NCBI GenBank assembly: GCA_015056885.1
Contig: SVFL01000008.1
Span: 1 to 64,000, forward strand
Direction of reading: 5' to 3'
DNA from: Lachnospiraceae bacterium
Lineage (GTDB): Bacteria > Bacillota > Clostridia > Lachnospirales > Lachnospiraceae
DNA length: 64,000 nucleotides
The notes under the pieces are model-generated. The model made no database searches and was not told where the DNA came from. It was given only the letters and a program-made list of their open reading frames with translations. Positions 1 to 64,000 of this stretch are shown here, in pieces. Position 1 is the stretch's first letter. Each line of letters opens with the position of its first letter. The position numbers were made by a program, and so were the translations under genes.

Positions 1-73
1 CTGATTACATTATTATATATTTTTCAAAAATCTACAATAGGTAGGTTTATTAAAGTTACCCATTTTTAGGAGT

Positions 74-95
74 AAAAGTTTTCTCAAAAACTTTT
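74..95 (-). terminator. weak A/T hairpin downstream of the lipoprotein gene
   Basis: Nine-base arms (AAAAGTTTT and AAAACTTTT) separated by four bases lie about 20 bases beyond the minus-strand stop codon of the lipoprotein gene. The stem is only A/T-rich with one G-C pair, so it is a weak terminator candidate. The remaining sequence to the window edge shows no gene. Confidence 0.25.
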
Positions 96-114
96 AAAAA
101 GTACTTGACTTACA

Positions 115-534
115 TTAGCAAGATTCTCTCCGTGTTTCCACGCCTTCTATCGCAAGCATACGAACTTCTTCATCTGTAATATAAGGAGCCTTACCCTCAC
201 AAACATCATCATAGGTACGTTCCTCAATATTCAAATTCAGTTCTTTCGCTCTCCTCATAAAGAAATCATATTCAATATAATTCAAACCTGTTTCATCTAT
301 CCCGATATAACAGACTTCCTCTCTCACTTTGTTATAATCGCCTAGCACAACATAGTCCAATGCCCGAAACTCCGTAGCATCTCCAATCTTTTCTTCAGAC
401 TCTATTTCATCTGAAAATTCTGCAGAAGGCTGTTGTATCACTGTAGCTTCTGATTCCAGTTCCGATTTGCATCCTGTCATTACTAAAGCCACCCCCATAA
501 TCAACACACTTATTAAACCTATTGTTTTTTTCAT
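115..534 (-). CDS. small secreted lipoprotein of unknown function
   Basis: This encodes 139 residues starting at the ATG preceded by GGGAGGAAAATAATT, a good ribosome binding site; a longer in-frame start exists nine codons upstream but has none. The N-terminus is a classic lipoprotein signal: two lysines, a hydrophobic stretch, then VMTGC as lipobox, so the mature protein should be lipid-anchored outside the membrane. After a Ser/Glu-rich linker comes a soluble domain of about 85 residues ending in cysteine. The stretch VLGDYNKV faintly recalls the first beta-strand of clostridial trigger-factor-like lipoproteins, but this is too weak for a functional name. It may be cargo of the accessory region. 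Confidence 0.7.
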   Translation of the reverse strand: MKKTIGLISVLIMGVALVMTGCKSELESEATVIQQPSAEFSDEIESEEKIGDATEFRALDYVVLGDYNKVREEVCYIGIDETGLNYIEYDFFMRRAKELNLNIEERTYDDVCEGKAPYITDEEVRMLAIEGVETRRESC

Positions 535-1149
535 AATTATTTTCCTCCCATTAGTATTCAAATTTATTTAACTGTTTTTAGAAATCCACTGCTTTGCCCA
601 AATAAACAATGCATTGAAAGATGCACCATTTTTAGAGGGTCATTTAACCTTACTCTCTGCTACTGTCACATCCAACTCATCTATCCCCAGCGTCACTTTT
701 ACATGATGCTTCGCCTCATGGAGTTTGGACAATAAGCATACCGTCTCCACATGCCATGAGTGGGCAATAAAGATACACATCCCATGACTTATTCGTTAAG
801 TCTGAGTTCTAAAATGATGCAACAGTCCCCTATTGGACCTGCAAAATTAAAGCATAATGCATCTCTCTGCACCTGCCATAGAAAAAGATTAGATTTGTTT
901 TTGAGATATAAGCCGGATTGGCTTATGTGTGATTTGTGTTCTGCTCTTTCCCTATGGTTCAATTTTCCCCTTTATAGCTTCTAGGATATTGTACCACCGA
1001 TTGTTTGTCTCGGAAATTACTTTCCTCTAAAAGTGGGCAGAAGAAAACCTCCAAATCTCTTAATTTTGGAAATTTTATTCTGACCACTATTAACTAACCC
1101 TTTTATCTAAATATCTTTAGTGAAACACATTTTCAATATTATATCAACC
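535..1149. other. gene-poor AT-rich stretch of the accessory region
   Basis: No intact gene is supported here. It contains a short minus-strand remnant (640-780, listed separately) and a small perfect hairpin (ATAAGCC / GGCTTAT at 908-926). A 74-codon plus-strand frame at 760-984 has no ribosome binding site, unusual composition and no recognisable motif, so it is not called. Confidence 0.5.
640..780 (-). pseudogene. remnant of an RlmD/RumA-like C-terminus
   Basis: Forty-six codons on the minus strand read through to TGA at 640-642. They contain HVETVCLLSKL followed by a charged tail with VTLGIDELDVTVAESK. The HVET segment corresponds to the last strand of RlmD-type methyltransferases; the intact rlmD at 7525-9075 has VHVESTVML at its C-terminus. 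The ELD-x-T-x-AESK tail resembles, from memory of the family, the C-terminal extension on RumA-labelled proteins scattered through Lachnospiraceae mobile elements. No catalytic domain precedes it, so it is read as a truncated remnant. The frame upstream of the ATG at 778-780 does not continue with recognisable protein. Confidence 0.45.
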
Positions 1150-1890
1150 TTAAAGATGATTTAGTAACCACTGCAAAATTTTTTTACGAAATAATTCTTT
1201 TTTATCATCCTCAAGAATAAACATCCCATTTTTCCTATCTTGATTCCGATAACGGAGTTTATCAATATTGCAAACTAAATAATTGAAAATATATTGCAAA
1301 TTCCAATGTATCTTGTATAATGTCGCAAAATCTTCATTTACTAAGGCATCAATCATTTGTTCTTCTGTTAAAACTATAACTTTCAGTTCCTTTTTTCCTT
1401 CATGATACGCATCATAAACTCGATGATTTCCATCAAGCACCACATATGCATTAAAAGGCTTGTAAAACGCAATAACAGGTGGTTTTTCAGTGCTACGGCT
1501 TTTGGCTTCATGCTCAAAACCACTCTTATCAATTATTTCATACAGTTCTTTCCATTCATTCTGCTTCGAAGAGTTTCTTCACAATTAATTATTTTCTCAA
1601 CCTTAGATATATCCCAAACTATTATAAAACTTCCGGTTCCAACAAAACATGTATACTCAAAATACTGTACACCTGGTTTTGCCATAAAATAGTTTTGAAA
1701 CTCTAAAATCTTCCTTCTATATAACATTAATTCATCCGTAATAAGTAGTGGTATTGTACATTTTTCTAATTTCAGATTTTGTGCCATTTTTTTCGGAACG
1801 GATTTCCTCAAGAAAAGAATCCATATTAATCTCATATTGTCTTTTATTATTCAGCCACTTTCCATAACCATATCTTGAAATATCTTGCAT
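1150..1890 (-). pseudogene. ParB/Srx-like domain protein interrupted by two compensating frameshifts
   Basis: Translation starts at an ATG (1888-1890) with GGAGG six bases upstream. It reads MQDISRYGYGKWLNNKRQYE and continues to about position 1790. There a run of seven A's on the coding strand coincides with a shift to another frame, which carries the middle part (TIPLLITDELMLYRRK ... WDISKVEKIINCEE). Between about 1536 and 1578 the reading returns to the first frame and continues as NEWKELYEIIDK ... VIAFYKPFNAYVVLDGNHRV to the stop at 1150. LDGNHR resembles the ParB/Srx superfamily signature. The two indels cancel, leaving both ends in one frame. It is the last gene of the defence-like cluster, 95 bases after the HNH gene. 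Either it is inactivated or the sequence has errors here. Confidence 0.6.
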
Positions 1891-1985
1891 TTCCATTCCT
1901 CCAAAACATATACACAGTGAATATTTCTACTCTCTATAATTCGTCTATTTTATTCACAAAAATCTTCTTTTATCCAAAACTTTAT

Positions 1986-2627
1986 CTAATCCGGACGATG
2001 AGACGATATTTCTTCAATTATTCTTTGGAGTTCCTCTGGCTGACGCATTGCCAATTGTTCCTTGGCTAACTCTAATATTTTTTCTCCATCTAGTCCAAAC
2101 ATCTTTATTGTTTCTTTAGCCTTATTTTTATGTTCTATATCAATACCCTTTTTTATAACGGGATACGCTCTCTTTTCTCCATTTGAAGATACCGGCACTT
2201 CAAAATAATCCATTGGATCATCTATGTATGGATGGACTATTTTAAAAGTCCATTTTCTATAATTGTGTTTTCCATTTTTAGAAAGTACCGTATCCTTTTG
2301 CCCTTTACATATTGTGGAATTGCAATTATGACAACTATATACTAAGTTGAATGGCAAAAATGTACATTCTGGGTGTAACGCCCTTCGCTTTCCACCTTTG
2401 GGCGCTATATGATCTATTTCTGGATTTCTTGATAGTAGTGGTAACTCACAATATGCACATTTCCCATCTTGAATTTCCATCAACTTTTTTTTCATTTTCT
2501 CTTTAAATTCTTTTACATTGGCATCATCTAAACTCCATGCATCAGCGACTTTATATTTTTCGTCACTCATCCTTTTTAACAGTTGTCTTGAAATGCCGTG
2601 CTGATATATTAATCTTCGTGTGTACAT
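1986..2627 (-). CDS. ptuB: HNH endonuclease, PtuB-like (Septu defence)
   Basis: This 213-residue protein carries an HNH nuclease fold. C57 and C60 (CAYC) and C99 and C102 (CHNC) form two CxxC pairs for a structural zinc. DH at 72-73, N94 and N103 match the H-N-N/H core of the beta-beta-alpha metal site. Its start lies inside the end of the upstream ATPase gene, with a 19-base overlap in another frame, which implies translational coupling. An overlapping AAA/SMC-like ATPase plus a small HNH protein is the architecture of Septu (PtuA/PtuB). In that system the ATPase restrains or activates the nuclease, which cleaves nucleic acid during phage infection. The system assignment comes from architecture; similar ATPase-HNH pairs occur in other defence loci. 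Confidence 0.75.
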   Translation of the reverse strand: MYTRRLIYQHGISRQLLKRMSDEKYKVADAWSLDDANVKEFKEKMKKKLMEIQDGKCAYCELPLLSRNPEIDHIAPKGGKRRALHPECTFLPFNLVYSCHNCNSTICKGQKDTVLSKNGKHNYRKWTFKIVHPYIDDPMDYFEVPVSSNGEKRAYPVIKKGIDIEHKNKAKETIKMFGLDGEKILELAKEQLAMRQPEELQRIIEEISSHRPD

Positions 2628-3949
2628 TTCTCCAATATCTCCGCAGACTGTTCTATTACTACATGTAATGGGTCTTCTGAATTGTAAACAAACTTTCGCA
2701 ATTTCTCTACTAACTTTTTAGCATCTTCGATTTTATTTGTGTTTTCTTCAATATCCTGAACTATTGTTAATAGTTCCCGCAAATCACTTTCAAAATAGTA
2801 ATTCCGTGCAGTTCTCAAACCAAACACATTATAAATTATATTTTCTGCAGACCACGCATACGTTTCGTATGGAAGGACTTCTACTATTGGATTTGCATCT
2901 ATCTCACTCTTCCTAAATGAAATAATAGATGATGTAGAACTTTCCAAATCTGACACCAAATAATGCGAATGACTTGCAAGTATAAAATGACATCCATCAT
3001 ACTTTTTAAATATTTTCTTTAACAATGATACATATTGAATTTGCCATTCTGGATGCAGACTTATTTCTGGTTCATCAATTAGAACAACTGATTTAGGTTC
3101 AATTGAACTCAATACGCCTGTAAATGCAAATATCATATGTTTTTCTCCAGAGCTACAATCTTCAAATTGTATACATCTCCCCTTTTTATAAAATGCAATA
3201 TTACATTTATTCTTTTCTTTATCATCCAAAGAACTAATTGCTTGTTCTAATTCTTCTAATACCTCCTCAATTTTTCCGTAATCCGGATTACTGCAATCTA
3301 TGCTGCACTTTCTAATGCAGCTACTTTTTTTCATTTTTGACTCATTATTACATTTCTCAGACTTAAATGAAATTTCAACCTTTGAATCAAAATGAAGTAC
3401 TGATAATACTTTCTCTAATTCCGTAATAGTGTGGTTCTTCATCATATGGACCACACTATAAAAAACATTTTGCATAACAGAACTTGTATATGTCGAATTA
3501 GTTGATTTTCTAACTCCTAAGTATTTATATATGCTACCTATATCCTCTCCTGGCTTCACAAAGCGAAACTTGTCATTAACCATAAATGACACTGCTAAAA
3601 CCTTTTTAGGCAATTCGATTTCATCAAGCACTATTTCCGTATCATTTTTCCAACAAAATATATCTCTCCCTGATTCTTTTTTTACACAATATTCATTGCC
3701 ATCAATAGAATATTTAACACAAAATTTGGTATATTTGAACTTGGGTTTTCTTTTGTATATTTGTGCTTTACTGATATAAATAAAGATATCTACAATTGTT
3801 TTTAACAAAAAGCTTTTGCCCGTTCCGTTTTCACCTAATATTAAAGTGGAAAATATTAGTCTTTCATCCACTTCTCTATCCCCTATGAAATCTATATTCA
3901 ATACTTCTTTTTCATCTTCTTTTACTTCTAAATACTTTAACAAAAACAT
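2609..3949 (-). CDS. ptuA: AAA/SMC-like ATPase, PtuA-like (Septu defence)
   Basis: The protein has 446 residues from the ATG preceded by TTGGAGGCATCG; an alternative start eight codons upstream lacks a site. Walker A is GENGTGKS (39-46). The ABC signature-like CSSGEKH is at 265-271, Walker B VVLIDEPEISLHPEWQ at 288-303 and the switch histidine ASHSH at 325-329. This is the DUF-type AAA_15/AAA_21 architecture of overcoming-lysogenization and PtuA-like defence ATPases. The long insert between Walker A and the signature contains an unusual cysteine cluster (C200, C211, C215, C220). It is third in the operon, 91 bases after the DUF1016 nuclease, and overlaps the HNH gene. Confidence 0.8.
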   Translation of the reverse strand: MFLLKYLEVKEDEKEVLNIDFIGDREVDERLIFSTLILGENGTGKSFLLKTIVDIFIYISKAQIYKRKPKFKYTKFCVKYSIDGNEYCVKKESGRDIFCWKNDTEIVLDEIELPKKVLAVSFMVNDKFRFVKPGEDIGSIYKYLGVRKSTNSTYTSSVMQNVFYSVVHMMKNHTITELEKVLSVLHFDSKVEISFKSEKCNNESKMKKSSCIRKCSIDCSNPDYGKIEEVLEELEQAISSLDDKEKNKCNIAFYKKGRCIQFEDCSSGEKHMIFAFTGVLSSIEPKSVVLIDEPEISLHPEWQIQYVSLLKKIFKKYDGCHFILASHSHYLVSDLESSTSSIISFRKSEIDANPIVEVLPYETYAWSAENIIYNVFGLRTARNYYFESDLRELLTIVQDIEENTNKIEDAKKLVEKLRKFVYNSEDPLHVVIEQSAEILEKCTHED

Positions 3950-4014
3950 CGATGCCTCCAATATTCTCCACACTTCATAGTTTCTACTACTTTATCCATT
4001 ATGTCTGTTTTACC

Positions 4015-4041
4015 AATTGGCTTACAGGCTGTAAGCCAATT
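4015..4041. repeat. perfect 27-bp palindrome at the 3' end of the DUF1016 gene
   Basis: Arms of 13 bases (AATTGGCTTACAG / CTGTAAGCCAATT) flank one central G. The palindrome reaches the first base of the minus-strand stop codon of the DUF1016 gene, in the 91-base gap before ptuA. There is no T-run, so it is not an ordinary terminator. It could act as a transcript-stabilising or attenuating hairpin or a protein-binding site. A near copy lies inside the same gene at 4774-4794. Confidence 0.8.
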
Positions 4042-5099
4042 TACTCAGATAATTCATTTTCAATTTCTTCCACTGTCGGCAGACTGCTTTTGAATTCTTC
4101 ACGAAGCACCTTTGTTAGTTCGTATGCTGCAATCCCAATTGGCTGTGAAATGTCATCCAGTGCATACTCCGCAACAACATCATCCTTGTCTTTACAAATA
4201 AGTAAGCCAATTGTCGGATTTTCTTGCTCCGATTTCATTTGCTTATTAACCGCAGTTACATAGAAATTCAATTTGCCTGCAAACTCCGGCTTAAACTTTT
4301 CTGTTTTTAATTCTACTACCACATAACAATGCAGCTGTACATGATAAAAAAGCAAGTCCATATAGAAGTCACTTTCTCCCACATGTAAATGAACCTGTCT
4401 ACCTAAATATGCAAATCCGGTACCCAATTCCAATAAAAATTGGGTTATCTGATTAATCAGCGCATCTTCCAATTCCTTTTCATCATACTCTTCTCTCAGG
4501 GTAAGGAAATCAAAGTTGTATGGGTCCTTTAATGTCTGCTGCGCTAAATCAGATTGTGCTTCTGGGAGCTTTAATTGGAAATTACTAACCACTTTTCCTT
4601 GTCGGTTATACAATCCACTATCTATCTGATGCTCCAATACATTCCTGCTCCAACCATTATCCATTGTCTTCTGTACATAAAACAACGCCTCTTGTATACT
4701 GTGGCATTTATACATGATACGTTGGTTATGTCCCCAAGGAATGCTTTTTACCATATTTTCAATAAGTTCCATTTGGCTTACAGCCTGTAAGCCATTTTCC
4801 TCAGAATTATAAAACTTGTACCAATAACGTATACTTTTCAAGTTTTGTACTGAAAATCCGGATATATCTGGAAATGTCTTTTGCAGATCTTTGCTCATTG
4901 TTGATAATAATGCATCACCCCATTTAGCATTTTTCTGCTTTTCAACAATGTCCCTTCCAATTTCCCAATATAATTCCAGCAATTCATAATTTATTTTAAC
5001 TGCTGCTTTTATTTGGCTCTGCTTTATCCGGTTTTTAATATTTTCTATCCATACTTTGTACTCATCATTCACAACAAAGCAAACCTCTCTGTTTTCCAC
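4041..5099 (-). CDS. DUF1016 (YhcG-type) PD-(D/E)XK nuclease
   Basis: The protein has 352 residues, starting at a GTG preceded by CAGGAGGAATAATA. The N-terminal half (roughly 10-170) is the DUF1016 N domain, with NYELLELYWEIGRDI and a PWGHN motif near the middle. The C-terminal half is a PD-(D/E)XK nuclease: D248 in DFYMD and the E-x-K pair E263/K265 in VVVELKTEKF. Family members are linked to restriction-like or anti-mobile-element roles and often lie in defence islands; the biochemical target is not established. It sits 61 bases after the AbiH-like gene and 91 before ptuA, on the same strand and likely in one transcript. Confidence 0.85.
   Translation of the reverse strand: MENREVCFVVNDEYKVWIENIKNRIKQSQIKAAVKINYELLELYWEIGRDIVEKQKNAKWGDALLSTMSKDLQKTFPDISGFSVQNLKSIRYWYKFYNSEENGLQAVSQMELIENMVKSIPWGHNQRIMYKCHSIQEALFYVQKTMDNGWSRNVLEHQIDSGLYNRQGKVVSNFQLKLPEAQSDLAQQTLKDPYNFDFLTLREEYDEKELEDALINQITQFLLELGTGFAYLGRQVHLHVGESDFYMDLLFYHVQLHCYVVVELKTEKFKPEFAGKLNFYVTAVNKQMKSEQENPTIGLLICKDKDDVVAEYALDDISQPIGIAAYELTKVLREEFKSSLPTVEEIENELSE
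4774..4794. repeat. second copy of the GGCTTACAG palindrome, inside the DUF1016 gene
   Basis: Ten-base perfect arms (TGGCTTACAG / CTGTAAGCCA) surround a central C. The sequence is the same as the core of the 4015-4041 palindrome apart from the central base. Here it encodes NGLQAVSQ in the nuclease. Confidence 0.8.
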
Positions 5100-5160
5100 T
5101 ATTATTCCTCCTGTTTGTATTTCTATCCACAACAAATGATTTATTCAACATTTCTCCGTT

Positions 5161-6075
5161 TTAAGATGACATAATGTCCAAGGAATCTTTAATAATGTGT
5201 GGACATTTTAAAATAGTCTCCCACTCCAAAGTTTCTGAATTGTGTTCTTTATCATATACATAAACTGTTACATGCTCCATTTTATTAATCTTTTCAAGTA
5301 AACTATCATCCCCATACGGAGACATTCCAAATATTTCTATTTCCTTTATTCCATCCAATTCTTGATATAACTGCTTTACCTCTCGAAGAAACAAATCATT
5401 TGCAGGATATAACTTATCAGATGGATATTGTCCTAATGCTATCATTTCATTTTTTTTAGAAAATTCAGGTGAGAATACAATGTCCCATGTATAAAGAGGT
5501 TGCAAATTATATGTATCACTCAATTTTGCAACAACTTTATCATAATTTTTGAACCCTCTATATCTCTCCGCACTGTACAAAATGAGTGGCTTTCCATTGT
5601 CATGAATTAATGAATTATCATATTGTCCATGCAAATGAATACATCTGTGAACATCATCCCAAAATTCCATATAGTTTAATGTAAAAACCTTGTCAAAGGA
5701 ATGTATTGAGGGTAATTTAAACTCATCGTATACCTTTCCTAATCTTTTTGATCCGTCATAAAAAATAGCAGATAAAGCTGTACAAACTATAGCATCAAGT
5801 AGTCTCATTCTTAAATTTATAGTTATACTTTTCGGTGTATTTTCTATTACATAAGAATGGACTTTCTCTGCAAGTGATTCTATACCCTGTTTATCATCCA
5901 TCGCAAACAACTTATCACATATCTCATCTGTAAAAGAAATACTAAAAAGTAGCTCATAAAATGGAGAAGAAATAACTAAATTCTTTTTGAATCTTGATGC
6001 AATCTCTGATACAAGCATTCCTTTAACACGTAAATGCATATTAATACCATTACCTAGCAGTAAATTGCGTTGCAT
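5161..6075 (-). CDS. AbiH / SIR2-like abortive-infection protein
   Basis: The protein has 304 residues with a strong site (CAGGAGGAGCAAT) before its ATG. An N-terminal nucleotide-binding-like loop LLLGNGINM (5-13) is followed by TLNYMEFWDD (about 132-141), HLHG (147-150) and a C-terminal IEIFGMSPYGDD (about 246-257). This order (GNG, TxNY, HLHG, IFG-S/x-GDD) is shared by AbiH-family abortive infection proteins and SIR2-like NAD-consuming defence proteins, which have related Rossmann folds. I cannot separate the two by eye: GNG rather than GAG favours AbiH. It is the first gene of the defence-like operon, directly behind a promoter with a LexA-type operator. A role as phage sensor or suicide effector is inferred. 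Confidence 0.75.
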   Translation of the reverse strand: MQRNLLLGNGINMHLRVKGMLVSEIASRFKKNLVISSPFYELLFSISFTDEICDKLFAMDDKQGIESLAEKVHSYVIENTPKSITINLRMRLLDAIVCTALSAIFYDGSKRLGKVYDEFKLPSIHSFDKVFTLNYMEFWDDVHRCIHLHGQYDNSLIHDNGKPLILYSAERYRGFKNYDKVVAKLSDTYNLQPLYTWDIVFSPEFSKKNEMIALGQYPSDKLYPANDLFLREVKQLYQELDGIKEIEIFGMSPYGDDSLLEKINKMEHVTVYVYDKEHNSETLEWETILKCPHIIKDSLDIMSS

Positions 6076-6144
6076 ATTGCTCCTCCTGTTCTAAAACTAA
6101 TCAAAACTTTGTTATATTTTATGTTACTAACAGACTACAAAATA

Positions 6145-6173
6145 ATTATACACTATTTCTTAATTCAGAACAA
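6145..6173 (-). promoter_or_regulatory. sigma-A type promoter of the defence-like operon
   Basis: On the minus strand TTGTTC (-35, 6168-6173) and TATAAT (-10, 6145-6150) are separated by 17 bases. They lie about 70-98 bases upstream of the AbiH-like start codon and just downstream of the recombinase gene. No comparably good promoter is seen in the short gaps further down the operon. Confidence 0.65.
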
Positions 6174-6179
6174 GTGTTC
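6168..6179. promoter_or_regulatory. LexA/DinR (SOS) box overlapping the -35 element
   Basis: GAACAAGTGTTC is a perfect inverted repeat and matches the core of the Gram-positive SOS consensus CGAACRNRYGTTYG; only the outermost C and G differ. It covers the whole -35 hexamer of the AbiH promoter, the usual position for a LexA operator. Repression by LexA with release after DNA damage is inferred. Confidence 0.6.
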
Positions 6180-6184
6180 CCTGT

Positions 6185-7408
6185 CTAAAAATATAGGATT
6201 TTGATTTCTGCGTTTTTTACCACCAAAACTCTCTCTACCTTCTTCCTTACAACCTCTTCATCGTACTCCCCTCCGCAGACTCTCTTTCCAAGTTCTTCTT
6301 TAATCCGCTCCTCTCCGATAGTTGGCGATTCTTTGCATGCATCTCTGCCTTTTTCCATTCGCGTAGCACATCGATAAACAACTTTCTCTCTTTCTGTCCG
6401 CCTACGAAAGGTTGCTCCACACTCTTCGCATTCCAGAATATTACCTAAAACGTTATTAGGATTATATTTTTTACTTTTCTTTACAATTATCCCATCAGAA
6501 TCTATAGTAATATTTTTCCTACGATTCATCTCACAGGCAACTTCCAGAAACTTCTCTTTTGAGATAATTCCTTCATGACTGTCATGTACATAATATCTTG
6601 CCTTTTGTCCTACATTCTTTGATTTTTTTCCTGATAAATAGTCTTCTGTAAAATATTTTTGGAGCATACTGTCTCCCATATATTTTTCATTACAGAGCAT
6701 CTCCTGTATAACTGACTTATACCATGTATCACTTCCGGATGCAGTCTTTATCCCGGCTTCTTCCAGCTTATGTTTTATCTGCCCCAACGACATTCCCTGC
6801 AAATACCAATCAAAAATATTTCTTACAACCTCTGCCTGTTGCTCGTTTATAACAAGCTCTCCATCAATGACATCATATCCGTAAAAATACTTATAATTGT
6901 TTAGCGTCACTCCCTGTTCAAACCTACTTTTAAACCCCCATTGAATATTTTCGCTCATGTTTCTAATCTCCTCCTGTGCAAGCATTGTATATATTGTTAT
7001 CGCTAATTCAATATTTCTATCTGTACTTCTGATGTTTTCTTTTTCAAACCATATGGTTACTCCTTTTTCTTTCAAAACATGAACTGTTTGCAACATATCT
7101 ACTGTATTGCCGGAAAATCTGCTGATTGATTTGGTAATAATACAATCAATCTGTCCGTTTAAAGCCATTTGAATCATACTTTGAAATTGTGGTCGTTTTG
7201 CAATCCTACTCCTGCTGCCATAGTCAGCGTAAACACCCACAAATATCCAGTTGGGTTGTGCTTTAATATAGTTTTCGTAATGCATTTTTTGCAGTTCCAT
7301 ACTACTTTTTTGACTTTCATATTTTGTGCTGACACGACAGTATGCTGCTACACGCAATTTTTTCGCATAATCTTTCTTAGGTATCTCGATTTTTCTAATT
7401 TTTTTCAT
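6185..7408 (-). CDS. large serine recombinase
   Basis: The 407-residue protein has an N-terminal resolvase domain with the catalytic serine S27 in AYCRVST and helix motifs such as DCIITKSISRFSGN and IWFEKENI. A central Recombinase domain (about 180-285) and a zinc-ribbon with C327, C330, C347 and C358 follow. The C-terminal tail after the ribbon is short (about 50 residues) compared with the coiled-coil region of full-length phage or Tn4451-type integrases, so directionality control may differ. It lies between the defence-like operon and the terminator of rlmD, suggesting this is the end of an integrated element. I could not identify attachment sites or a directionality factor. Confidence 0.9.
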   Translation of the reverse strand: MKKIRKIEIPKKDYAKKLRVAAYCRVSTKYESQKSSMELQKMHYENYIKAQPNWIFVGVYADYGSRSRIAKRPQFQSMIQMALNGQIDCIITKSISRFSGNTVDMLQTVHVLKEKGVTIWFEKENIRSTDRNIELAITIYTMLAQEEIRNMSENIQWGFKSRFEQGVTLNNYKYFYGYDVIDGELVINEQQAEVVRNIFDWYLQGMSLGQIKHKLEEAGIKTASGSDTWYKSVIQEMLCNEKYMGDSMLQKYFTEDYLSGKKSKNVGQKARYYVHDSHEGIISKEKFLEVACEMNRRKNITIDSDGIIVKKSKKYNPNNVLGNILECEECGATFRRRTEREKVVYRCATRMEKGRDACKESPTIGEERIKEELGKRVCGGEYDEEVVRKKVERVLVVKNAEIKILYF

Positions 7409-7440
7409 TTTGTTTTTACCTTGGTTCTTAAAATGCTATT

Positions 7441-7500
7441 TAACAAAAAAAGACATTAACGTGTTTATCACCCAACTCTAATAGCACGTTAACGTCTTTT
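7441..7500 (-). terminator. rho-independent terminator of the rlmD operon
   Basis: On the minus strand a 16-base arm (AAAAGACGTTAACGTG) pairs with CACGTTAATGTCTTTT, one mismatch, across a 21-base loop and runs into TTTTTTT. It starts about 25 bases after the rlmD stop and separates the core operon from the recombinase gene. Confidence 0.85.
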
Positions 7501-7524
7501 AAATGCTTTCGTTTTACCCCTTCT

Positions 7525-9075
7525 TTAATGTGCCGGATCAGCACCTCTTCTTTGCAACATGACCGTACTTTCCACATGCACCGTCATCCCGAACATATCC
7601 ACCCCTCTTACTCTCTTCACTTCATATCCGCCCTCGCACAGCACTTTCAAATCTCTCGCCAGGGTTGCGGAATCGCAGCTTACATACACAATTCTCTCCG
7701 GCTGCATCTTTAGCATGGTTTCCAAGCAAGCGGTATCGCAGCCTTTTCTGGGCGGGTCTACAACGATTACGTCCGGATGAAGCATATCTGCATTTTGTGC
7801 ATTCTCTGTACTTGCTTTTTCGTAAAATTCCGGCAACACTTCCTCTGCCTTACCTACATAAAACTCGGCATTGGCAATACCGTTTCGCAGAGCATTTTTC
7901 TTGGCATCTTCGATGGCTTGGGGAATAATCTCTACACCGCAGACTTTGCCGGCGTTGCCTGCCAGAAAGAGCGATATAGTACCGATACCGCAGTAGAGGT
8001 CCCAAACGGTCTCTTTGCCCGTGAGTCCGGCATATTCAAGAGCCAGACTGTAGAGTTTCTCGGTTTGAACGGGGTTCACCTGATAAAAGGACAGAGGTGA
8101 AATCTTAAAGGTCAGTTCCTGGCCGGTAAGAGGGTAGCCCTCTTTGGTCATATCGCGCACGTGAATGGTGTCGGAAATGGTGGGCTCGCCCCAGATATTA
8201 TGGATTTCTTTGCCCATGATGACATTGGTGCGCTCGGTGTTAACGCTGACGGAAATGCTGGTCATGCCGGGAACGGCAGCCAGAGCGTCGACAAGCTTAT
8301 CCTGAGTGGGCAGGAAGCGCATAGCTTGTACAGTACCTTCGGTGTTGGATTTTGCCCCTGCAGTTGCTGAGGAACCCTGTGTCTTCGGTGCTGTTCCCTT
8401 TTCCCCTTTATAATTTATCACCAGACACACCATTATTTCTCCGCTGGTGAAGCCTTTGCGAATCAGTATATGACGAATAAGCCCCTGCCCGGTAGTCTCG
8501 TCATAGGCAGACACTTTATTTTCTTTCATGTAATCTAAGATAATCTGTAAAATAGTCTCATTTTCTGTTACGCCTAATCCGCAGCTGATATTGGGGATAA
8601 TGCTGTGGGTGCGGCCGGCGTAGAACCCGGCAATGGGATTGCCTTCCTTGTCGGTTCCTACGGGGTATTGGGCTTTGTTGCGGTAATGAAGGGGATTCTC
8701 CATTCCTACGATGGGCTCCATAATGTTATCAATAAAGCTTTCTTCAAATCCGCCGATGCGAATGAGGTTGTTGCGGATTTTGCGATGTTTAAAAGCAAGT
8801 TGCTGTTCATAAGAGAGCACCTGCAGTTGGCAGCCACCACATTGTCTGTAGGTGGGACATGTGGGCTCTACACGGTAAGGGGAAGGAGTAATTAACTTCT
8901 CCAGACGGGCGTAGGCATAAGATTTCTTGGCTTTCATAATCTTTACTTCCGCCACATCGCCGATAACGGTGTCCTTAACAAACAAGGTGAAGCCATCCAC
9001 CTTGCCGATTCCTTCACCTTCGCTACTCATATCCTCTATTGTTACTGTAAGATAGTCATTTTTCTTAAATTCCAT
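7525..9075 (-). CDS. rlmD: 23S rRNA (uracil-C5)-methyltransferase RlmD/RlmCD
   Basis: The 516-residue protein begins with a TRAM RNA-binding domain (1-60). It has the four-cysteine iron-sulfur set C73, C79, C82 (CPTYRQCGGC) and C165, the SAM loop DLYCGIGTISLF, the DPPRKGC motif and catalytic C467 in YVSCD. The family methylates C5 of uracil in 23S rRNA; in Firmicutes one enzyme (RlmCD) often modifies both U747 and U1939, so substrate range is uncertain. A low-complexity insert at about 223-250 (Gly/Ser/Thr/Ala-rich) is absent from typical members and interrupts the central domain without disturbing the motifs. It is the last gene of a five-gene operon. Confidence 0.95.
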   Translation of the reverse strand: MEFKKNDYLTVTIEDMSSEGEGIGKVDGFTLFVKDTVIGDVAEVKIMKAKKSYAYARLEKLITPSPYRVEPTCPTYRQCGGCQLQVLSYEQQLAFKHRKIRNNLIRIGGFEESFIDNIMEPIVGMENPLHYRNKAQYPVGTDKEGNPIAGFYAGRTHSIIPNISCGLGVTENETILQIILDYMKENKVSAYDETTGQGLIRHILIRKGFTSGEIMVCLVINYKGEKGTAPKTQGSSATAGAKSNTEGTVQAMRFLPTQDKLVDALAAVPGMTSISVSVNTERTNVIMGKEIHNIWGEPTISDTIHVRDMTKEGYPLTGQELTFKISPLSFYQVNPVQTEKLYSLALEYAGLTGKETVWDLYCGIGTISLFLAGNAGKVCGVEIIPQAIEDAKKNALRNGIANAEFYVGKAEEVLPEFYEKASTENAQNADMLHPDVIVVDPPRKGCDTACLETMLKMQPERIVYVSCDSATLARDLKVLCEGGYEVKRVRGVDMFGMTVHVESTVMLQRRGADPAH

Positions 9076-9089
9076 CTCGAATCCTTCCT

Positions 9090-9893
9090 TTATGAATAAT
9101 AAGGCACTTCCGGCAGTTCCTCGGTCACAATCTCCTTTAACCGCGCAAAATTCTCCGGTGTGTTGGCACCTAAGATTGCAAAGGGCTCATCCAGAGGGAA
9201 CTTGTCCTTGTACAAAATTTCTACAATACCTCCGGCCTCTCTGATAATAGGAATAGCGCCGGCTGCGTCCCAGGGAAAAATACGAATTTCAAAATAGAGC
9301 TCAACTCTGCCGCAGGCCATGTAAGCCAGTTCCATGGCAGCAGTCCCCAGGCGTCGCAAGTCATCCGATTCCTGATATACGCGGTCTATAATGCGAAAGC
9401 AAGGCGGTGCGTATCGCTTGTCATAGAGACTCATGGCGGAACAGAGATGAGAATGTGCAAAATCTCTGTCAGAGACATGGATTCGCTCACCGTTTAAATA
9501 GGCTCCTTCGCCTGTTTTGGCGTAGAACATCTCATCCCGATAGGGCTGGTAGACAACGCCCAGGTAAGGCTCGCCGTCTTTTACCAGACCTACTGAAATT
9601 ACACTCAGTCCCATATCCCGGATAAAATTAGAGGTGCCGTCGATGGGGTCGATAACCCATAGGAGTTCCCCATTGGAAGGATTGTCTTCGCTCTCCTCTC
9701 CGATAATCAGGCTTCCGGGCAGTAAATCACGCAATTTTGCGGACAAAAGTTGTTCTACCGCTATATCACAGGAGGTTACAAAATTGGAATTATTACCCTT
9801 TTGCATAACCTCTTTAGGACGGTCCAACAGGAGTTTTCCTGCCTCACGAACTAGTTCTGTTACTTTTAAAATATCAATATCAATGGATGTCAT
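9090..9893 (-). CDS. suhB: inositol monophosphatase family protein
   Basis: The 267-residue protein starts at the ATG following GAAAAGAGAGAGT; a TTG seven codons upstream is a weaker alternative. It shows the three metal-site motifs of the IMPase/FBPase superfamily: GEES (around 66), WVIDPIDGTSNF (about 80-91) and PWDAAGA (about 207-213). The family hydrolyses inositol phosphates, fructose bisphosphate or PAP in a Mg-dependent way; which one is used here is unclear. SuhB also has RNA-processing links in other bacteria, and it lies 14 bases ahead of rlmD and 41 behind yhaM, two RNA-related genes. Confidence 0.85.
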   Translation of the reverse strand: MTSIDIDILKVTELVREAGKLLLDRPKEVMQKGNNSNFVTSCDIAVEQLLSAKLRDLLPGSLIIGEESEDNPSNGELLWVIDPIDGTSNFIRDMGLSVISVGLVKDGEPYLGVVYQPYRDEMFYAKTGEGAYLNGERIHVSDRDFAHSHLCSAMSLYDKRYAPPCFRIIDRVYQESDDLRRLGTAAMELAYMACGRVELYFEIRIFPWDAAGAIPIIREAGGIVEILYKDKFPLDEPFAILGANTPENFARLKEIVTEELPEVPYYS

Positions 9894-9934
9894 ACTCTCT
9901 CTTTTCCGGGTCAATTACCTGTAATAACAAAGGT

Positions 9935-10885
9935 TTAATTAGATCCCTTGGTAGCTCTCAGATTAGATTCAAACAGTCTGTTATAACCAAACCAGTCTTT
10001 ATTGTCGCTGTTATTTTCTAAAATTTCCTTAAACGTTTCCATTTTGGCATCGGTGTCATCTGCGTAATTCAATGCTACTGCCTCAATCAACGCAGGAATC
10101 TTGGGTGAACCGTATTCATATTTGCCATGATGGGCTAAAATACAGTGCTGAAGCTGGGTCAGTTGTACGTGAGGAAAACCGGGAATGGCTGCTGCTCTCT
10201 CGGCTACCATCTGGGAACCCATAACGATGTGCCCCAGTAGTTGTCCATCATCGGTATAGTCATTTTCAGGAAAAGGTGAAATTTCTTTTGTCTTGGCGAT
10301 ATCGTGACAGATTGCTGCAGTAAGGAGCAAATCTCTGTTCAAAATCGGATAAGCGGTACTATAGTAGTCACACAGTTTGGTAACGCTTAAAGTATGCTCC
10401 AAAAGTCCGCCCACAAAGCCATGATGAACTGCTTTGGCAGCAGAGGACATGCGGAATGCCTTGGCGAATGCTTCGTCTTTCACAAACATATTTTCCAACA
10501 GCTGTCTGTAGCAATCGGTTTTTATGCTTTTAATCAGACCCAGAAGTTCCTGATACATTTCGTTGATGTCTTTAGAGCTTACGGGCAGATAATCTGCAGG
10601 ATTGTACTCGCCTTCGCGGCATACGCGGGTGCGCTTAATGCTTACCTGTAACATTCCGTTAAAACTGGTCACATCGCCATAAATATCTATGTAATCCAAG
10701 GTATCATAATCGTCAATTCCCTGACTGTTAGGTTCCCATACCTTTGCATCGATGGTGCCTGTTTTGTCCTGCAAAATTACATTTTCATAAGGCTTGCCGT
10801 TTTTGGTAACAGCTGCCTGTTTGTATTTACACAGATAAATTCCGGAGATGGTTTCTCCCTCTCTCAAATCCTTAATGTACTTCAT
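9935..10885 (-). CDS. yhaM: YhaM-type 3'-5' exoribonuclease (OB fold plus HD domain)
   Basis: The 316-residue protein has an N-terminal OB-fold (MKYIKDLREGETISGIYLC ... GTIDAKVW, about 1-95). A C-terminal HD phosphohydrolase domain follows, with HHGFVGGLLEHT (about 154-165), the HD pair in AICHDIAK and a later HHGKYEY. This is the architecture and length of Bacillus YhaM, a Mn-dependent 3'-5' exonuclease acting on RNA and single-stranded DNA. It follows the HtrA-like gene by 18 bases in the same operon. Confidence 0.93.
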   Translation of the reverse strand: MKYIKDLREGETISGIYLCKYKQAAVTKNGKPYENVILQDKTGTIDAKVWEPNSQGIDDYDTLDYIDIYGDVTSFNGMLQVSIKRTRVCREGEYNPADYLPVSSKDINEMYQELLGLIKSIKTDCYRQLLENMFVKDEAFAKAFRMSSAAKAVHHGFVGGLLEHTLSVTKLCDYYSTAYPILNRDLLLTAAICHDIAKTKEISPFPENDYTDDGQLLGHIVMGSQMVAERAAAIPGFPHVQLTQLQHCILAHHGKYEYGSPKIPALIEAVALNYADDTDAKMETFKEILENNSDNKDWFGYNRLFESNLRATKGSN

Positions 10886-10903
10886 AAAATCCTCCGTTTA
10901 TTT

Positions 10904-12277
10904 TTATTGAGTAACTAATAATATTGCAATTTCCATTTCTTTGTATTCGCCCTGAACGGAGCGCATAATGGTCAATTTGGCTGTATTGCCCGGAGTCTCC
11001 TGCAACAAAGCATTAATATAATCATTGTATGTTCGAATTTCCGTTCCGTTAAAAGAAGTCAATACATCGCCCTGTTGAATGCCTTCCAGCATAGCGGGGG
11101 AGTCCATTTCCACATCCCTTATAAAAGCACCATAGGGTACGCCCTGCTTCTCATGGACTTCTTTGGTGACATCTACTGCACTGATACCGATATAAGCAAG
11201 CCTTTTGCCGTTGGAGATTTGCTCAATGCGGGTTTTAAGTTCGGATATCCCATAGGCTTTAATCATATTTTTCATGTCAGTGTCACTGTTTTGGGTAGTT
11301 ATCACACCGATTACTTTTCCCTGCAAATCGAAAAGTACGCCGCCGGCATTTTGGCTTCCGTAAATATCCGTCTGAAAGATTTTGTAATTACTGTCGACCT
11401 TTTGGTTTTGGGCGGCAGTTGCTGTAATTACACCATAGCCAACAGAACCGCTGATGCCCATGGGACTTCCCATAGCAATTACAGGTGTACCTACCGGATT
11501 TTTAAAGTTAGATGAACCCAAAGATGCGATGGTAATGCCGTTTTCTCCAAACAGTCCCTCCGGAATATCTTTCAGATTAGCTGATAAAACTGCCAGATTT
11601 GTACTTCCGTCAATGCGCTTTAAGGTTACGGGAATCTGATATTCGGAGCGGGAATTGGTTGCCGCATTCAAAAAAGAGAAGGTCATAGTCATACTTTCTG
11701 CCCTGCGTAGGGGAGTATAATCTACCAGTATCAGAAGTTCTTTGCCATTGTTGGCAATAATAATACCGGAAGCCTGGTTTTTGCTCTCTGCTATATCGTT
11801 AAACCAGTCAAGGTTAGAACTTACACTGGTCACGGTTACCATGGAGTGATTCAGTTCTGCAACATAGGAAGCCATAGCATTGTAAACTTGAGCATAATTT
11901 TCTTTGTCAAGCACAACTCCTGACAAAAGCATTTGAATCTGCTTCTGGCTTAAACCGGAGTAGCTATTTCCCTGGTTGCCGGAATTAATTGTGGATGAGT
12001 TTTCCGACAGCATATCTTCCGGAGCCATTTCTTCTATGGCTTCCGGAAAAACTACGGGAGCAGGTTCGTCCTCAGGGTAAAGCCATTTGTTAATCACCGG
12101 CTCTAAAAGTAAAAAGGTCAGGCAAGCAATAGAGCCGAATATTACTGCCATGGCAGCAGTGATTATGGTGCGGCGAAAAAGCTTTTTTTTGTTTACGGGA
12201 CGTTCTTTAATTTTTTCTTTCATAAAGTCCGTGTTATGTCCAAACTCCGGATTTTGATTGGGTTTATTTTCCTGCAT
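10904..12277 (-). CDS. membrane-anchored HtrA-like PDZ protein, predicted pseudoprotease
   Basis: The 457-residue protein has a cytoplasmic basic N-terminus, one membrane segment (about 37-58), a Ser/Asn/Glu-rich linker, an HtrA/DegP-like chymotrypsin fold (about 145-350) and a C-terminal PDZ domain (about 360-455). Aligned by eye with DegP, the catalytic histidine of TNNHV falls on D186 (ILVDY). The aspartate of SDIAL falls on N228 (STNLAVL) and the serine of GNSGG on A311 (QNAGG). All three triad residues are therefore replaced while glycines, hydrophobic strands and the PDZ remain. It should bind peptides or partners rather than cleave. It overlaps the upstream glycosyltransferase gene by 14 bases. 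Confidence 0.9.
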   Translation of the reverse strand: MQENKPNQNPEFGHNTDFMKEKIKERPVNKKKLFRRTIITAAMAVIFGSIACLTFLLLEPVINKWLYPEDEPAPVVFPEAIEEMAPEDMLSENSSTINSGNQGNSYSGLSQKQIQMLLSGVVLDKENYAQVYNAMASYVAELNHSMVTVTSVSSNLDWFNDIAESKNQASGIIIANNGKELLILVDYTPLRRAESMTMTFSFLNAATNSRSEYQIPVTLKRIDGSTNLAVLSANLKDIPEGLFGENGITIASLGSSNFKNPVGTPVIAMGSPMGISGSVGYGVITATAAQNQKVDSNYKIFQTDIYGSQNAGGVLFDLQGKVIGVITTQNSDTDMKNMIKAYGISELKTRIEQISNGKRLAYIGISAVDVTKEVHEKQGVPYGAFIRDVEMDSPAMLEGIQQGDVLTSFNGTEIRTYNDYINALLQETPGNTAKLTIMRSVQGEYKEMEIAILLVTQ

Positions 12278-13814
12278 TGCATTGTCCCTTTCTTCTTAAT
12301 TTGTCTGCAGCAATTATAGCACAATCTTCCAGACTTTCCAAACCGGCTACCATGCCTAAGGTCATCCATGAAATATGATTGTAAAGCTGCTTGTTCTGTG
12401 CTTCCCAAAGCATAAGGAACAAAAATAATCCAAATATCACTAGGTAAATCATAAATAATAAATTTTTATTTTCCTGTTTGCCGGTCCGGAAAGTTTCCCG
12501 CAAAGCACCCACAAAGAGAAGTAAAAGTACTGCAAAGAAAAATCCTGTGGAAAGGCAAGCATATTTCCAGTAATAATCTCCTTCCCAGTAAACAAAGTGC
12601 CACAATACACTTTCTTTTTCCGGATAGATATGGTCTGTAGGGCTGATATCGCCGGCTCCGAATATCACAGAGGTTTTTTTGGTCACATGGTCTTTATCAA
12701 ACAGATTGGTCCAGTTATCTTTGATGATAATACGGCAAACATCGCGTCTTTCGTCGATGGTCTGGCTGAAATTACACTTACGAATCAGGTATGCGTTGTC
12801 CTTATAAGTACCATCACCTACAAGACCCATGGCAATCCAGTATTCGGTAGGGGTTTTTAAACGGTATTCATCTGCAACAGAAGGGTAAGTTTTCGCGTGA
12901 GCGGATAAAATGCTCACCCCCAAAACCATAGTAGCAAAAAGTATCAGAGCTTCTTTCCAGTGTGTTTTATGCCCACCGGCCCAAACAGTCACAATTGCCA
13001 GAGCAATTACACCCACACCGGCGGTTGCTTTGGCAGAAATACTGATACCCCAGATAAATCCGGCTAAGGCAATCAACAGCCATTTTGTGCCGGAAAATCG
13101 TTTTTTAGTATTGCGGTTACATGCATATAGGATAAGTGCCATGGCAATGATACTACCGCCAAAGCTCAGCTGATCGGAATAAAATGCCTTGGTGGATGTC
13201 CACACAGGTGTCCACAGAGTAAAACATACAGCTGTAAGCCACTGTGTACTGATTTTTTTGTCAGGTTTGGCAAAGACTTGACCGGACAAGTAAAAAAGGC
13301 TGACAAGCACGGCCACAACCTGCAATACATTCACACCAAGCACAAAATAGAAAGGGTCTTCAAAACCAATGAAAAGACCGATTTTCATCAAAAATGTCAG
13401 TATCGACAGATTTCCCAGATTATTGGTCCACATGCTGAAATAAGTCCAGTCTTCCACCGTTTGTCCGGTGGCCAGACTGTAGGCAGTATGATAGACATTT
13501 CCGTAGTCGGTGACAGGGTAGCTTCTCATAATCAAGCTCACAATATACAGAAGCACTCCGTATAAAATTACATAGCAAACAAAGCCTGTCCGGGATATTT
13601 TTTCCCTATTCAGACCTTTTCGTTGAATCCAACCTTCCACATAGGAAAGAGTTATTTTTATGGCTCCCAGAATACCCACCCATACCAGTGTGTAGAGAAA
13701 CATCTTGCCGGGGATAAGATTATTCTGCGGATACCGGATTACCACTGCAAGAATGGTAATCAACCAAAGGGCAAAGCCTCCGTAAAATATATTTTTCATA
13801 CATTTTTTAACCAT
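12264..13814 (-). CDS. multi-pass membrane protein, GT-C-like glycosyltransferase family
   Basis: The 516-residue protein has roughly ten hydrophobic segments. A first extracellular loop after the second to third segment contains acidic/aromatic residues (SYPVTDYGNVY). This is typical of PMT/ArnT/GT39-like glycosyltransferases that use polyprenyl-linked sugars. Conserved catalytic residues cannot be assigned with certainty, so the substrate is unknown. A later extracellular domain of about 100 residues (TEYWIAMGLVGDG ... GDISPTDHIY) precedes the last membrane segments. It heads the minus-strand operon. Neither the first ATG nor the one at codon 6 has a clear ribosome binding site. Confidence 0.65.
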   Translation of the reverse strand: MVKKCMKNIFYGGFALWLITILAVVIRYPQNNLIPGKMFLYTLVWVGILGAIKITLSYVEGWIQRKGLNREKISRTGFVCYVILYGVLLYIVSLIMRSYPVTDYGNVYHTAYSLATGQTVEDWTYFSMWTNNLGNLSILTFLMKIGLFIGFEDPFYFVLGVNVLQVVAVLVSLFYLSGQVFAKPDKKISTQWLTAVCFTLWTPVWTSTKAFYSDQLSFGGSIIAMALILYACNRNTKKRFSGTKWLLIALAGFIWGISISAKATAGVGVIALAIVTVWAGGHKTHWKEALILFATMVLGVSILSAHAKTYPSVADEYRLKTPTEYWIAMGLVGDGTYKDNAYLIRKCNFSQTIDERRDVCRIIIKDNWTNLFDKDHVTKKTSVIFGAGDISPTDHIYPEKESVLWHFVYWEGDYYWKYACLSTGFFFAVLLLLFVGALRETFRTGKQENKNLLFMIYLVIFGLFLFLMLWEAQNKQLYNHISWMTLGMVAGLESLEDCAIIAADKLRRKGQCNAGK

Positions 13815-13858
13815 GCGTTCATTTTAACACACTATATCCACAAATTCTATACTGTTTC

Positions 13859-13887
13859 TTGCGGTTGTCCACTATTTAAGATATAAT
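13859..13887 (+). promoter_or_regulatory. promoter of mutS2
   Basis: TTGCGG (13859-13864) and TATAAT (13882-13887) are spaced by 17 bases. The predicted start near 13894 falls inside the inverted repeat at 13890-13928, giving a leader of about 75 bases. Confidence 0.55.
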
Positions 13888-13889
13888 GT

Positions 13890-13928
13890 AACTATTCAGA
13901 GCCATGCGAATGGGTGCTCTGAATAGTT
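13890..13928. repeat. perfect 13-bp inverted repeat at the mutS2 transcription start
   Basis: AACTATTCAGAGC and GCTCTGAATAGTT are separated by 13 bases. It directly follows the -10 element. No T-run follows on either strand, so an operator or 5' leader hairpin is more likely than a terminator. Confidence 0.7.
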
Positions 13929-13968
13929 ATTATATAATATAGTATCTACACAATTTGGAGTACCATTT

Positions 13969-16365
13969 ATGAATCAGAAGGTTTTAAAAACTTTAGAATA
14001 TGATAAAATTATCCACATTTTAACAGATAAAGCAGATTCCGAGCCCGGTAAAAAATTATGCAGAGAGCTTATTCCTTCCACGGATTTGAATGCAATCCGA
14101 CAGGCGCAGAAGGAGACAAAGGATGCTTTGGAGCGGTTGTTTAAGAAGGGCAGCACATCCTTTGGAAGTAACAGGGATTTAAGTTTTTCCATCCGTTCGT
14201 TGGAGGTTGGAAGCACCTTGTCTGTTTTGGAGTTGCTGAAATTGGCGGCGATGCTGGACAATGTAGGTCGCATCAAAACCTACGGCAAAAAAGACCGGGA
14301 TGATGCTCCGGAGGATAGTCTGGACGGCTATTTTGAACAGCTGACTCCTTTAACTCAGCTGGCAAATGAGATTAACCGTTGCATTCTTTCGGAGGAGGAA
14401 ATTGCTGACGATGCAAGTTCGAAGTTAAAGAGCATTCGTAGAGCTAAGGTTTCCACCAATGAAAAAATTCATTCCCAGTTGAATTCCATGTTAAACGGCG
14501 CCTATCGTACTTACTTGCAGGACGCTGTCATCACCATGCGCAATAATCGCTATTGTATCCCGGTGAAGGCTGAATACAAGGGTCAGGTAAACGGTATGGT
14601 GCATGACCAGTCTTCCACCGGCTCTACTTTTTTTATCGAGCCGGCAGCAGTGGTGAGCCTGAATAATCAGTTAAAAGAGCTTGATATGCAGGAGCAGGAG
14701 GAGATAGAGGTTATTCTGGCTACTCTCAGTGCTCAGGCAGCAGAGCATACGGAAGAACTTGCAGCCAATCAGAAGATTATGACTCTTCTGGACTTTGTTT
14801 TTGCAAAAGCAAAGCTTGCCATGGAACAGAATGCTACAGAGCCCATGTTTAACCGCAAGCATATTATCAATATCCGCAAGGGCAGACACCCTCTTTTGGA
14901 CAAGAAAAAAGTGGTGCCCATTGATATTCATTTGGGAAGAGATTTTGATTTGTTGATTATTACAGGTCCCAATACCGGTGGTAAGACCGTATCCTTGAAA
15001 ACGGTGGGATTGTTTACTCTGATGGGGCAGTCCGGTCTGCACATTCCGGCAATGGATCGCTCGGAGTTGTCAATTTTTACTGAGGTTTATGCAGATATTG
15101 GTGATGAGCAGAGTATTGAGCAGAGCTTATCCACCTTTTCTTCTCATATGACCAGTATTGTCCACATTTTAGAGCATGCTGACGAGAATTCGCTGTGTTT
15201 ATTTGATGAGCTTGGTGCCGGAACAGACCCCACGGAGGGTGCAGCGCTGGCCATTGCTATTTTGAATCATCTGCACAAACGAGGTATCCGTACCATGGCT
15301 ACCACTCATTACAGCGAGTTAAAGATTTATGCGCTTTCTACGGAAAATGTACAGAATGCCTGCTGTGAGTTTAGCGTGGAGACTTTACGCCCCACATACC
15401 GTCTGCTTATCGGTATTCCCGGTAAGAGTAATGCATTTGCTATTTCTTCCAAGCTGGGTTTGTCCGATGAGATTATTAATGCGGCCAAAGAGCAGATTAG
15501 CAAGGAAGATGAGAGTTTTGAGGATGTAATTGCGGATTTGGAACAAAGCCGTGTTACTATCGAGAATGAGCGGAAGGAAATTTCTGAGTATAAGGAGCGT
15601 ATTCGTACCCTTGAGGATCAGCTTCGCAAGAAAAACGAGAAGATTGATCAGGCAAGGGACCGTATTTTGCGTGAGGCTAACGAAGAAGCAAGATCTATTT
15701 TGCAGGAGGCAAAGGATGTTGCCGATGAGACCATCCGTGACTTTAACAAGGCGGCTGCTTCCGGCATGGATATCAAGGAACTGGAGCGCAAGCGCCAAAA
15801 GGTTCGTGATCAGATTAACCGCAAGAATGAGAACCTGAGCAAGAAGGAAGCTGATAAGGCTAAAAATAACAATCAGGACAAGGCTCTCGATCCCAAGAAA
15901 CTGAAAAAAGGTGATAGTGTCAAGATTCTCTCCATGGGACTGAAAGGTATTGTGAACACTTTGCCTGATGCCAAGGGTAATTTGTTTGTACAGTGCGGAA
16001 TTATGCGTACGCAAACCAATATCAACGACATAGCGCTTGTTCAGGAGGAGACAATTTCTGCGCCCGGATATACCCCGAAAAAGAGCAGTGCTTCCGGAAT
16101 TAAAATGTCCAAATCCATGTCTGTATCCACAGAGATTAATCTGTTAGGTCGTACCGTGGATGAGGCTTTGGCAGAACTTGATAAATATCTGGATGATGCC
16201 TATTTGGCTCATCTTCCCAGTGTGCGTGTAGTGCATGGTAAGGGAACAGGTGCTTTAAGAAGTGCTGTTCACGGGCATTTGAAACGTCTGAAATATGTAA
16301 AAGAATATCGTTTAGGAGAGTACGGCGAGGGCGATGCAGGTGTAACAATCGTTACATTCAAGTAA
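13969..16365 (+). CDS. mutS2: MutS2: ATPase with C-terminal Smr nuclease domain
   Basis: The 798-residue protein follows TTGGAG eight bases before ATG. It has the MutS core/clamp region (1-290), Walker A GPNTGGKT (about 332-340), Walker B FDELGAGTDP (about 413-422), a long coiled coil (about 510-640) and a C-terminal Smr domain (about 720-798) with HGKGTGALR. MutS2 is not part of mismatch repair; in Bacillus it acts on collided ribosomes and in other species limits homologous recombination. The length matches the family. It is transcribed alone or with the following two-component genes, 34 bases downstream. Confidence 0.97.
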   Translation: MNQKVLKTLEYDKIIHILTDKADSEPGKKLCRELIPSTDLNAIRQAQKETKDALERLFKKGSTSFGSNRDLSFSIRSLEVGSTLSVLELLKLAAMLDNVGRIKTYGKKDRDDAPEDSLDGYFEQLTPLTQLANEINRCILSEEEIADDASSKLKSIRRAKVSTNEKIHSQLNSMLNGAYRTYLQDAVITMRNNRYCIPVKAEYKGQVNGMVHDQSSTGSTFFIEPAAVVSLNNQLKELDMQEQEEIEVILATLSAQAAEHTEELAANQKIMTLLDFVFAKAKLAMEQNATEPMFNRKHIINIRKGRHPLLDKKKVVPIDIHLGRDFDLLIITGPNTGGKTVSLKTVGLFTLMGQSGLHIPAMDRSELSIFTEVYADIGDEQSIEQSLSTFSSHMTSIVHILEHADENSLCLFDELGAGTDPTEGAALAIAILNHLHKRGIRTMATTHYSELKIYALSTENVQNACCEFSVETLRPTYRLLIGIPGKSNAFAISSKLGLSDEIINAAKEQISKEDESFEDVIADLEQSRVTIENERKEISEYKERIRTLEDQLRKKNEKIDQARDRILREANEEARSILQEAKDVADETIRDFNKAAASGMDIKELERKRQKVRDQINRKNENLSKKEADKAKNNNQDKALDPKKLKKGDSVKILSMGLKGIVNTLPDAKGNLFVQCGIMRTQTNINDIALVQEETISAPGYTPKKSSASGIKMSKSMSVSTEINLLGRTVDEALAELDKYLDDAYLAHLPSVRVVHGKGTGALRSAVHGHLKRLKYVKEYRLGEYGEGDAGVTIVTFK

Positions 16366-16399
16366 TCGCTGTATTCAAACAATAAAAGAGAGGCTATTT

Positions 16400-17101
16400 A
16401 TGGTAAATAAACAAAAAATTTTAATTGTGGATGATGACAATAATATTGCAGAGCTGATTGCACTCTACATGACTAAGGAGTGTTATGAGACTATGATTGT
16501 AAATGACGGAGAATCGGCTCTGGCAAGTTATGAGAACTTTGCGCCCAATCTGATTTTGCTGGATCTGATGCTTCCGGGCATTGACGGATATCAGGTGTGC
16601 AGAGAAATTCGTACCAAGTCCACCATTCCCATTATTATGCTTTCTGCAAAGGGAGAGGTATTTGATAAGGTTTTGGGACTGGAACTGGGGGCAGACGATT
16701 ATATAGAGAAACCCTTTGATGCCAAAGAGTTGGTGGCTCGTGTAAAGGCTGTTCTTCGCCGCTACAAACCGGCCGTTGCAATAGTAGAAAAAAGTGATGA
16801 TAAATACGTAGAATATCAGGAGCTCTCTATCAATCTTACTAATTATTCTGTAACATATATGGGAGAAAATGTAGATATGCCTCCTAAGGAGCTGGAGCTT
16901 CTGTATTTTTTGGCGGCGTCGCCCAATCATGTTTTTACCAGAGAACAGCTTTTAGATCAAATCTGGGGTTACGAGTATATCGGTGACACAAGAACGGTAG
17001 ATGTTCATATCAAACGAATTCGTGAGAAGATTAAGGATTACGCTAACTGGAAAATTGCCACGATCTGGGGCATTGGCTACAAATTTGAGGTTCGCAACTA
17101 A
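16400..17101 (+). CDS. OmpR/PhoB-family response regulator
   Basis: The 233-residue protein has a receiver domain with the acidic pair D11/D12, phospho-acceptor D55 (LLDLMLPG), S82 and K104 (EKPF). A winged-helix DNA-binding domain (about 135-230) ends in RTVDVHIKRIREKI and WGIGYKF. It is encoded directly before its likely kinase, with stop and start codons sharing one base. The ligand and regulon are not evident from the neighbourhood. Confidence 0.95.
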   Translation: MVNKQKILIVDDDNNIAELIALYMTKECYETMIVNDGESALASYENFAPNLILLDLMLPGIDGYQVCREIRTKSTIPIIMLSAKGEVFDKVLGLELGADDYIEKPFDAKELVARVKAVLRRYKPAVAIVEKSDDKYVEYQELSINLTNYSVTYMGENVDMPPKELELLYFLAASPNHVFTREQLLDQIWGYEYIGDTRTVDVHIKRIREKIKDYANWKIATIWGIGYKFEVRN

Positions 17102-18528
17102 TGAAAAAAACCCTTTATTTGAAATTTGTCTTAGCATATTTCATATTTGGTGTATTTGCTTTTATAACGGTGGCTACTTTTGTGCCTAGTATGACGCGTG
17201 AACAATTGATTCGTGAAAAGGCCGAAAGTCTTTATAAAGAGGCAGTATTGATTGCTGAACAGTATGCATCCGGTCTGTATACCAGTGAAACCAGTCTGGA
17301 AACGGTCAAAAATCAGTTAGATGTCTTGGCGGTTTATCTGGACAGTACGATTCGCATTATCAATCCTTCCGGTAGATTGGTTTTGGACACGGATACGGCG
17401 ATTAATTTTGATGAACCTGTTGTAATCAAGGCCTTTGACCCAACGATTACCAAGGGCTCCTATTATACCGTTGATACGTTTTTTGATACTTATGAAACGG
17501 ATGTATTGAGCGTTTTTGCACCCATTACTTCTGACTTTAAGGTAAAGGGGTATGTGGTAATAATTTGTGGGATGTCCTCTATTGAGAAATCAAGTGACAA
17601 TTTGCTGAATATTTCTTATATTACCGCAGCTATTATCTTTTTGTTGTCTGTTATTATTCTGATTTTCTTCACAGAAATGGTATATCAACCGTTGACAAAA
17701 ATAACTCATGCAACGGAGCAATATGCTTCCGGAAATATGCATTATGAATTTACAGTAGACAGTGAAGATGAAATTGGTTATCTGGCGGCCTGTTTGAACT
17801 ATATGGCCAGTGAAATTGCCCGGTCGGAGGATGACCAGAAGAGGTTTGTGGCGAATGTTTCTCATGATTTCCGGTCGCCGCTGACTTCTATTCACGGCTA
17901 TTTGGAGGCAATGTTAGATGGTACAATTCCTCCCGAAATGCATGAAAAATATTTGCAGATTGTTCTTAACGAAACGGATAGACTGACTAAGTTGACCAAT
18001 GGTTTGCTGACGTTAAATAATCTGAACACAAAAGGTATGCTGTTGGAGAAGAGTAACTTTGACATCAATCAGGTGATTCGCAATACAGCTGCTACTTTTG
18101 AAGGTCTTTGCCGCCAGAAAAATCTGTCTATTGAATTGGTGCTGACCGGAAAGACTATGTATGTCAGGGCAGATATGGAGAAAATCCAACGAATTCTTTA
18201 TAACCTGACAGATAATGCCATTAAATTCAGCCATCAGAATTCTGTTATCAAAATAGAGACTTCTGAAAAGAAAAATAAGCTTTTTGTTTCTGTGAAAGAC
18301 AGTGGTATCGGTATTCCCAAGGATGACTTAAAATTTATTTGGGACCGTTTCTACAAATCTGACCTGTCCCGAGGCAAAGATAAAAAGGGAACAGGACTTG
18401 GTCTTTCGATTGTAAAGGAAATCATTAATGCACATGGCGAAAATATTAATGTAATCAGTACAGAAGGAGAAGGAACGGAATTTATTTTTACATTGCAACA
18501 GGTTGATGTAGAGGATGATGAGGACTAG
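17101..18528 (+). CDS. membrane sensor histidine kinase
   Basis: The 475-residue kinase has membrane helices at about 8-29 and 171-192 enclosing an extracellular sensor of about 140 residues. A HAMP domain (about 193-245), HisKA with phospho-accepting H255 (NVSHDFRSPL) and a HATPase domain (N box NLTDNAIKF, G1 DSGIGIP, G2 GTGLGLSIV) follow. It is translationally coupled to the response regulator. A terminator hairpin begins within its last codons. Confidence 0.95.
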   Translation: MKKTLYLKFVLAYFIFGVFAFITVATFVPSMTREQLIREKAESLYKEAVLIAEQYASGLYTSETSLETVKNQLDVLAVYLDSTIRIINPSGRLVLDTDTAINFDEPVVIKAFDPTITKGSYYTVDTFFDTYETDVLSVFAPITSDFKVKGYVVIICGMSSIEKSSDNLLNISYITAAIIFLLSVIILIFFTEMVYQPLTKITHATEQYASGNMHYEFTVDSEDEIGYLAACLNYMASEIARSEDDQKRFVANVSHDFRSPLTSIHGYLEAMLDGTIPPEMHEKYLQIVLNETDRLTKLTNGLLTLNNLNTKGMLLEKSNFDINQVIRNTAATFEGLCRQKNLSIELVLTGKTMYVRADMEKIQRILYNLTDNAIKFSHQNSVIKIETSEKKNKLFVSVKDSGIGIPKDDLKFIWDRFYKSDLSRGKDKKGTGLGLSIVKEIINAHGENINVISTEGEGTEFIFTLQQVDVEDDED

Positions 18529-18549
18529 GCAATGGCCTGGTCCTTTTTG
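18522..18549 (+). terminator. rho-independent terminator of the two-component operon
   Basis: GGACTAGGC pairs with GCCTGGTCC (one G-U) across an AATG loop and is followed by TTTTTG. The stem overlaps the histidine kinase stop codon. Confidence 0.9.
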
Positions 18550-18780
18550 TAAAGTTCCCGGTTGTTTATTTGTGTCCTTTTACACTTTGCAATGTCGATT
18601 GAGATGCCATATACCCTACCACGGAACGTTTCCACTCTGTGAAAAAGCGTAGCGGCACCTGTCCGAAGTGTAAGAGCGAAGAAATGAAGTTGAATCTGGC
18701 AATTATGAAAAAACAGATGGAGACTGCGGATGTGAAGCGCAAGGTAGCCACAGCCGGCATCGTATGAAAACAGACGGTAA

Positions 18781-19207
18781 AGGCATTACTTCGCTGGTTG
18801 CACTGGCGGGGTTACCTTTGGAGGCGGAGAGCCCCTTTTGCAGTCAGAGGCAATTTTGGAATTTGCTCAAGTGTGTCCATCAGAATGGAACATCAATATC
18901 GAGACATCCCTGAATGTGCCATTGGAACAGTTGGAGCCGCTTCTGACCGGCAGATTCTCTTTTATCATTGATATGAAAGCTATGCAACCGGACATTTATA
19001 AACAGTACCGGGCGGGATAATACGCAAGTGATTCATAATCTGAAGGAAATCTGCAAACGTATGGACCGGGAAAAATATGTAGTGAAGGTTCCTTTGATTC
19101 CGGAATATTCTAATGAAAGGGACGTGGCGGAATCTGTTGAAATGTTAAGGCAGATGGGGGTGGAGTGTGCTAATATTTTGCCCTTTGAGTATCAGAAAAT
19201 TGGCTAG
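18781..19207 (+). pseudogene. decayed glycyl-radical-enzyme activase (radical SAM) remnant
   Basis: The frame through 18808 reads GGVTFGGGEPLLQSEAILEF, the GGEP-type motif of PflA-like activating enzymes, then an alpha/beta segment ending at TAA 19018-19020. A one-base shift there continues as DNTQVIHNLKEICKR ... VKVPLIPEY to TAG 19205-19207, matching the next barrel segment of the family. The N-terminal CxxxCxxC part is not recognisable upstream, where stops occur in every frame. The rest of 18550-19289 shows only a short uncalled frame with a CPKC motif. This is a dead gene. Confidence 0.7.
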
Positions 19208-19289
19208 TTCAACTCATGCCAACGCAATTGTATAAATATCTGAGGTGAAAGCTGTCTGACATTAACGTCCAAAATGGAAACATATCAGT

Positions 19290-20273
19290 CTATAAAGAGT
19301 ATTTATCATACATTTGCTGCAAAAAGTCCTTGTCTTCAAGCATATTTAAAAGATGTAATTCGTTATTATCTTGCATATGTTGGATGAGTAAAAGCATTTT
19401 GTTTTGACCATCAATAAGTCCTTCTGTATGTCCTTCAATACGTCCTTCGGCAAGTCCATCCTCCCGGCTTTCTTCCTTCACTACCTGCATATGCATTTCT
19501 TGGTCATATTCATAAATACTCATGGCAATCACCTCCGCACGCTGTTCTCGTAAAAAGTCTTCGAGAATTCCTTCTTTGATACAATCATCTACAGCCTTGT
19601 TGACTGCTACTTTTAACTCCATAGTCTTCCGATTTTCTCGAATTTTTTCAGTAAACTGCACATATTCCTTTAGAAGCTTGCATGCCTCCAATAGTTCCTC
19701 ATTCATGCCCGGATTGATATTGTATATCGTTACTGTCAAATCCAGTTCCGGGTTATCCATGGGTTTCTCAAACAAGTCGGACAAGCAGTATTTCTTGCGT
19801 TCAGGAATAGGTGTTGTTCCGTTGTAGAATACCACAAATCTTGGTGTGGGGATTTTGACCGGCTTACTTCGGTATAATTTGTCCTGTGGTACAAGCTTCT
19901 GCAGCTGTTGCGCCACATACATCAGGTTACGCAAGGGCATGTTGGGATTCACCGTGGACTGGTGCTCATAGATGCACAGTTCAAAAGAAAACACGCAGGA
20001 GACATCATTTTTCATACCCAGATAAACTGCGTTTTCCAATGTGGTGATTTCCATATCCTCTACGTTGGTAAAGTTGGTTTTGTTCACCGCATTGTACAGG
20101 CTCAAAAGCGCCTTTTTCTTACGGAAAAGCATGCGGAAAACGGTGTCCTTAAAGTTGCGTTGTGCATCGGGTAAATCATTTATTGGTAAGACTCCGTATA
20201 TGGGTTCCGATTCGGCAACACAATGTAAAATTCTTAAAAAGTAATTGGTGTAATCAATACATTTATATTCCAT
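19290..20273 (-). CDS. Rpn-family PD-(D/E)XK nuclease, copy 1
   Basis: The 327-residue protein starts at the ATG behind AAAGGAGGTAAGTTT. The N-terminal half is the PD-(D/E)XK transposase-like nuclease of the Rpn (recombination-promoting nuclease) family: D in KNDVSC, then E and Q in ELCIYEHQST. A helical middle precedes an EG-rich C-terminal tail (LAEGRIEGHTEGLIDG) typical of the family. Related proteins make DNA breaks that promote recombination; the host role is uncertain. The following gene copy is nearly identical over the first 280 residues. Confidence 0.85.
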   Translation of the reverse strand: MEYKCIDYTNYFLRILHCVAESEPIYGVLPINDLPDAQRNFKDTVFRMLFRKKKALLSLYNAVNKTNFTNVEDMEITTLENAVYLGMKNDVSCVFSFELCIYEHQSTVNPNMPLRNLMYVAQQLQKLVPQDKLYRSKPVKIPTPRFVVFYNGTTPIPERKKYCLSDLFEKPMDNPELDLTVTIYNINPGMNEELLEACKLLKEYVQFTEKIRENRKTMELKVAVNKAVDDCIKEGILEDFLREQRAEVIAMSIYEYDQEMHMQVVKEESREDGLAEGRIEGHTEGLIDGQNKMLLLIQHMQDNNELHLLNMLEDKDFLQQMYDKYSL

Positions 20274-20361
20274 AAACTTACCTCCTTTCGCAAAAGACAT
20301 TATTATATGTAAGGCAAATTTGTGATTTGCTGTTTGCGTCCAAAATGGAAAGTTTTATTCT

Positions 20362-21321
20362 TTATAAGTTGTATTTATTATACATCTGTTGCAAGAAGTC
20401 CTTGTCCTCAAGCATATCTATAAGATGCATTTCGTTATTTTTTCTCATGCATTGCCACAACATAAGCATACGTTCTCGTTCCTCGATACGCCCTTCGGCA
20501 AGCCCATCTTCCCAGCTCTCTTCTTTCACCACCTGCATATGCATCTCCTGATCATACTCATAAATACTCATGGCAATCACCTCCGCGCGCTGTTCTCGTA
20601 AAAAGTCTTCGAGAATTCCTTCTTTGATACAATCATCTACAGCTTTGTTGACAGCTACTTTTAACTCCATAGCCTTGCGGTTTTCACGGATTTTCTCAGT
20701 AAACTGCACATATTCCTTTAGAAGCTTGCATGCCTCTAACAACTCATCATTCATACCCGGATTGATGTTGTATACGGTTACTGTCAGCTCCAGTTCCGGG
20801 TTATCCATGGGTTTCTCAAACAAATCGGACAAGCAGTATTTTTTGCGTTCAGGAATAGGTGTTGTTCCGTTGTAGAATACTACAAATCTTGGTGTAGGGA
20901 TCTTGACCGGTTTACTTCGGTATAATTTGTCCTGTGGTACAAGCTTCTGCAGCTGTTGCGCCACATACATCAGGTTACGCAAGGGCATGTTGGGATTCAC
21001 CGTGGACTGGTGCTCATAGATGCACAGTTCAAAAGAAAACACGCAGGAGACATCATTTTTCATACCCAGATAAACTGCGTTTTCCAATGTGGTGATTTCC
21101 ATATCCTCTACGTTAGTGAAGTTGGTTTTGTTTACCGCATTGTACAGGCTCAAAAGCGCCTTTTTCTTGCGGAAAAGCATGCAGAAAACGGTGTCCTTAA
21201 AGTTGCGCTGTGCATCGGGTAAATCATTTATCGGTAAGACTCCGTATATGGGTTTCGATTCGGCAACACAATGCAGAATCTTCAAAATATAATTCGTGTA
21301 ATCAATACATTTGGATTCCAT
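20362..21321 (-). CDS. Rpn-family PD-(D/E)XK nuclease, copy 2
   Basis: The 319-residue protein lies behind GGAGGTATCTCT. The catalytic region KNDVSC / ELCIYEHQST is identical to copy 1. The tail differs: it lacks eight residues of the EG repeat and reads LAEGRIEERERMLMLWQC before the shared end NMLEDKDFLQQMY-like segment (here IDMLEDKDFLQQMYNKYNL). It lies 88 bases upstream of copy 1 on the same strand, so the two may be co-transcribed. Confidence 0.85.
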   Translation of the reverse strand: MESKCIDYTNYILKILHCVAESKPIYGVLPINDLPDAQRNFKDTVFCMLFRKKKALLSLYNAVNKTNFTNVEDMEITTLENAVYLGMKNDVSCVFSFELCIYEHQSTVNPNMPLRNLMYVAQQLQKLVPQDKLYRSKPVKIPTPRFVVFYNGTTPIPERKKYCLSDLFEKPMDNPELELTVTVYNINPGMNDELLEACKLLKEYVQFTEKIRENRKAMELKVAVNKAVDDCIKEGILEDFLREQRAEVIAMSIYEYDQEMHMQVVKEESWEDGLAEGRIEERERMLMLWQCMRKNNEMHLIDMLEDKDFLQQMYNKYNL

Positions 21322-21631
21322 AGAGATACCTCCTTATTTCGCAAGAGTATCACCCCTGCTTGTGTTGTATATGTGGAATTTAAGCATGGATAAATAAAAG
21401 CTCCTTTAGAATAAAGGTGAAAAGATTATTGTTGAGATTTACAAAAAGCTGCTGACGAATGCCCTTACAGCCTTTTGAAAGAGAAAAATTGATTTGTATA
21501 TATCCTAACATTATGGATGATGATGTGCAAGTATTTTTGAAAATAAATTTTTCAATGTTCACATTTTTGACACTTCTTCGTGCTAGACTCTTGTCAACAA
21601 CCCGAAAATAGCTTGTTTACAGGAGAGTTCT
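21322..21631. other. intergenic region between divergent genes
   Basis: No gene is supported. Short plus-strand frames around 21420-21545 look weakly protein-like but contain stops and have no start. AGGAGA precedes the next ATG. I found no promoter with good spacing; a TTGACA at about 21560 has no -10 at the right distance. Confidence 0.4.
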
Positions 21632-22366
21632 ATGGCTAATCAAATGATTTTTAAGCGGTACGAATTAAAGTATCTGCTGACTGCAGAGCAGAAAAAGAGG
21701 GTGCTGGAAGCGATGGCACCTTATATGCAATTGGACCAATACGGAAGGGATACGATTCGGAATATTTATTTTGACACGGATAATTTTCGTCTGATTCGTC
21801 GTTCCATGGAGAAGCCGGTGTACAAGGAGAAGCTTCGGCTGCGCAGTTACAGGCAGGTAGCGCCGGATGGGGACGTGTATGTGGAACTTAAGAAAAAGTA
21901 TAATGGTGTGGTTTATAAGCGTCGTCTGGTGATGCCACACAATCAGGCCATTGACTGTATTTGCGAGGGGAAGGCACTGCCTGCAAACAGTCAGATTTCC
22001 AGGGAGATTGATTATTTTTGTCAATTTTATGAAGGGATTAAGCCAAAGGTATTTTTGTCTTATGAAAGAGAGGCTTACTATTCGTTGGATGGCAGCGACT
22101 TCCGTGTGACCTTTGATGAGAATATTTTGTATCGTCAGGAGGATTTGTCCTTGAGTGGAGCGGTTTATGGAACACCCCTTCTGGCAGCAGGAATGACGCT
22201 TATGGAAATTAAGACGCCGGGAGGGATTCCCTTGTGGATGTCCAAATACCTGACAGAGGCGGGGATATATAAGACTTCTTTTTCCAAATACGGGGCGGCT
22301 TATACGGATATGATGCAAAAAGAAACGGTTATAGACACAAAAGGAGAAGAAAAATATGCAAGCTGA
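21632..22366 (+). CDS. VTC-domain polyphosphate polymerase-like protein
   Basis: The 244-residue protein is a VTC domain throughout. It has the basic tunnel-lining strands FKRYELKYLL (8-17), YKEKLRLRSY, VELKKKYNGVVYKRR, and late acidic metal-site residues (MEIKTPGG). The eukaryotic VTC4 catalytic domain makes polyphosphate from ATP; the activity of bacterial relatives is inferred from these conserved charges. It overlaps a DUF4956 membrane gene by 11 bases, a frequent pairing. Confidence 0.85.
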   Translation: MANQMIFKRYELKYLLTAEQKKRVLEAMAPYMQLDQYGRDTIRNIYFDTDNFRLIRRSMEKPVYKEKLRLRSYRQVAPDGDVYVELKKKYNGVVYKRRLVMPHNQAIDCICEGKALPANSQISREIDYFCQFYEGIKPKVFLSYEREAYYSLDGSDFRVTFDENILYRQEDLSLSGAVYGTPLLAAGMTLMEIKTPGGIPLWMSKYLTEAGIYKTSFSKYGAAYTDMMQKETVIDTKGEEKYAS

Positions 22367-23051
22367 TTTGTTTAGAGGAATTTTTGATACGGATATGTCC
22401 AACGTGATTGCACTGTCGGATTTTTTGATTTGTATTGGTGTGTCTTTTGTTATTGGTCTCATTCTGGCGGGGGCTTATATGTTCCGCACCCGCTACACCA
22501 AGAGTTTTGTGGTGACATTGGCCATGTTGCCGGCTATTGTCTGTGTAGTGATTATGATGGTAAACGGCAATGTGGGAACCGGTGTTGCAGTGGCAGGTGC
22601 TTTCAGTCTGGTCCGCTTTCGTTCTGTGCCCGGTACCGCCAAGGAAATTGGGGCTCTGTTCATGGCTATGGGAGCAGGCCTGATTACCGGTATGGGTTAT
22701 CTGGGCTTTGCAGTAGTGTTTGCAGTGATTCTGGCGGTGATTACTGTACTGCTTAGTTTTGTAGATTTTGGTGCGCGTAAAAATGCAGCGCGATACAAAA
22801 CCTTGCGTATTACCATTCCCGAGGATTTGGATTACACAGGTGTGTTTGATGAGATTTTTGAGGAGTATACCACAAGCTATGAGTTGGCGCAGGTGCGTAC
22901 CACAAATATGGGTAGCCTTTTCCGTCTGACTTATGATATGGTATTGAAGAGTGAAGCAAATGAGAAGGAATTTATTGATAAGTTGCGTTGTCGTAATGGA
23001 AATCTGGAGATTGCAATATCCAGACAGGAGACGACTGTAGCAGAGTTGTAG
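22356..23051 (+). CDS. DUF4956 membrane protein
   Basis: The 231-residue protein has about four membrane helices in its first 130 residues (one motif is GAFSLVRFRSVPGTAKEIG) and a cytoplasmic C-terminal domain of about 90 residues. DUF4956 proteins co-occur with VTC-domain proteins; a channel or scaffold role is inferred. The start overlaps the VTC gene, and the beta-helix lipoprotein starts 28 bases downstream. Confidence 0.9.
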   Translation: MQADLFRGIFDTDMSNVIALSDFLICIGVSFVIGLILAGAYMFRTRYTKSFVVTLAMLPAIVCVVIMMVNGNVGTGVAVAGAFSLVRFRSVPGTAKEIGALFMAMGAGLITGMGYLGFAVVFAVILAVITVLLSFVDFGARKNAARYKTLRITIPEDLDYTGVFDEIFEEYTTSYELAQVRTTNMGSLFRLTYDMVLKSEANEKEFIDKLRCRNGNLEIAISRQETTVAEL

Positions 23052-23078
23052 GAAGTTATAGTAAGAATGGAGATTAAT

Positions 23079-24899
23079 ATGAAGCGTAAAAATATATTGG
23101 CGATGTCTTTGGCTGTTGCATTGATACTGAGTGGTTGCGGAGACGGGGCAGCTAGCAGAGGTAGTGCATCTGTGGATAATAAAGAGGGTGCGGGGCAGGA
23201 GCTTGGGCAGGCAGATAAAAACGAAGCCGGTCAGGGCGCTTCGGCAGGAAATGAAATTAGCATGGGAAATAACAACATCGAAGGCAGTAGTTCGATTCCT
23301 TTAACTGCAGATGATATTTTTTCCGACAGGGATTTTGAGACCGATTATGACGAGAGTGAAAGTGCGGTGATTACTCTTAACGGCAGCAGTGCAGAGTGTA
23401 GCTTGGATGCGGTGGAAATAAACGGAAGTACGGTTACCATCAAGGACGAGGGAACTTATATTTTGTCCGGTAATCTGGATGATGGTATGATTATTGTGGA
23501 TTCGGATAAGGAAGATAAGACACAGCTGGTGTTGAAGGGTGTGAATATTCATAGTAAGACCAGTGCTCCCATTTATATTTTGCAGTCAGACAAGGTGTTT
23601 GTTACTTTGGCGGAGGGGACAGAGAATAGTCTTTCCAATGGAGGTGTTTTTACTGCCATTGATGACAACAATATTGATGCAGTTATTTTTTCGAAAGAGG
23701 ATTTGACTTTAAACGGTGAGGGTTCTCTTAAAATCAGCTCTCCTGCCGGACATGGTATTGTGTCCAAAGATGAACTTGCGTTGACGGGCGGAAGCTATGA
23801 TATTACCTGTGGTTCCCATGGCTTGTCAGGCAAGGATGGCGTGGGAATTGCCGGCGGAACCTATCATATTACTTCCGGTAAGGATGGTATTCACGGTGAA
23901 AATGATGAAGACAGCGCTTTAGGCTATGTCTATCTTAAGGATGGCGTAATAAATATTAAGTCTGAGGATGATGGAATCAGTGCGGTGTCCCGATTGCAGG
24001 TGGACGGAGGCACGATTAATATTGCCTCTGTAGATGATGCGTTTCATGCGGATGATACTTTGGCTGTCAATGCCGGTACCCTCAATATTAGCGAGAGTTA
24101 TGAGGGGCTGGAAGGTCTTTATGTGGAGATAAACGGCGGAACCATTGCATTGGTTGCAGAGGATGACGGAATCAATGCAGCCGGAGGTAACGATTCCAGC
24201 GGATTTGGCGGCAAGGGTGGTAACGATATGTTTGGCGGCAAAGGAGCAGGCGATTGGTTCGGCGGCAGGGGCGGACGTGGTGGCAAGCAGAGGGGCGAGA
24301 TGGGTGAGGCTTCCGGAGAGATGTTTGGCGAGAAGCCCCAGCTTCCGGAAGGAATGCCCGAGAATATGCAAGGCGTAGCACCTGAAATGCCGGAAGGGAT
24401 GCCGGAAAATATGCCCGAGATGCCTGGGAACATGCCCCAAGATATGAAGGGTGGAATGCCCGGCAGCAGCGGCTCCGGTAGCATTTCTATCACAGGCGGA
24501 GAGATTTATGTCAAGGCGTCAGGTGACGGTATCGATGCCAACGGTTCCCTGACTATATCCGGCGGCAATATAACGGTTTGTGGACCTAATCATGGCGATA
24601 CTGCTACTTTGGACTACGATACTACAGGTGTTATTACCGGGGGAACTTTTGTAGGTAGTGGTGCCAGAGGTATGGCACAGACTTTTAGTGATTCCACACA
24701 GGGTGTTGTGACAGCTCATGTGGGAAGTGTGGCTGCAGGAACGGAGGTTACGCTTGCGGATAAGAATGGGAAAGTATTGATTAACTATACACCGGAACTT
24801 GATTGTTCTGTGATGATTTTCAGTAGCCCTGAGCTTGTGAAGGGAGAGATGTATTCTCTCAGCGTGGGTGGGGTTCAATCGGATTGCATGGCTGAGTGA
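23079..24899 (+). CDS. lipoprotein with Cthe_2159-type beta-helix carbohydrate-binding domain
   Basis: The 606-residue protein is read from the second ATG, which has TGGAG six bases upstream and gives a compact signal peptide with lipobox LSGC. The first in-frame ATG four codons earlier is possible. After a Gly/Asn-rich linker comes a right-handed beta-helix region with recurring IxGGTYxI/ISSGxxGI/DDGI units, as in the Cthe_2159 carbohydrate-binding family. It is interrupted at about 370-470 by a Gly-rich stretch and a Met/Pro/Glu-rich repeat (PEGMPENM units) before the helix resumes. Such proteins bind acidic polysaccharides or cellulose on the cell surface. The VTC/DUF4956 context suggests a surface-anchoring system. 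Confidence 0.8.
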   Translation: MKRKNILAMSLAVALILSGCGDGAASRGSASVDNKEGAGQELGQADKNEAGQGASAGNEISMGNNNIEGSSSIPLTADDIFSDRDFETDYDESESAVITLNGSSAECSLDAVEINGSTVTIKDEGTYILSGNLDDGMIIVDSDKEDKTQLVLKGVNIHSKTSAPIYILQSDKVFVTLAEGTENSLSNGGVFTAIDDNNIDAVIFSKEDLTLNGEGSLKISSPAGHGIVSKDELALTGGSYDITCGSHGLSGKDGVGIAGGTYHITSGKDGIHGENDEDSALGYVYLKDGVINIKSEDDGISAVSRLQVDGGTINIASVDDAFHADDTLAVNAGTLNISESYEGLEGLYVEINGGTIALVAEDDGINAAGGNDSSGFGGKGGNDMFGGKGAGDWFGGRGGRGGKQRGEMGEASGEMFGEKPQLPEGMPENMQGVAPEMPEGMPENMPEMPGNMPQDMKGGMPGSSGSGSISITGGEIYVKASGDGIDANGSLTISGGNITVCGPNHGDTATLDYDTTGVITGGTFVGSGARGMAQTFSDSTQGVVTAHVGSVAAGTEVTLADKNGKVLINYTPELDCSVMIFSSPELVKGEMYSLSVGGVQSDCMAE

Positions 24900-24949
24900 T
24901 ATTAGAATCAGAGTGTATTATATTCAATAAGACATCTTTCAATAATAGG

Positions 24950-25038
24950 TTGGGCGTATGCAGAAAAAAGTGACTTGTAAAACCCCAAATTTTCTTATGA
25001 GTTGGGCGTTGGAGTTCGTTTTTTCTGTATACGCCCAA
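24950..25038. repeat. long inverted repeat, probable bidirectional terminator or structured RNA
   Basis: Twenty-base arms (24950-24969 and 25019-25038, beginning TTGGGCGTATGCAG and ending CTGTATACGCCCAA) match at 19 of 20 positions around a 49-base loop. The loop itself contains another TTGGGCG, able to pair alternatively with the right arm. The right arm runs into TTTTCTTATTT. It lies 50 bases after the beta-helix lipoprotein stop. Confidence 0.7.
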
Positions 25039-25122
25039 TTTTCTTATTTAGAGAATGGACTAATTTTCTTGAGAAATGTTTTTTCCAAAGTAGATATTAT
25101 ATACGAAAACGCATGTATTTCC

Positions 25123-25151
25123 TTGACTTTTGGGCATAGTAATGATATATT
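25123..25151 (+). promoter_or_regulatory. promoter of the first degV gene
   Basis: TTGACT (25123-25128), 17-base spacer, TATATT (25146-25151). The predicted start near 25158 leaves a leader of about 125 bases. Confidence 0.65.
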
Positions 25152-25157
25152 GAGACA

Positions 25158-25283
25158 TACCACATAGTTTTTAAAACTACGTAAGGAAATATCGCAGACT
25201 TGTATGAGTAAACGAGACTGCCTAAGATATATACATTTGAATTGTATAGATCTATCACATAAATGAATTTAAGGGGATAAACG
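25158..25283 (+). promoter_or_regulatory. structured 5' leader of degV
   Basis: Two hairpins are visible: TAGTTTT-T-AAAACTA (25165-25179), and a longer one, GCAG-A-CTTGT / ACGAG-A-CTGC around loop ATGAGTAA (25194-25221) with a symmetric A-A mismatch. It matches no riboswitch class I recognise. AAGGGGATAAACG precedes the start codon. Confidence 0.35.
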
Positions 25284-26114
25284 ATGAAGATTAAAATTGT
25301 TACAGATTCTGCATCCAATATGTTGGCTTTGGACGGAGTAGATTTCCAGTCTGTGCCTTTGACTATTTCCACCGACGAGAAAGAGTTTGTGGATACGGCT
25401 GCTTTGGATGTGGAATCCATGGCAGATTATTTGAGTAAATATAAAGGAAAATCCGGTACGGCTTGCCCCAATGTTGGTGACTGGCTTGGAGCCTTTGAAG
25501 GGTATGATGTGATTTTCTGCGTGACTATCATTAGTGTTTTGTCCGGAAGCTATAATGCGGCAATGACTGCCAAGCAGCAGTACGAGGAGGAGAATCCCGG
25601 CAAGAAGGTATTTGTGTTGGATTCTTTTTCTGCAGGTCCGGAGATGAAGCTTTTATTGGAAAAGTGCAGAGATTTGGTGCTGGAAGGCAAGGATTTCGAT
25701 ACGATCAGCAAGGAACTTCAGGCGCATAAGGACAATCACACGGCATTGATATTTTGCCTGGAATCTATGAATAATCTTGCCAATAATGGCCGCGTCAAAC
25801 CGGCAGTGGCTAAGCTTGCTACTATTTTGGGTATTCGCGTGGTTGGCGATGTAAATGAAGAAGGCCTCCATCCCACCAACAAATGTCGTGGCGAGAAGAA
25901 GGCCCTAGTTGAAATTGTCAACAATATGAAACGAATTGGTTATAAAGGTGGCAGAGTCCTCATTGACCACTGCTTTAACGAGGGTTCTGCCGGGAAGCTG
26001 AAAAGTGCGCTTCTTGCGGAATTCCCCGGAGCGGATGTGATTTTGGATGGAACCCGAGGCCTATGTACATTCTATGCTGAAAAAGGTGGCTTGATGATTG
26101 GATTTGAAATCTAA
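25284..26114 (+). CDS. DegV family (FakB-like) fatty-acid-binding protein
   Basis: The 276-residue protein has the DegV opening KIVTDSASN, a SVPLTI strand, the conserved TACPN (ligand site serine/threonine loop), SGSYNAA and a C-terminal ILDGTRGLCTFYAEKGGLMIGFE. In Gram-positives these proteins (FakB) hold a fatty acid for phosphorylation by FakA. No fakA kinase is in the window. It ends four bases into the convergent GNAT gene. A paralogue is at 48119-48967. Confidence 0.93.
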   Translation: MKIKIVTDSASNMLALDGVDFQSVPLTISTDEKEFVDTAALDVESMADYLSKYKGKSGTACPNVGDWLGAFEGYDVIFCVTIISVLSGSYNAAMTAKQQYEEENPGKKVFVLDSFSAGPEMKLLLEKCRDLVLEGKDFDTISKELQAHKDNHTALIFCLESMNNLANNGRVKPAVAKLATILGIRVVGDVNEEGLHPTNKCRGEKKALVEIVNNMKRIGYKGGRVLIDHCFNEGSAGKLKSALLAEFPGADVILDGTRGLCTFYAEKGGLMIGFEI

Positions 26115-26878
26115 TAGCCCCAAATTTCATAAGCGGTATATTCACCATCGTAGTGATAGCCCAGTTTCTGAGCCAGTGCCGCAGACCATTTATTTTGGGC
26201 ATCCCAGCTGGGATATAGCCCTCTTTCCAGACATTCTAAGATTAATTTGGCACCGCAGACGGAGGCAAGTCCTTGTCTGCGGTATTCTTCTTTTGTTATA
26301 ATTTCAATTTCGATTCCGCCGATATAGCCTGAATAAGAAGATGCTCCGGCAATGGGTTCACCATCCTTTAAGATGGTTACACCAAGGCCGTATTTGCTAT
26401 ACAGTTCATAGTCAGGGAAATTCGCCACCCAGTCCTTGCACCAGGGAGTTTCCTTGCATTTTTGGAATAATTCTTCCTCTATCAGTTGCAGTGAATACTC
26501 GGGGGAAAGCTTGTCTACAATGGCCTGTAATGCAGTTCTGTCAAATACAGCGCCGTCCTTTTTCAGGGCATATCTGGATACCTTTTTGGCTTTTTCGGCA
26601 TAGCATTTTTCCACAAGACGACACCACGCTTCATTTTGAGGCATCATAATCATAAAGTCCTGAGTCAGATGGGGCGGTTTGTACAATGCCAGCTCCTCAT
26701 TGGGTTCTCCGGCTAAAAAGCAGAAATCGCCCAAAATTGCCATGGCAGAGCATGAGTTTTCAAGGGAGTCGGCATAGACCTTTCCCATGATGCCCTGCAG
26801 GCAGGAGGTGATGGTGGTATCTGTCATTCCTTCAAATAAGGGAATGATTTTATCCATTTTTTGAACTTCATATATCAT
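26111..26878 (-). CDS. GNAT-family N-acetyltransferase
   Basis: The 255-residue protein has the C-terminal GNAT core: EIEIITKEEYRRQGLASVCGAKLILECLERG contains the Arg-x-x-Gly-x-Gly/Ala acetyl-CoA loop (RRQGLA), followed by WDAQNKWSAALAQKLGY, the usual last helix. The N-terminal 130 residues, with FMIMMPQNEAWCRLVE, resemble the clostridial GNAT subfamily with an extra domain. The acceptor is unknown. It lies 24 bases beyond the Trk transporter gene in the opposite direction of reading, that is downstream of it on the same strand. Confidence 0.85.
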   Translation of the reverse strand: MIYEVQKMDKIIPLFEGMTDTTITSCLQGIMGKVYADSLENSCSAMAILGDFCFLAGEPNEELALYKPPHLTQDFMIMMPQNEAWCRLVEKCYAEKAKKVSRYALKKDGAVFDRTALQAIVDKLSPEYSLQLIEEELFQKCKETPWCKDWVANFPDYELYSKYGLGVTILKDGEPIAGASSYSGYIGGIEIEIITKEEYRRQGLASVCGAKLILECLERGLYPSWDAQNKWSAALAQKLGYHYDGEYTAYEIWGY

Positions 26879-26902
26879 AGTTTAGTTCCTAATCAGTTTA
26901 AT

Positions 26903-28345
26903 TTAGAATTTTTTCCAAGTGTCCTTAGAGAACAATAAAAGTAGCGGGAACAGTTCCAGTCGTCCTGCCAGCATATCAATGGTGAGAATCACGGTAGAGA
27001 AATTGCTAAAGCAGGAAAAATTGGACATGGGTCCAACCTGATTCAGTCCCGGTCCAATATTGTTTAATGTCGCAGCCACGGCTGTAAAGTTGGTGGTTGA
27101 GTCGAAATTATCCACTGCAATTAACAATACAGATGCAGCAAAAATAATGACATAAACAACCAAATAGACATTGGTGGAGCGAATGACCTCAGGGGCGATG
27201 GTTTTTCCGTCCATTTTAATTTGCTTAACTGTTTTGGGATGAAGATAAAGGCGGATTTCCTTGGTCACGGTTTTAAACCATATAAGAAATCTGGATACCT
27301 TCATTCCGCCGCCGGTACTGCCTGCGCAGGCACCGATGAACATTAGCATCACTAAAATAGTGCGGGATATTTCCGGCCAGGTATTGAAATCGGTGGTGGA
27401 ATATCCGGTTGTAGTGATGATAGAGGCAACCTGAAAGGCGGATTGCTGGAGAGCCACAAGTACATTGTCATAGAGATGCGCAATATTAACTGTAATTGCC
27501 AATACAGCTGCTGCAATCACCATCAGATAAGCTTTTACTTCCTCCATTGCCAGAGCCTCTTTTATTTGTTTTAACAGGATAAAATAAAATGCATTAAAGT
27601 TGATTCCAAACAGAATCATAAATATTGTAATGACGACCTGATGATAAGTGGAATAGCTTCCGATGCTGTCATTTAAAATGCCGAAACCGCCTGTGCCTGC
27701 TGTTCCGAAGGAAAGAGTCATGGCATCAAACAAGGGCATTTTTCCAAGCAGTAATAAAATAATTTGTACAACTGTCATCCAAATATATATTTTGTAGAGA
27801 ATTTTGGCAGTTGTTTGTACTTTGGGAGCCAGACGGCTTACAGAGGGGCCCGGGCTTTCTGCTTTCATCAAATTCATATGAGAGCCGCCTGTCATGGGTA
27901 ACAGTGTTAATAAAAATACTAACACACCCATACCGCCAATCCAGTGAGTGAAGCTTCGCCAAAATAAAATTCCCTTAGGAAGTGCTTCCACATCATTTAA
28001 AATACTGGCGCCGGTGGTGGTAAAGCCGGATACGGCCTCAAAAACAGCGTCAATGGGGTTGGTGATTGCACCACTAAAAAGAAAGGGTAAGCTTCCCATA
28101 ATACTGATGACCATCCAACAAAGCGCAACGGTTACATAACCTTCTTTGGCAAAAAAAGTTGAGTTTTTCAGTTTGCGGGGCTTTAGCAGCACACCAAGTA
28201 CAGCACATAAAGTTGCTGATAATGCCAGGGCGATGGCGGCTGAACTTTCCCCATAAAGAATAGAGACAAGGCATGAAGGGAGCATTAATACTCCTTCTAA
28301 CAACATGGTATGGCCGGTTACGTATCGAATAATGGAATAATTCAT
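26903..28345 (-). CDS. trkH: Trk/Ktr-type potassium transporter membrane subunit
   Basis: The 480-residue protein has about ten membrane helices and the four pore loops of the TrkH/KtrB family: SGFTTTGASI, FGTAGTGGFG, ATTTGYSTTDF-like (ITTTGYSTTDF) and LNNIGPGLNQVG, each with the selectivity-filter glycine. It imports K+ (with Na+ or H+ coupling depending on subtype) and is gated by a cytosolic RCK protein, encoded three bases upstream. Downstream, 24 bases away, follows the GNAT gene. Confidence 0.95.
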   Translation of the reverse strand: MNYSIIRYVTGHTMLLEGVLMLPSCLVSILYGESSAAIALALSATLCAVLGVLLKPRKLKNSTFFAKEGYVTVALCWMVISIMGSLPFLFSGAITNPIDAVFEAVSGFTTTGASILNDVEALPKGILFWRSFTHWIGGMGVLVFLLTLLPMTGGSHMNLMKAESPGPSVSRLAPKVQTTAKILYKIYIWMTVVQIILLLLGKMPLFDAMTLSFGTAGTGGFGILNDSIGSYSTYHQVVITIFMILFGINFNAFYFILLKQIKEALAMEEVKAYLMVIAAAVLAITVNIAHLYDNVLVALQQSAFQVASIITTTGYSTTDFNTWPEISRTILVMLMFIGACAGSTGGGMKVSRFLIWFKTVTKEIRLYLHPKTVKQIKMDGKTIAPEVIRSTNVYLVVYVIIFAASVLLIAVDNFDSTTNFTAVAATLNNIGPGLNQVGPMSNFSCFSNFSTVILTIDMLAGRLELFPLLLLFSKDTWKKF

Positions 28346-28348
28346 ACG

Positions 28349-29713
28349 TTACACCTGCCTTTCCAAAATGTCTTCAATATCTTGCAAACCCTTGTGAGTG
28401 GAGACAACAACAACCGTATCTCCGGCTTCGATGGTGTCCTGTCCTTTGGGGATGATGATATTGCCCTTGCGGTTAATACAGCAGATAAGTAAATCCTTTT
28501 TAATTTTTAAGTCTTTTAAGGAAATGCCTGCTACTTTACTGTCTTCTTTAATAGAGAATTCTAAAGCTTCTGCGCGGTTTTCCAGAATGTGTACAAAGGT
28601 TTTTACCTGATTGCCTGCAATGTTCTGTGAGGCGCGGATATGTTGCATAATGTAGTCAGCAGTAATGAATTTAGGATATACAACGCTTCCTACATCTAAT
28701 TTGCTGATAATTCGGTCAAATGCCAAAAGATTAATTTTGACAATTTGCTTGGAGTGGCTGTGTTCTTTGGCAGAAAGGCCCAAGAATACATTCTCCTCGT
28801 CAATATTAGTAAGTGCAACAATGGCTTCAGCAGTTTGAAAACCACACTGAAATAAAAGTTTTTGGTCAGAGCTGTCGCCATTTACGATGGAGGCATCAGG
28901 AAGAAGTTCTGCAAGTTCTTCACAGCGAGCCTTATCTTTTTCTAAGATGCGTACGTCAATTTTATTTTTTAAGAGTTCTTGTGCCAGATAGTAGCTGATT
29001 TTACCACCGCCAATAAGTAATGCATTTTTGACAGGTCTGGTGGAAAGTCCTAATTGATGAAAGAACTTTCTGGCAGCAACTGGTGCCGCCGCAATGGAAA
29101 TTAAATCATCATTTTTTAATACAAAGTTACCGTTGGGGATAATCACTCCATTATCTCTCTCTACAGCACAAATAAGAACTGATTGTGTATAGCGGGAAGA
29201 TAATTCAGAAATCTTCACTCCATCAAGGTTAAATTCCGGTAGTAGTCTGAATTTAACCAGTTCAGCTCTTCCCTTGGAGAACGCATCAATTTGAAGCGCT
29301 GAAGGGAATTGTAACAGTCTTGTAATTTCTCGGGCCGTCAGGTATTCGGGATTTACAATCATGGAAATGCCCAGACGTTCCTGAATAAAATCAATCTCTT
29401 CACTGTAAACGGGGTTGCGTACTCGGGCAATGGTTTGACATTCGCTGACTTTTTTGGCTACAACACAGCACAGAAGATTTAATTCATCAGAGCCGGTAAC
29501 AGCAATCAGAGCATCTGCAGTGGCAATGCCGGCTTCATTCAGGGTGCTGACACTAGTGCCGTTTCCGGTGATGCAGAGAGCATCTATTTCTTCGCTGAAT
29601 TCCTGAAGTTTATCTTCCTGATTGTCAATGATTACTAAATCATGGTTCTCTTCGTTCAGCTGTTTGGCAAGAACACGTCCCACTTTTCCGCAGCCGATAA
29701 TAATAATGTTCAT
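28349..29713 (-). CDS. trkA: TrkA potassium uptake regulatory subunit
   Basis: The 454-residue protein contains two RCK-N Rossmann domains (MNIIIIGCGKVGRVLAKQL at the start and ALLIGGGKISYYLAQEL at about 228), each followed by an RCK-C domain. This is the duplicated TrkA form rather than the half-size KtrA. It binds NAD(H)/ATP and gates the adjacent membrane subunit. Confidence 0.97.
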   Translation of the reverse strand: MNIIIIGCGKVGRVLAKQLNEENHDLVIIDNQEDKLQEFSEEIDALCITGNGTSVSTLNEAGIATADALIAVTGSDELNLLCCVVAKKVSECQTIARVRNPVYSEEIDFIQERLGISMIVNPEYLTAREITRLLQFPSALQIDAFSKGRAELVKFRLLPEFNLDGVKISELSSRYTQSVLICAVERDNGVIIPNGNFVLKNDDLISIAAAPVAARKFFHQLGLSTRPVKNALLIGGGKISYYLAQELLKNKIDVRILEKDKARCEELAELLPDASIVNGDSSDQKLLFQCGFQTAEAIVALTNIDEENVFLGLSAKEHSHSKQIVKINLLAFDRIISKLDVGSVVYPKFITADYIMQHIRASQNIAGNQVKTFVHILENRAEALEFSIKEDSKVAGISLKDLKIKKDLLICCINRKGNIIIPKGQDTIEAGDTVVVVSTHKGLQDIEDILERQV

Positions 29714-29848
29714 AATTGTTCTCCGTTTAGAATAATATACAATATTATATTGAGTTTTATTTATAAATATTATACAAGCAATTATAGCACTCTAATTATT
29801 AAAAATCAAAAAAATTTCTTTGGTTTCCGTAGGCAGTCTGAAAATATG

Positions 29849-29857
29849 TGATATAAT
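29849..29857 (+). promoter_or_regulatory. extended -10 promoter of cls
   Basis: TGATATAAT fits an extended -10 (TG-n-TATAAT) 40 bases before the start codon. The -35 region is poor, as is common with extended -10 elements. Confidence 0.5.
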
Positions 29858-29896
29858 GAACGCGAACCACGATAAAGTAGCAGAAAGGAAGATTGT

Positions 29897-31432
29897 ATGC
29901 GTACAGAGGCCAAGACCAAAAATAGTATAGGACGTTTGTTTTTTGCATTTTTATCTTTTGTATTACAGATTGTATGGTCGGTAACACTGGGTATATGGCT
30001 TAGTAATTATTCCACTGCTATTAGTTTGGCATTCACCTTTGTGGCTGTTATAGTGGTGATGAGATTATATTGCAGTCAGGCCAATGCTGCATTTAAGCTT
30101 CCATGGATTATCATGATACTTGCTTTTCCGGTTTTGGGTATATGTCTGTACACGTTATTTGGACACAAGGAAGCCACCCGTGGCATGCGTAAGAGATTTG
30201 AGCGCATCAGTCCCCAGATTATCAAGGCTTTAAGACAGGAGCCGGAGGTTATTAAAGAGCTGGAAGTGCGTGATTTCCGCGTGGCAAACCAGTGTCGCTA
30301 TCTTTACAATTACGGGAAATACCCTGCGTATCATAATACAGATGTGGTATTTTACAGTGAGGCGTCAGATGCTTTCGATGCTCAACTGGAGGAGCTTAAG
30401 AAAGCGGAAAAATTTATCTTTATGGAATATCATGCAATTGAGGAGGCTCAGGCCTTTTCAAGGCTTAAAGAAGTTCTTGCAGAGCGGGTACAAAATGGCG
30501 TGGAAGTGCGTTTGTTGTATGATGATGTGGGAAGTATCGGTTTTATTGACGCGGCGTTTGTGAAACGTATGGAGGCAGTGGGGGTTCAGTGTAGAATGTT
30601 TAATCCGGTCACTCCGGTCTTCAATATATTTATGAATAACAGAGACCATCGTAAAATTACGGTTATTGACAATAAAATTGGTTTTACCGGTGGTTATAAT
30701 CTTGCTGATGAATATTTTAATCTGGTGCATCCCTATGGATATTGGAAGGACACCGGAGTGAAACTTATGGGTGAGGCTGTGGAAAGTCTGACAGCAATGT
30801 TTCTGGAAATGTGGAACGCCATGAGGCATACAGATACCGATTATGAAAAATATCTGGCGGTTCCGAACTATCAGGCAAAGGAAACAGGGGTTGTACATCC
30901 TTATGCAGATAGTCCGTTGGATTCAGAGTATGTGGGTGAAAACGTATATTTGAATCTGATTAAACATGCACAGCATTATGTATACATAGATACTCCGTAT
31001 CTAATCATTAGCGATGAGATGCGCAGAGAATTGAGTCTGGCGGCGAAAAGAGGCGTAGATGTGCGTATTATTACGCCGGGTATTCCGGATAAGAAACCCA
31101 TTTATCGCGTGACGCGTTCTTACTATAATGGTCTTGCCCGTAATGGGGTGCGCATTTATGAATATACTCCCGGATTTCTGCATGCTAAGCAGGTAATCTG
31201 TGACGGAGAGTTGGCTACTGTGGGAACCATTAATTTTGATTTTCGCAGTTTGTACCATCATTTTGAAAATGGTGTGTTGATTTATGGATATGATTGTATC
31301 AAAGATATATACAATGATTTTGCAGCAACTATGGAGGTCAGTCATGAAGTGACGGAAGAGTACCGTGCCGGAAGAAAAGCCTTTATGATGTTGGGGCAGG
31401 CATTTCTACGTCTGTTTGCACCACTTTTGTAA
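29897..31432 (+). CDS. cls: cardiolipin synthase (phospholipase D family)
   Basis: The 511-residue protein has two N-terminal membrane helices (about 15-55), a short PLDc_N region, and two HKD active sites: HRKITVIDNKIGFTGGYN (about 255) and HAKQVICDGELATVGTINFD (about 430). The family condenses two phosphatidylglycerols into cardiolipin at the membrane. AGAAAGGAAGATTGT precedes the ATG. It is divergent from trkA. Confidence 0.96.
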   Translation: MRTEAKTKNSIGRLFFAFLSFVLQIVWSVTLGIWLSNYSTAISLAFTFVAVIVVMRLYCSQANAAFKLPWIIMILAFPVLGICLYTLFGHKEATRGMRKRFERISPQIIKALRQEPEVIKELEVRDFRVANQCRYLYNYGKYPAYHNTDVVFYSEASDAFDAQLEELKKAEKFIFMEYHAIEEAQAFSRLKEVLAERVQNGVEVRLLYDDVGSIGFIDAAFVKRMEAVGVQCRMFNPVTPVFNIFMNNRDHRKITVIDNKIGFTGGYNLADEYFNLVHPYGYWKDTGVKLMGEAVESLTAMFLEMWNAMRHTDTDYEKYLAVPNYQAKETGVVHPYADSPLDSEYVGENVYLNLIKHAQHYVYIDTPYLIISDEMRRELSLAAKRGVDVRIITPGIPDKKPIYRVTRSYYNGLARNGVRIYEYTPGFLHAKQVICDGELATVGTINFDFRSLYHHFENGVLIYGYDCIKDIYNDFAATMEVSHEVTEEYRAGRKAFMMLGQAFLRLFAPLL

Positions 31433-31475
31433 TATAGGGAACAGGGCTCCCTTAGTATGTTTTAAGGGATAGGTG

Positions 31476-32357
31476 ATGAGAGAACAAATGGGTCGCTATG
31501 ATAAATATACAGGGCAGGAAACAGAGGTAAAAATTCCTCTTCACATGGAAGGTAAACCTCTTGCGGTTATAGGGTGTAAGGCTTTTTTGAGCTGTAAGAC
31601 AGTGGAAAGACTGGTGTTGCCGGCCACTGTGGAGATGGTGGAGGACTGGGCCTTTGCCCATATGAAAAACCTCACAGAGATTGTCATGCCGGCTCGGGAG
31701 ATTCGATTTGGCAAGCAGGTGTTTCTGGGATGCGATAGTTTAAAAAGGGTAATATTGTATTCTGTGAAGAATGTGGGGGAAAATGATGAGATACAGATGT
31801 CAGAAGACTTGCCGGGGCTGGATAGGCTTTGGGCTTCTATGTTTCGTTTTTTCCCACAGGAATCCTTACACAAACCGGAGGAAATGGTTGAGAGGCAGGG
31901 ACAGAGAAGCTGGCTGAACCGATATGATGAGGCCCTTGCAAGTTATCTTCGCAAGCCCGATGATACCGGATTTGTGCCGGCCTTTATCGGTTGGTTTGAT
32001 GTAGAGGATGTGGATGACCAGAGACAGGGATATATTTTAAATTGTCAAAGGGATAAGGTAAAGCTGGTATTTCAGCGGTTGACTTGCGGTAAGATGCCTG
32101 AAAGGTCGTTAGAAGAGTATTTCTACAGCATAATTTCAAAATATTCGGCCCATGTGGAGGAGCTTTTTCTACAAAATCCGGAATACGGCAGGGAAATCTG
32201 TTATTATAAAATCTGGCAGCAGGCCTGCAATCCGGACCGTTCAAAGATAGAAGAGTTTCTGGCGAAGCTTCCTTGGGAGGAACCGGAAATCAGGGTATAT
32301 CTGATGGAATTGCTACAGGATGACGAAGGGGATTATTTTTCACAATTAGAATTATAA
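31476..32357 (+). CDS. leucine-rich-repeat (BspA-type) protein
   Basis: The 294-residue protein (a GTG one codon upstream is also in frame) starts with two to three LRR_5 units: LAVIGCKAFLSCKTVERLVLP, VEMVEDWAFAHMKNLTEIVMP, IRFGKQVFLGCDSLKRVIL. The remaining 170 residues are helical with no recognised domain. There is no signal peptide, so a cytoplasmic scaffold or binding role is likelier than surface display. It lies 43 bases after cls. Confidence 0.65.
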   Translation: MREQMGRYDKYTGQETEVKIPLHMEGKPLAVIGCKAFLSCKTVERLVLPATVEMVEDWAFAHMKNLTEIVMPAREIRFGKQVFLGCDSLKRVILYSVKNVGENDEIQMSEDLPGLDRLWASMFRFFPQESLHKPEEMVERQGQRSWLNRYDEALASYLRKPDDTGFVPAFIGWFDVEDVDDQRQGYILNCQRDKVKLVFQRLTCGKMPERSLEEYFYSIISKYSAHVEELFLQNPEYGREICYYKIWQQACNPDRSKIEEFLAKLPWEEPEIRVYLMELLQDDEGDYFSQLEL

Positions 32358-32379
32358 TAAAGTACACAGGAGGCAGTTT

Positions 32380-32604
32380 ATGAACATTATAGAGGAATCT
32401 AAGAAGGTGCAATCCACAGAATCAGCTTCTTCAGTGGATGATATTGTGCGGCTTTTGGATAGTTATACCCAGTCCGGTGTCAGCCGGCTGAAATTAAATG
32501 TGGTGGAAGGTGAGGGAGAGGTTATCTCTAAGGAATATCACCACGGCAGATGTGATGTAGGCAGCCCTTGGGCAAAAGGACAGGCCGTAGACGTGCTGGA
32601 GTAG
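32380..32604 (+). CDS. small conserved-looking hypothetical protein
   Basis: The 74-residue acidic protein has ACAGGAGGCAGTTT before ATG, a strong site. The sequence has a predicted amphipathic helix (VDDIVRLLDSY) then a beta-like SRLKLNVVEGEGEV and a C-terminal HHGRCDVGSPWAKG. No family recognised. It sits between the LRR and LCP genes, in frame with the latter and separated by stop codons. Confidence 0.65.
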   Translation: MNIIEESKKVQSTESASSVDDIVRLLDSYTQSGVSRLKLNVVEGEGEVISKEYHHGRCDVGSPWAKGQAVDVLE

Positions 32605-32742
32605 TGAAAGGGGCGATTTGTTATTAGGAACCGAAAATCGGATATCGATATAAATGATGATTATCGGGAGGACTGGGATGCTCCCGGACCTCGGAGGAAG
32701 AAGCGTGGGACAAACAGGAAGGAGGCGGAAGATTCCAAGAAA

Positions 32743-33762
32743 ATGCCTGTGAAGGAAATTCGCACGAAGAAAAAATCGGTGAAGGAAAAACCACGACGTA
32801 AATCCCGCTTAAAGGGTTTTCTTGTAAAATTGGTGTTGTTTGTGGCAGTGTTGGCAGCAGGCTTGTATTTTCTTGTGGGCAGTGTTTATAGTAAATTAAA
32901 TTATAATGAGATTGAGAGCCTGACTTCAGAGCCTCTGCATGAGGAAGGGGTTATTAATATATTGCTGATTGGCAGTGACTCCCGTGATGGAAGTGCGGAC
33001 GGCAGGTCTGATGCCATGATTCTTTTGTCAGTCAGTAGTAAGACCAAGCGGATTTACATGACATCTCTGCTACGTGATATGTATGTAGATATTCCGGGAC
33101 ATGATGGCAATCGTTTGAATGCGGCATATTCCTTCGGTGGGGCAGAGCTCCTTATGGAGACAGTGGAACAGAATCTGGATATCACCGTAAATCGGTATAT
33201 GGTGGTCAATTTTGAGGCATTTGCCAATCTGGTAGATGCTGTGGGAGGCGTGGATTTGGAGCTCACCAGTGAGGAGATTGAGCTTGTAAACGGATATTTG
33301 AATGAATATAATGAACTGACAGGACAGGAATTCGGCACTAATTATATGGATACCTCCAAAGAGGGAATGGTGCATTTAAATGGTCCGCAGGCTTTGGCTT
33401 ATACTCGTAATCGGTATATTGGTACGGATTTTGGCAGAACAGAGCGTCAGAGAAAAGTATTGACAGGGGTGTTCGAAGGTTTGCCTAAAGCCCTTGTCAC
33501 CAACCCGACAGAGTTGTTTGATGGGTTGATGCCTAATTTGACAACCAATCTGACACAGGGAGAATGTTATGTTTTAAGTCTTGTGGCACCGATGATTTTA
33601 TCTTATGATATGGAGCAGGGAAGTATCCCCATGGAGGGAACATACAGGGATGCGAATATACGGGGAATGGCAGTTTTAGAGGTAGATTGGGAAGCAAACA
33701 GGGAACATTTGCACCGAATGCTATTTGAGGCTCTGGGAGAAGAAAATGAAAATCAACAGTAG
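32743..33762 (+). CDS. LytR-CpsA-Psr (LCP) family cell-wall glycopolymer ligase
   Basis: The protein has at least 339 residues, with a basic cytoplasmic tail, one membrane helix (about 26-48) and an extracellular LCP domain with NILLIGSDSRDG, DAMILLSV, SLLRDMYVDIPG and late TRNRYIGTDFGRTERQRKVL. The arginines bind the polyprenyl pyrophosphate head group. LCP enzymes attach teichoic acid or capsule polymers to peptidoglycan. This ATG has no well-placed ribosome site. The frame stays open and protein-like upstream to about 32608, and AAAGGGG lies nine bases before an in-frame ATT at 32623, so the true N-terminus may be about 40 residues longer. It overlaps the capA-like gene by 17 bases. Confidence 0.9.
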   Translation: MPVKEIRTKKKSVKEKPRRKSRLKGFLVKLVLFVAVLAAGLYFLVGSVYSKLNYNEIESLTSEPLHEEGVINILLIGSDSRDGSADGRSDAMILLSVSSKTKRIYMTSLLRDMYVDIPGHDGNRLNAAYSFGGAELLMETVEQNLDITVNRYMVVNFEAFANLVDAVGGVDLELTSEEIELVNGYLNEYNELTGQEFGTNYMDTSKEGMVHLNGPQALAYTRNRYIGTDFGRTERQRKVLTGVFEGLPKALVTNPTELFDGLMPNLTTNLTQGECYVLSLVAPMILSYDMEQGSIPMEGTYRDANIRGMAVLEVDWEANREHLHRMLFEALGEENENQQ

Positions 33763-34924
33763 TTTTAAAAAGAAGTTTCAATACTTAAGATGGCTGATTT
33801 ATGTGAGTTGTCTGAGTCTGGCATTATTGGGAATGGCAGGCTGTGGCTATGCGCCCGGAGAGGAGCCTGTCATCCAGACCATACAACCGATTGTACCGGA
33901 GGATACAGAGGTTTTGGTGGAAAATGTGGTGGAAGAAAGTGTAATAAGTGACACTGCTGTCAATGAGGAGCCGGGAAGAATCGGTATTACTATTTCGGCT
34001 GTGGGAGATGTTACTCTTGGTAATTATGTTGGGCAGGATTACGCATGGTCTTTCCGGGAAACCTATGATACTACAGAGGATAAGACCTACTTTTTTGAGA
34101 ATGTGTATGATATTTTTGCTGAAGATGACATGACCATTGTGAATCTGGAAGGTGTGCTCACTTACTCGGATAATCTAAATCCCGGAAGAACTTATAATAT
34201 CAAGGGTGATCCGGAATATGCGGATATTCTGACACTGGGGAGTGTAGAGGCTGTCAGCATGGCCAATAATCACAAAAATGATTTTGGAGAAGGTGGAATC
34301 AGGGATACTTTGAATGCTTTGGAGCCAACCGGAATAGTGTATGCATATGACAATAATGTCGGAATTTATGAGGTTGAAGGAATTCAAATTGGCTTTGTCT
34401 CTGTGAATGAAGTCAGTTGGGGACAGGGTGTAGAACAGTTGATGCAGGATGGAATTGCCAAATTGCAGGAGGAAGGAGTCGATTTGATTCTGGCTTGCTG
34501 TCATTGGGGAATTGAGCGAGAGTTTTATCCTACTGCTTATCAGCAGAAGTTTGGAAGAATGTGTATTGATTGGGGCGCGGACCTCGTGATAGGGCATCAT
34601 CCTCATGTATTGCAAGGTGTAGAAGAATACCAGGGTAAATATATTATTTATAGTTTGGGAAATTTCTGCTTTGGTGGTAATCGTAATCCCGTAGACAAGG
34701 ATACGATGATTGTGCAGCAGACCTTTTATTTTGAAGAAGGACAGAAACAGGAGGAAACAGAGTTTCGCATGATTCCATGCTCCATATCCTCAATTTCCTC
34801 CCGAAATGATTACAAGCCGACTCCCGCTGTAGGCGATGAAGCATTGCGCATTATAGGGCGCGTCAATGAATACAGCAGAGGTTTTGGTGTTGAGTTTGCT
34901 GAAAACGGCTATGTGATTAAATAA
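33746..34924 (+). CDS. CapA/PgsA-family metallophosphatase-like lipoprotein
   Basis: The 392-residue protein starts at the ATG behind GGGAGAAGAAA; a start seven codons earlier lacks a site. It has a lipoprotein signal (lipobox GMAGC), a Val/Glu-rich linker and the CapA domain: SAVGDVTLGN (metal Asp), NLEG, SMANNHKNDFG, CCHWGIE and GHHPHVLQGVEEY with SLGNF. CapA proteins take part in poly-gamma-glutamate capsule formation; in clostridia they are common without pgs genes and their substrate is unknown. Coupling to an LCP enzyme supports an envelope-polymer role. The end overlaps the convergent gene by eight bases. Confidence 0.88.
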   Translation: MKINSSFKKKFQYLRWLIYVSCLSLALLGMAGCGYAPGEEPVIQTIQPIVPEDTEVLVENVVEESVISDTAVNEEPGRIGITISAVGDVTLGNYVGQDYAWSFRETYDTTEDKTYFFENVYDIFAEDDMTIVNLEGVLTYSDNLNPGRTYNIKGDPEYADILTLGSVEAVSMANNHKNDFGEGGIRDTLNALEPTGIVYAYDNNVGIYEVEGIQIGFVSVNEVSWGQGVEQLMQDGIAKLQEEGVDLILACCHWGIEREFYPTAYQQKFGRMCIDWGADLVIGHHPHVLQGVEEYQGKYIIYSLGNFCFGGNRNPVDKDTMIVQQTFYFEEGQKQEETEFRMIPCSISSISSRNDYKPTPAVGDEALRIIGRVNEYSRGFGVEFAENGYVIK

Positions 34925-35477
34925 ATTGTATGTAGAAGTTTATCAGGCTGATGACGCTGGTGGTTAGCAGGCTGACAGTGGCACAGATTCTGCCGGCTCT
35001 GGCGAGCCCTGATTTGTTGGACTTAAGCCCAACTTCAGCCAGAGTTGCTGATAATATTGCAAATATAAGGCAAAATATGGGGTTCAAAATGATAAGTGCC
35101 AAAATGCCCAGTAGCAGGGATATGACAGCCATTCTTTCGTTGTCCACGCTATGGACAGGGGCAATTTGTTGTAGGGAGGCCTTTAAATCTTCGAGACTTT
35201 GATGGTACAGAGTCTTGCGGTCATAGAGCAGTACTCCCTTGAGATTGTATTCCAGACCAAAGGGGCCGGCCAGCCATGCTTCCAAATTGAGCACACCATT
35301 AACATAGGACCATTTTAAGTATCTGTAACCGTCGGAAAGGCGATTGCCTGTACGATAGACCGTTTCGTTTTTTAATTCAGATACCATAAAACCGTTCTTC
35401 TGTAAATAGTTATTCATGACAGTGAGGACAAAATCGTCCGGTTTATCCAATTGGATGTGTTCAATATATCTTGCCAT
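34917..35477 (-). CDS. hypothetical membrane protein
   Basis: The 186-residue protein starts at the ATG after AAGAGGATTCTC. The N-terminal 115 residues form a soluble alpha/beta domain (YRTGNRLSDGYRYLKW, WLAGPFGLEYNLKG). Two C-terminal hydrophobic segments follow, AVISLLLGILALIILNPIFCLIFAIL and a last helix, flanking a basic loop (GLKSNKSGLARAGRI) as in DUF4190-type proteins. Function unknown. Confidence 0.75.
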   Translation of the reverse strand: MARYIEHIQLDKPDDFVLTVMNNYLQKNGFMVSELKNETVYRTGNRLSDGYRYLKWSYVNGVLNLEAWLAGPFGLEYNLKGVLLYDRKTLYHQSLEDLKASLQQIAPVHSVDNERMAVISLLLGILALIILNPIFCLIFAILSATLAEVGLKSNKSGLARAGRICATVSLLTTSVISLINFYIQFI

Positions 35478-35575
35478 GAGAATCCTCTTTTGCATGGAAA
35501 TTGATAAAACATTAACTATAAAATAGAATACCATAGATCATACTATTTGGAAAGTTTTTCTTTTTGGGAGGTAAT

Positions 35576-37324
35576 GTGAAAATTAAATTTTTACTTGTTG
35601 CGGTGAATGCCAAATATATTCATTCCAATCCGGCTGTTTATAGTCTGAGGACTTATGCAGGTGAGGAATTACAAGAAAATATAGAGCTTGCAGAGTATAC
35701 GATTAATCAGCATATGCAGGAGATTCTTGCGGATATTTATCGTAGGAAACCGGATGTGATAGGCTTTTCCTGTTACATTTGGAACTGGTGCATAATCCGC
35801 GAGTTGCTTTGTGAAATTCCCAAGCTTTTGCCGAATACGGATATTTGGTTGGGTGGACCGGAGGTTTCTTATGATGGAGAAGCCGTTTTGCGTGAATTCC
35901 CTCATGTTCGCGGAATTATGGTAGGAGAGGGCGAGGAGACTTTTCGGGAACTTGTCCAATGGTATGTGGAGGGACAAAACATTGCTGTGGATAACATTGC
36001 CGGACTTTATCTGCTCGGTGGATACAGTAAGGACAGAGAAGCCCTTGATTTAAGTGAGTTGCCCTTTTTGTACAGTGAATTGGAGACCTTTGCCAACCGG
36101 GTTATTTATTATGAGAGTAGCAGAGGATGCCCGTATAGGTGCAGTTATTGTCTGTCCTCTATTGATAAAAAGGTACGTCTTCGAGACATCGGGATTGTAA
36201 AAGAGGAACTGCAGTTTTTCCTGGATCATCAGGTGAAACAGGTTAAGTTTGTAGACCGTACATTTAATTGTGATCACAATCACGCCATGGCAATCTGGCG
36301 ATACATACAGGAACATGACAATGGTGTCACGAACTTTCATTTTGAAGTTTCTGCGGATATATTAAGGGAGGATGAAATAGAGCTTTTAAATTCATTGCGT
36401 CCCGGGCTGGCCCAGCTGGAAATCGGCGTACAGTCTGTAAATACAGATACTCTGTGTGCAATAAACCGCAGGATGGATGTAGAGCGTTTAGAAGAAATTG
36501 TCGCAAAGCTCCGAAGAACGGATAATATACATCTGCATCTGGATTTGATTGCCGGCTTGCCTTATGAGGATTATGACAGCTTTGTCATATCGTTTAACAG
36601 AGTTTATAAAATGAAACCGGAGCAGTTGCAGCTGGGATTTTTGAAGGTACTAAAGGGTTCTCCCATGGCGGAAAAAGCTGCGGAGTATGGAATTGTATAT
36701 TTGAACAAGCCGCCGTATGAGGTGCTTTATACCAACTGGCTTTCCTATGAGGAGGTAGTACGTCTCAAACGGATAGAAGAGATGGTGGAGATGTATTACA
36801 ACAGCAATCAGTTTGTTCATACCATGCCTGTTTTGGAGCAGGCTTTTGATGGTCCCTTTGCCATGTATGAGGCGTTGGCAGATTATTTTGAAGAGGAAGG
36901 ATTTTTCCTGGAGAGCCCTTCCCGTGCATATCGCTATCAGGTGCTTTTGAATTTTGCGGTGAAATATGATGGAGAGCATACGGAGCTATATAGGGAGCTT
37001 TTGCTGTATGATATGTATTTGCGGGAGAACCTTAAGAGCAGACCGGAGTTTGCGACGGATTTGTGGGAAATGGAAGAGTGTAAGGCTTTTTCCAGAGACT
37101 TTTACAAAAAAGAGGAGCAGGAGCGGGTATATTTGCCTGCTTACCATGCATATGACAGTAGACAGTTAAGCAAAATGACACATTTAGAGCCTTTTCGTTA
37201 CCCTGTATGGGATATGAGTGGTGATTTTACGGAGGGATTGTATTATGTCTTGTTTGACTATAAAGAGCGCAGTCCCCTGACAAAAGAGGCGCGGACATTG
37301 ATTTTACCGGAGGGGAATGAATGA
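35576..37324 (+). CDS. B12-binding-domain radical SAM protein (DUF4080 type)
   Basis: The 582-residue protein is read from a GTG behind TTGGGAGGTAAT. An N-terminal cobalamin-binding-like Rossmann domain (about 1-140, with DVIGFSCYIW and WLGGPEVSYDG) precedes the radical SAM barrel with C-x3-C-x2-C (SRGCPYRCSYC, about 180) and the usual GLPYEDYDSF segment. A C-terminal DUF4080-like helical domain ends the protein. Reaction unknown. Its stop overlaps the start of the exonuclease gene (ATGA). Confidence 0.9.
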   Translation: MKIKFLLVAVNAKYIHSNPAVYSLRTYAGEELQENIELAEYTINQHMQEILADIYRRKPDVIGFSCYIWNWCIIRELLCEIPKLLPNTDIWLGGPEVSYDGEAVLREFPHVRGIMVGEGEETFRELVQWYVEGQNIAVDNIAGLYLLGGYSKDREALDLSELPFLYSELETFANRVIYYESSRGCPYRCSYCLSSIDKKVRLRDIGIVKEELQFFLDHQVKQVKFVDRTFNCDHNHAMAIWRYIQEHDNGVTNFHFEVSADILREDEIELLNSLRPGLAQLEIGVQSVNTDTLCAINRRMDVERLEEIVAKLRRTDNIHLHLDLIAGLPYEDYDSFVISFNRVYKMKPEQLQLGFLKVLKGSPMAEKAAEYGIVYLNKPPYEVLYTNWLSYEEVVRLKRIEEMVEMYYNSNQFVHTMPVLEQAFDGPFAMYEALADYFEEEGFFLESPSRAYRYQVLLNFAVKYDGEHTELYRELLLYDMYLRENLKSRPEFATDLWEMEECKAFSRDFYKKEEQERVYLPAYHAYDSRQLSKMTHLEPFRYPVWDMSGDFTEGLYYVLFDYKERSPLTKEARTLILPEGNE

Positions 37325-38043
37325 CAGACACTTATATCAGTATTGATTTAGAGACTACAGGACTGGAGCCCAAGCATGATAAAATTATAGAAATTGGTGC
37401 CCTGCGGGTGGAGAAAGGTCAGATTACAGGCAGTTTTTCTACTTTTGTGAATCCCGGGCGCAAGTTGGATGAGCGTATCACAGAGCTTACCGGTATTCGG
37501 GATGAGGAGCTTGCACAGGCCCCTTATATTCAGACAGTCTTGCCGAAATTGATTGAGTTTATGGGAGATTTACCGATTCTTGGACACAGTATTTTATTTG
37601 ATTTTTCTTTTTTAAAAAAGGCAGCTGTGAACGAGAGGCTGATTTTTGAGAAAAATGCCATTGATACATTGAAGATTGCGCGAAAATATCTCGCGGAACT
37701 GGAGAGTCGGAGTCTGGATTATCTTTGCAATCATTACCAGATTCCGCATCAGGCACATCGAGCGTTGGAGGATGCAAAAGCGACACATTTTTTGTATGGC
37801 AAACTTGTGGAGGAATTTTATGATAAGGAGCAAGGCGGTTTATTCAATCCCTTGCCGTTAAGTTATCAGGTCAAACGCGACACACCGGCTACCAAGGCAC
37901 AAAAAGAGCAGCTTTTAAGGCTTTTGGAACAGAAAAATATATGTTTGCCGGTGGATATTGAACGGCTTACCAGAAGTGAGGCAAGCCGTTATGTAGACAA
38001 GATTAAGAGCGGTCAGATATCTGGTGTAAATGACGCAGAATAA
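37321..38043 (+). CDS. DEDDh 3'-5' exonuclease (DNA polymerase III epsilon-like)
   Basis: The 240-residue protein has an exonuclease domain (5-165): Exo I SIDLETTG, Exo II GHSILFDFSFL and Exo III HRALEDAKAT, giving D, E, D, H and D. A C-terminal extension (about 175-240) with a helical KAQKEQLLRLLEQKN segment follows. It is not attached to a polymerase, so it is a stand-alone proofreading/processing exonuclease. It overlaps the preceding radical SAM gene by four bases and the convergent gene by 41. Confidence 0.93.
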   Translation: MTDTYISIDLETTGLEPKHDKIIEIGALRVEKGQITGSFSTFVNPGRKLDERITELTGIRDEELAQAPYIQTVLPKLIEFMGDLPILGHSILFDFSFLKKAAVNERLIFEKNAIDTLKIARKYLAELESRSLDYLCNHYQIPHQAHRALEDAKATHFLYGKLVEEFYDKEQGGLFNPLPLSYQVKRDTPATKAQKEQLLRLLEQKNICLPVDIERLTRSEASRYVDKIKSGQISGVNDAE

Positions 38044-38617
38044 CTTTTTTGTTGAGGGAGTTTAGTGTTTCGGCAACTTTTATTAAGTCATCTATTTTGT
38101 ATGATTCTCCGCTTGTGACATAGATGTCAGAAAGTATATCATATGTGCGGCTTACATCCGTGCGTGTACTTACTGCAAATTCCAGAATTTGGCGTGTCTC
38201 TGCTGCATATCCTTTATTGTATAATAAATCTGCCCACTGTTGCAGTGTGCCGGCAAGCAGAGTGTAGTTTTGGTCGTACTCAGATAGTACGGTAATGTTG
38301 GCGGTGCCGTATTCGAGCTTTAAATCCGTGTTGGAGAATCCGGTAAGATTTACAATTGGCTGTAGGGAAAGTTCATTAATTATCCTTAAATATTCTGCTA
38401 CCTTAGGGTCTTCTTCCATCAGGTGCATGGGCAATGTATCCAGAGGAATTTGAATATAGTCCAGACCGTCTAATGATTTGCGGCGAACCTCATTGGCCAT
38501 GCGTTCTTTCTCCCAAAAGCTTCTTTCTTCCAGAGCTCTTTGATTGCCGGATTTGCGTACATTATGGAAAATCACCAGCACAAATACGATTAAACTTGCC
38601 AAAACATAGAATTTCAT
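38003..38617 (-). CDS. hypothetical single-pass membrane protein
   Basis: The 204-residue protein has an N-terminal membrane anchor (YVLASLIVFVLVIFHNV) and a helical cytoplasmic or extracellular domain with TPR-like helices near the end (GTLQQWADLLYNKGYAAETRQILEFAV, TYDILSDIYVTSG). AAGGATATTAT precedes the ATG. Its last 41 bases overlap the end of the exonuclease gene on the other strand. Confidence 0.75.
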   Translation of the reverse strand: MKFYVLASLIVFVLVIFHNVRKSGNQRALEERSFWEKERMANEVRRKSLDGLDYIQIPLDTLPMHLMEEDPKVAEYLRIINELSLQPIVNLTGFSNTDLKLEYGTANITVLSEYDQNYTLLAGTLQQWADLLYNKGYAAETRQILEFAVSTRTDVSRTYDILSDIYVTSGESYKIDDLIKVAETLNSLNKKVILRHLHQISDRS

Positions 38618-38683
38618 ATATAATATCCTTTCAGATTCATTGTAGGTATGTATTCTTGTTAATTATAGAAAAGAGGAATGAAT

Positions 38684-38791
38684 ATGTTTAATATGCACAG
38701 TAAGAAAACCAAACAGAGAATGGCAGGTGTTCTTGTGGCAATACTTGTTCTTGCTATGGTAATACCCACTTTATCATACTTTTTTATCTAA
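38684..38791 (+). CDS. 35-residue single-helix membrane peptide
   Basis: The frame is preceded by AAGAGGAATGAAT and encodes MFNMHSKKTKQRMAG followed by one hydrophobic segment (VLVAILVLAMVIPTL) and a short end SYFFI. A basic head plus a single helix is typical of small regulatory membrane peptides, with the head inside. It lies in the gap between divergent genes. Function unknown. Confidence 0.6.
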   Translation: MFNMHSKKTKQRMAGVLVAILVLAMVIPTLSYFFI

Positions 38792-38843
38792 TTCAAACAG
38801 TATTGATTTGGTGGTGTGATTGAGGAGTCAATTGGAGCGAATT

Positions 38844-40316
38844 ATGGAAAAATTATGGAAAATGGGTCGACTGATGCTATGTGCCATGTTGCTTGCGTTC
38901 AGTTGTGGTATCTCTGCGCAGGCAGCGGAGGAGACCATTAAGACAGGTGTTTATGCCGGAGATATCGATTTATCTGGAAAAACGGTGGAAGAGGCAAAAT
39001 CAGCCATTGAATATTATGTTGCAGGATTGAATTCTGTAGAACTTACATTGTTGGCGGCAGATGGTAACGGGGTATCGGTTACTGCCGGAGAGTTGGGAAT
39101 CAGCTGGGCCAACACAGATTTGGCAGAGGAAGCCTTTACTGTGGGCAGAACCGGTAATGTTATTCAGCGTTATAAGTTGCTCAAAGATTTGGAGCAGGAG
39201 AGTATGTCTCTGCCTATTAAATTGGATTTTGATGTGGATGCAATCAATACGGTTCTGGTTGAAAGATGTGTACCCCATGACAATAAGCCGGAAAACGTGT
39301 CTTTAAAGAAATTGGAAGATGGGACTTTTCAGGTTGTGGATGGCAAGGCAGGTCAGACCGTGGATGTTGAGGCTTCCATTGATAAAGTATATACTTTTTT
39401 GACAGAAGAGTGGTCACAGATTCCCGCTGATGTGGAGCTTGCAATTGAGACTACAGGACCGAAAGGTAGCGCTGAGGAGCTTGCAGCCATTACAGATTTA
39501 ATCGGAAGTTTCACTACTTCTTACCGCACTTCCGGTTCTTCCAGAAGTGCCAATGTGGAAAACGGTGCAGCTTTGATTAATGGTACTGTGCTGTATCCCG
39601 GAGAGGAATTCTCTACTTATCAGGCAGTAGCGCCCTTTACTAAGGCAAATGGCTATTATATGGCTGCTTCTTATATGAGTGGCAGAGTTGTAGACAGTCT
39701 TGGCGGTGGAATCTGTCAGGTATCCACCACCCTTTACAATGCGGTGCTGGAGGCTGAACTTGAGGTGACAGAGCGACACAATCATTCTATGATTGTAACC
39801 TATGTGGATCCTTCAGCAGATGCGGCTATCGCAGAGAGCTCCGGCAAGGACTTTAAGTTTATCAACAATCTGGACTATCCTATTTATATCGAGGGTTTGA
39901 CAGAGAATAAAAAGCTTACCATTAATATTTATGGTAAGGAAACCAGACCTGATGGCCGTCTTGTGGAGTATAAGAGTGAAGTTTTAGAGGTGATTCGACC
40001 TACCTCTGATGCTGTTTATGCAGATCCCGGCCAGCCTATTGGCTATATTGTGACAGAGAGTGCACATATTGGTTATAAAGCCCGTTTGTGGAAGATTGTC
40101 ACTGAGAATGGTGTTGAAGTAAGTAAAGAGCAGGTCAACAGCAGTAATTATAAGGTATCACCCAGAAGTGCAACCGTAGGTACTGCAACCGGTGATCCAA
40201 ATGCTTATAATGAAATTATGGCAGCTATTGGAACGAATAATATCGATCATGTAAGAAACGTAATTGGCATTCTTACTGCGCCTCCGGCGCCGGCTGCGGA
40301 TGATGACGATGATTAA
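38844..40316 (+). CDS. secreted VanW-domain / YoaR-like protein
   Basis: The 490-residue protein is read from the ATG behind TTGGAGCGAATT; a TTG eight codons earlier is possible. It has a signal peptide (cleavage after SAQA), two peptidoglycan-binding-like repeats (GDIDLSGKTVEEAKSAIEYYV at about 40; second about 135-215) and a VanW domain (about 235-375) with YPGEEFSTY, GGGICQVSTTLYNAVL and HNHSM. A G5-like C-terminus and an acidic tail of five aspartates complete it. VanW accompanies some vancomycin-resistance clusters but is widespread without resistance, so this is a cell-wall protein of unknown activity. Confidence 0.88.
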   Translation: MEKLWKMGRLMLCAMLLAFSCGISAQAAEETIKTGVYAGDIDLSGKTVEEAKSAIEYYVAGLNSVELTLLAADGNGVSVTAGELGISWANTDLAEEAFTVGRTGNVIQRYKLLKDLEQESMSLPIKLDFDVDAINTVLVERCVPHDNKPENVSLKKLEDGTFQVVDGKAGQTVDVEASIDKVYTFLTEEWSQIPADVELAIETTGPKGSAEELAAITDLIGSFTTSYRTSGSSRSANVENGAALINGTVLYPGEEFSTYQAVAPFTKANGYYMAASYMSGRVVDSLGGGICQVSTTLYNAVLEAELEVTERHNHSMIVTYVDPSADAAIAESSGKDFKFINNLDYPIYIEGLTENKKLTINIYGKETRPDGRLVEYKSEVLEVIRPTSDAVYADPGQPIGYIVTESAHIGYKARLWKIVTENGVEVSKEQVNSSNYKVSPRSATVGTATGDPNAYNEIMAAIGTNNIDHVRNVIGILTAPPAPAADDDDD

Positions 40317-40361
40317 ATAAGTCTCATTAATAAAAATAATCCCCTGAAACAGGAGTTTTTC

Positions 40362-41369
40362 ATGAAAATTGGCAAAGTATCGGAAAATGTATTCAAGCGT
40401 TCCGTATTACAGCAATTGAAGACAAAACGTGAAGAAGTAGTGGTTGGCGCAGGTCTGGGGGAAGACTGCGCCATTTTTTCGTTTGAAAAGGCCGCTTGCG
40501 AGCTGAAAATGAGTAACTTATCCACCATAACCTGTGTGGTAGAAGGAGTTCAGCCGGTAGAACATCTGATAACAGATGGGGTAAACAGACTGGTGGCGAG
40601 GGGAGCAGAACCGGTGGCGGTGACGCTACATGCAATGCTTCCTGTTGACAGTGAAGAACAGGTGTTGAAAAAGACTTTTGCAGATGCCGATAAAGTCTGC
40701 AAACAGTTGGGCATACAGATTGCTCAGGCTTCCGGAAAAGTGTCGGGAGTGGTTAATTGTCCTTTGGTGACAGTTGTGTCATATGGAACTGCAAAAAGCA
40801 GTACGGATTATCATACAGTAAAGGCTGCGAAGCCCGGACAGGATATTGTAGTGAGCCGTTGGATTGGTTTAAAGGGTTCCGCAATATTGGCTTGCAGGTA
40901 CAGAGATACCATTATGGAACGATATCCTAAGTGGATATGCGATGAGGCAGCTGGGTTTGAGCAGTATTTTGGCACCATGAAAGAGGCTGCAGTTGCGATT
41001 AAGTCCGGCGTGTGTACTGTGCTGAATGTTTCCGAGGGCGGAATTTTGGCGGCCCTGTGGGAACTGGCAGAAGGTGCAGGTGTCGGACTGACCATAGATT
41101 TGAAGAAGTTGCCTATCCGGCAGGAGACGGTGGAAATCTGTAATCACTTAAATGTCAATCCCTATGAATTATGGTCGGACGGGTGTCTTTTGATGACAGC
41201 CGAAGACGGACAGGGCCTTGTGAATGCTTTGGCGGAAGAAGGCGTTCCTGCAGTGATTGTAGGTCGGATTACAGACAGTAATGACCGGTTGATTCTGAAT
41301 GATGATGAGGTACGGTATCTCGACCGTCCTCATGCAGATAGTCTTTATGAAAAAGTAAAGGAGATTTGA
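40362..41369 (+). CDS. AIR-synthase-related (HypE/PurM-like) protein
   Basis: The 335-residue protein has the PurM/HypE fold: GLGEDCAIF near 30 (ATP-site acidic residues), DGVNRLVARGAEPVAVTL, then PGQDIVVSRWIGLKGSAILA opening the C-terminal domain, VSEGGILAALWELAEGAGVG and SDGCLLMT. HypE matures hydrogenase; this clostridial subgroup lies apart from hyp genes and its substrate is unknown. CAGGAG precedes the ATG. The AsnC gene starts two bases after its stop. Confidence 0.82.
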   Translation: MKIGKVSENVFKRSVLQQLKTKREEVVVGAGLGEDCAIFSFEKAACELKMSNLSTITCVVEGVQPVEHLITDGVNRLVARGAEPVAVTLHAMLPVDSEEQVLKKTFADADKVCKQLGIQIAQASGKVSGVVNCPLVTVVSYGTAKSSTDYHTVKAAKPGQDIVVSRWIGLKGSAILACRYRDTIMERYPKWICDEAAGFEQYFGTMKEAAVAIKSGVCTVLNVSEGGILAALWELAEGAGVGLTIDLKKLPIRQETVEICNHLNVNPYELWSDGCLLMTAEDGQGLVNALAEEGVPAVIVGRITDSNDRLILNDDEVRYLDRPHADSLYEKVKEI

Positions 41370-41371
41370 TT

Positions 41372-41854
41372 ATGAGAGAAGAATTGTTAGCTGCTATTGA
41401 GAAAAACAGCCGCATTGATGTGAAGGAACTGGCGGTTTTATTGGGAGTTTCCGAGGTAGATGTAGTAAATGAGATGGCTGCCATGGAGGCAGAGGGTATT
41501 ATCTGTGGTTACCACACATTGATTAACTGGGATAATACAACAGTCGATAAAGTGACAGCTTTGATTGAGGTGTGTGTAACTCCTCAGACCGGTCAGGGAT
41601 TTGATACCATTGCTGAGAAAATTTATAAATATCCTGAGGTTCGCAGTGTTTACCTGATTTCCGGCAAGTATGATTTGATGGTAATTCTGGAGGGTAAGAG
41701 TCTTCGTGAGGTTTCCAGTTTTGTGTCTGAGAAACTGTCCGGGCTGGATGCTGTACTCAGTACCGCGACTCATTTTATTTTAAAGAAGTATAAGGATCAC
41801 GGTACCGTGTTCAAGACCAAAACAGATGACGAAAGAGAGATGATTACTCCATGA
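41372..41854 (+). CDS. Lrp/AsnC-family transcriptional regulator
   Basis: The 160-residue protein begins with a helix-turn-helix (REELLAAIEKNSRIDVKELAVLLGVSEVDV, about 1-50) and ends with the ligand-binding RAM domain (ALIEVCVTP, VRSVYLISGKYDLMVILEG). The start is an ATG after AAAGGAGATTTGATT. It overlaps the aminotransferase start (ATGA), suggesting it senses an amino acid handled by that enzyme. Confidence 0.93.
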   Translation: MREELLAAIEKNSRIDVKELAVLLGVSEVDVVNEMAAMEAEGIICGYHTLINWDNTTVDKVTALIEVCVTPQTGQGFDTIAEKIYKYPEVRSVYLISGKYDLMVILEGKSLREVSSFVSEKLSGLDAVLSTATHFILKKYKDHGTVFKTKTDDEREMITP

Positions 41855-43032
41855 GAAACCCTTTAGCAGATAAAGTTGTAGAGATTAAACCATCGGGTAT
41901 TCGTAAATTCTTTGATATTGTGAGCGAGATGAAGGATGCAATATCTTTGGGCGTGGGCGAACCCGATTTCGATACTCCCTGGCATATTCGTGCAGAGGGT
42001 ATTCATTCCCTGGAGAAGGGTAAAACCTTTTATACCTCCAACTCCGGTCTGGTGGAGCTTCGCCGGGAGATTTGTAATTATATGAAGAGAAAACAGGGCA
42101 TTACCTATGATCCTGTAAAGGAAGTGTTGATTACCGTAGGCGGTTCCGAGGCAATTGACATCGGACTGCGTGCCATGCTAAATCCCGGGGATGAGGTACT
42201 GATTCCTCAGCCCAGCTATGTATCCTACGAGCCTTGTACTGTGCTTGCGGGAGGTACTCCTGTAATTATTGATTTGAAGGCTGAAAATGAGTTTCGTCTT
42301 ACTGCCAAGGAACTTGAGGATGCAATTACTGAGAAGACCAAAGTGTTGATACTGCCCTTCCCCAACAATCCCACCGGTGCAATTATGGAGCGCAAGGATT
42401 TGGAAGCGATTGCAGAGGTTATTATTAAACATGACATTTTTGTGATGTCTGACGAGATTTATTCCGAGCTTACATATAAGGATGAGCATGTATCGATTGC
42501 AACTTTGCCCGGCATGCAGGAGAGAACCATTGTAATCAATGGTTTTTCCAAGGCGTATGCCATGACCGGATGGAGACTGGGTTATGCATGTGGTCCTCGT
42601 GTCATTTTGGAACAGATGACTAAGATTCACCAGTTTGCTATTATGTGTGCACCTACCACCAGTCAGTATGCAGCGGTAGATGCCTTGAAAAATGGTGATG
42701 AAGATGTGAAAATGATGCGTGATTCCTACAATCAGCGCAGAAGATATCTGATAAATGCTTTTCGTCAAATGGGCTTGGAGTGTTTTGAGCCCTATGGTGC
42801 GTTTTACGTTTTCCCTTGTATCAAGGAATTTGGTATGACCAGTGAAGAGTTTGCTACCAGATTCTTAGAGGAGGAAAAGGTAGCAGCAGTACCCGGAACG
42901 GCATTTGGTGACAGTGGTGAAGGTTTCCTGCGAATTTCCTATGCGTATTCTCTGGAGAATCTGAAGATTGCCATCGGAAGACTGGAACGATTTGTAAATA
43001 AACTTCGTGCGGAAAAGGTCGATACAAAATAA
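41851..43032 (+). CDS. pyridoxal-phosphate aminotransferase, class I
   Basis: The 393-residue protein has the fold-type I features SLGVGEPDFDTPWHI at the start, TVGGSEAIDIGLRA, PFPNNPTGAI, SDEIYSELTY, the PLP lysine in NGFSKAYAMTGWRLGY and the C-terminal carboxylate-binding arginine in EGFLRISYA. It resembles AspC/PatA-type enzymes acting on aspartate, aromatic or diaminopimelate-related substrates; specificity is undecided. Translationally coupled to the AsnC-type regulator. Confidence 0.95.
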   Translation: MRNPLADKVVEIKPSGIRKFFDIVSEMKDAISLGVGEPDFDTPWHIRAEGIHSLEKGKTFYTSNSGLVELRREICNYMKRKQGITYDPVKEVLITVGGSEAIDIGLRAMLNPGDEVLIPQPSYVSYEPCTVLAGGTPVIIDLKAENEFRLTAKELEDAITEKTKVLILPFPNNPTGAIMERKDLEAIAEVIIKHDIFVMSDEIYSELTYKDEHVSIATLPGMQERTIVINGFSKAYAMTGWRLGYACGPRVILEQMTKIHQFAIMCAPTTSQYAAVDALKNGDEDVKMMRDSYNQRRRYLINAFRQMGLECFEPYGAFYVFPCIKEFGMTSEEFATRFLEEEKVAAVPGTAFGDSGEGFLRISYAYSLENLKIAIGRLERFVNKLRAEKVDTK

Positions 43033-43058
43033 AAACTAATGAGGGAGTTTATGAGGGG

Positions 43059-43691
43059 ATGAAAAATTTAATATTGGAAAAGGCTTTAAAGATTGGAATA
43101 CCCGTGCTGGGAATTGTTCTGCTGTTGGGAGTTATTGCCGGAATCAGTTCCTGCGTGGAGGATTCCAACACAATTCCTATGGAAGCAGAGGCTGTGATAG
43201 GCGGTTTGGAGTGGGGAATGAGTATGGAAGAAGCGCAACAGGTTCTTTCGAGTAAATCTAATTACCACAAGACGTATCCTATCGTTCTTCCGCAGGAGAC
43301 GGAAGGTTCTCAGTATATGGTCTATGACATTGAGGATTATCAGGGCATTGCCGGAGCGGATATGGAGATGAATCTCATATTTTATGATAATCAGTTAATA
43401 GAAGGTTGGTATGAGTTAAACGGACCAACTACCAGCGGAGACGGACCGAAGTGTTCCACCAAGGGGCTTAAGGAATTAAGGAAAGGATTTCGCAAAACGT
43501 ACCGGGACAGCAGTGAGGATGCTTATGATAATTATGCAAGAGACGATGGTACATTTTATGTTGGAGAAGAGTCTCTTGTGGAAGTTTATTCATGGGAGAA
43601 TATTTATGAAAAGGAAATTGTTCAGGTATTTGTGGACTTTCAGGATGTAGACGCTCCTTTTTCTCAGAAGCTTATAGAACAATTGAAATAA
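43059..43691 (+). CDS. membrane-anchored or lipoprotein hypothetical
   Basis: The 210-residue protein has an N-terminal hydrophobic segment (GIPVLGIVLLLGVIAGIS) ending in SSC, a possible lipobox. A soluble domain follows with VIGGLEWGMSMEEAQQVL, a motif seen in bacterial proteins with a short helix-strand repeat that predicts binding rather than catalysis. No catalytic motif seen. It lies 26 bases after the aminotransferase and 20 before trmL. Confidence 0.72.
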   Translation: MKNLILEKALKIGIPVLGIVLLLGVIAGISSCVEDSNTIPMEAEAVIGGLEWGMSMEEAQQVLSSKSNYHKTYPIVLPQETEGSQYMVYDIEDYQGIAGADMEMNLIFYDNQLIEGWYELNGPTTSGDGPKCSTKGLKELRKGFRKTYRDSSEDAYDNYARDDGTFYVGEESLVEVYSWENIYEKEIVQVFVDFQDVDAPFSQKLIEQLK

Positions 43692-43711
43692 AGCTAATAG
43701 AAAGGGTAAAT

Positions 43712-44224
43712 ATGCATATTGTTTTATATCAACCGGAGATACCGCAAAATACAGGAAATATCGGGCGGACTTGTGTAGCAACCGGCACAAGTCTGCATTT
43801 GATTGAGCCTTTGGGGTTTCGTTTAAATGAAAAAGAGATAAAGCGTGCAGGAATGGATTACTGGGAGAAGCTGGATGTAAACCGTTACATGAATTATGCA
43901 GCTTTTTTGGAGGAATACAAAAAGCATCCCGGGGCAAAACTGTGGATGGCAAGCACAAAAGCCAAGCATACTTATTCGGATGTGGAGTTTGGTCCGGATG
44001 ATTTTATTATGTTTGGTAAGGAGAGTGCGGGGATTCCGGAGGAGATTCTGGTAGAGAATGAGGAGCATTGCATTCGAATTCCCATGCTTCCGGAGATTCG
44101 TTCTCTGAATCTATCCAATTCTGTGGCAATTGTGCTTTATGAGGCATTGCGCCAGAATGGATTTGCGAGCATGCAGCGTGAGGGAGAGCTTCACAGATTG
44201 CACTGGAATGAAGGAGTAAACTAG
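43712..44224 (+). CDS. trmL: tRNA (cytidine/uridine-34-2'-O)-methyltransferase TrmL
   Basis: The 170-residue SPOUT protein has the TrmL landmarks: IVLYQPEIPQNTGNIGRTC at the start, MFGKESAGIP, RIPMLPEIRSLNLSNSVAIVLYEALRQ (trefoil-knot SAM site) and a short tail. It methylates the wobble ribose of tRNA-Leu in E. coli. AGAAAGGGTAAAT precedes ATG. Length and motifs are normal. Confidence 0.97.
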   Translation: MHIVLYQPEIPQNTGNIGRTCVATGTSLHLIEPLGFRLNEKEIKRAGMDYWEKLDVNRYMNYAAFLEEYKKHPGAKLWMASTKAKHTYSDVEFGPDDFIMFGKESAGIPEEILVENEEHCIRIPMLPEIRSLNLSNSVAIVLYEALRQNGFASMQREGELHRLHWNEGVN

Positions 44225-44232
44225 CAACACTT

Positions 44233-44808
44233 ATGTCAGGATATATTGTAAGTCTTATTTGCATAATGACTGCATTTTTGCCAATCTATATTATTGCTAG
44301 AATTATATGGGTTACAAAAATAAGCGGACACAGAAGCCCCGCCAGAGAACTGGTGATGGGCTTGTTCGTTGTGTTTATGTTTGGACTGCTCTTTCTGACC
44401 TTTGAAGATAATGGTATCAGTTGGATGAAGTCGGAGACACCCGGCAAAGCCTGGGAACGACTTCAAACAGGTGTGGGAGTCAACTTTGTACCTTTTAAAA
44501 CAATTCGAAGCTACTTGAAATATTCTTCCGGTTCGGAAAACACATTTGTCAACATTGCAGGAAATGTGCTGATGTTTGTGCCTTGGGGACTGGGATTGCC
44601 GCTTTTGTGGCGCAAGTGTCGCTCTGCGTGGAAAATCATGCTGGCATCAGTGATGCTTCCCATTTTTATAGAATTTTGTCAGTTGTTTATTGGCAGATCC
44701 GTGGATATCGATGATGTAATACTTAATTTTGCCGGTGGCGTGCTGGGCGGGTTACTCTATTTGATGTTGAGTCGACTGTTCCCCAAGATAGATAAGGTGG
44801 CGAAGTAG
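44233..44808 (+). CDS. VanZ-family membrane protein
   Basis: The 191-residue protein has about five membrane segments and the VanZ core: NIAGNVLMFVPWGLGLPLL and EFCQLFIGRSVDIDDVILNFAGGVLG. VanZ of Enterococcus raises teicoplanin resistance by an unknown route; most homologues are unlinked to resistance genes. It starts eight bases after trmL. Its last 57 bases overlap the convergent metallo-hydrolase gene. Confidence 0.93.
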   Translation: MSGYIVSLICIMTAFLPIYIIARIIWVTKISGHRSPARELVMGLFVVFMFGLLFLTFEDNGISWMKSETPGKAWERLQTGVGVNFVPFKTIRSYLKYSSGSENTFVNIAGNVLMFVPWGLGLPLLWRKCRSAWKIMLASVMLPIFIEFCQLFIGRSVDIDDVILNFAGGVLGGLLYLMLSRLFPKIDKVAK

Positions 44809-45468
44809 AGGATATTTTTCCATAAACCAATCAATGATTTCAGGCTTATTCCAGTAGTGCATGGGATAAGCTTTTTTTACATTTATTTTTTCCAGAAAAT
44901 AGGCCATACCCTTATCTGCAAAAGCTCCCTGTCGAGGGTCCAATGGCAGAAAAGCTGCGTCTATAGATTGTCCTTCCAGCTGCTTTTGTAATAAATCTAT
45001 TTCGTGTCGGTACATACCGGTCATCTGGCGGTTCTTTTTCTCATCATAAAACTCAGTGGTTTCATCAAAACTCCAGTCATTTAAGTCACCTGCATGATAA
45101 ACAACAAAATTGTCATGTTTTAACAAATAGGCTACGCCGCTGTCAGTGGACAATAAGGTCTGTATTTCGATGTCATGGGGCAATTTATAGGTCTTATGAA
45201 AGGTAACTTTGGTTACAGGGATATCCTGCGGCCAACGTTTCTCGGCAATATCTTTGGACAACACTGCACAAATCTGTTCCATTCCCTGAGCTTTCAGTAA
45301 TTCAAAAATTCTGGGATTATAGTGGTCTGCATGAAAATGGCTGGCTAAAACAACCACCGGTTTGGAGGGAGTTAAAACAGGAAGTCGTCCTATATAATAA
45401 TCAAAAATGCAATAACAATCTTCAAATTCAATTAAAAATCCACTATGACCAAGGTGTGTAATATTCAT
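44752..45468 (-). CDS. metallo-beta-lactamase-fold hydrolase (UlaG-like)
   Basis: The 238-residue protein has HSGFLIEFEDCYCIFDY at the N-terminus, the metal motif SHFHADHYNP (about 43-52), a later YHAGDLNDW and a final PMHYW. The composition fits the UlaG/beta-lactamase-3 branch, hydrolases often acting on phosphodiesters or lactones; substrate unknown. AGGAGACTTT precedes the ATG. Confidence 0.9.
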   Translation of the reverse strand: MNITHLGHSGFLIEFEDCYCIFDYYIGRLPVLTPSKPVVVLASHFHADHYNPRIFELLKAQGMEQICAVLSKDIAEKRWPQDIPVTKVTFHKTYKLPHDIEIQTLLSTDSGVAYLLKHDNFVVYHAGDLNDWSFDETTEFYDEKKNRQMTGMYRHEIDLLQKQLEGQSIDAAFLPLDPRQGAFADKGMAYFLEKINVKKAYPMHYWNKPEIIDWFMEKYPLLRHLIYLGEQSTQHQIE

Positions 45469-45622
45469 AAAGTCTCCTGATGAAAATAATTTTTAATTCA
45501 TTGTACATAATGGTACTTCATTTTTCAACCATGTATATTTCTTTTTGTTTGTGAGAAACTATACTACTAATTAAAGCCAATTTGACTGCATCAATTGGAT
45601 AAATAACGAGAAGGAAGTGAGC

Positions 45623-47023
45623 GTGTTGAGAGAAGAAAGACCTTTTGGAATAAAAGACAAATTAGGTTATATGTTTGGTGATTTCGGCAATGATTTCAGT
45701 TTTATTTTTGCAAGTAGTTATCTGATGGTATTTTACACAAAAGTACTGGGAATCAGTGGTGCGGTAGTTGGCGCGTTATTCCTGGCAGCAAGGGTGGTGG
45801 ATGCCTTTACGGATGTGACTATGGGGAGGATTGTGGACAATCTGGAGCCTGCAAAGGACGGGAGATTTCGGCCGTGGATTCGACGAATGTGTGTGCCTGT
45901 GGCGGTGGCAAGTACATTGATGTTTGCTTATTTCGTCAAGGACTGGCCTTATGCGGCTAAGTTAACCTATGTAGTGATTACCTATCTTTTGTGGGGAAGC
46001 TTTTGCTATACGGCGATTAATATTCCCTATGGGTCCATGGCTTCGGTTATCAGCGCGGAGGCAGGAGACAGGGCTTCGTTGTCTACTTACCGTGCAGTAG
46101 GTGCTAATCTTGCAACCCTTATTATCGGCACTTTGGGACCACTTCTTGTTTTTGAGGAAGATACGGCGGGTAATCAGATTGTGAATCCGGTAAGAATGTT
46201 TGTCATGGCTGCAGTATTTGGTGTATGTGCCATCATTTGTTATCTGTTGTGTTACAAACTGTGTGTGGAACGAGTATCCTTCCCTTCTCGTAAAAAGGAA
46301 AAAGGTTCTGCGACTGCCCTTGTAAAAAGTCTGATTCAAAGCAGACCGTTACTTTCTTTGGTGGCGGCAGCTCTTGTTCTGTTGTTGGCAACCTTAATTG
46401 GTCAGTCCTTGAACAATTATTTGTTTTTGGATTATTTTCGTAACGGTAAGGCGATTGCTGCATTGAATTTTGTAGGTGTGGCGGGGATTCTGTTGGTGGC
46501 ACCTTTCGCATCCAAAATTGCAGTCAAATTTGGTAAGAGAGAAGCCGGAGTGGCGGCTATGTTTTTGGCCGGAATCGTCTACCTTATCCTGTTTTTTGTG
46601 CGTACCAGAAGCTTGGTTGTATTCATGATATTGTTTTTTCTGGCTAATCTGGGTGTGGGCCTGTTTAATCTGGTTATTTGGGCATTTATCACAGATGTTA
46701 TCGACCATCAGGAGGTTGTGACAGGCAAGCGAGAGGATGGAACAGTATATGCAATTTACTCTTTTGCGCGTAAATTGGGTCAGGCTTTGGCAGGGGGTGT
46801 AGGAGGTTTTGCATTGACTGCTATTGGTTATGTATCAGATGCTCCCACTCAGACAGAGGTTGTGGCAGACCGCCTTTATATGGTGGCTACACTGGTGCCG
46901 GCAATTTGCTATCTGATCGTATTTTTTATTATGTTAAAATTCTATCCTCTGACGAAACGGGTGGTAGAGCAAAATGCGGCAATTTTGCGTGAACTCAGAG
47001 AGAAACAGGATGCTAAATCATAG
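45623..47023 (+). CDS. GPH-family sugar:cation symporter (MFS_2)
   Basis: The 466-residue transporter has about twelve membrane helices and the glycoside-pentoside-hexuronide signature: KDKLGYMFGDFGNDFSF at the start, DAFTDVTMGRIVDN, and FITDVIDHQEVVTGKREDGTVYAIYSFARKLGQALAGG late. GTG at 45623 is chosen because AAGGA lies seven bases upstream; a GTG two codons earlier would be too close. It likely imports a glycoside or pentoside together with Na+ or H+. The adjacent GH2-like gene suggests a sugar-utilisation unit. Confidence 0.92.
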   Translation: MLREERPFGIKDKLGYMFGDFGNDFSFIFASSYLMVFYTKVLGISGAVVGALFLAARVVDAFTDVTMGRIVDNLEPAKDGRFRPWIRRMCVPVAVASTLMFAYFVKDWPYAAKLTYVVITYLLWGSFCYTAINIPYGSMASVISAEAGDRASLSTYRAVGANLATLIIGTLGPLLVFEEDTAGNQIVNPVRMFVMAAVFGVCAIICYLLCYKLCVERVSFPSRKKEKGSATALVKSLIQSRPLLSLVAAALVLLLATLIGQSLNNYLFLDYFRNGKAIAALNFVGVAGILLVAPFASKIAVKFGKREAGVAAMFLAGIVYLILFFVRTRSLVVFMILFFLANLGVGLFNLVIWAFITDVIDHQEVVTGKREDGTVYAIYSFARKLGQALAGGVGGFALTAIGYVSDAPTQTEVVADRLYMVATLVPAICYLIVFFIMLKFYPLTKRVVEQNAAILRELREKQDAKS

Positions 47024-47036
47024 TGAGGAGGATGAG

Positions 47037-48035
47037 ATGCTTCCGATAAATGTGGAAATCGTTAAGATGGAAGTGGAAAATGGCAGAGCAGAGATGGAAC
47101 TGGCTCTGCCTGCATGCTTAGAAGCGAAGGAAAAGGGAAGTTTTGAACTGTATTTATGGGAGGCAGGAGCTCTGTCTGTCAGGCAGGGGACGCAAATGCA
47201 GTTTTCCGGTAATTCTATGGTGAGCCTACATCCGGTTTTTTGTAGTATATATCCTGCCGGAGAAGATGATAACTGTGCCATAAAGATAGCTCAGCCTCAT
47301 TTGTGGGAGGGAACCGATAAGCCTTATTTATATCATTTAGAGATTTATTGGGTATCGTCGTCCGGGTCTGTAGAGTCAGGAAATAAGAGAATTACAAGAG
47401 AGCTTGTCTGCGACCGTTTTATAGCAATCCGTACGGTTAATTATATTCCGGGAAAAGGATATTTTTTGAATGGACATTCTTTTCTTCCAAGATGTATATA
47501 TTACGATCGAATCAGTAATATTTCCTCCGGAGGAGAGCAGATTTTTTGGGAAGGTATTATGCAGAAATTAAGGATACTGGCTCAGATGGGGGCCAATACC
47601 CTGATTTTGGGCTCCGGGGAGGGAATGTCCGCGGAGGAGCGGATATCATTGCAGAAATATTGTGACAGAGTTGGTATGCTTTTGCGTATAGGAGAAGGAT
47701 ATAGTAAAAGCGATGATTGTGTCGCAGGAGTTTTGCTCTTTGAAAGTCCGGGACTGCCTACGGATGTCTATTATCGTTATCGGTCTATGTGGAGTAAGGA
47801 GCCTTTTGTTTATATCAGTGCGAAGAGTTTGCATAGACAGGCAGATGGCAGATATGCATTGACTGTTTATACCAGCTGCAAAAAAGTGACACTTATGGTC
47901 AATGACAAAGTGTTTGGTGTCTGTGAAGGTACAGGGGAGCTTATATTCCCGGATATATCTCTAAAAGGGTTTCCGGTGAATATTACCGCTCGTACAGAGG
48001 AACATAGCATGACTGTCAGATGTTATAGAATATAA
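47037..48035 (+). CDS. compact glycoside-hydrolase-2-like protein
   Basis: The 332-residue protein is read from the ATG behind GAGGAGGATGAG. An N-terminal beta-sandwich (about 1-140) has KIAQPHLWEGTDKPYLYHLEIYW, the GH2 immunoglobulin-like strand. IPGKGYFLNGHSFLPRCIYY then matches the entry to the GH2 barrel and LRILAQMGANTLILGSGEGMSAEERISLQKYCDRVGMLL matches its first helices. The barrel stops there: the acid/base NE motif and nucleophile region are missing. A DUF4982-like sandwich (YTSCKKVTLMVNDKVFG) follows directly. It is probably a carbohydrate-binding remnant or degenerate enzyme rather than an active beta-galactosidase. Confidence 0.65.
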   Translation: MLPINVEIVKMEVENGRAEMELALPACLEAKEKGSFELYLWEAGALSVRQGTQMQFSGNSMVSLHPVFCSIYPAGEDDNCAIKIAQPHLWEGTDKPYLYHLEIYWVSSSGSVESGNKRITRELVCDRFIAIRTVNYIPGKGYFLNGHSFLPRCIYYDRISNISSGGEQIFWEGIMQKLRILAQMGANTLILGSGEGMSAEERISLQKYCDRVGMLLRIGEGYSKSDDCVAGVLLFESPGLPTDVYYRYRSMWSKEPFVYISAKSLHRQADGRYALTVYTSCKKVTLMVNDKVFGVCEGTGELIFPDISLKGFPVNITARTEEHSMTVRCYRI

Positions 48036-48118
48036 TGAAAGTTTATTTGACATATGTGTTAGAAAGTTATACCATATTCTATAGTTTTAGTAGATTTTAG
48101 ATGACGGAGGATGGAATC

Positions 48119-48967
48119 ATGGTTAAAATCATAGCTGACAGCACATGTGATTTGTCTTCGGATTTATTGGAAAAATATAATGTTTCTATTATTCCTTTAC
48201 ACATTGTCTTGGGTGAAAAAGAGTATGAGGACGGATGCTCTATCATGCCGGACGATATTTTCAAGTGGTCCGACGAGCACAATGCTACGCCCAAAACTTC
48301 GGCTGCTTCCATGGAGAAGGCAAGAGAAGTTTTTGCTAAATATTTGGAAGAATATGATGAGGTTGTCAGTTTTGCAATATCATCTGAGATGTCAACTACT
48401 GTTAATGTAATGAAGCTGGCTGCTCAGGATTTGGAAGCAGAGGAGCGCATTCGTGTCATTGATTCTCGAAGTTTGTCTACGGGTATCGGACTTATGGTAA
48501 TAGAAGCAGCCATTTTGGCACAGGAGGGTAAGTCTGCAGTTGAGATAGAAGAGCAGATTTTACAGTATGTGCCCAGGGTTCGGGCAAGTTTTGTTGTGGA
48601 TACCTTGGTATATCTGCATCGCGGAGGAAGATGCAGTGGCCTTGCAGCCATGCTTGGAGGTGCTATGAAGCTTCACCCTATGATTGTGGTAGAGAATGGC
48701 AAGATGCACAGTTCCAAGAAATATCGTGGTACGTTGAATCGGGTCATTAGTTCTTATTCCAAGGATTTAGAAGAAGCGTTGAAGAAAGCTCGAACAAACA
48801 GAGTATTTATTACTCACTCCGAATGTGATGAGGAGATTGTAACCCAGGTTCAGGATTATCTGAAGGGGTTGAACCATTTCGATGAAGTTTTGACGACCCG
48901 TGCCGGAGGCGTTATTTCCAGTCATTGTGGTCCGGGTACATTGGGTATCTTGTTTATAGCAGAATAA
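48119..48967 (+). CDS. DegV family (FakB-like) fatty-acid-binding protein
   Basis: The 282-residue protein starts at the ATG behind ACGGAGGATGGAATC. It contains KIIADSTCDLSSDLLEKYN, PLHIVLGEKEYEDG, the ligand loop PKTSAAS, VVSFAISSEMSTTVNV, DTLVYLHRGGRCSGL and a C-terminal HCGPGTLGILFIAE. The SGxxH-type C-terminus is nearer to canonical FakB than the paralogue at 25284-26114, so the two probably bind different acyl chains. Confidence 0.95.
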   Translation: MVKIIADSTCDLSSDLLEKYNVSIIPLHIVLGEKEYEDGCSIMPDDIFKWSDEHNATPKTSAASMEKAREVFAKYLEEYDEVVSFAISSEMSTTVNVMKLAAQDLEAEERIRVIDSRSLSTGIGLMVIEAAILAQEGKSAVEIEEQILQYVPRVRASFVVDTLVYLHRGGRCSGLAAMLGGAMKLHPMIVVENGKMHSSKKYRGTLNRVISSYSKDLEEALKKARTNRVFITHSECDEEIVTQVQDYLKGLNHFDEVLTTRAGGVISSHCGPGTLGILFIAE

Positions 48968-48970
48968 ATT

Positions 48971-49001
48971 AAACCGCAGGGGTTTCCTGCGGTTTGTTTT
49001 G
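48971..49001 (+). terminator. rho-independent terminator after the second degV gene
   Basis: AAACCGCAGG pairs perfectly with CCTGCGGTTT around a GGTTT loop and is followed by GTTTTG. It lies four bases after the stop. The A/T arms make it usable from both strands, so it may also stop the convergent niaR transcript. Confidence 0.92.
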
Positions 49002-49040
49002 TATTATTTATGGTCATAGAAAACTCGTAGGGCATATTTT

Positions 49041-49571
49041 CTATTGTTCCAGTAAAAAATTTTTTTCACGTAAATCTTTCTTAATCATATCCAGTGCTTT
49101 TTCGGAGGGTGCCACAATAGTGTGGTAGTGGCACTCATCAGTCAATACTTTCAAAGGACGGGAGGTGCTAAGGCGCATCTTTTCGCAAAAATCCTCTGCG
49201 TCCTGAATGTTCTGTATTAATAAGTCCGCACGAATCTGACCATAGAGGTCATGGTCAACAAAGACATCCAGCATGGAGCCTCCAAAATCTAAAATGGAAC
49301 GCATTTCCTCCAAGGTATCTTCTGCAGTATGACGCACCATGATAACGGCGGTATGCCCGGATTTCTCCTGTGGGTGAAATAGCACATAGCCTTTGTTGGT
49401 AGAGAGAATATTGGTGTTTTCTGCGCGTAACAGAGCTATGTCCTGTACAATAATCTGGCGGCTTACGTTGAAATGTTTTGCAAGCTCTGCGCCGTTGGTG
49501 GGAGTTATTTTCTTTTGTAAATATTCTATGATTGCTTTTCGGCGGGTAGTGCCGTCGATATGCGAAGTCAT
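49041..49571 (-). CDS. niaR: NiaR-type transcriptional repressor (HTH plus 3H domain)
   Basis: The 176-residue protein has an N-terminal HTH_11 (RRKAIIEYLQKKITPTNGAELAKHFNVSRQIIVQDI, 11-46) and a C-terminal 3H domain with conserved histidines (MVRHTAEDT, FVDHDLYGQ, DECHYHTIV). NiaR senses nicotinic acid and represses NAD salvage or niacin uptake genes. None of those targets is in the window, so it acts elsewhere. It lies 12 bases downstream of the PilZ gene, likely co-transcribed. Confidence 0.9.
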   Translation of the reverse strand: MTSHIDGTTRRKAIIEYLQKKITPTNGAELAKHFNVSRQIIVQDIALLRAENTNILSTNKGYVLFHPQEKSGHTAVIMVRHTAEDTLEEMRSILDFGGSMLDVFVDHDLYGQIRADLLIQNIQDAEDFCEKMRLSTSRPLKVLTDECHYHTIVAPSEKALDMIKKDLREKNFLLEQ

Positions 49572-49583
49572 ATGTTTTTCCTC

Positions 49584-50252
49584 CTAGTTACCCCTGTTTT
49601 TCTTAATACGGAGACGTTCTTTTTGTGTCAGGTAATTTTCCAGACCGGTGACAGAAGTGTTTAATTTAAAACCATAAAGTACCTTGTCATTCTCCATTTC
49701 CTGTTTACGAACCATCAACCCGTAGAGATGGAAGGAAAAATTTTGGTCAACCTCTTCAAGGTAATCCTCGAGCAACACATGTACCATTTGATTGGCGGCA
49801 AGGTCTAAGTCTGTTGCTGCATCACAAGTAATGGAAAATCCGGTGACGCTGACATCACGAAGAATAACAGCATATTCCTTCATTTCTCTACTGTTACGCA
49901 GGTATACCGGGTTGCCGATAAAACAACGGTAACTTCCACGTCGGTTATAAGGGACACCTTCTTTGGTACAGCTTAAATTGTAAACAAAGGTATTGTCCGG
50001 AAGGCGCAGTGGTTCCACTCCAATGTTTTCAAAGTAGAATGGCTTGCCATCCGATACCGACACAACCATGTCCACAGAGATGGCGTTTCCCTTAAATGCC
50101 AAAACTTTGCCGTCCTTCAGTATTGCTTCAGCTAACACAAGACGTTTCTTGGGATTGACATCCAGTATAGAGGACTCAAAAGACATTTGTTGGTCACCAA
50201 TTTTTACATAAAATGTAACGCTACTTCCTGCTGTTAATTCATCAACTCTCAT
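49584..50252 (-). CDS. PilZ-domain (YcgR-like) c-di-GMP binding protein
   Basis: The 222-residue protein has an N-terminal YcgR/YpfA-type beta-domain (1-110) and a C-terminal PilZ domain with the binding motifs YNRRGSYRC (RxxxR) and RDVSVTGFSI (D-x-S-x-x-G), both intact. Such proteins act as c-di-GMP-controlled brakes on flagella or as exopolysaccharide regulators. No flagellar gene lies nearby. AGGTGACCGT precedes the ATG. Confidence 0.88.
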   Translation of the reverse strand: MRVDELTAGSSVTFYVKIGDQQMSFESSILDVNPKKRLVLAEAILKDGKVLAFKGNAISVDMVVSVSDGKPFYFENIGVEPLRLPDNTFVYNLSCTKEGVPYNRRGSYRCFIGNPVYLRNSREMKEYAVILRDVSVTGFSITCDAATDLDLAANQMVHVLLEDYLEEVDQNFSFHLYGLMVRKQEMENDKVLYGFKLNTSVTGLENYLTQKERLRIKKNRGN

Positions 50253-50379
50253 ACGGTCACCTCATTTGTATGATTTTGGGGTGTAATTAATTATATTGTA
50301 CCATTTTTGATTGGTTTGGGCAAGAAAATTAAGTAAGTTTATACAAAGTTTAAAGAAAAATAATACAAAAACTAACGGT

Positions 50380-50408
50380 TTGCAGAAGTACATAAATTGT
50401 GTTATAGT
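50380..50408 (+). promoter_or_regulatory. promoter of the mecA operon
   Basis: TTGCAG (50380-50385), 17-base spacer, TATAGT (50403-50408), placed about 20 bases ahead of the mecA start. Confidence 0.55.
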
Positions 50409-50429
50409 AAATGATAGGATGTGATAATT

Positions 50430-51140
50430 ATGAGAATAAAAAGAGTAGATGAGAAAACAGTAAAGTGCTTCCTGACTAATGAGGAACTGGAAGCTTATGA
50501 AATTGATTATAAGGATTTTGTCATGCACAGTGACAAGGCTAAACAGGTGGTTCAGGAGATTTTGGAGCAGGCAGCAGTGGAGGTGGGCTATAAACCGCCC
50601 AAGTTTGCTTTTGATTTGCAGATTATGGTGCTTCAGGACCAGGGTATCCTTTTGACCTTTTCCGAGAGTGACGGTCTGGGTGGTCATGCCAAACAGTTGT
50701 TGGATTGTCTTAAGGATATGCAACAGACCTTACAACTATCCAAGGAACAACTGGGTATGTTGGATGGTATGACGGATGCAGCTGTTGCAGGTGTTGGACA
50801 GGAGCAACCTGTGGAAGCTGCTGTTGAGACGAAGAAACCCGCTTCTGTACAGAAATCGGATGAGGCGATTTTTGTGTTTGAATCCATCAGAGATGTGATG
50901 GGTTATGCTGCAGTATTGCCTGTGACACTTCGGGTGAAGAGCGCCCTTTATGAGATGAAGGATCGGTATTATTTGTATCTCAATAAGGGTGGAGCTGCCT
51001 ATGAGAGGTTCTCAAGAGCATGTATTCAGGCCATGGAATTCGGTAAGCTGTACAGTGCGCAACCGGACCAGAGGCTGTTGCTGGAGGAGCATGGCAGATG
51101 TTTGGTTGAAGATAAAGCAATTCAGAAGCTGAGGGGATAA
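50430..51140 (+). CDS. mecA: MecA-type ClpC adaptor protein
   Basis: The 236-residue protein is read from the ATG after GGATGTGATAATT. The N-terminal substrate-binding domain (MRIKRVDEKTVKCFLTNEEL, 1-80) is followed by an Ala/Glu/Lys linker and a C-terminal ClpC-binding domain (FVFESIRDVMGYAAVL, LYEMKDRYYLYLNKG, FGKLYS-x-PDQRLLLEEHGR). MecA delivers substrates such as regulators or aggregates to ClpCP. The HD gene starts one base after its stop. Confidence 0.92.
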   Translation: MRIKRVDEKTVKCFLTNEELEAYEIDYKDFVMHSDKAKQVVQEILEQAAVEVGYKPPKFAFDLQIMVLQDQGILLTFSESDGLGGHAKQLLDCLKDMQQTLQLSKEQLGMLDGMTDAAVAGVGQEQPVEAAVETKKPASVQKSDEAIFVFESIRDVMGYAAVLPVTLRVKSALYEMKDRYYLYLNKGGAAYERFSRACIQAMEFGKLYSAQPDQRLLLEEHGRCLVEDKAIQKLRG

Positions 51141-51141
51141 T

Positions 51142-51807
51142 GTGAAAGTGAAGATAACATTTGACGATGTGCGGAATAGTTCCGTTGTAAAAACATATAT
51201 TCAGAAGGCGGATGAGTCTCTGATTGCAAGAGGATATACGGAACACAGCTTTGCTCATGTAACCCGTGTGGCAGAGGATGCCAGCAGAATTTTGTTGACC
51301 CTTGGCTATGATGAGCGTGACGCGGAGCTTGCTAAAATTGCCGGATATCTGCACGATATCGGCAATGTGATTAACCGAATTGACCATGCACAATCCGGTG
51401 CGGTTATGGCTTTTCGTATTTTGGATAATATGGGTGCAGACCCTGAGGACATTGCGACTATCATCACTGCTATCGGCAATCATGATGAGTCCACTGCTTT
51501 TCCGGTAAATGCTGTTGCGGCGGCACTGATTCTTGCAGATAAGTGTGATGTTCGCAGTACCCGTGTACGTAATCTGGATTTTGCTACATATGACCAACAC
51601 GATCGCGTTAACTATGCGGTGAAGGAAAGTATTATTGATATAGAAAAGGGTTCTCATATTCACTTAAGACTTACTGTAGATTTGGATATGTGCAGTGTTA
51701 TGGATTATTTTGAGATTTTCCTGGGACGTATGCTTTTGTGCAGAAAGGCTGCAGAGAAGCTGGGTCTGGAGTTTAGAATGTCCATAAATGGTGAAAAGGT
51801 AATATAG
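51142..51807 (+). CDS. HD-domain phosphohydrolase
   Basis: The 221-residue protein starts at GTG behind AGGGGATAAT. HSFAHVTRVAEDA, GYLHDIGNVINRIDHAQSG and NHDES give the H...HD...D metal residues of the HD superfamily. The N-terminal region IARGYTEHSFAH matches the YqeK/HDIG-related soluble subgroup. Substrate unknown; nucleotides are common. It is second in the mecA operon. Confidence 0.88.
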   Translation: MKVKITFDDVRNSSVVKTYIQKADESLIARGYTEHSFAHVTRVAEDASRILLTLGYDERDAELAKIAGYLHDIGNVINRIDHAQSGAVMAFRILDNMGADPEDIATIITAIGNHDESTAFPVNAVAAALILADKCDVRSTRVRNLDFATYDQHDRVNYAVKESIIDIEKGSHIHLRLTVDLDMCSVMDYFEIFLGRMLLCRKAAEKLGLEFRMSINGEKVI

Positions 51808-51842
51808 TTCCTTAATTTTGCATGAGGACAGGGGTTGATTTT

Positions 51843-52886
51843 GTGAAAGAGAAGAAGGAATTTCTGATTAATATTGCATATTATGGCGTTGTTATTGCAA
51901 TTGCCTGGGTGTTGCTTAAGTACCTATTGCCTGTAGCAATGCCCTTTTTGCTTGGTTATTGCGTAGCTATTCTGGTGTGCAATGCAACGGCAAAGTGCAA
52001 ACAAAGCAAGAAATGGATACGGATTATCTCGACGATTGTATTTTATGTAGTTGTAGGATGTTTGATTAGTTTTGGATTTTTGGAGGCATTTTCCTCTCTG
52101 TATACCGGGGTAACCAAGATACCTTTGATATACGAGCAGGACATCGTTCCGACCGCTAAGGCTCTTTATAGTGAGATTACATTGTTTGTAAGCCAATTGG
52201 ACCCGGAGCTTTTGTCTGTAGTGAGTGTTATAGCGGATGCTTTGGGTAGTTCTTTGGATAAACTGTTTAGCCTGATTTCGTCATTTATAGTTGGTTTGAT
52301 TTCAGATATTGTGGGATTTGTTCCGTCACTGTTTATCAGTACGGTGATTATGATAATTGCTACATTCTTTTTCGTGGTTGATTATGATAAAATTAATGAG
52401 TTTTTCAATGAGAAAGCACCACAGAAATGGAGAGAGGGTTTCAGCGGAATTAAATATTATGTCCGCAATACCCTGTTGGTAGTAATTCGTTCCTACGCAA
52501 TTATCATGTTATTGACGTTTTCTGAGCTGTCAATTATGTTTACCTTATGTGGTGTGAAGTACGCCCTTGTAATTGCTACAATTATTGCAATATTTGATAT
52601 TATGCCGGTTCTTGGAACGGGCGGAATTATGATTCCCTGGGCGGTTATTTGTTTCATATTAGGTGATTACACTTTGGGAATTGAGTTGATAGTCATGTAT
52701 GTAATTGTCACTGTTGTAAGAAATTATGTAGAGCCGAAGGTTGTAGGCGAACAGCTGGGGTTGCACCCTCTGGTAACATTAATTTCCATGTTTATCGGCC
52801 TGCGTTTATTTGGATTCCTGGGATTGTTTGGAATGCCCATAGGTATTTCTTATTTGTGGAAGAAGAGGAGTACGAAGTCTGCTTAA
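51843..52886 (+). CDS. AI-2E (YtvI/PerM) family membrane transporter
   Basis: The 347-residue protein has about seven to eight membrane helices, the family's central amphipathic region and the conserved IIAIFDIMPVLGTGGIMIPWA stretch. It ends with VRNYVEPKVVGEQLGLHPLVTLISMF. The family includes Na+/H+ antiporters and the TqsA autoinducer-2 exporter; function here is unassigned. GTG after AGGGGTTGATTTT is preferred over an ATG seven codons upstream without a site. It converges on the rluD gene two bases away. Confidence 0.9.
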   Translation: MKEKKEFLINIAYYGVVIAIAWVLLKYLLPVAMPFLLGYCVAILVCNATAKCKQSKKWIRIISTIVFYVVVGCLISFGFLEAFSSLYTGVTKIPLIYEQDIVPTAKALYSEITLFVSQLDPELLSVVSVIADALGSSLDKLFSLISSFIVGLISDIVGFVPSLFISTVIMIIATFFFVVDYDKINEFFNEKAPQKWREGFSGIKYYVRNTLLVVIRSYAIIMLLTFSELSIMFTLCGVKYALVIATIIAIFDIMPVLGTGGIMIPWAVICFILGDYTLGIELIVMYVIVTVVRNYVEPKVVGEQLGLHPLVTLISMFIGLRLFGFLGLFGMPIGISYLWKKRSTKSA

Positions 52887-52888
52887 GA

Positions 52889-53854
52889 CTATAACATCCA
52901 CCTCATATCCTCCGGCAACGGCGCAGTAAAACTCATAGGCTGTCCGGTAATCGGATGCTCAAGATCCAGCTTATAGGCGTGCAATGCCTGTCTGGTCATC
53001 CGGGAAGTATCCGGATTATAAAGGTAATCCCCTATCAGGGGAAAGCCAAGATATTTCATATGAACACGTATCTGATGGGTACGGCCGGTTTCCAATAAAA
53101 GGGAAATCAGGCTGTGCCCGTTTTTGTTGTGGAGTAGTTTGTAATGAGTGACAGCCTTCTCGCCATTTTCAAAATCCACGATTCGCTCAATAATAGAATC
53201 TTCCTTGCGGGCGATGGGAGCGTTGATTGTGCCAAAAGAGGGTGTAACTTTTCCCTTAGCAATTGCCAGATATTCCCGACGAATGGTCTTTGAGGAGGGA
53301 ATATCTTGTTCCCGACGAATGGTCTTTGAGGAGGGAATATCTTGTTCCCGACAAATACCGTCCCCCCCTTTGGCTGCCACCATAGCAGACAGAATCCCTG
53401 CACTGACTACATTTTTGGCGATGATGGTAAGCCCCGAGGTGTCTCTGTCCAGGCGATTGATGCAGCGGAATACAAAGGGGCGGTTTTGCTGTGCAAAATA
53501 CCATGCCAAAGCATTTGCCAGAGAATTGTCTCTGTTGTTCTGTGAGGGGTGGATGGGCATGCCGGCGGGCTTGTTTACCACCATCAAATCTTCATCTTCG
53601 TAGAGGATGTTCAGAGGGAGCTCCACCGGTTCCACGTATTCGGAGGACTTTTCTTCGGCCAGGCGAATCTCAAGCTCGTCCCCCGGCTGCATCAGGTGAT
53701 TTATATAGACAGGCTGATTGTTTACCAGAACACTTTCTTCCTGCGCCTTTAAGACAATCAGACTGCGACCGGAGAAACCTTGCTGTTTCAGAAAAGCTTT
53801 TACTGAGATGGGCGTATTTAATTGTGGTATGGTATATTGAAAAATACGCTGCAT
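52889..53854 (-). CDS. RluA/RluD-family pseudouridine synthase with internal repeat insert
   Basis: The 321-residue protein has an S4-like N-terminal domain (about 14-65) and a catalytic domain with INRLDRDTSGL, where D136 is the nucleophile, LLETGRTHQIRVHMKYLGFPLIGD, and the end segment. Between AKNVVSAGILSAM and RREYLAIAKGKV lies an insert of about 30 residues, including two copies of the dodecapeptide unit REQDIPSSKTIR encoded by a 36-bp tandem repeat. The catalytic core is intact. It isomerises uridines in 23S rRNA or tRNA. It is 25 bases downstream of the NatB-like gene on the same strand. Confidence 0.92.
   Translation of the reverse strand: MQRIFQYTIPQLNTPISVKAFLKQQGFSGRSLIVLKAQEESVLVNNQPVYINHLMQPGDELEIRLAEEKSSEYVEPVELPLNILYEDEDLMVVNKPAGMPIHPSQNNRDNSLANALAWYFAQQNRPFVFRCINRLDRDTSGLTIIAKNVVSAGILSAMVAAKGGDGICREQDIPSSKTIRREQDIPSSKTIRREYLAIAKGKVTPSFGTINAPIARKEDSIIERIVDFENGEKAVTHYKLLHNKNGHSLISLLLETGRTHQIRVHMKYLGFPLIGDYLYNPDTSRMTRQALHAYKLDLEHPITGQPMSFTAPLPEDMRWML
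53273..53352. repeat. 36-bp tandem repeat (2.2 copies) within the pseudouridine synthase gene
   Basis: Unit one is 53273-53308 and unit two 53309-53344, identical over all 36 bases; a third begins with TTCCCGAC and then diverges. The unit length is a multiple of three, so copy number change would keep the frame. Confidence 0.95.
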
Positions 53855-53879
53855 GGTTCCTCCTTCGAATAGTCATGGT

Positions 53880-55928
53880 TTATTTGTTTTGAGCAGTTTT
53901 CTTAGGGGCGGGCTTTCGTCTGATCAGGAAAGCGCCGGCGCTTATGCATACAATCGAAATTGCCAAAACAATCAATACATCGCTTACAAGTAAATCTTCT
54001 TTAAATAAAATGGGAAGCAGTTGTTCCACATCTTCTCCATAGTAGAGCACCACTACGGAAAAGGCATTGTTGATAAAGTGCATAAGGCAGGATAACGCGA
54101 TACTTCCACTCTTATATGCTGCGTAACACAGTGCTATACCCAACAGTCCTGTGGTGAAGAATTTAATCAGACTCATGTGGTAGATACCAAACATGGCAGC
54201 CACAATAAGAATCGCTGTCCAAGGCTTAAATTTCTTTTTGGCAGCAGCCAGAAAATATCCTCTGAAAAGTGCTTCCTCACAGATGGCAGGAGCCAGGGCA
54301 ATTACCAGCAGAGCAGGAACGAAGCCCACACCGTCCAGCATCAGCATAAAGTTTTCATTCACACTTGCAGCATCCTGGGGCCAGATATAAGTCAGTGCCG
54401 CGGAGAGCATGGTTACAGATAAGAAGGTTCCCACTTCTAACAACACAGCACCCAATATACCGGTGGGTTTGGGCACTTTTAAGGAGAAGGTCTGCTTAAA
54501 GTCCTTCTTGGTGTACCAGGCAGCAAAAACCGGAACGGCAATAATGAGAAGTTGCGTCCACAGTACGCCCAGAAAAGGGAATTTCAACTGCAACAGGGTT
54601 CCTGCATACAGTAACAGCAGCATGCTCACGGCAGCCACTAAAGCTGCATCGGAGAAATTGGGTACACCGCCCTTTTTCAAATCCTTACGGCTGGTGAAAA
54701 TCTGCAGGCTGATACCACTTTCGCCGAAGAGTACATCTTCGCTGTTGTAGATTTTGCTGAGCGCCATCACGGCCAGTGCTGCGTAGGCTACGTTTGATAC
54801 CAATACAATCAGTATCAGGGACAGGTTGTATTTAAATACCAACAGATTGCCGATAAGCAGGCAAATATTCACCACCGGAATAGCTGCCATCAGGGGAGTG
54901 AGTTCAATGTTGGGAATAAATCCGATGTAACCGGTCAGCATCACTACCAGCAGCAGGGGTGTTGTATAGTTGTTGGCCTCCTTAAAGGATTTGGCAAAAG
55001 TGGTAACACACATGGTGATGGCACTGATAAACAGGGCAAAAGCAATAACACACAGTATTACAATGATGATTGCCGGGATAAAGCCGGCCAGGTCTATAGA
55101 CATGGAGCCTTCGGTGGAGGCATTAATCATCTCTGACAGGAAAATACCCATAAATGCCATAGATACCAGGTTCAGCAGCGCGGAAACCACAGAAACGGTA
55201 GCTACTGCCAGAAACTTACCCATAATAAGTTCTTCGTTGCGCACAGGCAGGGTGAGGAGGGTTTCCAGTGTGCCGCGCTCTTTTTCGCCGGTGGTGGTGT
55301 CGATAGAAGGGTACAGGGCTCCCATTAATATACTGGTAATCAGTAAAAAGGGCAAAATTTGTCCCAGAATGCTTCCTACACTTTCCTCCTTGCTGGAGCG
55401 GTCGTCCCATGTAAGCTCCACGGGTTTCATCAAATATTCTGCGTCCAATCCTAATTCTGTGAGCTGATTTTTGCTCATTTGCTCACGGTACAGTTTTAAC
55501 TTGTCCATAAGCATGTCAGAGGCCGCAGTGGAATTGGTTACGGAGGAGAGATAATGAACCTGGAAAGTAAGCTTTTCTTCACCCATTCCCACGGTTACAT
55601 AGGTGTCCAGCTCTTCCTCCTGAAGCATGGTTGCAGGGTCATCACATTCTATGATTTCCAAAGTATAGCTTTGGTTTTCTTCGCTTTCTTCAATGAATGA
55701 AACAAGAGTATCCTTGTCGTACGTGATTCCTTCCTCTTCCGCGATGGCAACCGTATAGGAACCGCTCTGGATGGTTTCGGTGACTGCGGTAGATACAAGC
55801 AGTGCTACTACCATAATCAGTGGATAGAGCAGCAAGGGTACCAGCACCATCATAATCAGAGTTTTCTTATCGCGGAAAAGGTCCAGCATTTCTTTTTTGT
55901 AAATGGATTTGATTTTACTTGTCTTCAT
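53880..55928 (-). CDS. ABC-2 permease (NatB-like) fused to a CPBP intramembrane protease
   Basis: The 682-residue protein is read from the ATG after AAGGAGATGCCAGCC. The first 400 residues are a NatB/ABC-2 permease: membrane helix near 20-40, a large extracellular domain (about 45-200), then helices including the GEKERGTLETLLTLPVRNEELIMGKF loop. The C-terminal 230 residues are a CPBP (CAAX-type) protease: CEEALFRGYF, FGIYHMSLIKF and HFINNAF supply all three catalytic motifs. The pair with the upstream ATPase resembles the Bacillus Na+ extruder NatAB; the substrate is not proven. Confidence 0.88.
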   Translation of the reverse strand: MKTSKIKSIYKKEMLDLFRDKKTLIMMVLVPLLLYPLIMVVALLVSTAVTETIQSGSYTVAIAEEEGITYDKDTLVSFIEESEENQSYTLEIIECDDPATMLQEEELDTYVTVGMGEEKLTFQVHYLSSVTNSTAASDMLMDKLKLYREQMSKNQLTELGLDAEYLMKPVELTWDDRSSKEESVGSILGQILPFLLITSILMGALYPSIDTTTGEKERGTLETLLTLPVRNEELIMGKFLAVATVSVVSALLNLVSMAFMGIFLSEMINASTEGSMSIDLAGFIPAIIIVILCVIAFALFISAITMCVTTFAKSFKEANNYTTPLLLVVMLTGYIGFIPNIELTPLMAAIPVVNICLLIGNLLVFKYNLSLILIVLVSNVAYAALAVMALSKIYNSEDVLFGESGISLQIFTSRKDLKKGGVPNFSDAALVAAVSMLLLLYAGTLLQLKFPFLGVLWTQLLIIAVPVFAAWYTKKDFKQTFSLKVPKPTGILGAVLLEVGTFLSVTMLSAALTYIWPQDAASVNENFMLMLDGVGFVPALLVIALAPAICEEALFRGYFLAAAKKKFKPWTAILIVAAMFGIYHMSLIKFFTTGLLGIALCYAAYKSGSIALSCLMHFINNAFSVVVLYYGEDVEQLLPILFKEDLLVSDVLIVLAISIVCISAGAFLIRRKPAPKKTAQNK

Positions 55929-56694
55929 GGCTGGCATCTCCTTCCTGATGTTCAATTAAAGACAGGAAAGTGTCCCGCAAATTGGAAGTACCGGTTTGTG
56001 TACGCAGTTCTTCGGGAGTTCCCTCAGCGATGATTTGGCCTTTGTGAACCATAATAATGCGGTCACATAAGAATTCTGCTTCCTCCATGTAATGGGTGGA
56101 GTAAAGCACGGATTTGCCGGCTGCACGCTCCTTTTTCATAAATTCCACAATGGAGCGGCTGCTCAGAATGTCCAGACCCAGAGTGGGCTCGTCGAAAATA
56201 TAAGTATCCGGACTGTGTAACAGACATCTGGCAATGGATACCCGCTGGGTCTGGCCGGTGGACAGATGTTCAATCCGGTTGTCCACAAACTCAGTCATAT
56301 CCATTACTTCTGCAATTTCTTCAATGCGCTTTTGCACTGCCTCGGCTTCCAATTCATAAATATCCCCCAACATGGTCAGAAGCTCTCTGGCAGACAGACG
56401 GTTGTAAAGCTTGGTGTTGCCGGAGAGGTAGCCGATGCGCTTTTTAATCTCGATATTGTCTGTGATAGCTTGTCCCTCACGGTCCGTGATGTACACTCGT
56501 CCCGAGGTGGGTTCCATAAGCTTACCCAACATACGCAGCAAAGTAGTCTTACCGGCTCCGTTAGGACCTAAGATTCCTAAGATTTCGCCTTCCTTGATTT
56601 CTAAGGAAATATCATTCACGGCATTAAATTCGGTTTTCTGCTGTTTTTTCTCGATTTTAGTAAAGGTTTTTACTAAATGCTCTGCTCGAATCAT
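55915..56694 (-). CDS. ABC transporter ATP-binding protein (NatA-like)
   Basis: The 259-residue ATPase has Walker A GPNGAGKT (about 43-50), signature LSTGQTQRVSIAR, Walker B TYIFDEPTLGLD and the H-loop STHYMEEAE. It overlaps the permease-protease gene by 14 bases, indicating a coupled NatAB-type exporter. The signature has LSTGQ rather than LSGGQ, a conservative change. Confidence 0.95.
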   Translation of the reverse strand: MIRAEHLVKTFTKIEKKQQKTEFNAVNDISLEIKEGEILGILGPNGAGKTTLLRMLGKLMEPTSGRVYITDREGQAITDNIEIKKRIGYLSGNTKLYNRLSARELLTMLGDIYELEAEAVQKRIEEIAEVMDMTEFVDNRIEHLSTGQTQRVSIARCLLHSPDTYIFDEPTLGLDILSSRSIVEFMKKERAAGKSVLYSTHYMEEAEFLCDRIIMVHKGQIIAEGTPEELRTQTGTSNLRDTFLSLIEHQEGDASHEDK

Positions 56695-56824
56695 ATATTG
56701 CTCCCCTTGTTATTTACATGTACTAAATTTTTAAAATGCTTTGTGCCTAATTATAGCACCGGAATGTGATTTTGAATATATATATTTTATCTTTTTGTTT
56801 TAGCTATCGTGCTTATTTCCGCAC

Positions 56825-56853
56825 TTTTCATTCCATTCAAAACATGGTACACT
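56825..56853 (+). promoter_or_regulatory. promoter of pyrC
   Basis: TTTTCA (56825-56830), 17-base spacer, TACACT (56848-56853) with TGG just before the hexamer, giving an extended -10. Confidence 0.45.
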
Positions 56854-56884
56854 AGAGACGAATTTGACAAAGAGGAGGCTGTAT

Positions 56885-58177
56885 ATGTTACTCATCAAAA
56901 ATGGTTATGTGATGGATCCCAAATCCCAGACAGAAGGTGTATGTGATATCTGGGTGAAGGATGACAGTATTTATAAAATCGGTGCAAATCTGCAGGAGCA
57001 GATGACGGCGGAAGAACTGGAGCAGTGTCAGGTGATTGATGCAGAAGATAAAATTGTGGCTCCGGGCCTGGTGGATGTACATGTGCATTTCAGAGAGCCG
57101 GGATTTACCCATAAGGAGGATATTGTTACAGGTGCTAAGGCAGCAGCCAAGGGCGGTTTTACTACCGTTGTGCTTATGGCCAATGTAAATCCTCACGTGG
57201 ATAATGTGGAGACTTTGGAATATGTTTTGGAGAGAGGTAAGACTACCGGTATTCATGTGGAGACCTGTGCCAACGTGACTATGGGCATGCAGGGTAAGGA
57301 GCTGGTGGATATGAAGACCCTGGCGGCCAAGGGTGCGGTAGGTTTTACGGATGATGGCGTGCCTATTATGGATGAGGCGCTTGTAAGACAGGCTATGGAG
57401 CAGGTGGCAGCTTTGGACATGCCCATCAGCTTCCATGAGGAGGATGCGGCTCTGATTGCCAATAACGGTGTCAACCGCGGTAAGGCCAGTGAGTTTTATG
57501 GAATTGGTGGTTCTCCCAGAGAGGCGGAGATTTCTCTGTCCGGCAGGGATTTGAAGCTGGCACTGGAAACAGGAGCCTGCATCAATATTCAGCATATCAG
57601 CTCCAAAGAAGCAGTGGAGCTTGTGCGTCAGGCCAAGAAGCAGGGCAAAAATGTCCATGCAGAGGCTACACCTCATCACTTTACTTTGAACGAAGAGGCC
57701 GTTATCAAGTATGGTACCATGGCGAAGATGAATCCGCCTTTGCGTGAGGAGGCCGACAGACTGGCGATTATCGAAGGTCTGGCAGATGGTACCATTGATT
57801 TGATTGCAACGGACCATGCACCTCATACGGAGGAAGAGAAGGCGAAGCCTATTACCGAGGCACCCAGCGGAATCATTGGTTTGGAGACCGCGTTGCCTCT
57901 TGCGATTACTGTGCTGGTAAACGGCGGACATCTGACCATGATGCAGGTGCTTGAGAAAATGGCGTACAATCCGGCAAATATGTATCATTTGAATGCAGGA
58001 TATCTGGCAGAGGGAGGTCCGGCAGACATTATTATTGTGGACAAGGATGCCATTCAGGTATTTGAAGAATATGCATCCAAAGCATCCAATACACCTTTTA
58101 CCGGCTGGGAGCTGGACGGTGTGGTATGTACCACCATATGTGATGGTAAGGTGGTATTTACGACGGAGGAAGTATAA
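56885..58177 (+). CDS. pyrC: dihydroorotase
   Basis: The 430-residue protein starts at the ATG behind AAGAGGAGGCTGTAT. It has metal-site DVHVHFREPG (about 58-67), GGFTTVVLMANV, NIQHISSKEAVEL, EATPHHFTL and ATDHAPHTEEEK with the catalytic Asp, plus the C-terminal amidohydrolase strand (ADIIIVDK). It cyclises carbamoyl-aspartate in pyrimidine synthesis. It stands apart from other pyr genes, with zinc-ribbon membrane proteins following. Confidence 0.96.
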   Translation: MLLIKNGYVMDPKSQTEGVCDIWVKDDSIYKIGANLQEQMTAEELEQCQVIDAEDKIVAPGLVDVHVHFREPGFTHKEDIVTGAKAAAKGGFTTVVLMANVNPHVDNVETLEYVLERGKTTGIHVETCANVTMGMQGKELVDMKTLAAKGAVGFTDDGVPIMDEALVRQAMEQVAALDMPISFHEEDAALIANNGVNRGKASEFYGIGGSPREAEISLSGRDLKLALETGACINIQHISSKEAVELVRQAKKQGKNVHAEATPHHFTLNEEAVIKYGTMAKMNPPLREEADRLAIIEGLADGTIDLIATDHAPHTEEEKAKPITEAPSGIIGLETALPLAITVLVNGGHLTMMQVLEKMAYNPANMYHLNAGYLAEGGPADIIIVDKDAIQVFEEYASKASNTPFTGWELDGVVCTTICDGKVVFTTEEV

Positions 58178-58207
58178 TATAGATAATTCATCAAGAGGGG
58201 GAGAATT

Positions 58208-59806
58208 ATGTATCAATGTTTAAACTGTTCAGGCAACATCAAATTTGATATTGAAAGTCAGATGATGTTGTGCGAACACTGCGGTACGTCCATGGATCCT
58301 TATGCAGTAGAAGAAAAAAGGGATGCCATGGAATCTGTCATTGCAAATGACGAGTATGAGGTAACGGTCTTTTCCTGCCCACAATGCGGCGGTGAATTGC
58401 TCTGTTACGATGATACGGCGGCTACTTTTTGCAGTTATTGTGGTGGTTCAACTATTTTGGACAGTCGCATCAGCTATGAAAAGAGACCTCAGTACATTAT
58501 TCCTTTTAAAAAGACCAAGGAAGAGTGTAAGGAGGAGTATGCCAAGATGATTAAGAGGGCATTTTTTGTGCCCAAGGAGATGAAGGATAAAGATTATATA
58601 TCCCGTTTCCGGAGTATTTATATGCCTTATTGGATGTATACTATGGAGCGCAATTCAAGAGTGGTCTTTAATGGCGTGAAACATAAGATACATGATAATG
58701 TTAAATTTACCGAGGTCTATACCATTAAGACAAATGTAGAGGCTGAGTATAAGGGGCTGACTTATGATGCGTCATCCGCTTTTTCGGATACACTCAGTAA
58801 TGCCATTGCACCTTATCATTGGTGGGATGCAAAGCCCTTTACACCGGCATACCTCAGCGGATTTTATGCAGATGCGGGCGATGTAAGCTCCGATTTGTAT
58901 GTGCAGGAGGCAATGGAGATTGCCAGAGATGATATGTGTCGCCGGATGAGAGAGGATTTAGAGCCCAAAAAGCTGGAGGTAGGACTTACTTTGGAGGAGG
59001 CGATGACTATTCGCAAGCCAAAGGTGGAGATGGCGATGTTACCGGTATGGTTTTTGTCTTTCCGACATAAGGACCGTGTCAGCTATGCAGTAGTAAACGG
59101 TCAGACCGGTGAGGTGGCAGGAGACTTGCCCATTGATAAAAAGAGTCTCTTGAAGTGGTCTTTTTTGTGGGCGATTCCGGTTGCTTTTTTGTTGATGTTA
59201 TTGTTCATGAAGATGAGTGCACCTACTTTTTTGGTGCTGACGACGGCGCTTGCTGCTGTGTGTTGCGTGATTTCCTGTTCTCAGAAGAGAGAAATTCGCG
59301 CCAAGGAAAATTATCTGGATGACAGGGGGAAATGGTATCCGGTAACGCCGGGACAGGTTTATCGGGTGACGGTTAATTTGGGTGACGATGTGGCAGCTGT
59401 TTTGGCAGTATTTGTTATATCTGCTATTGCGATTGGTTTAAAGTATCTTTTGGCACCGACTATGTCCGGGGTAAACGGGGATCCATTCTCTTCTTTTATG
59501 ACAATTGGTGCGACATTTCTTTTTCCTTTAGTATACGCAATTATGCCAAAGGGAAAATTCCAGACAAAAGGTACAGCCAATCTGACTTGGAGAGATTTCT
59601 TGGATACTTTGAAAAAGACAGGTGTAGGAATTGGTTTGTCACTACTTCTTTTGTTGCTGCATCCGAAGGGAGAAGCGGTATATTATATTTTATCGCTGTT
59701 GACCATGGGATTGATAGCCTGGGATATTATGGGTATCATTGACAGACATAATGAGCTGGTTACAAGAGAGATACCCCAGTTTCAGAAAAGAGGAGGAGAG
59801 TCATGA
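58208..59806 (+). CDS. zinc-ribbon multi-pass membrane protein, paralogue A
   Basis: The 532-residue protein opens with two zinc ribbons: C4/C7 with C22/C25 (CLNC, CEHC) and C57/C60 with C75/C78 (CPQC, CSYC). A long soluble region follows (IPFKKTKEECKEEYAKMIKRAFFVP, SIYMPYWMYTM, FDAS/YDASSAFSDTLSNAIAPY). Four to five membrane helices lie after about residue 315, and the tail ends FQKRGGES. The TFIIB-type ribbon only describes the fold; there is no evidence of transcription function. Neighbours are a small membrane protein overlapping by four bases, then a close paralogue. Confidence 0.8.
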   Translation: MYQCLNCSGNIKFDIESQMMLCEHCGTSMDPYAVEEKRDAMESVIANDEYEVTVFSCPQCGGELLCYDDTAATFCSYCGGSTILDSRISYEKRPQYIIPFKKTKEECKEEYAKMIKRAFFVPKEMKDKDYISRFRSIYMPYWMYTMERNSRVVFNGVKHKIHDNVKFTEVYTIKTNVEAEYKGLTYDASSAFSDTLSNAIAPYHWWDAKPFTPAYLSGFYADAGDVSSDLYVQEAMEIARDDMCRRMREDLEPKKLEVGLTLEEAMTIRKPKVEMAMLPVWFLSFRHKDRVSYAVVNGQTGEVAGDLPIDKKSLLKWSFLWAIPVAFLLMLLFMKMSAPTFLVLTTALAAVCCVISCSQKREIRAKENYLDDRGKWYPVTPGQVYRVTVNLGDDVAAVLAVFVISAIAIGLKYLLAPTMSGVNGDPFSSFMTIGATFLFPLVYAIMPKGKFQTKGTANLTWRDFLDTLKKTGVGIGLSLLLLLLHPKGEAVYYILSLLTMGLIAWDIMGIIDRHNELVTREIPQFQKRGGES

Positions 59807-60009
59807 GATACATTTGTTGTGCAGTATTTGCGTTTCTTGTAGTAATGTTGTTTAATTTTGTTTTGGCAAGATATCGTTCCCGTGTTGCAAGGACAGAAAA
59901 TGCGGAGATTTTGGAAAGTGCAATGAGTTACTATACTCATAGTGAACCGGAAATTGATTTGGAACCCTACGGTGTAGTTCAAGAGAGAATTGACCACAGG
60001 GGGTTTTAA
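59803..60009 (+). CDS. small single-pass membrane protein
   Basis: The 68-residue protein has an N-terminal membrane helix (YICCAVFAFLVVMLFNFVLA) and a charged cytoplasmic tail ending in RGF. Its ATG overlaps the stop of paralogue A. The three-base gap to paralogue B implies translational coupling on both sides, so it is probably a partner subunit. Confidence 0.75.
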   Translation: MRYICCAVFAFLVVMLFNFVLARYRSRVARTENAEILESAMSYYTHSEPEIDLEPYGVVQERIDHRGF

Positions 60010-60012
60010 GTC

Positions 60013-61653
60013 ATGTATCAGTGTTCGAATTGTTCTGCAAATATTAAATTTGATATTGCGTCACAGCGGATGTTGTGTGACTATTGTGGTCATACGATGG
60101 ACCCTTATGAAGTAGAGGAGAAAAATGATGCTCTGGAGTCTGTTATCGCAGACGATGAGTATGAAGTAACTGTTTTCTCCTGTCCCCAGTGTGGCGGTGA
60201 ATTGCTCTGTTATGATGATACAGCAGCTACTTTCTGCAGCTACTGTGGTGGTTCTACCATTTTGACCAGCCGTATCAGCCGTGAGAAGAGACCTCAGCAC
60301 ATTATCCCTTTTCAGAAGACCAGGGAACAGTGCCGTGAGGCTTATGGGAAAATGATAGCAAAGTCCTTTTTTGTGCCCAATGAGATGAAGGAGGAAGAGC
60401 AGATAGACCGCTTCCGAAGCATTTATATGCCTTATTGGGTGTATTCCTTTGAGAGAAAGGGAAAGGTTCACTTCAAGGGGTGGAAGAGCGAAGAGGGTAA
60501 AAAAGATAAACCTGTTGTTTATAAGAAGCGTTACCATATAGCATCGGAAGTTGAGGCAGAATACAAGGGGATTACCTTTGATGCATCCTCGGCATTTTCT
60601 GATTCCTTGAGTAATGCCATTGCACCTTATGAATGGTGGGGGGCGAAGCCTTTTACTCCGGCGTATCTTAGTGGATTTTATGCGGATACGGCTGATGTAA
60701 GTTCCAACCTGTATGAAGAAGAGGCGCGTTCCATCGCCAGAGAGGATATGTGTAAGCACATGCGGGAAGACCCGGCTTGTCAGGAGTATGAGTTGGAAGA
60801 TGAGCTTTTGGAAAAGATTTTGCTGGGGACGCCCGCCAAGATAGAGATGGCGATGCTGCCGGTGTGGTTCTTGTCCTTCCGGTGGAAAGAGCGCGTCAGC
60901 TATGCGGTGGTAAACGGTCAGACCGGTGAAGTGGCAGCAGACTTGCCCATTGACAAAGGACAGTTCCTTAGGTGGTCCGCTTTGTTTGCACTTCCGGTTG
61001 CAATTCTTCTGATTGCATTATTGAAGGTAAGTGCACCTACCTTTTTGGTGTTGACTTTGGCATTGGCAGTGATTAGCTGCATTATCTCCTGTTCCCAGAA
61101 AAGAGAAATTCGTGCCAAGGAAAACTTTCAGGATGATAGGGGACGTTGGTATCCGGTGACTCCCGGTAAGGTATGGAAGGTCAGTTTCCATCTGGGTGAG
61201 GATATGACTTTTATAGGCATAGCGTTGTTCTTTTTTGTAATAGTATTCGGAATATCCTATACTTTTCTTGCTATAAGCAGCATAGGCGGGGATGATTTTG
61301 CCTTCGCGAGATATTCTGATCTTGTCAAGGATTGGGGATGGGCAGCAATGCTGATGCTCTTACCCTTGATTTACAAATTCATACCGAAAGGTAATTTCCG
61401 TTCCAGAAACACAGCGAATCTGACCTGGGGTGATTTGCTGGATACATTAAAAAAGACCGGTATTGGTATTCTGCTGTCGGTTGTTGTTTTGATATGGAAG
61501 CCCACAGGAGATATTATATATTATCTGGTGGCGCTTGCGACCATGATAATGACAGCGGTGGATTTTATGGATATTATCGACAGACATAATATTCTGGTGA
61601 CCAGGGAGATTCCTCAGTTTCGGAAGCGTGGCGGAGAAGAAGAGGGAAGGTAG
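60013..61653 (+). CDS. zinc-ribbon multi-pass membrane protein, paralogue B
   Basis: The 546-residue protein is clearly homologous to the protein encoded at 58208-59806: same double zinc ribbon (CSNC/CDYC, CPQC/CSYC), same VFSCPQCGGELLCYDDTAATF stretch, same order of membrane helices and the FRKRGG tail. It carries a longer loop near 165 (KSEEGKKDKPVVYKK) and a longer, more hydrophobic C-terminal half. The similarity and order suggest an old tandem duplication around the small gene. Confidence 0.8.
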   Translation: MYQCSNCSANIKFDIASQRMLCDYCGHTMDPYEVEEKNDALESVIADDEYEVTVFSCPQCGGELLCYDDTAATFCSYCGGSTILTSRISREKRPQHIIPFQKTREQCREAYGKMIAKSFFVPNEMKEEEQIDRFRSIYMPYWVYSFERKGKVHFKGWKSEEGKKDKPVVYKKRYHIASEVEAEYKGITFDASSAFSDSLSNAIAPYEWWGAKPFTPAYLSGFYADTADVSSNLYEEEARSIAREDMCKHMREDPACQEYELEDELLEKILLGTPAKIEMAMLPVWFLSFRWKERVSYAVVNGQTGEVAADLPIDKGQFLRWSALFALPVAILLIALLKVSAPTFLVLTLALAVISCIISCSQKREIRAKENFQDDRGRWYPVTPGKVWKVSFHLGEDMTFIGIALFFFVIVFGISYTFLAISSIGGDDFAFARYSDLVKDWGWAAMLMLLPLIYKFIPKGNFRSRNTANLTWGDLLDTLKKTGIGILLSVVVLIWKPTGDIIYYLVALATMIMTAVDFMDIIDRHNILVTREIPQFRKRGGEEEGR

Positions 61654-61692
61654 AGAGAAATGCTGTTTATAGTAGGAAATTTTTTCAATACC

Positions 61693-61722
61693 TTGACAAA
61701 TCCTACCGAAATGCACTACAAT
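61693..61722 (+). promoter_or_regulatory. promoter of the T-box/proS operon
   Basis: TTGACA (61693-61698), 18-base spacer, TACAAT (61717-61722). The predicted start near 61729 is just before the T-box leader. Confidence 0.75.
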
Positions 61723-61728
61723 CACATA

Positions 61729-61988
61729 CAAGTGGATAAATTGGCGTTGAAGAGGATTAGTACATTTTGGAAGCATCCCAGAGAGAGGACGAGACATGTT
61801 GATTTAGATGTAGAAGCATGTGGCTGAGAGGTCCTTATGTGGAAAAGTGGAACCTACCTTGGAGCTTCGTATGAAAATACGGCGTAGAACCGGCGTTAAC
61901 GGTGTATGAGGAGGATGCTTTGTGCATCAATTAGGGTGGTATCGCCGAGCCTTCGGTCCCTTGTTGGGATTGGGGGCTCGTTTTGTTT
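61729..61988 (+). promoter_or_regulatory. T-box leader (tRNA-sensing attenuator), probably proline-specific
   Basis: Stem I closes by GAAGC near 61771 with GCTTC near 61865. It contains an AGAGA box (CCAGAGAGAGG), a CTGAGAG stretch in the apical region and a specifier region AACCTACCTTGG carrying CCT (proline) codons. A stem III hairpin (GATGC / GCATC) precedes the conserved T-box AGGGTGGTATCGCCG (61933-61947), which pairs with an uncharged tRNA acceptor end, and a terminator. The proline assignment is inferred from the CCT triplets and proS downstream. Uncharged tRNA-Pro would promote antitermination. Confidence 0.9.
61946..61988 (+). terminator. T-box attenuator terminator
   Basis: CGAGCC pairs with GGCTCG, with an inner TCCC / GGGA pairing, and is followed by TTTTGTTT. 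The 5' side overlaps the T-box sequence, giving the mutually exclusive antiterminator. Confidence 0.88.
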
Positions 61989-62024
61989 ACGTACCCAAGA
62001 GTTGGCGATAACAAGGAGGCATTT

Positions 62025-62492
62025 ATGGAACAAAAGACAGGATTGGATAAAGCCGCATACATTATGCTGACCATTTCAATGATTGTTACGGTGTTATGTA
62101 TTGTGGCATTGATAGGTATATCTATTTATGGAATTGGTGTTGGATTGGGTGACAGTAATGGTGGCGGATGGCTGATTTTTATAGTTATGGCCATGGGGGT
62201 TGTCCTTGTGCCAACCATAATTTCATGGATTGCACAATTGATTCTGTATTTTCACGGAATGCGTCAATACAAAAAAGGCAATCTGAAAACGGCGAGAGTG
62301 CTTGGGATAATAAATAGTGCAGTAGCTATATTTGGCAGTCTCTATTTGTGTGGCTTTATGTTATCGGGAGATAATTGGTCGATTGGGTGGATTTTATTGT
62401 GTCTCATTCCGGCGGCTGGAGCTTTATATATGTTGATTGTTCTGATTTTGCTTATCATAAGCCGGAACAAAAGTAAATTAGCACAAATTTAA
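62025..62492 (+). CDS. hypothetical four-helix membrane protein
   Basis: The 155-residue protein is read from the ATG behind AAGGAGGCATTT; upstream in-frame codons belong to the leader. It has four hydrophobic segments (about 8-33, 45-72, 89-110, 117-143) with a basic cytoplasmic loop ([16 protein letters not shown]). No family recognised. It is the first gene controlled by the T-box, 25 bases before proS. Membrane composition raises the possibility of a proline- or osmolyte-related role, but no sequence evidence shows this. Confidence 0.7.
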
Positions 62493-62517
62493 GTATTTAT
62501 ATAAAAGGAGAATTGTT

Positions 62518-63954
62518 ATGGCAGACAACAAGAAAATGGTAGAAGCAATTACATCCATGGAGGTAGATTTTGCCCAGTGGTATACGGATGTAGTGAGAAA
62601 GGCAGAGTTGATTGACTATACGTCCGTAAAGGGTTGTATGGTATTAAAGCCTGCAGGATATGCAATTTGGGAGCTGATTCAGAAGCAGCTGGATGCAAGG
62701 TTCAAGGAGACGGGCGTAGAGAATGTGTATTTGCCCATGTTTATTCCGGAGTCTCTGCTTCAGAAGGAGAAGGATCATGTAGAGGGTTTTGCGCCTGAGG
62801 TAGCATGGGTGACTCATGGCGGTTTGCAGCCTCTTCAGGAGAGAATGTGCGTACGTCCTACTTCTGAGACTTTGTTCTGTGATTTTTATGCAAATGATAT
62901 TCATTCTTATAGAGATTTGCCTCGTGTATACAATCAGTGGTGTTCTGTTGTGCGTTGGGAGAAGGAGACCAGACCTTTCTTGCGTTCCAGAGAGTTCTTG
63001 TGGCAGGAGGGCCACACTGCACATGCTACCGCTGAAGAGGCTGAGGAGAGAACCATTCAGATGTTGAATGTGTATGCGAACTTCTGTGAGGAGGTTCTTG
63101 CTATTCCTGTAGTGAAGGGTCAGAAGACTGAGAAGGAGAAGTTTGCAGGTGCACTGGCTACCTATACCATTGAGGCTTTGATGCATGACGGTAAGGCTTT
63201 GCAGTCCGGTACCAGCCACAACTTTGGCGATGGATTTGCCAAGGCATTTGGTATTCAGTATGCTGCAAAGGATAATACTTTGAAGTATGTACATCAGACT
63301 TCCTGGGGTATGACTACCCGTCTGATTGGTGCACTCATCATGGTACATGGTGACAATGAGGGTCTGGTAGTACCTCCTAGAGTGGCTCCTACCCAGATTT
63401 GTATCGTTCCTGTTATGCAGAAAAAGGAAGGCGTTCTGGAGAAGGCTTACGAGCTGCGTGACCGTTTGAAGAAGGATTTCCGCGTGAAGGTGGATGATTC
63501 CGACAAGACTCCCGGTTATAAGTTTGCTGAGGCGGAGATGCGCGGCTATCCTATCCGTGTAGAGATTGGACCTAAGGATATTGAGGCAGGCAAGTGTGTA
63601 ATCTGTCGTCGTGACACCAGAGAGAAGATTGAGGTGGCTCTGGATGAGCTTGAGACAAAGGCAGCAGAGGTTCTGGATACCATGCAGAAAGAGATGCTGG
63701 AGCGTGCAAGAGCACATCGTGAGGAGCATACTTATGTGGCTCGTAATATGGAGGAGTTCAGAAAGACATTCTCTGAGAAGTCCGGTTTTGTGAAGGCTAT
63801 GTGGTGCGGCTGCCAGGAGTGTGAGGACAAGATTAAGGAAGAATTGGCAGTAACCAGCCGTTGTATGCCTTTCGAGCAGGAAGAGCTTGCAGAGGAGTGC
63901 GTATGCTGCGGCAAGCCCGCCAAGAAGATGGTTTACTGGGGACGTGCTTATTAA
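62518..63954 (+). CDS. proS: prolyl-tRNA synthetase (archaeal/eukaryote-like short form)
   Basis: The 478-residue class II synthetase has motif 1-2 features ([59 protein letters not shown]), motif 3 in [18 protein letters not shown], an anticodon-binding domain ([13 protein letters not shown]...) and a C-terminal zinc domain ([14 protein letters not shown] ... CVCCGK). It lacks the long editing insertion of the bacterial-type enzyme, as in the ProS type-3 group common in clostridia. AAAGGAGAATTGTT precedes ATG. Regulated by the T-box upstream. Confidence 0.97.
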
Positions 63955-63977
63955 AACCAAAAGAAAGGGGTATAGAC

Positions 63978-64000
63978 ATGTTACATGAGGTATTTCCGAT
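63978..64000 (+). CDS. start of a gene cut by the right edge
   Basis: AAAGGGGTATAGAC precedes an ATG reading MLHEVFP before the window ends. Too short to name; the 24-base spacing suggests the same transcript as proS. Confidence 0.45.

Follow-up and report, generated by a model that had tools for sequence, protein, structure and literature searches.

A predicted LexA operator on the promoter of a SIR2-like/YhcG/Septu gene cluster in a Lachnospiraceae genome

A predicted SOS box, very probably a real LexA operator, was found on the putative promoter of a four-gene cluster in a Lachnospiraceae bacterium that is probably gut-dwelling. Judged from the sequence, the likely antiviral genes of this cluster appear to be kept behind the same DNA-damage switch as the repair genes. 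The window, i.e. the whole stretch of 64,000 nt that was analysed, starts at the first base of its contig. Its relevant features are collected in Table 1.

Table 1. Positions of the predicted operator, the putative promoter and the neighbouring genes in the window
Feature	Position	Strand	Remarks
PtuB HNH nuclease (Septu)	1986..2627	-	87.8 bits; overlaps ptuA by 19 bp
PtuA ATPase (Septu)	2609..3973	-	362.6 bits; 67 bp after yhcG, inverted repeat in the gap
YhcG/DUF1016 PDDEXK nuclease-domain protein (PADLOC PDC-S02)	4041..5135	-	25 bp after the first gene
First gene, 304 aa	5161..6075	-	SIR2-like model; AGGAGG just before the ATG
Putative -10 hexamer TATAAT	6145..6150	-	6/6 match; exactly 17 nt from the -35
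Putative -35 hexamer TTGTTC	6168..6173	-	entirely within the box, as its second half; 3/6 match to TTGACA
LexA-type operator (SOS box), predicted	6168..6179	-	minus-strand letters GAACACTTGTTC; 17.89 bits
Serine recombinase (Resolvase/Recombinase/zinc ribbon)	6185..7408	-	stop codon and box 5 bp apart
rlmD (rumA) 23S rRNA methyltransferase	7525..9075	-	chromosomal flank; TIGR00479, 421 bits

Predicted operator and putative promoter

The sequence GAACAAGTGTTC at 6168–6179 fits GAACRNRYGTTC and is a perfect GAACN4GTTC repeat, as a previous reading made from the sequence alone (the sequence-only reading) had stated. Its spacer fits RNRY, like those of 49 of the 50 boxes from recA and lexA loci of congeners. 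The same reading had placed the box over the whole -35 hexamer of a TTGTTC-17-TATAAT promoter, and this held. On the minus strand, the recombinase stop codon (6187–6185) is followed by 5 bp, the box (6179–6168, with the -35 at 6173–6168), TATAAT (6150–6145), the leader and the ATG at 6075. The distance from the -10 to the ATG is 69 bp, and AGGAGG stands in the leader immediately 5' of the ATG.

The box is intergenic and overlaps the putative promoter, as expected of an operator of the LexA regulon. With a weak -35 and a perfect -10, the promoter assignment is good but not certain. A generic promoter scan of 5100–7600, which required at least 4/6 matches per hexamer, did not list this promoter because its -35 reaches only 3/6. 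The box was also considered as a terminator of the recombinase gene. This was ruled out, as there were no terminator-like sites in 5100–7600.

Genes of the cluster

The sequence-only reading had described an AbiH/DUF1016/PtuAB cluster. Profiles support DUF1016/YhcG, PtuA and PtuB. The AbiH label for the first gene was rejected, as its product matched no profile in Pfam (E up to 10), NCBIfam (0.001) or PADLOC (0.1), libraries that presumably include an AbiH model. A profile of this product compared with solved structures likewise gave no matches at E 1. The model of the protein looks SIR2-like. N134 and H149 are invariant among 38 aligned proteins and may correspond to the SIR2 catalytic Asn/His pair. 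With such a fold, the product would probably consume NAD. At 1e-5, the first gene had no matches in plasmids or phages. In viral contigs, one relative (27% identity) was found, and the extended box pattern was absent.

The YhcG protein carries DUF1016_N (142.7 bits) and YhcG_C (216.6 bits). A PtuA ATPase and a PtuB HNH protein are encoded side by side, which is the composition of Septu type I. The NCBIfam cut-offs for PtuA/PtuB (retron Ec78) were not reached, and that of TIGR02646 was. Compared with the known Septu type I (PtuAB) and YhcG/PDC-S02 systems, whose profiles match, the window set adds a LexA-type box and a SIR2-like first gene. Among the ORFs that were tested in 115–7408, no local regulator was recognised.

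A 37-nt palindromic element occurs twice, at 4013–4049 and 4769–4805 (89% identical; 0 in 100 shuffles). One copy is inside yhcG and the other just past its end.

Site counts and matrix scores

The bare motif is unremarkable, as 0.70 perfect sites were expected in the window and at least one occurred in 48 of 100 shuffles. One-mismatch sites in the window showed no excess (16 vs. 19.35 expected), and neither did the count of GAACRNRYGTTC alone in this genome (4+2 strand matches vs. 3+5 for the control). The weight of the window box comes from its rank and position instead. The whole assembly (3,203,278 bases, 85.8% complete) contains 12 perfect GAACN4GTTC sites and 59 sites of the reversed pattern. 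Perfect sites are three-fold rarer in the genome than in a Markov-1 model (12 vs. ~36 per 3.2 Mb; 72 in 6.4 Mb).

The scoring matrix was made from all 50 perfect boxes of congener loci, 29 from 30 recA loci and 21 from 30 lexA loci. These loci were drawn from 126 genomes with recA and 107 with lexA, and two recA and nine lexA loci were boxless. One training box (spacer AATG, L090) breaks RNRY and may be inside a coding stretch. The training boxes span 12.5–25.1 bits, and the window site falls within this recA/lexA range.

The expectation that the site would rank with those of recA, lexA and repair genes was borne out. Among the 12 perfect sites of the genome, recA scored highest (20.17 bits), followed by the window site (17.89), the rSAM-UDG repair pair (17.86) and lexA/yneA (17.19); uvrB had 12.83 bits. 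Six further sites are inside ORFs and reach 2.8 to 14.1 bits, none of them 15. Imperfect boxes were scored within 128,007 bases of this genome. The remaining perfect site (G000:C129:50965-50976) lies 40 bp before scpA; it has a low score of 9.0 bits and is probably due to chance.

Markov-1 random sequence contained five perfect sites scoring 17 bits or more in 6.4 Mb, i.e. ~2.5 per genome length, so the score alone cannot exclude chance. Taken together, the score, the intergenic place and the promoter overlap make chance unlikely.

The SOS regulon in the genome and the genus

A LexA homologue, on which the sequence-only reading depended, is encoded in the genome (TIGR00498, 237.6 bits), and lexA, recA, uvrB and the rSAM-UDG repair gene all have perfect boxes there. 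The 12-mer of the window is also the box at recA of G517 (L109), at lexA/yneA of G408 (L209) and at yneA of G401 (L190), and it occurs 159 bp before lexA of G410. At uvrB of this genome, box and -35 adjoin, and the promoter there likewise has TATAAT. The perfect boxes of recA and yneA lie downstream of the best -10 and not on the -35. Hence, the boxes of this genome do not share one layout.

We fetched 50 regions, 47 around RNRY sites among the matches listed in eleven congeners and three around relatives of the first gene. This set left out G398, G399 and G404, where sites are numerous, as well as ten recA/lexA places in the remaining genomes. Among the matches listed, the regions held 55 perfect sites, 32 of them at 17 bits or more. 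Gene classes were assigned by hand. Of the 32 strong sites, 15 are at core SOS or repair genes, namely rSAM-UDG, uvrB, DNA polymerase IV/V, yneA, lexA and recA. These genomes partly overlap the training set, and 11 of the 15 core matches (rSAM-UDG, uvrB, polymerase) are outside it. The other strong sites are at sigma-like genes (six, in five loci) and histidine kinases (three), inside ORFs (three), at an unclear place (two) and, with one each, at TerB, SocA/Panacea and a retron/Schlafen locus. Hence, strong boxes close to gene starts are in most cases meaningful in this genus.

Relatives of the first gene

The closest relatives of the first gene encode proteins that are 98% and 88% identical. 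None of the 21 scanned loci, whose relatives are at most 53% identical, has a perfect box in the 400 bp before the first-gene match. The scan took 21 of 23 loci, leaving out L043 and L045, where the N-terminus is missing. For L044 (match from residue 62) and a few others (from residues 2–3), the stretch that was scanned deviates from the region before the start codon. One-mismatch sites were present upstream of the relatives in L030 and L031. LexA-type control of the first gene is therefore lineage-specific at best. The four-gene set itself seems to be a local assembly, since among the loci compared YhcG is near a first-gene relative only in L028 and PtuAB is near none.

All 23 loci together (252,993 bases) contain two perfect sites, one in L044 (9.0 bits) and one in L033 of GAM79 (17.1 bits). 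The latter lies between a type VI retron reverse transcriptase (1986–3575; PADLOC RT_VI, 230 bits) and an operon of a Schlafen-group helicase, a MazG-like protein, a first-gene relative (39%) and an AbiJ_NTD4 protein. It is 8 bp upstream of a TTGATT-17-TATAAT promoter directed at the retron. In the direction of the Schlafen/AbiJ operon, there is no good promoter behind the box, and Rfam gave no match in the retron region. As ~0.2 chance sites are expected in 252,993 bases, the 17.1-bit box is a lead, not proof.

The recombinase and a possible insertion hotspot

Judged by its position, the defence cluster is cargo behind the serine recombinase beside rlmD. Matches to the recombinase at 1e-60 were found in 22 genomes of the genus, including its own, and the box check covered G022 and G445. 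The matches in the other 20 genomes are 36–48% identical or are the window itself. A family search at 1e-100 returned only the recombinase of the window and that of G022 (2 of 397). DNA of the recombinase region had no match in plasmids.

We considered a box that travels with the recombinase and rejected this, as neither of the two orthologues at 61–63% identity (G022 and G445) is followed by a perfect box. In G022, a one-mismatch site lies ~490 bp beyond the orthologue, and the contig of G445 stops ~350 bp past the match. The DNA downstream of the recombinase junction differs in both genomes.

Downstream of rlmD there seems to be an insertion hotspot (window 6185–9075; L080; L029). It holds a serine recombinase in the window and in G445 and a first-gene relative in L029.

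Proposed mechanism and alternative explanations

We consider it likely that host LexA places the cluster, or at any rate its first two genes, under SOS induction. Host LexA on the -35 would keep the promoter off in undamaged cells. RecA filaments on single-stranded DNA would lead to self-cleavage of LexA, and the promoter would open. The SIR2-like protein and the YhcG nuclease-domain protein would then be made. LexA control possibly reaches ptuAB as well, with PtuA and PtuB made by read-through. In this way, the cluster would borrow the SOS switch of the host, a regulator of its own not having been recognised. We infer LexA binding, repression, induction, the extent of the operon, the NADase activity and the antiphage benefit from sequence.

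An operator that is real but limited to one or two genes at the start of the cluster, with ptuA and ptuB under their own promoter, is unlikely; it is compatible with SOS induction by host LexA as proposed here, which itself claims only the first two genes. Septu usually stands alone, PtuAB was near no compared relative of the first gene, and the 67-bp gap between yhcG and ptuA contains an inverted repeat with 11-bp arms. However, no T run follows this repeat on the coding strand (by eye), which sets it apart from a standard terminator, and the four genes follow each other closely in one direction. It is very unlikely that the box is merely a 12-bp near-palindrome which by chance has been on the promoter since the cargo landed behind the recombinase. 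The numbers of perfect sites expected in the window (0.70) and, at 17 bits or more, per genome length (~2.5 under Markov-1) speak for chance, as does the absence of the box in the scanned relatives. Moreover, the box follows the recombinase gene at a distance of 5 bp and lies at the junction with differing downstream DNA in G022 and G445. Against this stand the three-fold scarcity of perfect sites in the genome (12 vs. ~36) and the identity of the three further perfect sites that reach 17 bits, which belong to recA, lexA and a repair gene. Assuming that ~2–6% of the genome is promoter, only 0.05–0.15 random sites would be at promoters.

We give a similarly low or slightly lower probability to the box being a relic, or part of an SOS control that belongs to the mobile element (timing of excision), and not selected for defence. 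Mobile elements are commonly under SOS control, and the recombinase is directly upstream of the box. Several strong boxes of congeners are at sigma-like genes, whose nature is unclear and which are possibly mobile. However, the recombinase gene is directed at the box and stops short of it; the promoter at the box therefore cannot transcribe this gene, and the orthologues in G022 and G445 have no perfect box behind them.

If SOS induction by host LexA is true, a killing-type defence would be held back until RecA filaments signal DNA damage. Abortive defence would be tied to phage- or restriction-made breaks without a local sensor, and DNA-damaging drugs would switch on antiviral toxicity in commensal bacteria. 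The cluster would also be a simple test case for limiting the cost of defence.

Comparison with known systems

Our literature search, which covered papers outside subscription, found no LexA operator named on a SIR2-like/YhcG/Septu cluster. SymE, a known case of LexA repression, is presumably located among restriction genes. E. coli SymE is a toxin-like gene that is SOS-induced and repressed by LexA (PMC1891008). SymE–SymR differs from the window in its proteins and in the additional control by antisense RNA and Lon (PMC1891008).

DNA-damage control of defence is already known. The sequence-only reading had held that defence genes are normally constitutive or controlled by WYL or BrxR-type regulators. 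This is too narrow because CapH/CapP (PMC12255303) and CapK/CapS (PMC13373217) control CBASS and other immune operons, which DNA damage switches on. Both are dedicated local regulators, whereas the window would rely on host LexA, with no local regulator recognised. The main text of PMC13373217 contains no occurrence of 'LexA' or 'SOS'. AbpAB is described as a defence that answers host DNA damage, with RecA and LexA reported to be uninvolved (PMC10732053). There, the proteins are activated, in contrast to the transcriptional switch proposed for the window.

The regulon of Firmicutes LexA/DinR, as presented in PMC4234289, has the same GAACN4GTTC operator type at recA, lexA and uvrB. According to this source, LexA binding in C. 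difficile extended to 16 of the 20 fragments tested, several of them at non-repair genes, and some sites are lineage-specific. Its Table 1 gives no SIR2/YhcG/Septu cluster by product name, unlike the window.

Boxes at other genes of the genus

A broader reading is that host LexA is a direct licence for several immunity-type modules in the genus, replacing local regulators. The modules would be the SIR2-like/YhcG/Septu cluster of the window, the GAM79 type VI retron by the Schlafen-helicase/AbiJ operon and, in congeners, a SocA/Panacea antitoxin gene and a C5 DNA methyltransferase. A DNA-damage signal of the whole cell would then gate defence output. We regard this as tentative and rather doubtful.

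Tandem SOS boxes ~33 bp apart stand before a 609-aa gene in L202 (G406; 1145–6100) and L219 (G410; 44–4856). Its product has a sigma-like N-terminus (read by eye), with a weak GmrSD_N match in L202. There, the gene is divergent from one for a 905-aa protein matching the PF05183 RNA-dependent RNA polymerase (52.5 bits), and a similar-looking 878-aa partner is beside the 609-aa-type gene of L219. Similar sigma-like genes with boxes occur in L186, L204 and L215. Three genomes (L184, L191 and L203) have HisKA_3 histidine kinases with the fully symmetric box GAACATATGTTC ~8–14 bp before the start. SOS boxes precede a SocA/Panacea antitoxin gene (L217, 2382–2994; 21.7 bits), a TerB_N/TerB_C gene (L197, 1105–3030; 19.9) and a C5 DNA methyltransferase gene (L205, 3078–4232; 15.0).
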